From the IMG/VR virus record IMGVR_UViG_3300024306_000049, positions 1 through 38,067 of that record: DNA of 38,067 bases. One strand, 5' to 3'. The notes under the pieces were generated by a model. The model made no database searches and was not told the origin of the DNA. It saw only the letters and a list, made by a program, of their open reading frames with translations. How positions within the stretch are numbered: the first letter of the stretch is position 1; each line of letters starts with the position of its first letter. The translations under genes and the position numbers were made by a program. The DNA is from a virus. Below are positions 1-38,067 of this stretch, in pieces.

Positions 1-1
1 G

Positions 2-199
2 AAAATGCATGGTTCTCCGCATGATGACCGGGTTATGTCTTTGGGGATCGCTAACCAGATGTTGAAGTATGTTTGGTTGCCTGAGTACAGGAATGATTTG
101 GAGCCAAGAAAGAATTCTTTGGATTGGTGGGCACGCCACATTGTCAAGAATATTCCTGATAAGCCGGCAAAAATAGGGTCGTTTAACGTCGCTGAGTAA
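2..199 (+). CDS. terL: Terminase large subunit, C-terminal end (5' truncated by window edge)
   Basis: The frame is open from the window edge and ends at TAA 197-199. It carries the motif GSPHDDRVMSLGIA, which matches the last active-site block of phage terminase nuclease domains (the HDD aspartates bind metal). It completes the terminase gene that runs off the right edge at 38067. The nuclease domain cuts concatemeric DNA at the end of packaging. The methionine at position 5 is internal, not a start. The frame does not join directly to base 38067, so some sequence is missing between the edges. The assignment is by motif and by gene order (portal follows shortly). Confidence 0.85.
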   Translation, partial: KMHGSPHDDRVMSLGIANQMLKYVWLPEYRNDLEPRKNSLDWWARHIVKNIPDKPAKIGSFNVAE

Positions 200-217
200 C
201 GAAATCCCCTATTATCG

Positions 218-442
218 ATGAAAACTTTCCGTTGTTTAGAGTGTTTGACCGAGTTTGATGCAGACGAACTCCCTAGAAGGGGTTCTGTTTGCTTTAAATG
301 CCATGTTAAGTCAATTCGTCTAGGTTTTACTCATGGTCAGGAAGACTTTCACGGACCAACTATCAAGGAACGTCAACATAAAATTGTTGAGGACGCCAAG
401 ATTAATGGTTATAACGCCGAGCCTGTGACGAATTGGATGTGA
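218..442 (+). CDS. Small zinc-finger-like protein, 74 aa
   Basis: The ATG at 218 follows terL by 18 bases. Two CxxC pairs (CLEC at residues 7-10 and CFKC at about 25-28) suggest a small zinc ribbon. The C-terminal half is charged and helical in appearance. It lies between terL and portal, where phages of this kind often carry small accessory packaging or head genes, but nothing in the sequence fixes a function. Its stop overlaps the region of the next start (GTG at 444). Real gene: likely. Function: unknown. Confidence 0.75.
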   Translation: MKTFRCLECLTEFDADELPRRGSVCFKCHVKSIRLGFTHGQEDFHGPTIKERQHKIVEDAKINGYNAEPVTNWM

Positions 443-443
443 T

Positions 444-653
444 GTGGAAGCTATCTGGGTACCGATTGCGGTCGCTGTTATATCAGGTCCGCTGGTCGTG
501 GTACTTCAGAAACTACGCAAAGAAAACACCTCACAGCACGAACAAGGTCAAATCCTGTTAAGGATGCTTGGTTCCAAGGTGGATAAGATCGGAAGCAAAT
601 TAGACAACCATATTGGTTGGCACGAAGGACAAGACGATGGCAAGAATCTCTAA
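444..653 (+). CDS. Small membrane protein with one N-terminal membrane segment, 69 aa
   Basis: The start is GTG 444, one base after the preceding stop. Residues 4-23 (WVPIAVAVISGPLVVVLQKL) form one hydrophobic segment, followed by a charged, probably helical tail ending near DNHIGWHEG. This one-segment plus helix layout resembles small actinophage membrane proteins found near terminase, some of which are annotated as holin-like; that comparison is from memory. It overlaps the portal start by 17 bases, so the two are probably translationally coupled. Function is not established. Confidence 0.65.
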   Translation: MEAIWVPIAVAVISGPLVVVLQKLRKENTSQHEQGQILLRMLGSKVDKIGSKLDNHIGWHEGQDDGKNL

Positions 654-2388
654 CCAGGAACTTATCACCCGATATCGGGAAAAGATCGAGCAGTCACGTC
701 GTTGGCGTCGTGAAGACAACTACGACAAAACCTGGAAGCGCATGATCGACATGTATCGTGGCAAGCACTTCCTAAACAGCTCCGATGAAGACCGAATGCT
801 AATCAATGATGCATTCGCAACTATCAACGTCATCTGGCCAAGCGTGTCGGTGAACCATCCGAAGATTACGGTTAACGCACGCCGTTATGAAGACGCCCCG
901 AAGGCGATTGTGACCGAAGAGGTCGTCAACTATTGGTGGAGGCACTATGAGTGCCAGAGCGAGTTCCGTCGTGCAGTCAAGGACATGCTTATCGTTGGTC
1001 ACGGCTGGTTGAAGACTGGTTATCGTTTTGTTGAAAAGACCGAAGGCGAAGAGTACGATACAGCTGATGAGCTTGCAGCACCGGAATCAATCACGGAATC
1101 GGAAATCATTATCACCGAGGACCGTCCATTTGTTGAGCGTATTAGCCCATTTGATGTTTTTGTTGATGCCGATGCGACGTCGATTTCCGACATGCGGTGG
1201 ATCGCACAGCGAATCCGCCGACCGTTAACGGACGTTAAAAAAGACAAGCGTTACAACTCTCAGGCACGCAGAGAAGCCTCTCCTTCCCACTATACGAAGT
1301 GGGGCCAGGATGGCAACATGCCACGACGAAGCGAAAAAGCCGAAGACGGTTATGTGGAGATCTGGGAGTTCTACGACATTGATCGTGGAACAATCTCAAT
1401 ATTCTGTGATGGTAGCGACAAGTTCCTTGTAACACCAACCGAAATACCGTTCGCTTTCGGTCATCCGTTTGTCATGCTCAGGAACTACGAGATTCCAGAA
1501 CACTTCTACCCAATGGGTGAACTGGAAGCCATTGAGCCACTCCAGATGGAACTCAACGAGACACGTACCCAAATGATGAACCACCGCAAGCGGTTCTCCC
1601 GTAAATGGCTGTACAAGGAGTCGGCGTTTGATGCCGAAGGTCGCAGTGCGCTCGAGTCCGATGAGGACAACGTGCTGGTTCCAGTTATTTCAGAAGAAGG
1701 ATTGGGTGGCGTGGTTGCGCCGATGCCTGCGGTCATCAGTCCACCAGAGTTCTATAACCAGTCGTCGCTGATCACCAATGACATTGACCGTATCTCCGGA
1801 ATCTCAGAGTACGCCCGAGGCGCTCTCCCTGAAATCCGCCGTACGGCCACAGAAGCCGGCATCATCCAAGATGCTGCCAACGCTAGAGCGTCAGACAAGC
1901 TGGCGATCATTGAGAAGGCGATTGCCGATGCGGCACGCCGACTGGTTATGCTGGCACAACAGTACATGACCGGTGAGCAGGCTGTACGTGTGGCAGGCAA
2001 GGACGCCACCAATGTCTGGGTGGACTTTGACCGAGACTACATCCAAGGCGAGTTTGACTTCGAAGTTGAGGGCGGATCAACCCAGCCAGTCAACGAGTCC
2101 TTCCGCCGACAGATGGCACTCCAGGTTGTGGACGCAATGGCTCCATTTGCTCAGGCAGGAATCTTGGACATGGCGAAGCTGGCAACTTATGTGCTTCAGC
2201 AGGGTTTTGGTATCAAGTCTGCTGCTGGATTCATTATGGCTCCGCCCCCTCCAGCACCTGAACCGGCTCCGGCACCGGTTCCTCCGATGCCTGAGGCATT
2301 GCCACCAGCACCTGGTGGTATGCCGATGGACCCAGCGATGCTGGCTCAAATGATGCCCGAGGGGATGCCACAGCCACCAGTTATGTAA
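637..2388 (+). CDS. Portal protein
   Basis: A 583-residue protein between terminase and scaffold/capsid genes. The portal forms the dodecameric ring at one capsid vertex through which DNA is packaged and ejected, and on which the tail is built. Sequence support: charged helical N-terminus, a NVIWPSVSVNHPKI segment and a KDMLIVGHGWLKTGYR segment typical of podoviral-style portals, EPLQMELNETRTQMMNH in the central helix region, and a Pro-rich C-terminal tail (about residues 540-583). The frame is open from a TTG at 613, but ATG 637 is preferred because AAGGAC lies about 10 bases upstream and the conserved-looking sequence starts there. Assignment rests on position, length and general resemblance. 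Confidence 0.88.
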   Translation: MARISNQELITRYREKIEQSRRWRREDNYDKTWKRMIDMYRGKHFLNSSDEDRMLINDAFATINVIWPSVSVNHPKITVNARRYEDAPKAIVTEEVVNYWWRHYECQSEFRRAVKDMLIVGHGWLKTGYRFVEKTEGEEYDTADELAAPESITESEIIITEDRPFVERISPFDVFVDADATSISDMRWIAQRIRRPLTDVKKDKRYNSQARREASPSHYTKWGQDGNMPRRSEKAEDGYVEIWEFYDIDRGTISIFCDGSDKFLVTPTEIPFAFGHPFVMLRNYEIPEHFYPMGELEAIEPLQMELNETRTQMMNHRKRFSRKWLYKESAFDAEGRSALESDEDNVLVPVISEEGLGGVVAPMPAVISPPEFYNQSSLITNDIDRISGISEYARGALPEIRRTATEAGIIQDAANARASDKLAIIEKAIADAARRLVMLAQQYMTGEQAVRVAGKDATNVWVDFDRDYIQGEFDFEVEGGSTQPVNESFRRQMALQVVDAMAPFAQAGILDMAKLATYVLQQGFGIKSAAGFIMAPPPPAPEPAPAPVPPMPEALPPAPGGMPMDPAMLAQMMPEGMPQPPVM

Positions 2389-2429
2389 CGAACTTCCTTA
2401 TGGTGTAGAGCAACCCATGGAGGACTCAA

Positions 2430-3236
2430 GTGAGTGACATAGTTAGCAATGAAGTCGAGACCGAATCGGCCCCTGTAGTTGAACAGCAAGTTCAGCCGGA
2501 GGGACAACCGCAGGAAGTTACAGATGTAGTTGAAACTCTGACAGAAGAGCAGATTGATCTTCTTCCTGTTGATGAGTTCGGTGACAAGTATGTGACCGTG
2601 ACCGTTGCAGGTGAAGAGATAAAAGTTCCTTTGAAAGAGGCGCTTTCTGGCTACCAGCGTCAGGCGGATTATACCCGTAAGACGCAGGAGTTAAGTGAGC
2701 AAAAGCGACAGCTTCAATTTGGTGCTGCTTTGCAAGAAGCTTTGCAGAACAACCCCAAGGAGACGCTGGAACTGCTTTCTAAGCATTACGGAATCAACGA
2801 GCAATCCGTCCCTGATGAGGCGGAACTTGATTTGGATCCGGTGGAGAAGCAGTTCCGACAGTTGGAACAGCGAGTCCAAGCGTTTGAGCAAGCTCAGGCG
2901 ATGGAGGAGTTGGAACGTACTATCGAAACGCTTCAGAACCGATATGGCTCTGATTTCGACGCTAATGAAGTTGTTTCCAAGGCCCTGTTCATGGGAACCT
3001 CCGATTTAGAGGCGGTCTACAAGCAAATCGCTTTTGACAGAGTGTACGAGGATGCGCAGTCAATTCGCCAAATTCGTGAGAAGGCAGCGAAGGAAACTGA
3101 GCAGATTACTGGTGCTAAGCGTCAAGCGGCGGTTGTCTCTGGAGGCTCCACGGCGAGTTCGGCAGATGTATCGGCAAAACCCATTTCATCTATCCGAGAT
3201 GCTTTTGAATCCGCTAAGCGGATCCACAGCGTTTAG
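2430..3236 (+). CDS. Capsid scaffolding protein
   Basis: A 268-residue, very acidic, Gln/Glu-rich protein directly upstream of the major capsid protein. GTG 2430 is preceded by GGAGGA at 2419-2424. Residues 1-45 are acidic and low-complexity. A block reading VPLKEALSGYQRQADYTRKT (about residues 70-89) is shared by many phage scaffold proteins. Residues 88-165 look like coiled coil and the C-terminus is basic, which in scaffolds typically contacts the coat protein. Scaffolds direct procapsid assembly and are then lost. No protease signature is visible in it or its neighbours. Confidence 0.85.
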   Translation: MSDIVSNEVETESAPVVEQQVQPEGQPQEVTDVVETLTEEQIDLLPVDEFGDKYVTVTVAGEEIKVPLKEALSGYQRQADYTRKTQELSEQKRQLQFGAALQEALQNNPKETLELLSKHYGINEQSVPDEAELDLDPVEKQFRQLEQRVQAFEQAQAMEELERTIETLQNRYGSDFDANEVVSKALFMGTSDLEAVYKQIAFDRVYEDAQSIRQIREKAAKETEQITGAKRQAAVVSGGSTASSADVSAKPISSIRDAFESAKRIHSV

Positions 3237-3261
3237 GACCAAACTCTAAGGAGAAAACAAC

Positions 3262-4206
3262 ATGCCAGGTAACGCCAACTTTGATGCGTTGCTCAGCACT
3301 ACGCTGGCAAACTATCGTGCACAGCTCACGGACAACGTGTTCACTGCACGCCCACTGACCTACTTCCTCATGGACAAGGGTCGCATTCGTATGGTTGATG
3401 GTGGAACGAAGATCGTTGAACCGTTGATCTACGGTCAGAACGGCACCGTTGCATCGTACAGCGGTTACGACACCATTTCGCTGACTGCCCAGGATGGCAT
3501 GTCCGCTGCCGAGTTTGACTGGAAGCAGTACGCTGCATCCATCGCAATCTCCGGTATTGAAGAGGCGAAGAACAACGGCGAAGCCGCAATCATCAACCTC
3601 CTTGAGGCGAAGATTATGCAGGCTGAGGAGTCGATGCGTGAAGGTTTCAACCAGATGTTCTTCGGTGATGGCACCGGCAACTCTGGCAAGAACTGGAACG
3701 GTCTTGGAAACCTTGTTGAGTCCGGCAACACCGTTGGTGGAATCAACTCGGCAAACGGCCAGGGCAACGACTTCTGGCGTTCGTACGAGGAAAACACCGC
3801 AGGTGCTTTGACCCTCGCACAGATGGCCACCGCCTACAACAGCGTGTCGGTTGGTAACGACCACCCAGACATGATCCTCACGACTCAGACCCTGTTTGAG
3901 AAGTACGAGGCTCTGTTGCAGCCGCAGCTCCGCTACACGGACACCAAGACCGCAGATGCTGGATTCCAGAACCTGCTGTTCAAGGCTGCTCCTGTTGCGT
4001 ACGATGTGCACTGCACCGCAGGTGTTGTGTACTTCCTCAACAGCAAGTACCTCACGCTTGTCGGTCACTCGGGCAAGTGGTTCCAGCAGACGGATTTCGT
4101 CCGCCCAGAGAACCTCGATGCTCGCTACGCACTCATCATGTGCTACGGCAACCTCACGGTCCGCAACCGTGCGAAGCAGGGTAAGCTCACCGCAAAGACC
4201 GCCTAA
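3262..4206 (+). CDS. Major capsid protein
   Basis: A 314-residue protein with a strong AAGGAG ribosome site (3249-3254) and the C-ending codon choice expected of the most highly expressed virion gene. It follows the scaffold gene by 25 bases. Recognisable segments include RIRMVDGGTKIVEPLIYGQN near residues 41-60, a long helix rich in acidic residues (ISGIEEAKNNGEAAI), QMFFGDGTGN, and a C-terminal strand region ending in VRPENLDARYALIMCYGNL. These fit the HK97-fold coat proteins of short-tailed actinobacterial phages. A GC-rich hairpin 23 bases after the stop probably separates its message from downstream genes. Confidence 0.92.
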   Translation: MPGNANFDALLSTTLANYRAQLTDNVFTARPLTYFLMDKGRIRMVDGGTKIVEPLIYGQNGTVASYSGYDTISLTAQDGMSAAEFDWKQYAASIAISGIEEAKNNGEAAIINLLEAKIMQAEESMREGFNQMFFGDGTGNSGKNWNGLGNLVESGNTVGGINSANGQGNDFWRSYEENTAGALTLAQMATAYNSVSVGNDHPDMILTTQTLFEKYEALLQPQLRYTDTKTADAGFQNLLFKAAPVAYDVHCTAGVVYFLNSKYLTLVGHSGKWFQQTDFVRPENLDARYALIMCYGNLTVRNRAKQGKLTAKTA

Positions 4207-4228
4207 CGGTCCTAGGGGTGTTAAGATT

Positions 4229-4252
4229 GGGGAGGGGGGAAACCCCCTCCCT
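4229..4252 (+). terminator. GC-rich hairpin after the capsid gene
   Basis: Ten paired positions (4229-4238 with 4243-4252: nine Watson-Crick pairs plus a terminal G-U) enclose a GAAA tetraloop. There is no T-run after it, so it is either an actinobacterial-type U-less terminator or attenuator, or a 3' stabilising element for the abundant capsid message. It ends 20 bases before the next start codon. Confidence 0.7.
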
Positions 4253-4272
4253 GATTCCCGAAAGGAAATCAA

Positions 4273-4638
4273 ATGGCTAGAAAACCCAAAACATCGGCAA
4301 TTGAAGCAAGGGTCGGACACAACACTGATGATTCTTATCGTCAGCGTCGTCGTGTTTCCGATATCAAGACTTCATACAACATGCCCTACCCAGGAAAGGG
4401 GCCCAGTCGTCCCTGGAACCCTGCCTATGGCAGAAATATGGAAAAACTTGAAGGTTCAATGGGAAGGGTTCGATATGAGGAAGATGGTGCCGATTATCGA
4501 AACTTTGAAAGAATCTACAGTGGCCCAACTGATGCCGTAGGTGTTTCTCTTCGCAGGAGACGAGAAGCAAACATGGGGGTAAAAGAGGGCAAGCCAAGAA
4601 ATAAGAAAAAGAATCAAATCAAGAAAAATGCAAGGTAA
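4273..4638 (+). CDS. Basic hypothetical protein, 121 aa
   Basis: ATG 4273 is preceded by AAAGGA. The product is very basic, with Arg/Lys clusters at both ends (MARKPK at the start, RNKKKNQIKKNAR at the end), and has a middle rich in Tyr, Asp and Gly. It lies between the capsid gene and the head-tail adaptor, so a nucleic-acid-binding or minor capsid role is possible, but this is position-based inference only. Base composition is more A-rich than in the capsid gene. No known family was recognised. Confidence 0.7.
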   Translation: MARKPKTSAIEARVGHNTDDSYRQRRRVSDIKTSYNMPYPGKGPSRPWNPAYGRNMEKLEGSMGRVRYEEDGADYRNFERIYSGPTDAVGVSLRRRREANMGVKEGKPRNKKKNQIKKNAR

Positions 4639-4647
4639 GTAACAGAA

Positions 4648-4968
4648 ATGCCAAGTTATTATCGGATACTAGACAACGGAGTAGAAAAGCCAATGGCAAG
4701 AGACCGTAAGCCGGCAGACCGCATGAAGCAGGGACTGTCAAAGAGCAAGAACAGCAAGCCAAGCCAGTTCAAGAAGAAGGGCGATTTCCGCATCGGTGGC
4801 ACGTACAGCACCGGTCGTGCGATCACCATCGGAATTCCTGGCCAGAAGCCAAAGGTCAAGGGCAAGGCTGTTGCTGGCAAGGCACAGCAGATTCGCAAGG
4901 CCGACAAGGCTGATGCTTCTAAGCGTCGTATCAGTGGCACGACACGTGGCGGTCGTTCCAAGTATTAA
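4648..4968 (+). CDS. Lysine-rich hypothetical protein, 106 aa
   Basis: A very basic protein with repeated Lys/Ala and Lys/Ser segments (for example GKAVAGKAQQIRKADK) and a GGTYSTGRAITIGIPG strand-like block near the centre. ATG 4648 gives 106 residues; an internal ATG at 4693 (MARDRKPADRMK), with GGAG 11 bases upstream, is an alternative start. The composition suggests binding to DNA or RNA, perhaps inside the capsid. No family was recognised. A long hairpin (4979-5016) begins 10 bases after its stop. Confidence 0.7.
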   Translation: MPSYYRILDNGVEKPMARDRKPADRMKQGLSKSKNSKPSQFKKKGDFRIGGTYSTGRAITIGIPGQKPKVKGKAVAGKAQQIRKADKADASKRRISGTTRGGRSKY

Positions 4969-4978
4969 TCAGTAGGTC

Positions 4979-5016
4979 TGTTGCCTTCCCTCAGGCCACA
5001 CTGGGGGAAGGTAACA
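4979..5016 (+). terminator. Long hairpin, 16-bp stem
   Basis: Bases 4979-4994 pair with 5001-5016 around a 6-base loop (GCCACA): 14 Watson-Crick pairs and two G-U pairs. It fills the gap between 4968 and the next gene. No T-run follows, so it is a U-less terminator or an RNA processing/stability element between the capsid cluster and the adaptor cluster. Confidence 0.75.
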
Positions 5017-5033
5017 AATAGGGCTATTGGTTG

Positions 5034-5249
5034 ATGATGAAAAACGCTCAACCAGCCCATTCGCTTTACGGTGCACCCGTTTCGGGACAACGCCTCGCAT
5101 ATACAGAGAATGCGAAGATTGCGGCACCATCCGGCCCCTATGTGGGCCGTAATCGTTGCATTGGCAACGATGATACCTGTGAGGGCCCAAAGGCCAAAGG
5201 AACTGATTACTGTGTGGGGCATCTGCGTTCACAAGGGCTGGCTAAGTGA
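5034..5249 (+). CDS. Small zinc-binding-like protein, 71 aa
   Basis: A short protein with a C-x6-C-x9-C-x2-H pattern (CIGNDDTC then CVGH) near its C-terminus, consistent with a single zinc site. The N-terminal half (NAQPAHSLYGAPVSGQR) is polar. Start is ATG 5034 or 5037; a TTG at 5031 is also in frame, and no strong ribosome site separates them. Its TGA overlaps the GTG of the adaptor gene by four bases, so translation is probably coupled. Function unknown; position suggests a head or connector accessory protein. Confidence 0.65.
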   Translation: MMKNAQPAHSLYGAPVSGQRLAYTENAKIAAPSGPYVGRNRCIGNDDTCEGPKAKGTDYCVGHLRSQGLAK

Positions 5250-5938
5250 TTACCCTGAATACCCTTCGGGATCAGGTTCGTGCCATGGCCGATCTGGACG
5301 AAACGGATCTTTCCGATTCCGTCATTGACCAGTTTGCCAAGGAAGGTTTTCAGCGCATTTACGCCTTGGAGCGTCGCTGGCCATATTTGCAAACAACGTT
5401 CACAACCTCAACGTCCGCAGGCATCAGATCGTATCTGATTGAAAACATCGGTGATATTCGAGAAATCATTTCAATTGTTGACACAAGTTCATCTGGCAAT
5501 AGGTTTACTTTGATTGACCATAACAATGCGGAAGAGGTTTGGCTCGGGAATACCGACACACCAAGCCGACCGTATTTCTTTTCAATTTGGGAAAAGCAGA
5601 TCCACCTGTGGCCGAAACCAGATACAACCTATACTTTGTTGATTCGTGCATACCGGAACCCGTCATACGACTGGTTGACCAGTCCGGATGACGATATTGA
5701 TTTGGATGAATGGTTCCATGCCATTCTCCCGTATTTTGTTTTGGCACGTGTTTATCAGCGTCAGGAAGACGCAGAGTTGAGTGCGATGTACATGCGCTCC
5801 TTTGAAGAAGGAGTCGCATTTGCTAGACGTGACTTGATGAAAGCTTCAAGCGCACAACCTGTTGTTATGTCCGGTGGCAAGCGTTATCCAACTATGCGTC
5901 GCTGGTTGCAGACGCTTGGGGCGACTCTTGGACAATGA
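5246..5938 (+). CDS. Head-tail adaptor / tail tubular A-like protein
   Basis: A 230-residue protein starting at GTG 5246 (GTGA overlap). The N-terminus reads LRDQVRAMADLDETDLSDS and is followed by a helical bundle with FAKEGFQRIYALERRWPYL. A beta region and a second helical part (ILPYFVLARVYQRQEDAELS) follow. This helix-beta-helix order, between capsid genes and a beta-propeller nozzle, matches the gp11 (T7) or gp4-type (P22) adaptors that ring the portal. The role is inferred from order and general resemblance. It overlaps the nozzle gene by four bases (ATGA). Confidence 0.75.
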   Translation: MITLNTLRDQVRAMADLDETDLSDSVIDQFAKEGFQRIYALERRWPYLQTTFTTSTSAGIRSYLIENIGDIREIISIVDTSSSGNRFTLIDHNNAEEVWLGNTDTPSRPYFFSIWEKQIHLWPKPDTTYTLLIRAYRNPSYDWLTSPDDDIDLDEWFHAILPYFVLARVYQRQEDAELSAMYMRSFEEGVAFARRDLMKASSAQPVVMSGGKRYPTMRRWLQTLGATLGQ

Positions 5939-7554
5939 GCGCAGTATCCGTAGAGCGTTACGATGATTTTACTGGAGGTCTGAACCTACGTTCAGATCAA
6001 TTCCAGCTGACTCGGAACGAGTCGCCAGATATGCTTAATGTGGAAATTGATCCACGTGGCGGTTTGTTTACCCGTGGTGCAATACGGGAGATAAATAGCA
6101 CAGCTATTTCTCACACTGGTTCGTGGAACCCTGAACGGCTTTACAATTTTTCTGGAACTACGCCCACAATCATGTTGACTGCTTCAAGCAAAGTGTATAA
6201 GTCGACTGGTGGGAACTTTACGACTCTTCAGTATTCAGCTGGAAATGATGTGACTTCTTTGTCGTCCCATGGTGCATGTATGGCTCAATGGAGTGACACG
6301 ATGTACATGTGCATGGGAACTGCTGGCAACGGTGGATACAAGTGGAAGACGACTGATACGTATGCGACAGCGTTGACTGCCTCTGGCGTCAACCCGAACC
6401 CTTGGCAGGCATATAATACTCCTACTGGTGGGAAGATGCCAACGGCTGAGCATCTTCTTGTTCACGCCAACAAGATGTTTGCAGCTAACACGACAGAGGC
6501 TTCTGTGACCTATCCGAATCGTGTTCGTTGGTCGCATGAAAACCTGCCTGAAGATTGGATGCAGGACGACTACATTGATTTTGAAGGTGGCGGAACCGGT
6601 GTTACCGGTATGGCTACCGTTGCTGGTCAACTTGTGGTGTTTAAGCCACGAGCCATTTATGTTGTGTATGGTTACGATGGCACAGACTTTCAGGTTGTTG
6701 AATTAACATCAAAACTTGGTGTTGCAAGCCACCATCATATGGCTGTTGCTGAAACAGGAGTTTATTTTTACTCGCATCCACAGGGTTTGTTTTACTATAA
6801 TGGAACAAACATTCTTGAGTTGTCCGACAACATCAAACCAATTTATCCGTTAGGGCATGTTAACAATTCTGAAACAGACAAAATTTCTGTTTCGTTTATC
6901 AATCGTCGTGTATGGTTGGCGATGCCGTATTCGGTTACCACTAGCGTTACGGATGCGACTGTAAATTTTGTTTACGACCCTTCGATCAACAATGGTGCTT
7001 GGGTCAAGCATTCAACAGCAGATGGCAAAGCTGTAGTAGGTGGGGTTGACTGGACAGATACAACTGGCGTACCTAGGGCTTTGGCCATTCATGCAACACA
7101 ACCAAGAGTTATGGAAGTTGACCTTTACAGCGAGGTGAATGACCGAATTGGTGGAACTAATCTCGGTTTCTCAACCTATTATCGCACAGGTTGGATTGAT
7201 GGTCGCACATATTCTCAAAAGAAGATGTGGCGTAGACCCGACATTGTTGTTAAGCAGATTAATTCTACCGCACAGCTTAACGTAAAGGTGTACCATAATT
7301 TTGAGGAAGCGGTCGGCAACGAACGCAAAACGTTTGTTATCAATATTCCTGCTTCGGCATCCGGAATGATTTGGGGTGCTGGCGCATGGGGTTACGGTTC
7401 CTGGGGTGTAATGGCCCAGGGGGCACAGGTTATGCGTGGATCCAACCTTGGGTTGGCTCGCTCGGTCCAATTGTTGTTCACTGGCCCATCAGGAAAGTAT
7501 TGGGGCATTGACAGCATTTCTTACAAATTCAATGCACGAAAGGTCAGTGGCTAA
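5935..7554 (+). CDS. Tail nozzle / stabilisation protein (beta-propeller type)
   Basis: A 539-residue, beta-rich protein. The opening (YDDFTGGLNLRSDQFQLTRN) and the repeated strand blocks with Gly/Tyr/Trp resemble the family that includes P22 gp10 and T7 tail tubular protein B, which form the hollow tail of podoviruses. Internal markers are DPRGGLFTRGAI, VRWSHENLPEDW, VVFKPRAIYVVYG, TGVYFYSHPQGLFYYNG and a Gly/Trp-rich C-terminal region (MIWGAGAWGYGSWGVM). It follows the adaptor with an ATGA overlap, the usual order. It is the main evidence for a short non-contractile tail. Confidence 0.8.
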   Translation: MSAVSVERYDDFTGGLNLRSDQFQLTRNESPDMLNVEIDPRGGLFTRGAIREINSTAISHTGSWNPERLYNFSGTTPTIMLTASSKVYKSTGGNFTTLQYSAGNDVTSLSSHGACMAQWSDTMYMCMGTAGNGGYKWKTTDTYATALTASGVNPNPWQAYNTPTGGKMPTAEHLLVHANKMFAANTTEASVTYPNRVRWSHENLPEDWMQDDYIDFEGGGTGVTGMATVAGQLVVFKPRAIYVVYGYDGTDFQVVELTSKLGVASHHHMAVAETGVYFYSHPQGLFYYNGTNILELSDNIKPIYPLGHVNNSETDKISVSFINRRVWLAMPYSVTTSVTDATVNFVYDPSINNGAWVKHSTADGKAVVGGVDWTDTTGVPRALAIHATQPRVMEVDLYSEVNDRIGGTNLGFSTYYRTGWIDGRTYSQKKMWRRPDIVVKQINSTAQLNVKVYHNFEEAVGNERKTFVINIPASASGMIWGAGAWGYGSWGVMAQGAQVMRGSNLGLARSVQLLFTGPSGKYWGIDSISYKFNARKVSG

Positions 7555-7811
7555 TGGCTGTTACAATCCCACACACATTTACCAATGGAAACATTGCTGA
7601 GGCTGCTGAGGTCAATGCTAACTTCACAGCGGTCAAACTGTTCGTTGACAATCTTCAGGATGGCACCAATTTTACGGCTGGTGCCATTACCACAAACTCA
7701 ATTGCCGATGGGGCAATTACGCAGTTGAAGATTGACCCGACAGTCATTTCATCTTTGGGTGCTAGTGGCGATGACTCTGGAATTGTATTGGGTGCACAGA
7801 TTTTCTCATGA
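7554..7811 (+). CDS. Small structural/tail-associated protein, 85 aa
   Basis: The start ATG shares its A with the preceding TAA (TAATG). The sequence TFTNGNIAEAAEVNANFTAV resembles the N-terminal anchor region of many phage tail fibre and appendage proteins. Then comes a short repeat-like part (TAGAITTNSIADGAIT) typical of trimeric fibre shafts. At 85 residues it is a stand-alone version. It probably attaches to the virion beside the nozzle, but that is inference from sequence style and position. Confidence 0.7.
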   Translation: MAVTIPHTFTNGNIAEAAEVNANFTAVKLFVDNLQDGTNFTAGAITTNSIADGAITQLKIDPTVISSLGASGDDSGIVLGAQIFS

Positions 7812-7996
7812 TGTACGAACTCCAAATCCCCGCCCTGACGACTTTGCAGTCATCTGATGCTCGAGCGATTAGGGCCATTGTTGCCTCGCTTGTGTCCGAA
7901 ATTTCCAGACTTAACAAAGAAGTTGAAGATCTTAAGGAACAGATGAAGCGACGAAATGACAATCGAGAAAGGCCAGTTTATGGCATACGACGCTAG
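7808..7996 (+). CDS. Short coiled-coil protein, 62 aa
   Basis: Start at 7808 in an ATGA overlap with the previous stop (a second ATG follows immediately). Residues 18-50 form a helix with heptad-like hydrophobics (IRAIVASLVSEISRLNKEVE), followed by a basic tail. It may be a small structural or assembly protein of the tail/ejection cluster. No family was recognised. Confidence 0.6.
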   Translation: MMYELQIPALTTLQSSDARAIRAIVASLVSEISRLNKEVEDLKEQMKRRNDNRERPVYGIRR

Positions 7997-8411
7997 CGTA
8001 TTTGAAGCACGTCGGCGTGCTGCAATGCAGAACATTGCCGCACCGTCGGCAATGAATGTATATGACCAGTTTATTTCACAGCAACGTGGTCAACGCAATC
8101 TTGCAGATTTGCAACGCCAATACAACGAGGGTGCCCCTCGGGTTGTAGCAGGTTACGGTCGTCGTGGACTATTGGCACCATCGGTTAAAAGTGGTGCTTT
8201 CCGTAAGGCAATGGCAGAATATGCACGCAGGCGTGTTGAAGATACTTCTGCTTTGCAGCGTGAACTGGATATGTCTGCTGCTCAAGCAGAGTTGCAGAAT
8301 CGTCAGTTGCGGTCACAGTACGCTCAGGATTTGCAGGATCTTGAAACCGACAAAGCACGTCAGATTCGAGAAGACGCTTTGGCGCTTCTTCGTTTGAGAG
8401 CAGGAGCATAA
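7980..8411 (+). CDS. Helical internal virion protein candidate, 143 aa
   Basis: Mainly alpha-helical and rich in Ala, Arg and Gln, with a C-terminal coiled coil (DTSALQRELDMSAAQAELQ). ATG 7980 is chosen because AAAGG lies seven bases upstream; an in-frame ATG at 7956 would add eight residues and lengthen the overlap with the previous gene. It starts a run of four helical proteins (to 17486) in the slot where podoviruses encode the ejection proteins that pass into the cell with the DNA. The role is inferred from that placement. Confidence 0.65.
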   Translation: MAYDASVFEARRRAAMQNIAAPSAMNVYDQFISQQRGQRNLADLQRQYNEGAPRVVAGYGRRGLLAPSVKSGAFRKAMAEYARRRVEDTSALQRELDMSAAQAELQNRQLRSQYAQDLQDLETDKARQIREDALALLRLRAGA

Positions 8412-8412
8412 C

Positions 8413-9612
8413 ATGGCAGAAAACCAGAGAACCCCAGGTCGTAGCGCATATAGAGCAAATCGTATCAAAGTGTTTCCGACTGCCCAACCGTCAACGGATA
8501 ATACAATTCCCGTTGCCTCATATGTTGATCCGACGGCTACACAAATTGCCGACACACGCCGTGGCACGGCTGACCGTGCTTCCGCAATCCTGAACCGTGG
8601 TCTTTACGGAACCAATCTTGACGTTTTAAATCCTGCACAACGTGCAACATATCTTCAGGGTCAAGGAATTGACACGAGACCTGCACAAAATGTGAACATT
8701 GATATTGCTGGAGCACTTGGTCTTGGCGGTGGAGGTTCAGGTGGCGGCGGACTGTCAGCATCTGACAAGCTTGCATTGCAGAAGTGGCAGTATGAGAAAG
8801 CGCAGGACGCTGAAGAAAAAGCACGTCAGCAACGCTCGTACGATCTCATGATTCAGCAACTTCAAAATGGTTCGTACCGTGGAGATGTGGACGCAGCTTT
8901 GGCAAGGATTGGCAAGATGGATGCCGCATCAAAGACTGGTATTGAATCGATTTATGGCGATGTTTTAAAGAACATTGGTGCCGGATATGACACGGCATCC
9001 GGTTTGACAACCGGTGCATACAATGCGCTCACAGATTACCTGAACCAAAACCCGAACAACGCATTTGCTGGTTTGACACAGCAGGTTACTGCTCCACAGG
9101 ATCAGATGGCCCAGATGTTGGGTGCGTATGGTGTGTCGGCACCTGAAGTGGCGGCACAAATTCAGGCAGAACAGTTTGCTGGGCAGCAGGGTGCTGGGGC
9201 ATTCAATACGCTTGCGGACTTTCTTGCTAGTGCGTCTCGTCAGGCTGATTTGTCTCGTTTGGCTGAAGCCAAGGCTGCTGGTGCGTTTGCTGGCACCCAG
9301 TTGGGTCAGGAACGTGCGGCTTACCAGTCGCAGGCTGCTAGGTCACGTCAGGATGCTTTGACCGCTTTGGCTGAGCGTACTGCTCAAGCCCAGTTTGATC
9401 AGGAACAGGCTGCCGAAGCAAGGCGACAGGCCATTGTGGATGCTCTTATTGCGGCCGGCATTGCCCCTCCTAATGGTTCTGGGGCTGGTGGCGCTTTGAC
9501 GAAACTTGAGCAGACGATTAGGGCTGGTGGTGGAAATACCACGGAGGCGCAGTTCCAGCAGGGGGTTGATGAGTTGGCGTCAATCCTTGGTGGTATTGGG
9601 TTCCAAGGGTAA
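8413..9612 (+). CDS. Ala/Gln-rich internal virion (ejection) protein candidate, 399 aa
   Basis: AGGAG at 8402-8406 supports ATG 8413. The N-terminal 100 residues are polar. A glycine linker (GLGGGGSGGGG, about residue 103) leads into a long Ala/Gln-rich helical region with coiled-coil stretches (ASASRQADLSRLAEAKAAGA, then SRQDALTALAERTAQAQFDQ). It has no enzyme motif. Composition and position between nozzle and the giant protein fit an internal core or ejection protein that helps form the DNA-translocating channel across the envelope. Confidence 0.65.
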   Translation: MAENQRTPGRSAYRANRIKVFPTAQPSTDNTIPVASYVDPTATQIADTRRGTADRASAILNRGLYGTNLDVLNPAQRATYLQGQGIDTRPAQNVNIDIAGALGLGGGGSGGGGLSASDKLALQKWQYEKAQDAEEKARQQRSYDLMIQQLQNGSYRGDVDAALARIGKMDAASKTGIESIYGDVLKNIGAGYDTASGLTTGAYNALTDYLNQNPNNAFAGLTQQVTAPQDQMAQMLGAYGVSAPEVAAQIQAEQFAGQQGAGAFNTLADFLASASRQADLSRLAEAKAAGAFAGTQLGQERAAYQSQAARSRQDALTALAERTAQAQFDQEQAAEARRQAIVDALIAAGIAPPNGSGAGGALTKLEQTIRAGGGNTTEAQFQQGVDELASILGGIGFQG

Positions 9613-9629
9613 CGAATCAGGTATTTGGT

Positions 9630-10553
9630 ATGGATCCAAAGGTTTTAGCACAAATTGCCCAAATGTTTAAGGCAAACAAGCTTGGCGACCCCTCCAGCGC
9701 CGCCTTTGACCCAGTTCTCGCTTTGCTGACCGGAACCTATACACCCAAGCAACAGTTCACTGAGGAACAGCTTTTTGAGCGTCTTGCGCCCACGATGTTG
9801 TATGCGGCCGCTGAGGGCCCTAATTCGCCTAGGGCGATTGCGGCTAGCCGTATTAAGGCTGGTGAAGCACCTTGGTCGATTGAAAACGACAAGGAACTTC
9901 GTGGAAAGATTTCTAGCAAAGAATGGTCAAGGTTTGTTTCCGATCTCGCAAAGGAATCGCAGGCTGTTCGTGCAAAAATGCTTGATTTAAGTTTGGAACA
10001 AGATCCTTTCCAGAAACAGGGTCTTCGTGGGTTAAATGAGCAGTTCACTCCGCAGGATGCATACAAGTATGCGCCAAAGGAGTTTGCAAAGATTTTTGAG
10101 GGCATGGATGAAGCCAAAAAGGCCGAAGATGCCAAACTGAAGAATATTCGTTCAGAGTTTGGTCGTGATGTGATGATCCTCAATAGAGAGGAAATGCTCA
10201 AGAAGCTTACGGATATGGAGAAAAGTAATCCGGATGTTATTAAGCGTGCACGTGAATTCAGTCCAACTAATTGGAGAAAAGAAGTTGCAAAGTTTGCCAA
10301 GAATTCTGCCCAAAACAAGTTGAACGAAAATCCCCTCATGTCTCTTGTGGACGTAGGTCAGACTGCCGCACAGAAGTCTTATCTTGCCCAGAAGGAAGCC
10401 GTGGAGGCCCGTAGGGCTGGTACGGCATCAAACAGGATGGCTCAGGCAGCAAAACTGGCTGAGGGCATTACAGGGGCTCTTACATCGGCTGGACTTAGCC
10501 CAACGATGGAAGATATTTTACGGAACCTTGCAGTACGCAAAACAATGAAGTGA
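9630..10553 (+). CDS. Helical internal virion protein candidate, 307 aa
   Basis: Starts at ATG 9630, 17 bases after the previous stop. It is charged and almost wholly helical (for example FAKIFEGMDEAKKAEDAKLK), with a short Ala/Gly-rich C-terminal region (GITGALTSAGLSPTMEDILR). It has no catalytic motif, membrane segment or Cys pattern. It sits directly before the giant 2309-residue gene with a three-base gap. Probably part of the same virion-internal complex; this is inferred from position. Confidence 0.6.
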   Translation: MDPKVLAQIAQMFKANKLGDPSSAAFDPVLALLTGTYTPKQQFTEEQLFERLAPTMLYAAAEGPNSPRAIAASRIKAGEAPWSIENDKELRGKISSKEWSRFVSDLAKESQAVRAKMLDLSLEQDPFQKQGLRGLNEQFTPQDAYKYAPKEFAKIFEGMDEAKKAEDAKLKNIRSEFGRDVMILNREEMLKKLTDMEKSNPDVIKRAREFSPTNWRKEVAKFAKNSAQNKLNENPLMSLVDVGQTAAQKSYLAQKEAVEARRAGTASNRMAQAAKLAEGITGALTSAGLSPTMEDILRNLAVRKTMK

Positions 10554-10556
10554 CGA

Positions 10557-13500
10557 ATGGCTGATGCAAACAACGAACAATTCATACTGGAGAATCTAAA
10601 AAAGATTGGTCAATCCCAAAAGGGAACCAAAGCCAGTATTCCTGGGACGACTGGTATTCGTCGTCCCCAAGGACAAACCAGTGAACTGTTGAATGTCCTG
10701 AACACAGCCAAGAATGTGCCCGTGTCTGCGCCCACAAAGAAGGGCAAGGTTGTTTTGTCAACCGAAGTTAAGGATTTGGCCAAGGATGGTCCTGACGTTT
10801 TGGGCAAACTTTTAAAACCTCTTGAGGTTCTCAGCATTCCTCGTAATGCCATTATTTCAACTGTGAGAGAAGTGGCTGATGTTCTTGATTCTGATCCCAA
10901 TACCAAGGGTAGTTGGGGGGATTGGTTTAATCAGACGAAAGATTCAACCTACGGTTTTGGTAAAGCTTTCCCGATGAAGGGTTGGTTGGGTCGTATCGTT
11001 GGTTTTGCTGGAGACACATTACTTGATCCATTAACATATGCCACTTTGGGTGGAACCGTTGCTAAGGGTGCAACTTTTGTTGATGATGCAGGTAGGGTTC
11101 AAAAGACTCGATCCATTCTTGGTCGAACAGTTGTTGGTCGTGAAGGACGCCAGAAACTGGCAAGTTTTGCAAGAGCACGTGTAGAGAAACTGGCTAGAGA
11201 CGGTCACATTGCTGCTAGTGCAATGAGCAAAGACATGATCTCCGAAATGGTGCGAGATATCGCAGCTCAAGGCAAACGTGCTTTACCAAAGTTCGTTGCT
11301 GATGATATTGGCATTAGGGGTCCCGGGGTTTATTATTTTGGTTCTAGGGTTAAGATTCCAAAGAGCGATAAGTTGGGTTTCTTTTTGGAAAAAGGTATTA
11401 CGAAGATGCGCCTGGGAGCGGTTAATTCGGATGCCATGAAACCATTGATTCGTGCAATAACACCTAGGGGTGTTGGCAGAATTGAGGAATTGGGTCCAAA
11501 TTTTGTTCGTGATGCAAGAATTGCTTTGGCGTCTGGACGTTTGGATCCGATCGATGCCGATAATGCTTTGACCTATCTTGAGATTTTAGATAATAAGCGA
11601 ATTAATGTTGCAGCATATTCAAGTTCAACATCCGATGCATTGGCTGACGAACTTGATGACGTTCTTAACACAACTCAAGATATGCGCTTGTACATGGATA
11701 ATGTTGTGGATCCGAGCACTGTTCCGGGTGCAACAGCAGGTGATATTGACAAGGCTGTTCGTCTCAGGGCCGTGCTTGATGATTTGCGCCTGAAGCTTGA
11801 TGCAAGGGCGCAAGAAGTTGGAGCAAGCCCAATCGGTTATGTTAAGGGTTATGTTCCACGTATTGAAACCGAACAAGGAGCCCGATATAGGCAACTTGTT
11901 GGTGATGATGCATTTGACGAAATGGTTTACGGTCCACCAATTGATTCACGCAGACGTCAATCATTCCGAAGACGAACATTGCAACCAGGAGATGAATGGT
12001 TCGGTCACACCCTGCAACCAGAACAAATGGATAACGCCACATTGAATACTTTGGCACGTAATCCAACGGAAGCTTGGATTGGTAAGACCGGTCGTGAACC
12101 AATTACGTTTGACATTTTTGAAACCGACATGGCAAAAATCTTGAACGGATACATCCGTCAATACGGTGAACAGATGGCCACCTTTGACATGATTGAAGAG
12201 TTTACAACACGCATGCCGCACATGGTTGCATGGTTGGACAAAACATTTGAACTAGACCCAGACTATGTGCGCACAGCTTTGGTGTTGCGTCCCAAAGAAG
12301 CATTTGAAGACAGTGTTGAATCACTCAGGAACTGGTCACGTGTAACCAACGAAGCAGCGGAGCATTCAACATCCACACTTGAGGCTCTTACCGGCACTCT
12401 CCGTGGACGCAAAGAAACCTTGCTTCGCCAAGAGGTATTGGACCAGGATCTTGTTGCGATTGTGGCCCACCTTGATGAGGCATTGAAGCAGGAACAGGCT
12501 GCTTCGCAGGCTGTTCAACAAACCTTTGCCGCATTTGATGACATGCTGGAAAATGTTGATGGTCTATCAAACAATACGCTTGTTATTGCTCAGCGTCAGA
12601 AGCTTGCTGATGAGTATGCTGGTTTGGCTAGCAGGGTTGCTGAGATTCAGAAGAAAATGTCAGCTGATCCGCTGCCTGGTCCTAAGGTATCAGATAAGTT
12701 TGGAAAAGAAATATCCACTCAATGGGTGGCTAATCCTAAAAAAGAAATTCTTGCACTTGTAAACGATTTTGCTGATCACGCCAGGCGTATTGCTAGATTT
12801 GAAAGAGAGATTGATTCTCTTGGTGATGTGCAAGATATTCTGCCTGCGTTTATTAACGCCGGCGAAGTAAATGCTGGAAGCCTCTACGATTCTATGAGTC
12901 GTTTTGTAAAACTCAAAGGCATGCCGAAAGGCAAGCCATTGGTTGGGAATTCAAACTGGAGCCCGACCACAGCACAGGCTGTCGCCAACCTTGGCAACGA
13001 TGCAGATGTTATGAACAGTTTGTTGTCATTCAGCGATGAAACATTTGATGCCATTACCGAAAAACAGGTGAAAAACATTGCCCGATACATTTGGGCTCGC
13101 ATAGCAAGCAATGACTCCAGTTTTGTTAATGATTTCAATAACGGAATCTGGAAGCGTGGCGGAAAACCAACACTTGCCGATGTGTGGCAAACAGCATTCA
13201 AAAATATAGGAAGCAAGGGAAATCCCAAAGTAGTTGTTCAGGATTTGGTCGACATGCTTCACGCTCAAATAGCACTTACTGAATATTTGCAATACAAAGC
13301 CGTATTTGATGAATATGGCCTGCAAATTGGCGACGATGTAATTGATGAAATTCTGCGACGTAAAGCAGAACCCATTTTGGCAAAAGCCGTTAGAGATAAC
13401 GATGTTGAATTGCTGTCACGTTTGACGGATTCACAAAACATTTATGGGCGCACCGACCGAATCGATCATCCGTTTAGCCGATACAAAATGGTTGAGCGTG

Positions 13501-16500
13501 CACGCAAAACACGAGACGACCTTATTGACGAGATTGATAAGACAAACAAACTTAGCCGTGAAAGAAATGCACCAGCAGATGTTAGGGCTGCAAGAACAAA
13601 AGAACTTGATGGTCTTAAGCCCAAGCAGCGTGCTGCGTTCAAAAACTTTATTGCTAGGCAAAAAGCTTCAGCAAGAGCCTATAGGGCTGATCTTGCTCGA
13701 GCGAAAGAAGACTTGAACTTTGTTAATGGTGCTTTGGCCGAAGTGGACTCTAAGTACGGTGCAGCCAAGCAAAAGCTTGTGAAAGAGTTTGGTGACTCGG
13801 CGGCAAAAGGTACTTTGGGTCAACGCTTTAAGGCAACTGTCCAGCGCATCTTTGATAATCCAAAACTTCTCGAAGAATATGTAGAAAAGAAAATTATTGA
13901 ATTGTTTCCTGAAAGTGTTTATGGTCAAGACGTTGGTCGTCTTGTCGCAGAATCATGGAAGTCCCACCATGCCGAAGGGCTGAGAATTGTTTTGACAAGA
14001 GACTCAGCTGATGACGGCGGATATGTCAAACAGATCATTGCGGAAATGTTGAACGGTTTGGATGAGATTATTGATAATGCGGCTTTGGCTGCAAAAACGG
14101 ATCTCAATCTGCAGGCGGATGAAATTGGCAAAGAATTTTCCAGACTGACAGACAAAATCGCATTGCTTGAAGACAACATCAATAACATGATGCCAAGTAC
14201 CTGGTTGAACGGCGAAATGGGGCAACAGGTATACGAAGATGTGCTTATTAGGTCGGAGGGCGTACAGCGTGCAGTACAACCTGGGGCCGGTGACATTCCA
14301 GAGAATGCAAAAAATGTTGAATTCTTGAAGCAGGTATACAGGGATCTTGTTGATAGCGATGAATACCCGATTGCAAAGGCACAGCAGAAAGCGGCGAACA
14401 TTGCGTACATTGTTTCTGAGCTGAATGGGACTGCGGACATTCTTCCTGGCATCAGATTCTCGTCTGAAGAATGGGACGCAATTATGTCCGGGGCGGAGGT
14501 CGCTACGGCGACCAGCCGCAAGCTGGATGCAATTGTCAAGCATGCACGAAACATATTCCAGCAAACAGATCCAGATGAGTTTGCCCGATTGGGTGGAGAA
14601 ATCTCAGACGAATACGCTTTGAAGCGATTCGTTCAAAAGACCATGACCGAGCGGCCAGATATTGTTGCGCCCACAAATGTTGCGCAGACACGCAAGGCCG
14701 CAATTCAAAAGGCGTTTGAGCAGACTGACGGATATCAGCATCTTAAGAAGATTGAAGAATTCCGTGCACGTATTGTTGCTGATGACATTCGTCGCAAGTC
14801 GGTAAACCCACAAACCAAAGCCGATGCTTTGGCTGCTGCCAATGATGAGATTGATAATGCTGCGAATCAGATTGCTCAGGAATTTGATGAGTGGACCCCT
14901 GAATCATCCAAGAAAATTGATGAGCTTATTAGAGAACTCAATATTTGGAAACGTGAAGTAGAGGGCAAACTTGTCACAAAAGAACAGCAAATGTCGAAGG
15001 GGCAAACTGGTGCTTTTCTTGGTTATACGGAAGAAGGCGAAGATATTGCCGCAAATCTGCTTAAAGAAATTGATGAAACAGGATCGTTGAAGTTTACAAA
15101 AGGTCCAGATCGAACACAAAACATTAATGCAGCAGCCCAGGAACAAAGTTTTGAGTTGTTGCGTCAACTGAATTATAACAATGATTTGATTCAGCGTCGT
15201 ATTAGGGCCGTTTTGGATACCCCACTTGAACGCAAGTCTGTTCAAAGACTTTTAGATGAAATTAGATTGCTTGATGAAATCAAGAAATTTAAGATCGATA
15301 TTGATGGTGTGCAGATTTCTCGTGCCTTGCGTGAGCGCAAAGCACAGCTTAACAGGCTTGTGCCGAAAGAAGAATACATTCTTGACACCACTGGACTTAG
15401 TGACGAAAGCGCAAAGTTCCTTAAGGGATGGGAATCAAAAACCAAAAAGGTTGCACGATCAAAGACTTACAAGCAACCTAAAAATGACAACATGGAAAAT
15501 GTTTTGGAGCGCACTATTAGGTCGCAAGACGAACCAAGGGGCGAGTTTGATCCAGATGGCGGTTACGGTCTTTCCGACTACATTGAAAACGCAGAAGAAA
15601 GAGCAGTGCGAGAAGGCATCTACCGTAATCCAGATGGGTCAATATCCGTATGGAGACGAACTGGCTTGCAGGCCAAACCAACCCCCGAAGCCGTAAAACA
15701 ACGACTTTTGGAAACCGTGCCAACACCTATGACACCAGAACTCAGAACACCATCTGGCATCAACGAAGAAGGCCTGAGACTGCTGGAAAACGACCTCAAA
15801 AGGGTCGCCAACACCTCTGATGTGGGCGCAAAACAGGCCGAGCTCGACAGAGCAAGGGCTGTTGTACGGAACTTGGAAGCACAATACGATCAGGCTGCAG
15901 CAGTAATCAATGCCGGCGACCCAGAAGCATTGACCAATGTGCAAGAAGGTTTAGACCTGCTTGAACAAACAGTTGAAGCATTGAAGAACAATATTGAAAT
16001 CAACAATATCAACTCTGGCGACTTGGCAACTGTTAGCAAGCGAAGCGGAGATATCTACAACTCGCTCAAATTTGTTCAAGAAAGACTAAAGGAAGCACGC
16101 AAAGTTGCTGAATACCTTGGTGACAAGAAATCAATGGACCTTATCGACAAAATTATTTTGTCACAAGTTGAAGCAGAACGACAGTTCTTTGAAACATTCG
16201 CACAGTTTGGGCAAGCAAAGTTTGACAACCAAATGCTTGGTGCTGCAGAAGCAATGATTTCATCTGGAGGGAAACTTCTTGAGGATGGAAGAATTGCGCT
16301 TCCATCAGGCGTAATCGTGGATGGTGTGCCACCAGAAATGATTGCTGATGGCATCAGGCAAACAATGACCACTTTTGCCGGCTGGAAAGAACTTGGAACA
16401 TTCTATCCAGGGTTGCAGGGTTCACCAGAATTTATGCAACTTTGGGAAGCAGGATCACGAATGCAATCCCCAGAATGGGTACGCAAACTTGCTTACTATA

Positions 16501-17486
16501 TTGGACCTTACACGAAAGCTTGGAAAGCTTTCGCAGTTCTTTCACCCGGATTCCATGTGCGCAACGCTATTGCAAACGCAGTTACGTACACATTGGCTGA
16601 CGGAAATATGGACAACCTGATAACCATCACCCCAATTTATGCGGCATGGACGAAAGCCAAACGAGCAGGAACAAGCTGGGCAGAATTCTTGCGAAGTTCA
16701 GCAGTTCCACAAGAACTCGTACCGGCTTTGCAAACGGCACGCCTCGGCATGCTTGGATCGGGTGGAGGTATCTTCTCCGAAACCTTCAAAGAAGCAACCA
16801 GCGGAAAGTTTGGTGCACGCATTTATGACAACTGGCTGATCAGAAAGAACCAAGCAATCGGTCAGGCAGCAGACAACTACATGCGATTTGCATTAGCGTT
16901 CGATACCGCCGTGAAAGGCGGCGACGTTGGTCTCGCACAAATTAGAGTAAAACGATTCTACTTCGACTACGAAGACCTTTCACAGTTTGATGAGGTCATG
17001 CGACAAATTGTACCGTTCTGGCTGTGGACAAGCCGAAACCTTACAATGCAAATTCAAAACATGTGGCTGAATCCACGACCATACTTGATCTACGAATCTT
17101 TCAAACGGAACTTTGGTGATAACGAAACGCCACTTCCACCATTCGTAAAAGAATTGGGTGGCTTCAGATTGCCATTTGGCACAGGTATGTACCTGATGCC
17201 AGACATTGGATTCAACCGAATTGGCAAAGACCTAGAAGCTTTCTACAATCCAGTAGAGTTCCTGAACAAAGCCAATCCGTTGATTAAGATCCCGGTCGAA
17301 CAAGCAATGGGAGCAAGCGCATTCACCGGAACAGAGTTTAAGACACCGCAAGACAGGCTTGCAGCGATCCTTAGGGCTGGCGTGCCGCCTGTAGGCCAGG
17401 GAGAAAGACTGTTCGGTAAAGAAGGCTTGTCACAACTCAACGCTTGGCTCGGTTACCTTGGATCACCAGTACGTAAATATAACTAG
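10557..17486 (+). CDS. Giant virion-internal protein, 2309 aa (large polyvalent-type)
   Basis: The gene occupies about 18% of the window. The N-terminus has a membrane-like or amphipathic block near residues 143-170 (GWLGRIVGFAGDTLLDPLTY), a motif seen in giant podoviral internal proteins. Residues 500-1900 are mostly charged helices and coiled coil. A compact C-terminal domain follows (about 1980-2309) with SPGFHVRNAIANAVTY, DTAVKGGDVGLAQIRVKRFY, DYEDLSQFDEVMRQIVPFWL and TSRNLTMQ. I know this type of C-terminus from large phage proteins that travel with the DNA (T7 gp16-like in role, not clearly in sequence). No transglycosylase or protease motif was found by eye. Codon style changes near 15600 (see findings). 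Confidence 0.8.
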   Translation: MADANNEQFILENLKKIGQSQKGTKASIPGTTGIRRPQGQTSELLNVLNTAKNVPVSAPTKKGKVVLSTEVKDLAKDGPDVLGKLLKPLEVLSIPRNAIISTVREVADVLDSDPNTKGSWGDWFNQTKDSTYGFGKAFPMKGWLGRIVGFAGDTLLDPLTYATLGGTVAKGATFVDDAGRVQKTRSILGRTVVGREGRQKLASFARARVEKLARDGHIAASAMSKDMISEMVRDIAAQGKRALPKFVADDIGIRGPGVYYFGSRVKIPKSDKLGFFLEKGITKMRLGAVNSDAMKPLIRAITPRGVGRIEELGPNFVRDARIALASGRLDPIDADNALTYLEILDNKRINVAAYSSSTSDALADELDDVLNTTQDMRLYMDNVVDPSTVPGATAGDIDKAVRLRAVLDDLRLKLDARAQEVGASPIGYVKGYVPRIETEQGARYRQLVGDDAFDEMVYGPPIDSRRRQSFRRRTLQPGDEWFGHTLQPEQMDNATLNTLARNPTEAWIGKTGREPITFDIFETDMAKILNGYIRQYGEQMATFDMIEEFTTRMPHMVAWLDKTFELDPDYVRTALVLRPKEAFEDSVESLRNWSRVTNEAAEHSTSTLEALTGTLRGRKETLLRQEVLDQDLVAIVAHLDEALKQEQAASQAVQQTFAAFDDMLENVDGLSNNTLVIAQRQKLADEYAGLASRVAEIQKKMSADPLPGPKVSDKFGKEISTQWVANPKKEILALVNDFADHARRIARFEREIDSLGDVQDILPAFINAGEVNAGSLYDSMSRFVKLKGMPKGKPLVGNSNWSPTTAQAVANLGNDADVMNSLLSFSDETFDAITEKQVKNIARYIWARIASNDSSFVNDFNNGIWKRGGKPTLADVWQTAFKNIGSKGNPKVVVQDLVDMLHAQIALTEYLQYKAVFDEYGLQIGDDVIDEILRRKAEPILAKAVRDNDVELLSRLTDSQNIYGRTDRIDHPFSRYKMVERARKTRDDLIDEIDKTNKLSRERNAPADVRAARTKELDGLKPKQRAAFKNFIARQKASARAYRADLARAKEDLNFVNGALAEVDSKYGAAKQKLVKEFGDSAAKGTLGQRFKATVQRIFDNPKLLEEYVEKKIIELFPESVYGQDVGRLVAESWKSHHAEGLRIVLTRDSADDGGYVKQIIAEMLNGLDEIIDNAALAAKTDLNLQADEIGKEFSRLTDKIALLEDNINNMMPSTWLNGEMGQQVYEDVLIRSEGVQRAVQPGAGDIPENAKNVEFLKQVYRDLVDSDEYPIAKAQQKAANIAYIVSELNGTADILPGIRFSSEEWDAIMSGAEVATATSRKLDAIVKHARNIFQQTDPDEFARLGGEISDEYALKRFVQKTMTERPDIVAPTNVAQTRKAAIQKAFEQTDGYQHLKKIEEFRARIVADDIRRKSVNPQTKADALAAANDEIDNAANQIAQEFDEWTPESSKKIDELIRELNIWKREVEGKLVTKEQQMSKGQTGAFLGYTEEGEDIAANLLKEIDETGSLKFTKGPDRTQNINAAAQEQSFELLRQLNYNNDLIQRRIRAVLDTPLERKSVQRLLDEIRLLDEIKKFKIDIDGVQISRALRERKAQLNRLVPKEEYILDTTGLSDESAKFLKGWESKTKKVARSKTYKQPKNDNMENVLERTIRSQDEPRGEFDPDGGYGLSDYIENAEERAVREGIYRNPDGSISVWRRTGLQAKPTPEAVKQRLLETVPTPMTPELRTPSGINEEGLRLLENDLKRVANTSDVGAKQAELDRARAVVRNLEAQYDQAAAVINAGDPEALTNVQEGLDLLEQTVEALKNNIEINNINSGDLATVSKRSGDIYNSLKFVQERLKEARKVAEYLGDKKSMDLIDKIILSQVEAERQFFETFAQFGQAKFDNQMLGAAEAMISSGGKLLEDGRIALPSGVIVDGVPPEMIADGIRQTMTTFAGWKELGTFYPGLQGSPEFMQLWEAGSRMQSPEWVRKLAYYIGPYTKAWKAFAVLSPGFHVRNAIANAVTYTLADGNMDNLITITPIYAAWTKAKRAGTSWAEFLRSSAVPQELVPALQTARLGMLGSGGGIFSETFKEATSGKFGARIYDNWLIRKNQAIGQAADNYMRFALAFDTAVKGGDVGLAQIRVKRFYFDYEDLSQFDEVMRQIVPFWLWTSRNLTMQIQNMWLNPRPYLIYESFKRNFGDNETPLPPFVKELGGFRLPFGTGMYLMPDIGFNRIGKDLEAFYNPVEFLNKANPLIKIPVEQAMGASAFTGTEFKTPQDRLAAILRAGVPPVGQGERLFGKEGLSQLNAWLGYLGSPVRKYN

Positions 17487-17494
17487 GAGAACAC

Positions 17495-18004
17495 ATGGCA
17501 AAGCGACCCTACACAGGCAACAAAGATGGCGCAGCCAAAGGCTTGCGCCCCGGCATGAAAGTATTCATTGAAGAAGTAATCAAGCTTGGGAACGGTGCAC
17601 TTTGGAACAACGGTGACTGGGGCGTACGCCCAATGAGAGGCAAAGAAACTCTCAGCGTCCACGCAACAGGTCGAGCTGTTGATTTAAGTTATAGGCACGT
17701 ACCCGAAAAGAAAAAAGGGAAAAAGAACGGCCGACCCGACGCCATCAGAGTATTAAAAATATTGCAAGCTAACGCAGATCTGTTAGGCATCGAAGCAATG
17801 TTTGATTACTTCCCCAAGCCATGGGGCAGGGCATGGATGTGCACCAGAGATGCTTGGTCTAAATATCGGACCGAAACAATTCACGGGGCACCTGGTGGAG
17901 ATTGGATACATCTAGAAGTCTCCCCTGAAATGGCTTCCGATCCGAAGAAGATGCGTGAGGCGTTTCAGAAACTGGTGATTCCTTCTGGTCCTTTGACTGA
18001 ATAA
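17495..18004 (+). CDS. Endolysin, M15-type D-Ala-D-Ala / L-Ala-D-Glu peptidase
   Basis: A 169-residue protein with the zinc peptidase signature of family M15: SVHATGRAVD (H56, D63) and GDWIHLE (H139, with E141 nearby). These residues bind zinc and activate water in VanY-like and phage L-alanyl-D-glutamate peptidases, which cut the peptide cross-bridges of peptidoglycan. No signal peptide is visible, so export would need a holin. There is no separate wall-binding domain. AGGAGA precedes ATG 17495. It is the last late gene, and its 3' 146 bases lie antisense to the last early gene. Confidence 0.85.
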   Translation: MAKRPYTGNKDGAAKGLRPGMKVFIEEVIKLGNGALWNNGDWGVRPMRGKETLSVHATGRAVDLSYRHVPEKKKGKKNGRPDAIRVLKILQANADLLGIEAMFDYFPKPWGRAWMCTRDAWSKYRTETIHGAPGGDWIHLEVSPEMASDPKKMREAFQKLVIPSGPLTE

Positions 18005-18278
18005 TTACTTCGGGCTGATCCAAAATATAAACATTTAACACCATCCCAACAGGGATGTGAACAGGCATACCCACGGTTTTGGGATCATCAACCTCATCAG
18101 GCATGTACGAACCAACAATGGTCATATAACCATCAAGGCAGTTTTCCCAAAGCCACCCGACAGTAACCACCGTACACTGCTCCGGCTCATATGTCTTGAC
18201 TTCCGTCCAACCGTTCTCGCCATCATACGCATCTTGCCAATGAATGGCGACAAGAGGCCAGCTTGATTTAATCTTCAT
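17859..18278 (-). CDS. Hypothetical protein, 139 aa, overlaps endolysin antisense
   Basis: ATG 18278 lies inside the end of the previous gene (11-base overlap). The N-terminal 90 residues look like a compact, Trp-rich beta protein (SSWPLVAIHWQDAYDG, VGWLWENCLDGYMTIVGSY) ending in a hydrophobic strand (VGMVLNVYIL). The last 45 residues, encoded opposite the end of the endolysin gene, are polar and low in hydrophobics. The frame closes at TAG 17861-17859. It is the last gene of the leftward arm. The N-terminal part is convincing; the tail may be a weakly constrained extension. Function unknown. Confidence 0.6.
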   Translation of the reverse strand: MKIKSSWPLVAIHWQDAYDGENGWTEVKTYEPEQCTVVTVGWLWENCLDGYMTIVGSYMPDEVDDPKTVGMPVHIPVGMVLNVYILDQPEVIIQSKDQKESPVSETPHASSSDRKPFQGRLLDVSNLHQVPRELFRSDI

Positions 18279-18540
18279 ATGGATTGATACCCTCCTCATG
18301 CAAATGCATCTCAATCGTAGCGATAATACCCGACATAAACGAACCAACCTTAACCCAAGAGTTCTTGTCGCCGTAAAGAGCCTCACGCCAATAACGACAT
18401 AAATCAATAGCCGACTGATTATCAGAATTCAAAACAATACTGATGCCACCCGACATATGATACTCGAGCTTGGAAGCAGCATCATTCATACGCTCAACCT
18501 CATCCTTGGGGATGATGTTGTAAATCCAGTCGTCAGACAT
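18268..18540 (-). CDS. Hypothetical acidic protein, 90 aa
   Basis: ATG 18540 is supported by AAGGAAG upstream on the minus strand. It has an N-terminal DDWIYNIIPKDEVERMNDAA segment and a longer helical region with Asn/Asp and a GSFMSGIIATIEMHL helix. The frame is open further upstream, but that part reads as a shadow of the 56-residue gene before it. It overlaps both neighbours by a few bases. Function unknown; late member of the replication/recombination operon. Confidence 0.7.
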   Translation of the reverse strand: MSDDWIYNIIPKDEVERMNDAASKLEYHMSGGISIVLNSDNQSAIDLCRYWREALYGDKNSWVKVGSFMSGIIATIEMHLHEEGINPYED

Positions 18541-18703
18541 TCTTCTTCCTTGCTTTCTGATTTCTAACATATACGTACCCCGGGGGAAGACCGTTCGATG
18601 AAATGCCCTGACCCACATCCACACTGCCAAACGCAGCTGCAAGAACTTCAGCAACTTCTTCCACGCTGACCGAAACATCAAAACCCACTGTGATCTGTCT
18701 CAT
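18533..18703 (-). CDS. Hypothetical protein, 56 aa
   Basis: A short frame from ATG 18703 to TGA 18535-18533, overlapping the next gene's start (ATGTCTGA) by eight bases and the end of the upstream gene by 26. It fills the only gap in the tightly packed operon. The product begins MRQITVGFDVSVSVEEVAEV, has a short helix (EEVAEVLAAAF) and ends in a basic tail (KARKKNV). An in-frame ATG six bases upstream (18709) is possible. The coding pattern and junctions support a real gene; function unknown. Confidence 0.65.
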   Translation of the reverse strand: MRQITVGFDVSVSVEEVAEVLAAAFGSVDVGQGISSNGLPPGYVYVRNQKARKKNV

Positions 18704-19064
18704 CTTCATCTAAATTCAATCTTTCACGAATAAACTCATTGGCTTCAAGAAGAACCCCAAGCCTAGCGTAAGCAGCATTACGCAAACGCCAAGCATGCGG
18801 CTTGGAAACACCAAGACGCTTACCCAAAGCCTCCAAAGAAATCATCTCAGAATTAACCGCATCAATAATAAAACGATCCTGCTCAGACAACTGTTCAATA
18901 CAGCTAGCAACAGCCTCCCGAAGAGGCTGGATTTCCTGCAAGGACTCTTCAGGCTCTTCAAGGATGCCAGCCATCATCAACGCCTCAATGGGCGTTTCTG
19001 GCCTCCTGTACCCACGGAACGACTCTGCGTGGGACGGAGTAATGCTGACGTCTCTATTCCTCAA
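18678..19064 (-). CDS. Sigma-region-4-like helix-turn-helix protein, 128 aa
   Basis: Residues 48-105 read as a sigma-70 region 4-like fold: a helix with LREAVASCIEQLSEQDRFII, then ISLEALGKRLGVSKPHAWRL, a helix-turn-helix that would read DNA. The N-terminus is short (PETPIEALMMAGILEEPEES) with no recognisable region 2, so it is not a full sigma factor. It could redirect host RNA polymerase to late promoters or act as a simple DNA-binding regulator. Start is uncertain: TTG 19064 gives 128 residues; ATG 18977 would give 99. It overlaps the previous gene by 11 bases. Confidence 0.7.
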   Translation of the reverse strand: MRNRDVSITPSHAESFRGYRRPETPIEALMMAGILEEPEESLQEIQPLREAVASCIEQLSEQDRFIIDAVNSEMISLEALGKRLGVSKPHAWRLRNAAYARLGVLLEANEFIRERLNLDEDETDHSGF

Positions 19065-19479
19065 GTTTTACAATTTTGCACTTATCGATCGGTATCTCAA
19101 AGAAGGTTTCACCTTCCGTATAAATAGTGTTCTTCGTTACAACAGACTTGAAATCCTCACCATCAACAAGAAGAACATGTGTTCGCTCATGGTTCAACAT
19201 GGCGAAATAAACCATCTCGTGCGTCTTCAAAAACTTGAACTTACGAGAAGCAAAATGCACAGTCTTAAACGGGAAAACTGGACCACGCCAATTATGCTTA
19301 ACCTCAACCTCAATACCGGTATCAGGCATACCCCAATCAGTCAAAATATCAATACCAAACTGATCAGGATTCAACTCCGCTTTTGCCCCTTGTGAGCGCA
19401 ACCACTCAATGATCTGATATTTAGCCGAATCATCGGCCTCGTAAAGATTGCGATCAAACGGCTTCGAAGAAGGCTTCAT
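19054..19479 (-). CDS. PD-(D/E)XK-type nuclease candidate, 141 aa
   Basis: ATG 19479 overlaps the preceding TGA (ATGA), which is why the longer open frame to 19524 is not used. The core QFGIDILTDWG (D44) followed by TGIEVEVKHNW (E59-V60-K61) matches the D...ExK active site of small PD-(D/E)XK endonucleases, and the flanking strands alternate as expected. Possible roles are host DNA degradation, recombination intermediate cleavage or restriction-like activity. The surrounding genes (RusA, primase, helicase, Cas4-like) favour DNA metabolism. Motif-based; specificity unknown. Confidence 0.65.
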   Translation of the reverse strand: MKPSSKPFDRNLYEADDSAKYQIIEWLRSQGAKAELNPDQFGIDILTDWGMPDTGIEVEVKHNWRGPVFPFKTVHFASRKFKFLKTHEMVYFAMLNHERTHVLLVDGEDFKSVVTKNTIYTEGETFFEIPIDKCKIVKLEE

Positions 19480-19775
19480 GCTGTCATGTGCTCCATCTTC
19501 TCTGCAATTTGCGCATAGCACCACAAATACCCTGCGGCATCAATGACACTATCCACATGCAAAAGATTCTTGCGATAGTTATTTTGCAAACGAGCAAGTT
19601 TCACGGAAACCATGAACATTGCACCTTGGGCAGGAGTTAACTCCACGCCCGAAAAAGCACGAAAAATATCAACCACCCGAGAATAGTCATCAAACGGATG
19701 ATTGTATTCTTCACGACGCTGCCCGTGGGTCAGCTCGTGAGCCTTAAGCAAAACCTCATCAATTTGTTTAGACAT
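19476..19775 (-). CDS. DUF6378-like small helical protein, 99 aa
   Basis: The TAATG junction with the upstream gene and GAGGAA before the ATG fix the start at 19775. The sequence HGQRREEYNHPFDDYSRV, then ELTPAQGAMFMVSVKLARL and HVDSVIDAAGYLWCY, resembles the common phage family annotated DUF6378 (from memory), in which conserved His, Asp and Lys positions lie on a small helical fold. Such proteins are frequent in phage nucleotide/DNA operons, but their activity is not known. It overlaps the nuclease gene by four bases. Confidence 0.7.
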   Translation of the reverse strand: MSKQIDEVLLKAHELTHGQRREEYNHPFDDYSRVVDIFRAFSGVELTPAQGAMFMVSVKLARLQNNYRKNLLHVDSVIDAAGYLWCYAQIAEKMEHMTA

Positions 19776-19948
19776 TATTCCTCGTCGCTGAGAGCCATAT
19801 ACTCTGCGCCACTCATTTTCAGAATACGGCCATCTGGCTCGATAGCAACCCAGGTTGGTGCATCCGGATCGCAAGTGCATCCGGACAACTTTTTGGGGTC
19901 ATGAGTAACCAAGAAATTACAACGTAAACAAACAAGAGCATGAATCAT
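19775..19948 (-). CDS. Small Cys-containing protein, 57 aa
   Basis: Starts at ATG 19948, one base after the RusA stop, with GAGAAAG as a weak ribosome site. A CLRC pair and a GCTCD pair (C-x2-C and C-x-C) could bind zinc. The remainder is a short beta segment (TWVAIEPDGRILKM) and an acidic end. Tight spacing on both sides supports a real gene. Function unknown. Confidence 0.65.
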   Translation of the reverse strand: MIHALVCLRCNFLVTHDPKKLSGCTCDPDAPTWVAIEPDGRILKMSGAEYMALSDEE

Positions 19949-19949
19949 A

Positions 19950-20312
19950 TTAAGCTTTCTCTGCGAACAGAACAACAATCTGCTTATCATCAGAATACGC
20001 CACACCATTCAACGCATCCAAAACAGACTTAACGTAATTATCAATATCACCACGTAACCGCTTAACCGGCTGCTCAACTTCAGGATTCGGCTGCACACGC
20101 TCAATCTCCAACTCAATCTGATCATGCACAAAACGCAACCGAACAGCCAAATCACCTTCTTCAAACAACGGACCTTTATACATCTCAGCAATAGCAGCTT
20201 CATGCAAAGCCGTCACTTTGGGTGTGTACGCAAAACCACGCTTTGATATTCTCGGGCGCTGCTTTGCCCGAGGACGAATCTTGAAAATTTGGTTGTACTT
20301 AAACTTTTTCAC
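19950..20312 (-). CDS. rusA: RusA-like Holliday junction resolvase
   Basis: A 120-residue protein with the RusA layout: a basic N-terminal segment (RPRAKQRPRISKRGFAYTPK), GDIDNYVKSVLDALNG (D89, D91, D99) and AYSDDKQI (D108, D109). These acidic residues bind metal and cut four-way junctions, resolving branched replication/recombination intermediates before packaging. GTG 20312 overlaps the primase stop (GTGA) and has GGAAGGG upstream. Length is typical of the family. Strong motif-level call. Confidence 0.9.
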   Translation of the reverse strand: MKKFKYNQIFKIRPRAKQRPRISKRGFAYTPKVTALHEAAIAEMYKGPLFEEGDLAVRLRFVHDQIELEIERVQPNPEVEQPVKRLRGDIDNYVKSVLDALNGVAYSDDKQIVVLFAEKA

Positions 20313-21220
20313 GGACGAAACCCTTCCGACATAGGAACATCAGAACCATAACACGTCTCAATAATCTTAGTCAACTGTTCAACAGCATCCTCACGACCAT
20401 GAAACTTACCCCACCTACGATCTGCGCCCACAAGCAAATTATAGGCATGATTGATCGGCGTGCCGTGCTCACGCATCAAGTGGACTAGACGCACAAGCGT
20501 GTTCGAGCGGTCAGAACCCGGTAACGGGCCATGCCACCAAATGTTGGCAATATACGGATTGATGTGCTTGAAAGATTCCTGAAGGTCAGGGGGCAAACCC
20601 TGAGGAACTTCAACCTTACGACGCTGAACCTTGGACATTTCAGCCAAGGGAAACAGATCAATATTGCTTGCACGATGCGCATACGCATGATCAAGAAACT
20701 CTTCTAAAGGAAGAGGATTATCATTAGCGTCTAACATAAACCTGTTCTCCGGAATACCATTACAGCCACCCGGATAAGGCAAACGAACATAGTTACCCAA
20801 ACCCGAACAAATCTCCTGCTTGGGATTAACCTCTTTAGCAGGAAGATTGATTACTTGGTGGGCAGCTAGGAACGCACGACGCATAATCCAAGCCGGCACC
20901 CAATCATCAGCGAAAACCCAAACATGATAACCACGTCGAGTTTTCTCAACATAAGAAACAACACCCTTCAAAAAGAAAGCTGTCTGAAGATTACGTGCCG
21001 CATCAAGATCATCAACATCAATATCCGAACAACCCCACTTGACAGTGGAGTCGTCAAGCAACGGATAAACCCCGAAATAGAAATCGCCGTTCAAATGTGA
21101 GGCGAACATATCTGAAGTCACCGAAGCTTTGACAGACCCACCATCCCAAGTGCCGTACGCATCTGTACGACCGTCAAAAAGCTCAGAAAATAAATCAACC
21201 GAACTAGAAAGATTGCTCAT
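20309..21220 (-). CDS. Archaeo-eukaryotic-type primase (AEP / prim-pol family)
   Basis: A 303-residue protein with the AEP motifs GCSDIDVDD (D66, D68, metal-binding) and KTRRGYHVWVF (H99, nucleotide-binding), and a C-terminal helical part (NTLVRLVHLMREHGTPI). It would make primers for, or synthesise short stretches of, phage DNA next to the helicase encoded just upstream. ATG 21220 is preferred over an open extension to 21259; AGGG lies upstream and the start overlaps the helicase end by 17 bases. No zinc or helicase domain is fused to it. Confidence 0.82.
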   Translation of the reverse strand: MSNLSSSVDLFSELFDGRTDAYGTWDGGSVKASVTSDMFASHLNGDFYFGVYPLLDDSTVKWGCSDIDVDDLDAARNLQTAFFLKGVVSYVEKTRRGYHVWVFADDWVPAWIMRRAFLAAHQVINLPAKEVNPKQEICSGLGNYVRLPYPGGCNGIPENRFMLDANDNPLPLEEFLDHAYAHRASNIDLFPLAEMSKVQRRKVEVPQGLPPDLQESFKHINPYIANIWWHGPLPGSDRSNTLVRLVHLMREHGTPINHAYNLLVGADRRWGKFHGREDAVEQLTKIIETCYGSDVPMSEGFRP

Positions 21221-22232
21221 AAAAATTACCCTGCTGATATTGCGTCGGCAAAGCACCACTAAGATCAGTCAACCGACCCGTAGCGGTATCCAACTCGAAA
21301 TCAATATCATCAACAAGTTGACCAGCTGGACGCTTATTCTTCAACAAAGAAACCGTCACAGTAAACTCATGAATCCTGGCTTCGCTACGCAAATAATCCA
21401 AACGATCCTGAGCACGCTCAGAATGCGAACGATCAAGTTTCTCAATCAACTCATTGATCTCTGCAGCAATCTGATACTTCTTGCGACGAACACCGATAAT
21501 ACTGGTTGCCTGCTGTTCACCACCGTACGAACCCGAAGACATGGTCAACTTCGCACCATCAGCACCAGCAGTACGAGACGTCTGATGCAACACAAGCATC
21601 GGAATATCGTGACGCCGACCAAAACCCTTCAAGAAAGTAGCCTTATCCGGAACAGTCTCACCAGCCTCAACCAAATCCAAATAGTCAACAACAACTAGTT
21701 CAGGCACCCGACCCCAAACATCACAAACCTCGTTATAGGCACGCTCCATATCAGAAGCAGCCAAAGGCTGATCAAACACAGCAAGATTCGGGAAATCCTC
21801 TTCAGCTGTACGACGCAACAACTTAATCGCATCAGCATCATCAGCAGCCACCCGAGCCTCAAGCTCACGAGCATCAATACGATGCTGAATACAAGTCAAC
21901 TTAGTCAACACAAGCTGACGAGGCTCATCAGGAATGAACATCGCAATATGCTTATCACGATTATGACGCAACGCATGCATCAACAATAAAGTCTTGCCAC
22001 CATGAGCGAACCCGAGCATCATCGCAATTTCACCAGGCGCAATACCACGCAACTCCGCATCAATTCGAGGAATACCCAAATGGATACGTTCCTGCGGAGA
22101 CTGAGCCCAACGAACAAACGAATCCGCAGCATCAGCCAACGGAGAATACATCCGATACTCAGGTTCAGGTGGGGAAGCGGACTTCCCCACCAAATCCCAG
22201 CCGGCAGCAATATCTTCCGGCGACAAACGCAT
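21204..22232 (-). CDS. DnaB-like replicative helicase (RecA-fold ATPase)
   Basis: A 342-residue protein with Walker A GFAHGGKT (residues 74-81) and Walker B ELVVVDYLDL (D183), an HQTSR segment in the position of the DnaB H3 region and a GSYGGEQQATSIIGVRRKK loop. It lacks the DnaB N-terminal domain, as in many compact phage helicases. It probably unwinds the phage fork with the neighbouring primase. Its ATG shares an A with the previous stop (TAATG). A RadA-type ATPase is the main alternative. Confidence 0.85.
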   Translation of the reverse strand: MRLSPEDIAAGWDLVGKSASPPEPEYRMYSPLADAADSFVRWAQSPQERIHLGIPRIDAELRGIAPGEIAMMLGFAHGGKTLLLMHALRHNRDKHIAMFIPDEPRQLVLTKLTCIQHRIDARELEARVAADDADAIKLLRRTAEEDFPNLAVFDQPLAASDMERAYNEVCDVWGRVPELVVVDYLDLVEAGETVPDKATFLKGFGRRHDIPMLVLHQTSRTAGADGAKLTMSSGSYGGEQQATSIIGVRRKKYQIAAEINELIEKLDRSHSERAQDRLDYLRSEARIHEFTVTVSLLKNKRPAGQLVDDIDFELDTATGRLTDLSGALPTQYQQGNFYEQSF

Positions 22233-22651
22233 TACTTAGACCGAGGCGGCCAGTAAGCCTTCTCACCCTCAACAGCCTTGAAGTGAGGACGCTTAGGATT
22301 CTTATCAAGCGAATCACGGTTGTCATAAATCTTCGTGACACCATCACGCTTACAAGCCTTAATCAACCAATCCGGAAGATCACCATGCTGCTTACCAACA
22401 ACACGAATATCGCCACCCGAAGAAGAAACTTCAGTAGCACCAAACGCTTCACGCATCATATTCACAGCCTGAGCATTTTGATCTTGCGAACCCTGCGGAG
22501 AACCATAAATGGTGTCCAACATGATCTCAGAAACCGACCCGAAAATGTTTGCAAACTCACCAATGCGAGCATCAACAGTCAACGACTTATCAGTCATATC
22601 GGCTGCGATCTTCGCACAAACCTGCATGATAATTGCTCTGTCCTTATCCAT
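22232..22651 (-). CDS. Hypothetical DNA-metabolism protein, 139 aa
   Basis: Starts at ATG 22651 (TAATG) with AGGAGG just upstream. The N-terminal half is helical, with a block ARIGEFANIFGSVSEIML. The C-terminal 55 residues are rich in aromatic and basic residues (DLPDWLIKACKRDGVTKIYD, then NPKRPHFKAVEGEKAYWPPR). That C-terminal block has the look of a conserved nucleic-acid-binding module common in actinophage replication operons, but I cannot name the family. Position between nuclease and helicase suggests a single-strand binding or recombination accessory role (inference). Confidence 0.7.
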   Translation of the reverse strand: MDKDRAIIMQVCAKIAADMTDKSLTVDARIGEFANIFGSVSEIMLDTIYGSPQGSQDQNAQAVNMMREAFGATEVSSSGGDIRVVGKQHGDLPDWLIKACKRDGVTKIYDNRDSLDKNPKRPHFKAVEGEKAYWPPRSK

Positions 22652-23499
22652 TACGCCTCCTCGACGCTAGTGGAGCCTTTGATGTGCGCTCCTTTACACA
22701 TTGACCAAACCGGACACCACCTATCAGAACACAGGAAGTGCTGGTCGTTTATCAGCCAGCGTTCATCTGGCAAATAAATCTTACTAAGAAGAATACCATT
22801 AATCAAGGCTTGAGCCTGCTGAATAACCCAAGAACCATGACCCTCAGTACGCTTCACCGAAACAACCTGACCCGAAGACGAAGCATTACGAATCATCACA
22901 CCAAACGAAAAATTCGATGGATATTCAAGCACACCCGCCCGAACCATTGCCTCAACATACAAAGCCGACTGAATATTCTGGGTCTGCTTCTCCACCTCAG
23001 AATACTTACGAGCACTTGTTTTCCAATCCCACAAACCCGAAGGATGCACATAATCAATAGTGCCCTCAAAGTACAGCTCATACTCATAAAGAGCATTCTT
23101 TACCGACCCGACATGCACAGCAAACTTATGCTCCGTCTCCCCACCAAGTGGGACGACGGGCAGAATATCACGAACCCAAGCAGAGGCCATCGAATGAATA
23201 TGAGTATCCCACTTAGCAGGATCAGTATTCGTAACATAGATCTGCTTGTTTTGCGCCCACAAGTCCTGCTCAGCCGAACGAAACGCATGAACCGCATAAT
23301 CACCGGCATCGCCGGCATCAATCTCATTATTAAGAATAGCCTCAATAGCCGTATGACAGGCCGTACCCATCATCGCTGAATCATTTTCACGACGCAACTC
23401 AGGATTTTTCTCCATGAGCCGAGCACGCTCAGGACACATCAAAGCATCATTAAGCCAAGACTGACGGACATAAATCTTGTCATCGTCAACAAAACGCAT
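22651..23499 (-). CDS. Cas4/RecB-like PD-(D/E)XK exonuclease with Fe-S cysteines
   Basis: A 282-residue protein. MGTACHTAIEAIL (H49), YFEGTIDYV (D149), LWDWKTS (D158, K160) and QTQNIQSALY (Q172) make up the RecB-family nuclease core. C22 with C257, C262 and C268 (LCSDRWCPVWSMC) give the split four-cysteine pattern that holds an iron-sulfur cluster in Cas4 and AddB. It probably resects DNA ends for recombination-dependent replication. ATG 23499 is chosen over an open extension to 23538. It is the first gene downstream of a hairpin leader (23533-23595). Confidence 0.85.
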   Translation of the reverse strand: MRFVDDDKIYVRQSWLNDALMCPERARLMEKNPELRRENDSAMMGTACHTAIEAILNNEIDAGDAGDYAVHAFRSAEQDLWAQNKQIYVTNTDPAKWDTHIHSMASAWVRDILPVVPLGGETEHKFAVHVGSVKNALYEYELYFEGTIDYVHPSGLWDWKTSARKYSEVEKQTQNIQSALYVEAMVRAGVLEYPSNFSFGVMIRNASSSGQVVSVKRTEGHGSWVIQQAQALINGILLSKIYLPDERWLINDQHFLCSDRWCPVWSMCKGAHIKGSTSVEEA

Positions 23500-23532
23500 T
23501 AGAATCCAATCTGTAGATTGTGAACGGAACGA

Positions 23533-23559
23533 GCACACCCGACCTTACGGTCGGTGTGC
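23533..23559 (-). promoter_or_regulatory. Hairpin in leader of the nuclease-helicase block
   Basis: Arms GCACACC/CGACC and GGTCGGTGTGC pair over 11 positions with one bulged C and a TTAC loop. It lies 33 bases upstream of the nuclease ATG 23499 and 62 bases after the transglycosylase stop. It could terminate the upstream message, act as an operator (near palindrome), or form a 5' UTR stem. No T-run follows on the minus strand. Confidence 0.6.
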
Positions 23560-23573
23560 GAGAGTATCCTGTG

Positions 23574-23595
23574 CCCCCCTCCGTAGGTTCCCCCC
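23574..23595. repeat. Mirror repeat of C6 tracts (CCCCCCT ... TCCCCCC)
   Basis: Bases 23574-23580 (CCCCCCT) and 23589-23595 (TCCCCCC) are exact mirror images around an 8-base spacer, CCGTAGGT. On the minus strand they are two G6 runs. A similar element with C7 tracts lies at 31481-31504, also upstream of a hairpin and a leftward start. The role is unknown; paired G-tracts could mark a promoter or form unusual DNA. Confidence 0.5.
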
Positions 23596-23610
23596 ACGCT
23601 AGCACAGCTG

Positions 23611-23630
23611 TCAAGTATCGATCAAGTATC
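23611..23630. repeat. Tandem direct repeat TCAAGTATC x2
   Basis: TCAAGTATC occurs at 23611-23619 and 23622-23630, offset by 11 bases (about one helical turn), at the end of the transglycosylase gene. The minus-strand reading includes TTGACA but no well-placed -10 box. The spacing suits a dimeric regulator binding on one face of the DNA. Confidence 0.35.
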
Positions 23631-24065
23631 CCTGAGAAAACCCCAAGGCGACCAACCCTTGCCATGCTTCATGTGGGCGTAATTGTAAATAGCCAACCCG
23701 GCACGAAGATTAATTTCCGGGTCAAATAAATCCGAACGAGCGTTCAGGAGGTCCGCATCAGAAAGATACTTGACCCAGAAACCATTGATTTGCAACAACC
23801 CGAAACTACCCCCACTAGGGTCGGTAGGGTTATGCACATTGTCGTAACACCTTGATTCACGCCACAAAACTCGATCAAGCATCGGCAGCTGCTGGGCTGA
23901 CCAGCCCACAGACTGCGCCAGATTCCACCACTCAGGACATTTAGCACTAACTGGCGGTTCCACCCGAGAATACTCTTCATGACGAGAATATGGGGTCAAA
24001 CCATCCCACGAATCGATGGGCAGAATTGTGATAATAACTGCGGAAATCAAGGCTTTAAGCACCAT
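23622..24065 (-). CDS. Secreted lytic transglycosylase (SLT/lysozyme-like)
   Basis: A 147-residue protein with an N-terminal hydrophobic segment (MVLKALISAVIITILPIDSW) that looks like a signal peptide or anchor, then a goose-lysozyme/SLT domain: LDRVLWRESRC (E70 catalytic), NPTDPSGGSFGLLQING and a C-terminal AGLAIYNYAHMKHGKGW. C43 and C73 may form a disulfide, which suits an extracytoplasmic enzyme. It would cleave glycan strands of peptidoglycan. AAAGGAG precedes ATG 24065. Its place in the early arm, away from the M15 lysin, is unusual. Confidence 0.85.
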   Translation of the reverse strand: MVLKALISAVIITILPIDSWDGLTPYSRHEEYSRVEPPVSAKCPEWWNLAQSVGWSAQQLPMLDRVLWRESRCYDNVHNPTDPSGGSFGLLQINGFWVKYLSDADLLNARSDLFDPEINLRAGLAIYNYAHMKHGKGWSPWGFLRDT

Positions 24066-24308
24066 TTACTCCTTTAGGGCGAGTAGAAGAGTGTCTTCCA
24101 TCTCACGTTTCAATCGGGCAGCTAACGCCAGGTCATTATAGATATGCTCATATCGTAACCTGTCTGTAACATTCTCGAGTGTTTCCATCAACATTAACTT
24201 ATGCGTTAAACCCTGAATAGCAGTACCCATCAAAGAAACAGCCACCCGAAGTTCACTTAAAGTTGCAGATATATCAACAGTAGGTTCCAACGGTCGAGCA
24301 TCAATCAT
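24066..24308 (-). CDS. Helical hypothetical protein, 80 aa
   Basis: Starts at ATG 24308 inside the end of the upstream gene (8-base overlap) and stops one codon-space before the transglycosylase start. Nearly all helical, with a Leu/Met-rich centre (VAVSLMGTAIQGLTHKLMLM) and a charged C-terminal coiled coil. It could pair with the transglycosylase gene next to it, but nothing in the sequence proves that. No family was recognised. Confidence 0.65.
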   Translation of the reverse strand: MIDARPLEPTVDISATLSELRVAVSLMGTAIQGLTHKLMLMETLENVTDRLRYEHIYNDLALAARLKREMEDTLLLALKE

Positions 24309-24762
24309 TGCAACCCTTTTGCAACTCAGCCTTCAAAGCAAGCTGACGGAAATACTCAAACTCCTTGACAGCATCATACAACTCACCACCCGGCTCACCA
24401 TCTTCTTCGTCAGTCAAGATTTGCTCACCACTTTCCTGAAAAATGATAGCGTTCTGATAACCATCGGAATCCTTGTACAACATCAACATAATTCGATGCT
24501 CTTCTTCTTTGTTCAGATCGTATGCTCTGCCTGTAGAAGTAATCAAGAAACCTTGATACACACTCAGACGATTAGCATTCTCTGTATTAAGAAGCGCATA
24601 TGGATCATCCGCCGTGCTAATCGGCACGATGAACGGCGGCTCTGAAGAAAAAGTTTGAACACCAAAAATATGCGGTGGCGCCCGAAAAGCATCACCCTCA
24701 ACTTTATTCAAACCCTTCAAAACATCATTAACGATAATCTCAAAGTCCTTTGTTGCTGACAC
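24301..24762 (-). CDS. Hypothetical acidic protein, about 153 aa
   Basis: The frame is open to 24807, but most of the upstream part lies inside the WhiB gene. GTG 24762 (VSATKDFEIIVND) is the best start I see, with a 23-base overlap and no strong ribosome site. The middle is beta-rich (PHIFGVQTFSSEPPFIVPIS, NRLSVYQGFLI), and the C-terminus is an acidic helix rich in Glu. It follows WhiB in the operon. Function unknown; start uncertain. Confidence 0.6.
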   Translation of the reverse strand: MSATKDFEIIVNDVLKGLNKVEGDAFRAPPHIFGVQTFSSEPPFIVPISTADDPYALLNTENANRLSVYQGFLITSTGRAYDLNKEEEHRIMLMLYKDSDGYQNAIIFQESGEQILTDEEDGEPGGELYDAVKEFEYFRQLALKAELQKGCND

Positions 24763-25027
24763 GAATACCCAACTTTCGATTAGACCCACGATCCAAAGTG
24801 ACACCACCCCAAATCCCAGATGAACTTGTTTTTATTCCATACTGAAGACAATCCTTACGCACCTTGCACATTAGACACATACGTACGGCTTGTTTCCTGT
24901 TACGAACATCCTCGCCCGAATCACCATGATTAGGAAACCACCATCGAGTAGGACTGTTCTTGCAATTTGCTTGAGCCATCCATTCCTCACGCAAATGAGG
25001 AAAGGAAATAACTTCAGCATTAGACAT
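24740..25027 (-). CDS. whiB: WhiB-family iron-sulfur transcription factor, 95 aa
   Basis: Four cysteines in WhiB spacing (C22, then C51-x2-C54-x5-C60) would hold a [4Fe-4S] cluster, followed by GIWGG (residues 71-75) and a basic tail (RGSNRKLG) that contacts DNA in the family. WhiB proteins occur in Actinobacteria and their phages and usually act by binding region 4 of the principal sigma factor. ATG 25027 overlaps the upstream stop (ATGTCTAA) with AGAAGG before it; the longer open frame is not needed. Mycobacteriophage WhiB proteins can alter host septation and superinfection; the role here is unknown. Confidence 0.92.
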   Translation of the reverse strand: MSNAEVISFPHLREEWMAQANCKNSPTRWWFPNHGDSGEDVRNRKQAVRMCLMCKVRKDCLQYGIKTSSSGIWGGVTLDRGSNRKLGIRVSNKGL

Positions 25028-25577
25028 CTTTTGCCTTCTTGAAAAGATTAGCAATCTGCTGAACAGCAGCATCCGCAATCAACGCAGACTTCTTATCAAT
25101 CGCCAAATCAAACTCTGACTGCATGTTGTAGTTATCCATGAAACTGCGCATGAACTCAGAAACTTCCATGTTGATCATGGTACGGAAACGACTGCTGTTC
25201 ATCAAAGCCGAAGCAATATCTTCCTTGTTGAGATTTGTGTTTCGCTTCAAATACTCATTGACAATCGTCTGATGATCAATAGAATCTTCGATGCCCTCAC
25301 GAATATATTCTTTGACGATCTCTGCTGTTTGAGTCTGGAAGTTTTGATCGTAAGCAACAGAATCAATCAACTGATCTTTAATCGCTTGCTTGAGCAGATC
25401 AATCATCTGAGCGTTGCGATACCAATCACCACGACTCATCTCTTCCTTGATCATATTGACCACGCTGTCCTTGGTGAAAGAATTTATTCCAGCCTTGACA
25501 CGCTCATCAATAAGATCCTGCATCGTTGAATCCAACTGGACTGTTGCTTCAACTGGCTTAACTTTGATAGTTGGCAT
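25020..25577 (-). CDS. Helical hypothetical protein, 185 aa
   Basis: ATG 25577 has AGGAGG seven bases upstream. An N-terminal strand-like part (IKVKPVEATVQLD) leads into a series of charged helices (RVKAGINSFTKDSVVNMIKE onward) and a Phe/Met-rich C-terminal region (VSEFMRSFMDNYNMQSEFDL). It has no catalytic motif, Cys pattern or membrane segment. It precedes WhiB with an 8-base overlap, so the two are probably made together. No family was recognised. Confidence 0.7.
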   Translation of the reverse strand: MPTIKVKPVEATVQLDSTMQDLIDERVKAGINSFTKDSVVNMIKEEMSRGDWYRNAQMIDLLKQAIKDQLIDSVAYDQNFQTQTAEIVKEYIREGIEDSIDHQTIVNEYLKRNTNLNKEDIASALMNSSRFRTMINMEVSEFMRSFMDNYNMQSEFDLAIDKKSALIADAAVQQIANLFKKAKDV

Positions 25578-25588
25578 ATATCCTCCTG

Positions 25589-26515
25589 TTACCTGAACTC
25601 TGCTAAACGCTTATACGGCTCAAAATCGAAATGCTCATACAACTCATCCCAACATGTACAATCCCACGAACCACAAAACAGGCAACAAGTACATGAAGGA
25701 CAATGAGTAACAATCGCAGAAGCAGGAACAGCTTCCTGCAACTTGCATGTGTAGCAATCAATCAATGATTTATCTTCGCTGATGTATGTGGTGAAAACAT
25801 CGAACTGCTCAAAAATCTCATCAATGCGAGATTCGAGTTTGTCGTCACCAACTTCATCCCAAGATGCCATAGCAACATCACCATCGGCACCGGAATACGA
25901 TTCCATACTCCAACCACCATACGAACTGCCGTATGAACCCAACGAAGAATACACACGGCTGTACTGGTACGAATGGTTTGACCACCACATGTCTTGATCC
26001 CAATGACCATCAGACTCATTCAAAATATAAAAATCATATTTTGCATCATCATCAACAGTTAAAAAGACAAGCTTTGAACCCTTCGCCCAAGCCTCCAATT
26101 TCTTGAAGTACTCATCATCATCCAAAGCAGTAATGCCACCAACTGCCGGCATGATATCCTGGGCAAAGACCTTAGTATCCGAACGAACATCACCAGTAGG
26201 CATCTTCACCGGCAAAATACCGTTATGCCCCACCACACTAAGACGACTGTCACCTAGAAAAAACGGATGACAGTTATTGATATTCGTAGAACCATGCGTG
26301 GCCCACCTAAAGTGGAACATCGCATGACCCGGATTAGATTTACGCAACTCAGTAAACTGATCAGCAACCTGATCAAAATTCATACCATGACCAGTAAGAA
26401 TACGCTTACCAGTCGAGATGGCGAAACCAAAACCATCAGGATTATTGAATGCAGCGTTAGCGAAACGATCCAAATCCGGATTCACATATTCTGGAATAAA
26501 AGTCAACAAACACAT
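25589..26515 (-). CDS. Class II glutamine amidotransferase-like protein with Cys-rich tail
   Basis: A 308-residue protein. The N-terminus MCLLTF puts C2 at the chain start after Met removal, the nucleophile of Ntn-type (class II) glutaminases. NPDGFGFAI (25-33), FHFRWATHG (67-75) and VVGHNGIL (95-101) are the glutamine-binding and oxyanion motifs of that domain. The second half is Tyr/Ser/Gly-rich, and the last 55 residues hold nine cysteines (for example CPSCTCCLFC), probably zinc-binding. It would release ammonia from glutamine. It lies 12 bases downstream of the amidoligase, with AGGAGG before its ATG. Synthetase domains are absent, so a partner enzyme is expected. Confidence 0.82.
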   Translation of the reverse strand: MCLLTFIPEYVNPDLDRFANAAFNNPDGFGFAISTGKRILTGHGMNFDQVADQFTELRKSNPGHAMFHFRWATHGSTNINNCHPFFLGDSRLSVVGHNGILPVKMPTGDVRSDTKVFAQDIMPAVGGITALDDDEYFKKLEAWAKGSKLVFLTVDDDAKYDFYILNESDGHWDQDMWWSNHSYQYSRVYSSLGSYGSSYGGWSMESYSGADGDVAMASWDEVGDDKLESRIDEIFEQFDVFTTYISEDKSLIDCYTCKLQEAVPASAIVTHCPSCTCCLFCGSWDCTCWDELYEHFDFEPYKRLAEFR

Positions 26516-26527
26516 ACGGCCTCCTGA

Positions 26528-27583
26528 TTAACCGATAACACGCTCAGAGATACGCTGCGCAAGAATTGCGTAACGATCCTTGAACTCACCTTCATTGACC
26601 CAAGCCTTGAAAGAATCAAAAGCAAGAGCATTATTCTTCATTACATCCACAGTCGGAAGAGCCGCCGTATACCTGTAAGCAGCGTCAGCCATCTGAATAG
26701 CAGCCTGAACAGTCTCGACACGCAAAGACGGACGGAAGAAACGCAACTCAATCGTCGCACGATTACGCAAATTAATCGCACAATAACGATTATCATTTAT
26801 CGACTTAGCCTTAGCCATATCCATAAACGAATGCCCCGTCCGTGTGTCTTCGTCAAACCAACCCTGACGATTCAAGAAAGCCTTGATATCCCAAGACGCA
26901 TAACCAGACTCACGACCAGCAAACTTGATCATTTCCGCAGAGTTCTTATACATCAAATAAAAGAACTTAAACAAATGCTTCGGACCCGTAAACGCACTAC
27001 GAGACATATGCAAATGCAAACCACAAGAACGACGATTCCAAGCCTTGAAACTCAGATCACTCAAACCAGAAATGGCTTTCCAATTGAAATTGTGCATATA
27101 CCAATCCATAGTCATTGGCATCGTCACAATCTCGAAACCACTAGACAACGAACCATCATGCTTCAAATAAACCTGATCTTCTCCAAGCGAGTTGTAAACA
27201 TGATCCGCACCTTCTGCATACATGTATCCGCATGACTCGGTCTCAAGTTCCATGCCGATATACAGTTCTGTCGGCTTGCTTTGCGAAACATACAAAGCCC
27301 CATCCTCAAACTTGTAATCCAAACCGCTTGGCTGAGGCCAAGTAACCTTGCCATGCAAACCTGAATAAAAGTACATCGTGTCCGGACGATAACTGTAATC
27401 ATAGACACCGCAATCATCCATCATTTGACGCTCCTCATAGTAGCTTCGATCATCCAAGTGCTCGCCGTAGCAACCCTCACAACGCCATTCACCGTCATAA
27501 TCCGATGTGTAACGATCATCCGTGTGATACGACTCACCACATCCGTAACAATCGAAAACATCCTCATCATTTTCCTGTGGCAT
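26528..27583 (-). CDS. Amidoligase-family protein with N-terminal zinc finger
   Basis: A 351-residue protein. Residues 12-38 carry two CxxC pairs (CYGC, CEGC) in a treble-clef-like finger. ELYIGMELETE (E112, E114), YLKHDGSLSSGFEIVT (141-154), SCGLHLHMS (186-194) and a C-terminal YCAINLRNRATIELRFFRPS (267-286) match the glutamine-synthetase-fold amidoligases (COOH-NH2 ligases), in which the acidic residues hold metal and ATP. Such enzymes join a carboxyl to an amine, forming amide bonds on peptides, proteins or wall material. AGGAG precedes ATG 27583. The substrate is unknown. Confidence 0.85.
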   Translation of the reverse strand: MPQENDEDVFDCYGCGESYHTDDRYTSDYDGEWRCEGCYGEHLDDRSYYEERQMMDDCGVYDYSYRPDTMYFYSGLHGKVTWPQPSGLDYKFEDGALYVSQSKPTELYIGMELETESCGYMYAEGADHVYNSLGEDQVYLKHDGSLSSGFEIVTMPMTMDWYMHNFNWKAISGLSDLSFKAWNRRSCGLHLHMSRSAFTGPKHLFKFFYLMYKNSAEMIKFAGRESGYASWDIKAFLNRQGWFDEDTRTGHSFMDMAKAKSINDNRYCAINLRNRATIELRFFRPSLRVETVQAAIQMADAAYRYTAALPTVDVMKNNALAFDSFKAWVNEGEFKDRYAILAQRISERVIG

Positions 27584-27599
27584 TACATGCTCCTAATTT

Positions 27600-27794
27600 T
27601 CAGTAACCTACTTGACTTTCCTCGGGAAACCCTTGTTTTATAAGGGTTCCAGCGGCTTTCAACTGATCAGGCGTCAAACCTCTCCGAACAACAAACTCAA
27701 TGATTTCATCAATCGAAAAGTTCTCAGCCAACAACGGAAACTCAGATTCCAAATACTCTTTGAAATCAGAAAAATCACTTTGCGTCATGAGCAT
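27600..27794 (-). CDS. Small acidic helical protein, 64 aa
   Basis: The frame opens with ATG 27794; an in-frame ATG at 27788 (MTQSDF) is equally possible, and neither has a strong ribosome site. It overlaps the end of the upstream gene. The sequence is acidic and helical (FKEYLESEFPLLAENFSIDE), with a short basic segment in the middle (VVRRGLTPDQLKAAG). It directly precedes the amidoligase by 16 bases and could be a small partner of that module. No family was recognised. Confidence 0.6.
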   Translation of the reverse strand: MLMTQSDFSDFKEYLESEFPLLAENFSIDEIIEFVVRRGLTPDQLKAAGTLIKQGFPEESQVGY

Positions 27795-28113
27795 CCATCA
27801 AACGCATGTAGTAAAAACTACGCTTGTTTGCCCAATCATAATCAGCACGACACTCAACCGAAAAACCCAACGGCTCCAAATAAGACTGGAAGTTCTTTTT
27901 CGTCTGAGAAAAATGATTATAAACAGGCTGATTATTACAAGCAGCTTTCTTTGGATGCTGATACTCAACAACCCGAACCCACTGAGACTTGTTACGACAC
28001 AAAACCTCAAGCATCTTCGACATAGTAGAAACACGATGCTTTGGTTTCTTTATAGTTGGCTTAGGCTCCTCAACAACTTCAGTCACCTTGACCCTACGAT
28101 TTCTAATAGTCAT
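27775..28113 (-). CDS. Basic hypothetical protein, 112 aa
   Basis: ATG 28113 shares an A with the previous TAA, with AAGGAG ten bases before it. The N-terminal 30 residues are basic and probably disordered (RNRRVKVTEVVEEPKPTIKK). The rest is a compact basic domain with VLCRNKSQWVRVVEYQHPKK and SVECRADYDW. It resembles small phage DNA-binding or conserved hypothetical proteins, but I cannot assign a family. Early arm, co-transcribed with the amidoligase module. Confidence 0.65.
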   Translation of the reverse strand: MTIRNRRVKVTEVVEEPKPTIKKPKHRVSTMSKMLEVLCRNKSQWVRVVEYQHPKKAACNNQPVYNHFSQTKKNFQSYLEPLGFSVECRADYDWANKRSFYYMRLMDAHDAK

Positions 28114-28280
28114 TACTTATTCTCCTTGTACGCAGGGTGATTACGCATCACCCATTCTTTTGACAACCGCATGCTTTCATACTTGCGTTCCGATAAATAA
28201 TCCATAACACAAATCATCAACGGAAACACAACAGCCAAAACAAAAAACATCAACAAACCAAAAGACAAAACTTCAAACAT
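28113..28280 (-). CDS. Small membrane protein, 55 aa
   Basis: One long hydrophobic segment at residues 4-26 (VLSFGLLMFFVLAVVFPLMI), followed by a charged tail (MDYLSERKYESMRLSKEW). ATG 28280 is preferred over an in-frame TTG at 28295 because GGGTGGG lies directly upstream. One-pass, probably cytoplasmic C-terminus. It might be an early inner-membrane modifier or superinfection-exclusion type protein; this is speculation from its form only. Confidence 0.6.
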   Translation of the reverse strand: MFEVLSFGLLMFFVLAVVFPLMICVMDYLSERKYESMRLSKEWVMRNHPAYKENK

Positions 28281-28337
28281 GACCCACCCGATCAAAATAA
28301 ACCCGACCCGAAAAACCCCTGGAACTTGATGAAAGGC

Positions 28338-28382
28338 GTGGGGGCTCGACGGTAGAAAGGGGAAGAACCGTCAAGCCCCCAC
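28338..28382 (-). terminator. Long GC-rich hairpin in early arm
   Basis: Bases 28338-28353 pair with 28367-28382 over 16 positions with one C-A mismatch, around a 13-base purine-rich loop (plus strand). It lies in the 156-base gap between the 130-residue gene and the small membrane protein. There is no T-run next to it, so it is a U-less terminator/attenuator or an RNA processing element. Nothing else was seen in this gap. Confidence 0.7.
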
Positions 28383-28436
28383 AAGACCGGACAGCGAGAG
28401 AACCACCAACTCACTGCCCAGTCAGAAACACAATCG

Positions 28437-28829
28437 TTATCCCTTGAACTTGGTAAACGACTGTGACGCAATCCCAGAAGGTGGCTGGACAACCAACTCA
28501 CGGTCGAAACGAATACGCTGTTTCGGATTCTCGTGAGCAATCATGTCGCCCTCAGCATTCTCCCAATGGGTCTCAAGATCACCAACACTCACAATGTTAC
28601 GCACCCACAACGAGAAACCTGCGCTGATCTTGTTCTGCTTGATGAACTCATAATTCACCCAAGCCTCACGACGCACACCATCCTCGACGATGAACGAAAC
28701 ATTCGCATTAGTAGCACCCTGCTTACGAGGCGCATTCAAACCAGCAATAATCAACTGGCTGAAATCCGTTACATCAATCTGATCACCATCAATATCTTCA
28801 ATGATGATTCTTTCCTGAACTGAACTCAT
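28437..28829 (-). CDS. Hypothetical protein, 130 aa
   Basis: ATG 28829 is supported by AAAGGAG upstream; the open extension to 28916 crosses a hairpin and is rejected. It is acidic at the N-terminus (SVQERIIIEDIDGDQIDVTD), then mixed alpha/beta (ANVSFIVEDGVRREAWVNYE, SAGFSLWVRNIVSVGDLETH) and ends polar. The fold looks like a small beta-barrel, but no family was recognised. It is flanked by hairpins on both sides, so it may have its own transcript level. Confidence 0.7.
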   Translation of the reverse strand: MSSVQERIIIEDIDGDQIDVTDFSQLIIAGLNAPRKQGATNANVSFIVEDGVRREAWVNYEFIKQNKISAGFSLWVRNIVSVGDLETHWENAEGDMIAHENPKQRIRFDRELVVQPPSGIASQSFTKFKG

Positions 28830-28852
28830 ATATTCTCCTTTTTCTGTTTTGA

Positions 28853-28890
28853 GATCATCTTGCCCCACGCCCTCGTGGGGGCAAGTGATC
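28853..28890 (-). terminator. Hairpin between early genes
   Basis: GATCA(T)CTTGCCCCACG pairs with CGTGGGGGCAAGTGATC around a CCCT loop: about 16 pairs with two single-base bulges. It sits between the stop of the 119-residue gene (28897) and the start of the 130-residue gene (28829). No U-tail on the minus strand. Confidence 0.7.
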
Positions 28891-28896
28891 GAATGA

Positions 28897-29256
28897 TTAC
28901 TGTTTCTGTACTGCATCTTTCACTAAACTGAACGACCAACGAGCATCCCCATCACCCCATTCAGGGTCATAAACACGCTGAAGATCATGAGACAAATCAT
29001 CATCATGCACAAAGTCACGATCAAACTCATTTATCTCATAAATATCCCCCACCTGAGACTCACGGCGCAAACCCTCCCAATACAACTCACACGCCTGCTC
29101 AATCTCCCACAAACTAAGCCCATCCGCAGTCAAGCCCTGCTCGGCAAACGCTCTGTGGAAGTAACGCTCAGTAAACGGGAAACGGTCATCGACGGGCGGA
29201 CGAGAAGAATCTGCGTACACACGCCGTGGTTTATTGTTCAATGACTTAATAGCCAC
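28897..29256 (-). CDS. Hypothetical acidic protein, 119 aa
   Basis: GTG 29256 has AAAGGA seven bases upstream; the open frame back to 29310 runs through a hairpin, so the shorter start is used. The N-terminus is basic (VAIKSLNNKPRRVYADSSRP), then helices (FTERYFHRAFAEQGLTADGL, WEIEQACELYWEGLRRESQ) and a very acidic region (NEFDRDFVHDDDLSHDL). No motif identifies a function. Confidence 0.65.
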   Translation of the reverse strand: MAIKSLNNKPRRVYADSSRPPVDDRFPFTERYFHRAFAEQGLTADGLSLWEIEQACELYWEGLRRESQVGDIYEINEFDRDFVHDDDLSHDLQRVYDPEWGDGDARWSFSLVKDAVQKQ

Positions 29257-29283
29257 CTGAATATCCTTTCTGACGAGAGCGAA

Positions 29284-29311
29284 CTTGGGGCGCCGACTAG
29301 GACGCCCCAAG
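29284..29311 (-). terminator. Perfect 9-bp GC hairpin
   Basis: CTTGGGGCG (29284-29292) pairs exactly with CGCCCCAAG (29303-29311) around a 10-base loop. It lies between the stop of the coiled-coil gene (29328) and the GTG at 29256. The role is as for the other early hairpins: partial termination or RNA processing. Confidence 0.65.
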
Positions 29312-29327
29312 AACGCTCGTTTTCTGT

Positions 29328-29531
29328 TTACTTTCCGTACATATCCAGTACGGCAACAATCTCGTTCTCCAAGGAACGAATCTTTGCTTGCGCTTCAGCG
29401 AACTTGACCATCCAATGCATTGACGCATCAGACAACTTTTTGTTGTTCTCACGCAACTCTTGGATAATCAGATCCTGTTCCAGAATCAGACGCTCCGTAT
29501 CTCTTGGTGAATTCAACTCCCACACTTTCAT
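29328..29531 (-). CDS. Short coiled-coil protein, 67 aa
   Basis: ATG 29531 has AAAGGGGAAG just upstream and follows the 28-residue gene directly. Almost the whole chain is helical, with heptad spacing (LILEQDLIIQELRENNKKL, then FAEAQAKIRSLENEIVAVLD). Probably a dimer. It could be an adaptor or inhibitor of a host protein, but this is only suggested by the form. Confidence 0.65.
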   Translation of the reverse strand: MKVWELNSPRDTERLILEQDLIIQELRENNKKLSDASMHWMVKFAEAQAKIRSLENEIVAVLDMYGK

Positions 29532-29618
29532 TTACTTCCCCTTTCCTGGGAACATTAGATGAATAGAAATTGCGACCACAGCCACCCACACGAGGGCGAA
29601 CTTTTGCTCATAGGACAT
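29532..29618 (-). CDS. Mini membrane protein, 28 aa
   Basis: ATG 29618 has a strong GGAGGTC ribosome site eight bases upstream. The product begins MSYEQKFALVWV and has one hydrophobic segment (ALVWVAVVAISIHLMF) with a basic end (PGKGK). Its stop touches the next gene's start. The open frame that extends upstream is the out-of-frame shadow of the 54-residue gene. Small size, but site and spacing support it. Confidence 0.6.
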   Translation of the reverse strand: MSYEQKFALVWVAVVAISIHLMFPGKGK

Positions 29619-29772
29619 TATCTTTGACCTCCTGTTGATCTCGCAGAATTGCCTCGTGAAGACAATCAACGAATCTTTGGAACATGACAGTATCTGACTG
29701 GTTTTCTTGGTAGCACCCATACCAGAATCTTGCTTCGGCAAGGCACACCTGAACGGTTCTTTCTTCAAACAT
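29608..29772 (-). CDS. Small hypothetical protein, 54 aa
   Basis: A short frame from ATG 29772 (AGGAGG five bases upstream) to TGA 29610-29608, overlapping the mini membrane gene by 11 bases. The product has a Cys-containing helical centre (VCLAEARFWYGCYQENQ, then FQRFVDCLHEAILRD). Three cysteines without a clear metal pattern. Strong ribosome site and junctions support it; function unknown. Confidence 0.65.
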   Translation of the reverse strand: MFEERTVQVCLAEARFWYGCYQENQSDTVMFQRFVDCLHEAILRDQQEVKDNVL

Positions 29773-29822
29773 AACTACCTCCTGATAGTTGGGCAGTTTA
29801 GAGACATGCCCAGGTCGACGGG

Positions 29823-30107
29823 TTAGAACAGAATGCTGGTTGGATCTGAAATGAACTCAATCATGACAGCCATGTCATCACCAAGCGACTCCAAGAACCC
29901 AAGACCGAACTCGTCAGCCACAGCATCAGCAGAAGTGCCATACAGCATCTCCAAACGCTCCATCAGGAACTCCTGACCAGCATCGTAGATCTCATGGATC
30001 TCCAACTCATACTCAGAAACCTCGAAGTCCGTGTACTCGGACTCCTCGTGTTGCTGTTGTTCCAACATGACACTTACCTCCTGTTCAACTTCATCAATAA
30101 ATGACAT
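29823..30107 (-). CDS. Very acidic hypothetical protein, 94 aa
   Basis: ATG 30107 follows AAAGGTAAAG. Extremely rich in Glu and Asp (for example EVEQEVSVMLEQQQHEESEY), with a hydrophobic C-terminal part (DEFGLGFLESLGDDMAVMIE). The charge is like that of phage DNA-mimic or host-enzyme inhibitors, but composition alone is weak evidence. A short 6-bp inverted repeat (29790-29812) lies after its stop. Confidence 0.65.
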   Translation of the reverse strand: MSFIDEVEQEVSVMLEQQQHEESEYTDFEVSEYELEIHEIYDAGQEFLMERLEMLYGTSADAVADEFGLGFLESLGDDMAVMIEFISDPTSILF

Positions 30108-30136
30108 TGCTTTACCTTTCGTTTAGTGGTTGATAA

Positions 30137-30343
30137 TTACAACTGGACACCCAAAGTGTCAGCAACAACTGACCTGACCTGCTCAAGATTCCCTATCTCT
30201 TTATCCAAGTTGGATTCCACAGTGGCCAAAGCACCACGAACCAACTGGAACTGACTCATCAGATTCCAACTCGCTCGACGCAACTCGTCCACAGACATTT
30301 GCTCAATTTCATCATTAGTAGGAACATGGATTTCAACTGACAT
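30137..30343 (-). CDS. Small acidic helical protein, 68 aa
   Basis: ATG 30343 is preceded by ACGGAG. It has an N-terminal beta piece (VEIHVPTNDEIEQM), then helices (VDELRRASWNLMSQFQLVRG, ATVESNLDKEIGNLEQVRSV). It is the first gene after the inverted-repeat and G-rich region, so it is probably strongly expressed early. Function unknown. Confidence 0.65.
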   Translation of the reverse strand: MSVEIHVPTNDEIEQMSVDELRRASWNLMSQFQLVRGALATVESNLDKEIGNLEQVRSVVADTLGVQL

Positions 30344-30383
30344 AACTTACTCCGTATCTCTAGTGGTTTATAAGAGAAACCAT

Positions 30384-30476
30384 AACCCAACAAATGGGTT
30401 CTGATTTCGTGAATACGAATCAGAACACATTCGCCAAACACACACAACACGCCATAGCCAAGACCCCAAATGGGGT
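30384..30476. repeat. Cluster of three inverted repeats upstream of early genes
   Basis: Three consecutive small hairpins: AACCCA/TGGGTT at 30384-30400, CTGATTtCGT/ACGAATCAG at 30401-30423 (one bulge), and ACCCC-AAAT-GGGGT at 30463-30476. They lie 40-130 bases upstream of the first start of the main early block (30343). Possible operators, promoter elements or an origin-like structure. No clear -35/-10 pair was found; TATAAA on the minus strand near 30373 is the best -10 candidate. Confidence 0.5.
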
Positions 30477-30480
30477 TGAT

Positions 30481-30690
30481 CTTTTATCGGGGTGGGGGCA
30501 CGGGTGTTTGTGCTGTTAGGTGGCGTTATGTGGGTGGTTATTGTGTTCTGTATCTGGTGGGGGGCATGGGGGGGTGGGGGGTCTACAACATTATGGATGG
30601 TATCGGCTCGTGGCGAGAGCGGTTTGTGTTGAGATAGGGGTGGGGGTGTTAAATTATGGATGCGGGCCTTTTAATATAAGGCTTTTGGGG
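30481..30690. other. G-rich noncoding region (plus strand) with G6/G7 runs and a repeated 10-mer
   Basis: No convincing gene lies here. The plus strand has runs of five to seven G, densest at 30557-30581 (G6-CAT-G7-T-G6), a pattern able to form a quadruplex. The minus strand, read by leftward transcription, is C-rich and G-poor, as in Rho loading sites. ATTATGGATG occurs at 30590-30599 and 30653-30662 (63 bases apart). A 5-bp stem (GCCTT/AAGGC, 30666-30682) is followed by TTTT on the plus strand. Confidence 0.6.
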
Positions 30691-31110
30691 TTATCGGGGG
30701 CGTCTTGCGTTGCGTCCTGCTGTTTTTGCTGCTTTTGTGTTCGCAATGAATTGCTTGCCCTGTTTGGATCCAGCTATCTTTTTGCGGTTTGTTGCGGCTT
30801 TTTGGGCTGGGCTGAGTTTGTTCCAGGCGGCGTCTGGTAGGTAGCGTGTGGTTCCGCCTGGTCTGGCGGCTGGTTTGCCGTCTGAGGTGCGCCATTTTTC
30901 TTTGGTCCATTTGGTGAGGTTTGATTGGGCTTGGGTTTTGGGGCCTGTGTAGCCTCCGCCTGCTTTTTCGTAGCGTTGGTTGGCTATTTGGGCTTTGCGT
31001 GCGGACCATTGTCCGGGTTTTCCGCCTTGTGAGCCTGCTTTGACTTGGCTGACGATGCGTTTTCTGAGTGTTGGCTTGTTGTATGCCACGTTCAGCTGCC
31101 TTTTATCCAT
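30691..31110 (-). CDS. Basic DUF5872-like protein, 139 aa
   Basis: ATG 31110 (MDKRQLNVAYNKPTLRKR) lies inside the end of the upstream gene (19-base overlap). The chain is very basic: a GGKPGQWSARKAQIANQRYE block, then LTKWTKEKWRTSDGKPAARP, YLPDAAWNKLSPAQKAATNR and GSKQGKQFIANTK. That order (Trp-Gly, then DAAW-KLS-, then RKK, then -QF-NT) resembles the phage and viral family annotated DUF5872 (from memory). It probably binds nucleic acid. It is one of two leftward genes separated from the rest by the G-rich gap. Confidence 0.7.
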   Translation of the reverse strand: MDKRQLNVAYNKPTLRKRIVSQVKAGSQGGKPGQWSARKAQIANQRYEKAGGGYTGPKTQAQSNLTKWTKEKWRTSDGKPAARPGGTTRYLPDAAWNKLSPAQKAATNRKKIAGSKQGKQFIANTKAAKTAGRNARRPR

Positions 31111-31409
31111 TTCTTGTTTTTGGGTTGGGCTGTGTCTTTGGGGGACCATTTGACTCGATCTGCCCAGTATGCGGCACTTAGGGGTCCTCGTGCAATGTTT
31201 TTGGCGTGTCGTGATTTGAATGCTTCTCGTTGGCCGGCGGTCTGGTTGGTGCGGACGCCTTGCTGTCCGAAACGGATTGTTTTGATCTGTCCGCCTGATT
31301 TAGCTACAACGATGTGTGATTTGGTTGGGTGTCCTGGGGTTCGTTTTGGTTTGTTGTATCCTGTGACGCCGGCTCTGGCGAGCCGTGGGTCTTTTCTGCT
31401 TGTTGCCAT
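31092..31409 (-). CDS. Basic DUF6321-like protein, 105 aa
   Basis: ATG 31409 has GAAGGAAC upstream. The sequence KDPRLARAGVTGYNKPKRTP, then HIVVAKSGGQIKTIRFGQQG, SRHAKNIARGPLSAAYW and ADRVKW resembles a small basic protein family common in phages and annotated DUF6321 (from memory). Its activity is unknown. It is the first leftward gene after the divergent region and lies just below a hairpin and paired C7 tracts, so it is probably among the first messages made. Confidence 0.75.
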   Translation of the reverse strand: MATSRKDPRLARAGVTGYNKPKRTPGHPTKSHIVVAKSGGQIKTIRFGQQGVRTNQTAGQREAFKSRHAKNIARGPLSAAYWADRVKWSPKDTAQPKNKKWIKGS

Positions 31410-31438
31410 TGTTTGTTCCTTCGGACTGTGGTCGTAAC

Positions 31439-31461
31439 CCTCGCCCCACCCTGGGGTGAGG
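31439..31461. promoter_or_regulatory. Hairpin in the divergent region
   Basis: CCTCGCCCCA (31439-31448) pairs with TGGGGTGAGG (31452-31461) around a CCC loop: ten pairs including one G-T. It lies 29 bases upstream of the leftward start 31409 and 86 bases upstream of the rightward small terminase start. It may be an operator between the early and late promoters or a leader stem in either transcript. Confidence 0.6.
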
Positions 31462-31480
31462 CATCGGGTACATGTTTGCC

Positions 31481-31504
31481 TTCCCCCCCTATAGTCCCCC
31501 CCTT
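31481..31504. repeat. Mirror repeat with C7 tracts around TATAGT
   Basis: TTCCCCCCCT (31481-31490) and TCCCCCCCTT (31495-31504) are exact mirror images with ATAG between them. The overlap reads TATAGT, a possible -10 box for the rightward late transcript (small terminase start 44 bases downstream). Pyrimidine mirror repeats can form triplex (H-) DNA. It resembles the element at 23574-23595. Confidence 0.55.
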
Positions 31505-31547
31505 CCGTTACATTGCGTTCACAGGTAACAAAGTGGGTTTATTGTTG

Positions 31548-31982
31548 ATGAATCAGAATGACGAACTAGAGCTTAGTGCACAGCAGACACAGTATTTGGA
31601 TTGGCTGTGTACTGCTCCTAGTGAGCGTGTTCCGCCTTCGAAGCATAAGATGGCTGTTCATTTGGGGGTGAATGAGACTACGTTGCGTCGTTGGGAGAAG
31701 CGTGAGCCGTTTTTGTCTTTGTGGAAGGCGAAGGTGGATGATATTCAGGGTTCTCCGGAGCGTACTCAGCGTCTTTTGGATACGTTGTATTCTAAGGCTT
31801 TGGAGGGTGATACGAAGTCTGCTCAGTTGTATTTGCAGGCTACGAATCGTATGGCTCCTGCGACGGTGACGGTTCAGTCTTCTAAGCAGGCTTCTCAGTT
31901 GTCTGATGAGGAGTTGGATCAGTTGATTGCTGCTGTTGCTGAGCGTGAGAAGTCGGCCAGGGCTCAGTTGAGGGTGGTATGA
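31548..31982 (+). CDS. terS: Terminase small subunit
   Basis: A 144-residue protein. SAQQTQYLDWLCTAPSERVP, then SKHKMAVHLGVNETTLRRWE, is the N-terminal helix-turn-helix that recognises the packaging site in small terminases. The next helices (FLSLWKAKVDDIQ, LLDTLYSKALEGDTKSAQLY) form the oligomer core, and an acidic C-terminus (DEELDQLIAAVAEREKS) may contact the portal or large subunit. ATG 31548 is chosen; the open frame upstream (to 31329) crosses the divergent control region. It is the first gene of the late arm. The large subunit is at 36780, unusually far for a terminase pair. Confidence 0.8.
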   Translation: MNQNDELELSAQQTQYLDWLCTAPSERVPPSKHKMAVHLGVNETTLRRWEKREPFLSLWKAKVDDIQGSPERTQRLLDTLYSKALEGDTKSAQLYLQATNRMAPATVTVQSSKQASQLSDEELDQLIAAVAEREKSARAQLRVV

Positions 31983-32110
31983 ATCTTGTTGAGTGTCCTG
32001 AGTGTGGTTGTGAGTATCCGCCTGTTGCTACTCATTGGATTTGTCCTGCTTGCGGTATTGATGATAATTCTCAGCCTAAGATGGCTGTTCACGAACTAAG
32101 GGAGGACTGA
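31979..32110 (+). CDS. Zinc-ribbon mini protein, 43 aa
   Basis: A short frame from ATG 31979 (ATGA overlap with terS) to TGA 32108-32110, which overlaps the next ATG (TGATG). It encodes CPECGC and CPAC pairs (C-x2-C-x-C ... C-x2-C) on a chain with WICPACGIDDN, a classic zinc ribbon. Perfect junctions on both sides support a real gene. It could assist terminase or act as a small regulator. Confidence 0.75.
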   Translation: MNLVECPECGCEYPPVATHWICPACGIDDNSQPKMAVHELRED

Positions 32111-32448
32111 TGGCTACGCCAGGTCGTTTGAATTTGAAGATTGTTCGTGGTGACACGCAGAACATTACTGTGAACATGACATCGAATGGTGTTACACCAA
32201 TTGACGTCACAGGTAGGACGTACCGTGCGCAGATTCGCACGACAAAAGATTCCGGTATTGTGGATGCTTCGTTTACTTGCAGTGTGAGCAACGGTCCCGC
32301 TGGTGAGATTACTTGTGCGATGTCTGCTGGTACTACAGCTGGTCTCGCCTCTGGAACCCATTATTGGGATTTGGAGGAAACGAATAGTGGGGTAGTGACG
32401 ACTATTTTTGCTGGCACCGTGACGGTGTTGGCGGACGTAACGAGGTAG
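32110..32448 (+). CDS. BppU/Ig-like structural protein, 112 aa
   Basis: ATG 32110 has GGGAGGA just upstream. The chain is wholly beta: [18 protein letters not shown], then [36 protein letters not shown] and [11 protein letters not shown]. This pattern resembles the N-terminal domain of baseplate upper proteins (BppU) and related Ig-like modules that attach fibres to virions. It immediately precedes the collagen-like fibre gene, so it may be the fibre's attachment partner (inference from order). Confidence 0.7.
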
Positions 32449-32450
32449 CG

Positions 32451-33275
32451 ATGGCAACTCAGAATGTTACAGTGAGTGTTGGCGACGCTATTACGGTTAT
32501 TTCATCTGGCACTATCGGACCAACTGGTTCTCAGGGTGCTCAGGGCGCACAGGGAGCACAGGGGGTCCAAGGTGCACAGGGTTCGCAAGGTTCGACTGGT
32601 CCTCAAGGTGCGCAGGGTGTTGCTGGTCCACAGGGGGTTCAGGGAAATACTGGAGCACAGGGTTCAACTGGTTCGCAAGGAGCACAAGGACCACAGGGTA
32701 CAACTGGCGTTCAGGGTCCTCAGGGCAATACTGGTGCTCAGGGTTCTGTGGGTCCGCAGGGACCACAGGGTAACGCTGGTCCTCAGGGGCCAACTGGTGT
32801 TCAGGGACCGCAAGGCTCCCAAGGTGCTACTGGACCACAGGGTGCCATTGGTCCTCAGGGGGCGCAGGGTGCACAAGGTGCTGTAGGTCCGCAGTCCACC
32901 GTTCAGGGACCACAGGGTGCTCAGGGTCCACAGGGTCCACAGGGTTCTCAGGGAGCAGAGGGTCCGCAGTCAACTTTGGTTGGTCCACAGGGGCCACAAG
33001 GTGCACAGGGACCACAGGGTGCGCAAGGTGCGGCTAGTACGGTTGCTGGACCACAAGGTCCGCAGGGAGCAACTGGACCTCAGGGGAGTGCTGGTACTAC
33101 TGGCGCACAAGGGGCACAAGGGCCACAGGGTCCACAAGGTGCAAATGGTGCGCAAGGTGCAACAGGTTCTCAGGGGCCGCAAGGGCCACAAGGTGCAAGT
33201 GGAGCGCAGGGAGTAAACGGTTCGGCTGTGTATGACACAGATACAGCGGTTATCTCAATGCAGGTGTTTGCATAA
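32451..33275 (+). CDS. Collagen-like fibre protein, 274 aa
   Basis: A short beta N-terminus (residues 1-19) leads into about 75 Gly-X-Y triplets (residues 20-256), mostly GAQ, GPQ, GSQ and GxT, then an 18-residue end ([16 protein letters not shown]) that may nucleate trimer formation or contact the receptor. The triplets would form a rigid triple helix. Three breaks read STVQ, STLV and STVA at spacings of six to seven triplets. Probably a virion fibre for host contact. It follows the BppU-like gene by two bases and precedes a glycosyltransferase by two. Confidence 0.9.
32508..33218 (+). repeat. Collagen-type 9-base repeat region
   Basis: The DNA repeats a GGN-NNN-CAR-like 9-base unit about 75 times, with synonymous variation (GGT/GGA/GGG/GGC; CAG/CAA). 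It is prone to length change by slippage or unequal recombination. The mild codon scrambling may limit that. Confidence 0.85.
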
Positions 33276-33277
33276 AA

Positions 33278-34066
33278 ATGATTTCTGTCGTCACAACGAC
33301 ATACAACACAAATCCAGATGTTCTAGCAAGAACATGGGCATCTTTGAAGGCACAAACCTTCAGAGACTGGGAGTGGGTCATCTGGGATGATTCGACAACC
33401 AATGATGTCTGGAATCAGGTTTATGGATTTGCTTCTGATGAACGTTACAAGATTCAGATGCACCGCTCTCATGTGCATTCTGGCTCAATTGGTTCGGTGA
33501 AACGCAAGGGGTTCATGGTTGCCGAAGGCGTCATACTGGCGGAACTCGACCACGATGACGAACTGACTGTGGATTGCCTTCAGAAGGTAAATGACGCATT
33601 CTTGGCAAACCCAGATGCTGGGTTCGTGTATTCGGACTGGTGCGAGATTCTCCCTTCGGGTGAGTCTGGGGTGTACCCTAAAGGCTGGGCCTTTGGGTAC
33701 GGCTCCGAGTATTGGTCAGACCAGTACGGGGTGTGGGTGATGTCGGCCCCACCAGTCAACGAAATAACGATGGGACATATCGTGTCCGCCCCAAACCACA
33801 TCAGGGCTTGGAAAGCAGACTTGTACAGGGAAATTGGTGGGCATAATTCAGCCCTTCCAGTAGCAGATGATTACGAACTATGCGTTCGAACCTACCTTGC
33901 AACCGACATGGTGCACATTCCCGAGATGCTGTACAGACAGCACATTGGGGGTCATACGGCCCAGCGTCGGCGTAACGATTTGATACAAAGGTTGGTGGCA
34001 GAGATTTCTGCGGAATACGCTGGGTCTATAAAAGCCAAAGCATCATGTAACGAACGGAGTCTTTAG
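33278..34066 (+). CDS. Family 2 (GT-A fold) glycosyltransferase, 262 aa
   Basis: An N-terminal nucleotide-sugar domain begins MISVVTTTYNTNPDVLARTW, with VIWDDST and LAELDHDDEL (residues 88-96); the DHDD is the metal/sugar-nucleotide motif of the family. HIRAWKADLYREIGGHN and VADDYELCVRTYL match the acceptor-side motif with the catalytic base region. No membrane segment, so it acts in the cytoplasm. It sits directly after the collagen-like gene. The likely target is a virion protein, perhaps that fibre, though host wall glycans are possible. Confidence 0.85.
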   Translation: MISVVTTTYNTNPDVLARTWASLKAQTFRDWEWVIWDDSTTNDVWNQVYGFASDERYKIQMHRSHVHSGSIGSVKRKGFMVAEGVILAELDHDDELTVDCLQKVNDAFLANPDAGFVYSDWCEILPSGESGVYPKGWAFGYGSEYWSDQYGVWVMSAPPVNEITMGHIVSAPNHIRAWKADLYREIGGHNSALPVADDYELCVRTYLATDMVHIPEMLYRQHIGGHTAQRRRNDLIQRLVAEISAEYAGSIKAKASCNERSL

Positions 34067-34067
34067 T

Positions 34068-34439
34068 ATGGCAACATTTTCAAAATTGGCTCTTCAGCCA
34101 GCGGGTTCTACTGGAACTGGTCTCGGTGTGAAGGTTGCGGCTACCGCAACCCCTGGAACCGCAGTTCATACTGCTTCAACGACATCAACCACAATTGATG
34201 AGATTTGGATTTACGCAGTCAATACCAGCACCTCTGCTGTCAAGTTGACAATTGAGTGGGGGGAAACCACCGCACCAGATGGAAACATCGAAGTAACCAT
34301 CCAGCCAGAGGCTGGATTGGTCACAATTGTCCCGGGATTGTTGTTGCAGGGTAATGCGACAGCAAAGGTTGTTCGTGCGTTTGCTGGAACGGCAAACGTA
34401 CTTGTTGTTCACGGGTTCGTAAACCGAATCACGGTGTAG
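34068..34439 (+). CDS. Beta-rich structural protein, 123 aa
   Basis: ATG 34068 follows the previous stop by one base. Mainly strands with Thr/Ala/Val repeats (KVAATATPGTAVHTASTTST), a WGETTAPDG loop and a C-terminal VVHGFVNRITV. No Cys or enzyme motif. The style is that of small phage decoration or tail-knob proteins. It lies between the glycosyltransferase and the glycine-rich proteins, so a virion surface role is likely but unproven. Confidence 0.65.
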   Translation: MATFSKLALQPAGSTGTGLGVKVAATATPGTAVHTASTTSTTIDEIWIYAVNTSTSAVKLTIEWGETTAPDGNIEVTIQPEAGLVTIVPGLLLQGNATAKVVRAFAGTANVLVVHGFVNRITV

Positions 34440-34441
34440 TT

Positions 34442-35314
34442 GTGCCGAATCGTCGGACACTTGGTTATGTGAGTGCGCTCACAGCGCAGTCACTAACAAC
34501 GTATGGAACCGCATCAGGTGGTACTGGTTCCATCACGCCATTTACGACTGCTGGTATCACTTACAACGGTGTCTATTTCAACTCCGATGGAACTTTGACT
34601 GTTACTACTGGCGGTTTGTTTGATGTGCTTCTTGTTGGTGGTGGTGGTGGTGGATTCGCTACAACGGGTGGTGGCGGTGGCGGTGGTGGCGGTGGTGTTT
34701 CACAACGCACCATCTATCTCGCTGCTGGAACACACTCAGTTGTAGTTGGTGCTGGTGGTGCTGCGACCGCTAGTGAAACGGGTGGTGCTTCATACATCGG
34801 CACAACGAGCAACGCAATCGTCGCTGCTGGTGGTGGCTGTATGAACTTCGGAACAGAACGAGGATTGGCTGGTGCTTCAACTGCTGGTTGTCGTGGAAAC
34901 AACAACACAGGACAAAGCAATGTCGGTATCGCAACGCAAGGCAATCGTGGCGGTCTTGGCGCAGGTGGTTCTGGTACTGCTGCTGGTGGCGGTGGTGGCG
35001 CAGGCGCAGTAGGCAATGTTGGCACAGATAATGTTGTTGGTGGCTCTGGTGGTGCAGGTGCAGATATTTCAGCGTTCTTAGGTCAATCTGCTGGCACGAC
35101 TTATAGGGGCGGTGGCGGTGGTGGCGGTTGCTCTAACGGCACTGGCGGTGCAGGTGGTTCTGGTGGCGGTGGAAAAGGCACTAACTCATCTTCGTCATCT
35201 GCTGTTGCTGGCACAACAAACACTGGCGGTGGAGGCGGAGGTGGAGACGGTTCGTGGCCTGCTGCTGCTGGTGGGTCAGGCATCGTTTATGTTCGATGGG
35301 CGGTGAACGCATGA
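34442..35314 (+). CDS. Glycine-rich tail tip/receptor-binding candidate 1, 290 aa
   Basis: The N-terminal beta domain (RRTLGYVSALTAQSLTTYG; then GTLTVTTGGLFDVLLVGGGG) is followed by a long glycine-rich region (about residues 66-280) with GGGGGGGG runs, and by a C-terminal strand GSGIVYVRWAVNA. This is the layout of glycine-rich receptor-binding modules known in phage tail fibres, where polyglycine II sheets form a packed core with variable loops. Start is GTG 34442, close behind the previous stop. It is a paralog of the next gene. Confidence 0.75.
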   Translation: MPNRRTLGYVSALTAQSLTTYGTASGGTGSITPFTTAGITYNGVYFNSDGTLTVTTGGLFDVLLVGGGGGGFATTGGGGGGGGGGVSQRTIYLAAGTHSVVVGAGGAATASETGGASYIGTTSNAIVAAGGGCMNFGTERGLAGASTAGCRGNNNTGQSNVGIATQGNRGGLGAGGSGTAAGGGGGAGAVGNVGTDNVVGGSGGAGADISAFLGQSAGTTYRGGGGGGGCSNGTGGAGGSGGGGKGTNSSSSSAVAGTTNTGGGGGGGDGSWPAAAGGSGIVYVRWAVNA

Positions 35315-36156
35315 GAGTCGGTGGTTATGTAAGCGCAAACTTCATTCAGGGTGTTATCGGCGTTATCGGTTACGGGGTTGCAACTGGCGGAACATCGTCG
35401 AGCATCACCGTTTCTGGTCAGTCATACACACTTTTGACTTTCACATCAAGCGGAACTTTGACTGTTTCCAAGTCTGGACTTTTTGATGTTTTGGCAGTTG
35501 GCGGAGGCGGTCATGGTGCACAACGAGGAGATACTGTTGTTACTGGCTCTGGCGGAGGCGCAGGTGGTGTAGTTATCGCAACTGTGTACCTTTCATCAAA
35601 CAAAACAATTACCATTGGTGCTGGCGGTGGGGGTGTAAATAGCGGTTCAACCTTTGTTTATACTGATTCTGGTTGTATTGTCGCTGGCTACGGTGGTAGT
35701 GGGATTGCAACTAGTGGTCCATTTGACTCACTGTACGGTGCTTCTGCTGGTGGTCAATCACATACAGCAAATACAACTGCATATAATAATTTTGGTAATC
35801 AAGGTAATCTGGGTGGTTACGGAAATACAGGCGTTGCACAAGGGTCTGGCGGAGGTGGTGGATTCGGTGGGGCTGGTCAGAACTTTGTGAGCAGCAATGT
35901 TGGTGGTGCTGGTGGAACAGGTTACGACATAAGCGGTTTCATTGGTGGTTCCGCAACCTATGTTGCAGGCGGTGGTGGTGGTGGCGGTGCTACGACTGGT
36001 GGCGCTGGGGGTAGTGGTGTTGGCGGAAATGGTGCTGCTGGAACAGGGAATGCTACCAATGGTGTTGTAAATACTGGCTCTGGAGGCGGCGGTTCAACAA
36101 CAGGAACACGAGGGTTAGGTAGTTCTGGTGTTGTTTATGTTCGGTTCAAGGTATAA
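35311..36156 (+). CDS. Glycine-rich tail tip/receptor-binding candidate 2, 281 aa
   Basis: ATG 35311 overlaps the preceding stop (ATGA). The N-terminus MRVGGYVSANFIQGVIGVIG has a hydrophobic stretch; then SSGTLTVSKSGLFDVLAVGGG, a glycine-rich body and the end GSSGVVYVRFKV. These anchors match the previous gene in order and sequence, so the two arose by duplication, but the loops between Gly runs differ. Two alternative adhesins in one virion, or a heteromeric tip, would fit. An open in-frame extension to 35254 is a shadow of the first gene. Confidence 0.75.
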   Translation: MRVGGYVSANFIQGVIGVIGYGVATGGTSSSITVSGQSYTLLTFTSSGTLTVSKSGLFDVLAVGGGGHGAQRGDTVVTGSGGGAGGVVIATVYLSSNKTITIGAGGGGVNSGSTFVYTDSGCIVAGYGGSGIATSGPFDSLYGASAGGQSHTANTTAYNNFGNQGNLGGYGNTGVAQGSGGGGGFGGAGQNFVSSNVGGAGGTGYDISGFIGGSATYVAGGGGGGGATTGGAGGSGVGGNGAAGTGNATNGVVNTGSGGGGSTTGTRGLGSSGVVYVRFKV

Positions 36157-36165
36157 GGAGAAACT

Positions 36166-36393
36166 ATGTCGCAGTATTTTGCACAACTAGATGAGAACAA
36201 TGAAGTGATTCATATTGCTGTTGTAACGGCGCAATTTATGGCTGAAAACCCAGACCGATACCCAGGTCGATGGGTCGAAACATTCTTTGACACCGCAGGC
36301 AAAACTTATGCTGGCATTGGTTTCATCTACGATGAAACGGCAAAGGATTTTGTTGCACCAGTAATCCCAGAGGTTGTTGATGAAGTTCTCTAG
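36166..36393 (+). CDS. Small conserved tail-associated protein, 75 aa
   Basis: AAGGAG lies before ATG 36166. The sequence YFAQLDENNEVIHIAVVT, then WVETFFDTAGKTYAGIGFIY and DFVAPVIPEV, resembles short proteins commonly found after tail fibre genes in many phages (known to me as unassigned). It could be a fibre chaperone or a minor tip protein. It overlaps the next start by 14 bases. Confidence 0.7.
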   Translation: MSQYFAQLDENNEVIHIAVVTAQFMAENPDRYPGRWVETFFDTAGKTYAGIGFIYDETAKDFVAPVIPEVVDEVL

Positions 36394-36607
36394 TGAACAC
36401 AAAGCCATCGCCAAGTCTTGGGCAAAAGTATTTGCGGCCGCTGTGATTGCGGCCTACTCGGCTGGTAGCCGTGACTGGACTGTAATCCTGAATGCAGGTG
36501 TGGCCGCATTGATTCCGGTTGTTTACTCTTGGCTGGATCCGAAGGATTTACGCTTTGGTCGTCGTGTTGTTGTGAAGAAGAAGGCTGTTCGGAAGAAGGC
36601 TAGGTAG
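36380..36607 (+). CDS. Holin-like small membrane protein, 75 aa
   Basis: ATG 36380 is used, with AGAGG upstream (in-frame TTGs at 36374 and 36377 are alternatives). Two hydrophobic segments (about residues 16-30, AKVFAAAVIAAYSAG, and about 36-52, VILNAGVAALIPVVYSWL) are separated by a short charged turn, with a basic tail (VVVKKKAVRKKAR). Size, two membrane segments and a charged C-terminus are holin-like. It would let the cytoplasmic M15 endolysin reach the wall. It lies far from that lysin on the linear map but in the same late arm. Confidence 0.6.
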   Translation: MKFSSEHKAIAKSWAKVFAAAVIAAYSAGSRDWTVILNAGVAALIPVVYSWLDPKDLRFGRRVVVKKKAVRKKAR

Positions 36608-36780
36608 TGGCACGATCAATGCGTGTTGGCGGTGGTGGACGTTTCGCCAAACTTGAAAAAAGTCTGAAGTCCCAGGGGGTAAAGAATCCCGGTGCTTTAG
36701 CAGCCAGTATTGGTCGCAAGAAGTACGGTAAAGCCAAGTTTCAGAAGATGGCCTCCCGGGGGCGTAAGCGAGCAAAGTAA
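36607..36780 (+). CDS. Basic mini protein, 57 aa
   Basis: GTG 36607 shares a G with the previous TAG, and its TAA shares an A with the terL ATG (TAATG). The product is very basic: MARSMRVGGGGRFAKLEKSL, a VKNPGALAASIGRKKYG block, and an RGRKRAK end. The KNPGALAASIG-KYG pattern is a common phage small-protein motif, seen by me in many unannotated phage ORFs. Perfect junctions support it. It could bind DNA near terminase. Confidence 0.75.
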   Translation: MARSMRVGGGGRFAKLEKSLKSQGVKNPGALAASIGRKKYGKAKFQKMASRGRKRAK

Positions 36781-38067
36781 TGGAACTGACAGACCTTCTC
36801 AACGAGAAGGAATGGCGCAAATGCAGAGGTCCAGAGAATGGTTCAGCAGACGAACTTGTTGAAGCGTTTGCTCATTTCTGCTCAACATATTGGACAATCC
36901 GCCACCCTGAGCGTGGTCGCATCAAGTTTGTTCTGCGTGAAGCACAAGAAGAAACTGTGCGCACCTGGATTGAAGAGCGTTACAGCATTGTTCTCAAAGC
37001 ACGCCAGATCGGGTTCTCCACATTAGCCGCAGCATTCGTATTTTGGGAATCATTCTTCTGGGCAGACCGATTCGTTGTCATGCTGAGTCGTACCGAGCGT
37101 GAAGCATCCAAGCTTTTGCAGAAAACCAAATACGGCTACAAGATGATGCCACAATGGATGAAGGTCCGTGGACCAGAACTGGTTTCAGATAACCAGTTGA
37201 AGATGGTTTTCTCAAACGATTCTGCAATTGAATCTTTGCCTTCAGGCAATGATCCGGCACGTGGTGAATCCGTGTACCGTGTCGTTATTGACGAAATGGC
37301 GTTCTTGCCGAACCCTGAAGAAGCATGGGCTTCTATCGAACCAATTGCTGACGTCGGTGGACGTGTCATCTGTCTGTCAACCGCTAACGGTGAAGGAAAC
37401 ATTTTTCACCAGCTGTGGGTTGGTTCGCAGAATGCAACCAACCGATTCAAAGGAATCTTCTTCCCATGGTCAGCTGGAGATCGTGACCAGTCTTGGTATG
37501 AAGCCAAGAAACGTGACCTGCCAGATTGGCAGTTAGCACAGGAATACCCAAGTGACCCAGAAGAAGCATTTGTTCGTTCTGGTCGTCCAGTCTTCGACTT
37601 GGACGTCCTCCGAGAAATTGAACCAATAATCCCCGAAGAAGGCTACCTCAGTTCAACCAGCGTCAGAACCGTCTTCAGATTCGTTGAGGACGGTGGTCCT
37701 CTCCGTATTTGGGAAATGCCTCAAGAAGGCGAATCCTATGTGATTGGGGCAGACGTCGCTGAAGGCTTGGGGCATGGTGACTACAGCTCAGCCCATATTA
37801 TTTCTGCGGACACAGGAATCGTTGTCGCCCATTGGCATGGGCACATTGACCCAGACTTGTTTGGTGAGGATGTGTTGGTTGCTTTGGGTTATTTCTACAA
37901 CCACGCTTTGATCGGTGTTGAATCCAACAACCATGGTCTAACGACCTTGAAGTCTTTGGCCAGGGTGGGTTACCGGAACCTGTACAAACAGCGTAAAATG
38001 AACCATACGAACCCCAAGGTTTCTGATTCTTTGGGGTGGCGTACGACGTCGGTTTCTAAGCCTTTGG
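36780..38067 (+). CDS. terL: Terminase large subunit, N-terminal 429 residues (3' truncated by window edge)
   Basis: The ATPase/nuclease motor that pumps DNA into the capsid and cuts it. Walker A-type motif VLKARQIGFST (residues 71-81), Walker B VVIDEMAF (168-175, D171/E172), motif III CLSTANG (198-204), and nuclease blocks VIGADVAEGLGHGDYSS (D325) and IGVESNNHG (E381). The final nuclease aspartates are at 2-199 of this window. ATG 36780 overlaps the previous stop (TAATG). The frame stays open to the edge, where SLGWRTTSVSKPL is the usual lead-in to the last nuclease part. Confidence 0.95.
   Translation, partial: MELTDLLNEKEWRKCRGPENGSADELVEAFAHFCSTYWTIRHPERGRIKFVLREAQEETVRTWIEERYSIVLKARQIGFSTLAAAFVFWESFFWADRFVVMLSRTEREASKLLQKTKYGYKMMPQWMKVRGPELVSDNQLKMVFSNDSAIESLPSGNDPARGESVYRVVIDEMAFLPNPEEAWASIEPIADVGGRVICLSTANGEGNIFHQLWVGSQNATNRFKGIFFPWSAGDRDQSWYEAKKRDLPDWQLAQEYPSDPEEAFVRSGRPVFDLDVLREIEPIIPEEGYLSSTSVRTVFRFVEDGGPLRIWEMPQEGESYVIGADVAEGLGHGDYSSAHIISADTGIVVAHWHGHIDPDLFGEDVLVALGYFYNHALIGVESNNHGLTTLKSLARVGYRNLYKQRKMNHTNPKVSDSLGWRTTSVSKPL

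Follow-up and report, generated by a model that had tools for sequence, protein, structure and literature searches.

A finger-bearing amidoligase and a stand-alone class II glutaminase form a near-obligate gene pair in phages and Clostridia

The virus contig considered here, a stretch of 38,067 bases that we refer to as a whole as the window, carries two adjacent minus-strand genes, which raise the question of whether an amidoligase and a stand-alone glutaminase act together as one amide-forming system and, if so, which carboxyl group that system modifies. For over ten years, annotations of phage pairs of this type have come with the proposal that they modify the wall and block superinfection, an idea that reportedly originates with Iyer 2009 and Hardies 2013, and in the literature on these pairs we found no experimental test of that role. 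The pair itself has thus been seen before and is not new; what is documented here is its near-obligate linkage. The contig contains portal, scaffold, helicase, primase, exonuclease, tail, and WhiB genes, as in actinophages, and in the direction of transcription the minus strand runs from a 64-aa ORF (27794–27600) through the amidoligase (27583–26528) and the glutaminase (26515–25589) to a 185-aa ORF (25577–25020), followed by a WhiB-like gene and then others. The amidoligase, a glutamine-synthetase-like carboxylate-amine ligase of 351 aa, comprises a Cys4 LIM-like finger (residues 12–38, with C12, C15, C35, and C38; 27470–27550, minus strand) and a ligase domain (residues ~95–351), and the glutaminase, a class II (Ntn-type) glutamine amidotransferase domain of 308 aa with catalytic Cys2, ends in an eight-cysteine C-terminal region (C254–C288; 25652–25756, minus strand) that may bind zinc. 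Both ORFs are intact and lie where the sequence-only reading had placed them, separated by a 12-nt gap (26516–26527, minus strand) in which the glutaminase has its AGGAGG ribosome site; the Shine-Dalgarno sequences in front of the two starts are AGGAGG and AGGAG. All the motifs quoted in that reading are likewise present, namely E112/E114, HDGS (D143–S145), CGLHLH (187–192), RATIELRFF (to F283), and the glutaminase Cys2. A promoter scan gave no more matches than shuffled sequences did, no known RNA element was found, and PADLOC returned no meaningful match to a known anti-phage defence family.

The identity of the two proteins is not rested on Pfam, because both window proteins score below threshold there: the amidoligase reaches 16.5 bits against Amidoligase_2 (PF12224; cut-off 22) and the glutaminase 16.2 bits against GATase_4 (cut-off 23). 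Their relatives clearly exceed the cut-offs, with 38.5 and 44.1 bits; for the ligase, a close relative (L009) reaches 23.2 bits and clostridial relatives 36–38 bits. In PHROG, the two proteins match families of unknown function at 1e-29 and 1e-42, and the amidoligase family is matched at 1e-7. An AlphaFold2 model of the amidoligase built on 67 sequences (pLDDT 87) matches YbdK (1r8g; Z 11.8, rmsd 4.0 over 223 residues) and also glutamine synthetases, plant glutamate-cysteine ligase (GCL), and GmaS at Z ~10–11, and the Foldseek list for the same model includes PafA and Dop. The predicted catalytic fold is therefore of the glutamine-synthetase type, and a sequence search against solved structures retrieved no amidoligase, the finger region being the only part matched. 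Fifteen positions are invariant in the 67 ligases, which include sequences of phages as well as of bacterial genomes (G110, E112, E114, D143, S145, E151, G188, H190, H192, R224, R266, N271, T277, E279, and R281), and the putative metal and ATP residues ExE, DxS, E151, HxH, N271, and ExR are thus present throughout. We take these invariant residues to correspond to the metal and ATP ligands of glutamine synthetase, and the eight-residue spacing from D143 to E151 matches that from E212 to E220 in the bacterial enzyme.

The glutaminase model, built on 57 sequences (pLDDT 85), superimposes on the glutaminase domain of GlmS (1xff) with Z 14.1 and rmsd 3.6 over 172 residues, on EgtC (4zfk/4zfj) with Z 13.5, and on PurF with Z 13.2, and the predicted fold is that of the Ntn-type glutaminases. 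The sequence profile leads to the same enzymes, with GlmS at E 1.4e-10 and PurF also among the matches, the whole spanning 1e-10 to 1e-7, and it places the motifs MC, R.ATHG, N.HP, and HNG in register with GlmS; EgtC, by contrast with its structural score, has no match in this profile search even at E 10. Residues C2, R70, T73, H83, H97, N98, G99, and S179 are invariant in the 57 glutaminases. They include the nucleophilic cysteine directly after the initiator methionine and the residues of the glutamine-binding loop (R..T.G) and HNG oxyanion motif (R70, T73, H97, N98, and G99), each found in all 57. D113, at the position of the aspartate that holds the amino group of glutamine, is invariant in 12 phage glutaminases and aligned with an aspartate in 38 of the 57 overall, the alignment in Clostridia being unsure at this point. 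The claim of an amidoligase beside a stand-alone glutaminase is thereby borne out. Each has a complete active site, and degenerate sites are rejected on the invariance of the catalytic residues in 67 ligases and 57 glutaminases.

Co-occurrence had been chosen beforehand as the test of the pairing, with rarity counting against it, and the pairing survived. Viral contigs were scanned with the ligase alone for the glutaminase and then with the glutaminase alone for the ligase, each scan being limited to the best 80 of over 500, which leaves very distant relatives uncounted (divergence within the counts is still large, with a mean ligase distance of 0.59); because the two scans share loci, they are not independent samples. 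In the forward direction 80 of 82 amidoligase loci have the glutaminase as the next gene downstream, in the same orientation, the two misses being truncated by contig ends, and in the reverse direction the amidoligase lies directly upstream in 79 of 80 glutaminase loci, the single miss starting at a contig end; no intact viral locus of these scans lacks its partner in either direction. Across 80 loci comprising 5687 ORF segments, there are 80 glutaminase matches, exactly those expected, which is well beyond chance. Bacterial genomes carry the adjacent, same-strand pair in 73 of 80 loci, the other seven comprising two cut by contig ends, four with a glutaminase within ~1.5 kb, and one in which none was found. 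The median gap between the two genes is ~32 nt in viruses and 1 nt in bacteria, and no fusion of amidoligase to glutaminase occurs among all ORFs. Since the linkage holds without exception in intact viral loci from both search directions, the two proteins ought to be studied together, and the general core of such systems is narrowed to ligase plus glutaminase. One exception is the Clostridioides difficile phage AR1086-1 (L018), in which an amidoligase without fingers (4674–5786) has no adjoining glutaminase, the next gene being nucleotidyltransferase-like; this source of ammonia may therefore be dispensable for some amidoligases.

The two proteins have correlated distance matrices (r 0.90 for viral and 0.73 for bacterial pairs), in part owing to shared (phage) ancestry. 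When the window is compared with its nearest relative, dN/dS is ~0.03–0.07 for the two genes, and it is mostly 0.05–0.35 elsewhere; both genes are accordingly under purifying selection, synonymous changes far exceeding replacements. The active sites are invariant as well, and therefore both proteins are kept functional. The bacterial pair loci are almost all from Clostridia, with serine recombinases, integrases, relaxases, replication genes, DUF960, and DUF3846 as neighbours, a gene content that marks them as mobile elements. Three clostridial pairs (L104, L159, and L177) lie beside DUF3846-like genes, two of them (L104 and L177) with serine resolvases as well, as a recurring small mobile module. 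Chromosomal actinobacterial copies were absent from the top 80 loci of the genome scan, which are nearly all clostridial.

Both window proteins were said in the sequence-only reading to carry cysteine-rich fingers that may bind each other. Such fingers are present in both, but across the relatives only the ligase fingers are general. The Cys4 motif of the amidoligase is kept in 64–67 of 67 sequences, and ligase fingers occur in ~65 of 70 viral and ~70 of 72 bacterial full-length pairs, in widely varying number, the motif being multiplied in many relatives and some members having many CxxC pairs. A profile of the finger region matches LIM domains in the PDB (1b8t, E 9e-6). The eight cysteines of the glutaminase (C254–C288) are invariant in a phage set and hardly ever present in Clostridia, and the tail is a feature of the phage branch; because Clostridia lack it, mutual binding of fingers is not a general rule. 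In phiEco32 and LUZ24 the ligase is without CxxC and the glutaminase has it, so that nearly every pair carries fingers, though not always on the same subunit.

Several known systems help to place the pair. It is annotated in Marvin-like mycobacteriophages and in OM43 phages, and is present in an uncultivated podovirus. Like the window, the cluster S mycobacteriophage Marvin has an adjacent finger-bearing amidoligase (gp105) and class II glutaminase with a Cys-rich tail (gp106), at ~29% and 43% identity to the window proteins, but it belongs to another phage lineage of different composition (63% GC), has different neighbouring genes, and its ligase bears a long extra C-terminal region. The OM43 phages MEP401 and MEP402 (PMC10580990) also have an adjacent pair, overlapping and upstream of replication genes, with a ligase finger, but the glutaminase lacks the eight-Cys tail and the host is proteobacterial. 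In phiEco32 and LUZ24 the pair forms the centre of a longer cassette. As in the window, the cassette of phiEco32, LUZ24, and RIO-1 has the class II glutaminase directly after the amidoligase, both detectably homologous to the window proteins (those of LUZ24 included), but it adds a second COOH-NH2 ligase, a RimK-like ATP-grasp protein, and a gamma-glutamyl cyclotransferase (GGCT), its amidoligase is fingerless, and its glutaminase is 510–676 aa long with Cys pairs. Neither the COOH-NH2 ligase nor the RimK-like ATP-grasp protein has a phmmer match in the window, which may itself be a fragment, or in any of the fetched flanks, the positive controls having been found across phages, and Pfam and PHROG scans gave no match to these two genes either; the GGCT likewise has no match, with a less sensitive single-sequence query that did not link the two control phages either. 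The window pair is thus a short, finger-bearing, two-gene core form of a known kind.

We consider it probable, with confidence somewhat above even, that the products of the two genes are subunits of a single amide synthetase that depends on glutamine, organized like MurT/GatD but assembled from other folds; the gene pair, the conserved sites, the predicted folds, and the linkage all speak for this reading, in which the two proteins would form a complex. The glutaminase subunit, once Met1 is removed, would hydrolyse glutamine with its N-terminal Cys2 and hand the ammonia, possibly through a channel, to the amidoligase subunit, which in the manner of glutamine synthetase would use ATP-Mg to convert a carboxyl group to its acyl phosphate and then to the amide. 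The LIM-like fingers of the ligase could either hold the glutaminase, comparable to the zinc-ribbon-like insertion with which MurT contributes to its interface with GatD, or serve to recruit the target; the cysteine-rich insertion of the MurT/GatD ligase at its glutaminase interface provides the precedent (PMC6085368). MurT/GatD itself combines a Mur-ligase fold with a class I glutaminase (PMC6085368), unlike the window chains, which match glutamine-synthetase-like and class II folds. The pair sits among replication-side genes and therefore probably acts early, before lysis.

A different division of labour is offered by EgtA/EgtC of ergothioneine synthesis, which also combines a ligase of the glutamine synthetase superfamily with a stand-alone class II domain (EgtC), but in which the two proteins are steps of a pathway and EgtC hydrolyses a gamma-glutamyl intermediate. 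By analogy, the window ligase would join two larger molecules by an amide, for example a gamma-glutamyl group to a peptide or an amine; the class II domain would then act as a hydrolase that trims the gamma-glutamyl product instead of supplying ammonia. In the fold comparison EgtC ranks close to the top for the glutaminase, its Z within 1 of that of GlmS, and YbdK and GCL, which are among the best for the ligase, make gamma-glutamyl bonds; at the level of sequence profiles, however, the glutaminase is linked to GlmS and PurF and not to EgtC, and one-to-one operon linkage without further pathway genes fits subunits better than pathway steps. We regard this arrangement as quite improbable.

With the two-subunit amide synthetase as the preferred reading, the remaining question is that of its target, for which a cell-envelope carboxyl such as that of D-iso-Glu or meso-DAP is the single most likely guess, held tentatively and at less than an even chance. 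The pair would then amidate peptidoglycan precursors and protect the infected cell against other phages or premature lysis, as a short form of the phiEco32/LUZ24/RIO-1 cassette. The longer cassettes for which this role is proposed (PMC5498523, PMC10580990) contain these two genes in the order seen here, MurT/GatD carries out this very reaction with other folds, and the window and 28 actinophage loci have a lysozyme-like gene some kilobases further downstream, in the same orientation. Such a lysin gene is, however, to be expected nearby in any small phage genome, neither the window nor any fetched flank has the COOH-NH2 ligase or the RimK-like ATP-grasp gene that the cassette adds, and the literature on such cassettes yielded no experimental demonstration of the role. 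Wall modification with exclusion of other phages has already been proposed for the cassettes (PMC5498523; PMC11945000), and PMC10580990 presents the wall and superinfection idea as published earlier, citing Iyer 2009. Amidation of a carboxyl on a host or phage protein, in a side chain or at the C-terminus, where the LIM-like fingers would be an adaptor for selecting the protein, is somewhat doubtful: it accords with the LIM match, with the retention of fingers in most pairs, with the occurrence of the pair on integrative elements and not on phages alone, and with the presence of the protein-modifying PafA in the fold class of the ligase, but the number of fingers varies widely, the phiEco32 and LUZ24 ligases have none, and, on the model of MurT/GatD, the role of the fingers may be no more than to bind the other subunit. 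A metabolite carboxyl as the target appears unlikely. It is similarly a long shot that the two-gene form with fingers is a mobile device for protein amidation, complete in itself and separate from the longer wall cassettes. Its fingers would then select a host protein, a carboxyl of that protein would be capped as an amide, and the modification would help actinophages, phages of proteobacteria, and integrative elements of Clostridia, for example by disarming a defence or a host regulator. The question of the target is experimentally accessible because the same pair occurs in Marvin, whose host Mycobacterium smegmatis is easy to work with.

The genes around the pair add little to its composition. 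The small acidic 64-aa ORF (27600–27794), put forward as a third member, had no homologue in 153 other pairs, iterated profile search included, and is rejected. The 185-aa ORF (25020–25577, minus strand) has no convincing Pfam or PHROG match; 30 actinophage loci share it, 14 of which have it immediately behind the glutaminase gene, and it is absent from other groups, and therefore it is a lineage gene and not part of the system. In the same minus-strand run as the pair and the WhiB-like gene lies an SLT_3/lysozyme-like ORF with a hydrophobic N terminus (23622–24065). On the plus strand, a 2309-aa ORF (10557–17486) has no PHROG match at 1e-3. A family 2 glycosyltransferase gene (33278–34066, plus strand), possibly for glycosylation of the virion or its fibres, stands between a collagen-like tail fibre gene (32451–33275) and glycine-rich genes, and two consecutive, overlapping ORFs on the plus strand (34442–35314 and 35254–36156), both matching phrog_2295 and the first also a glycine-rich domain, are tandem paralogues that probably encode tail or appendage proteins.
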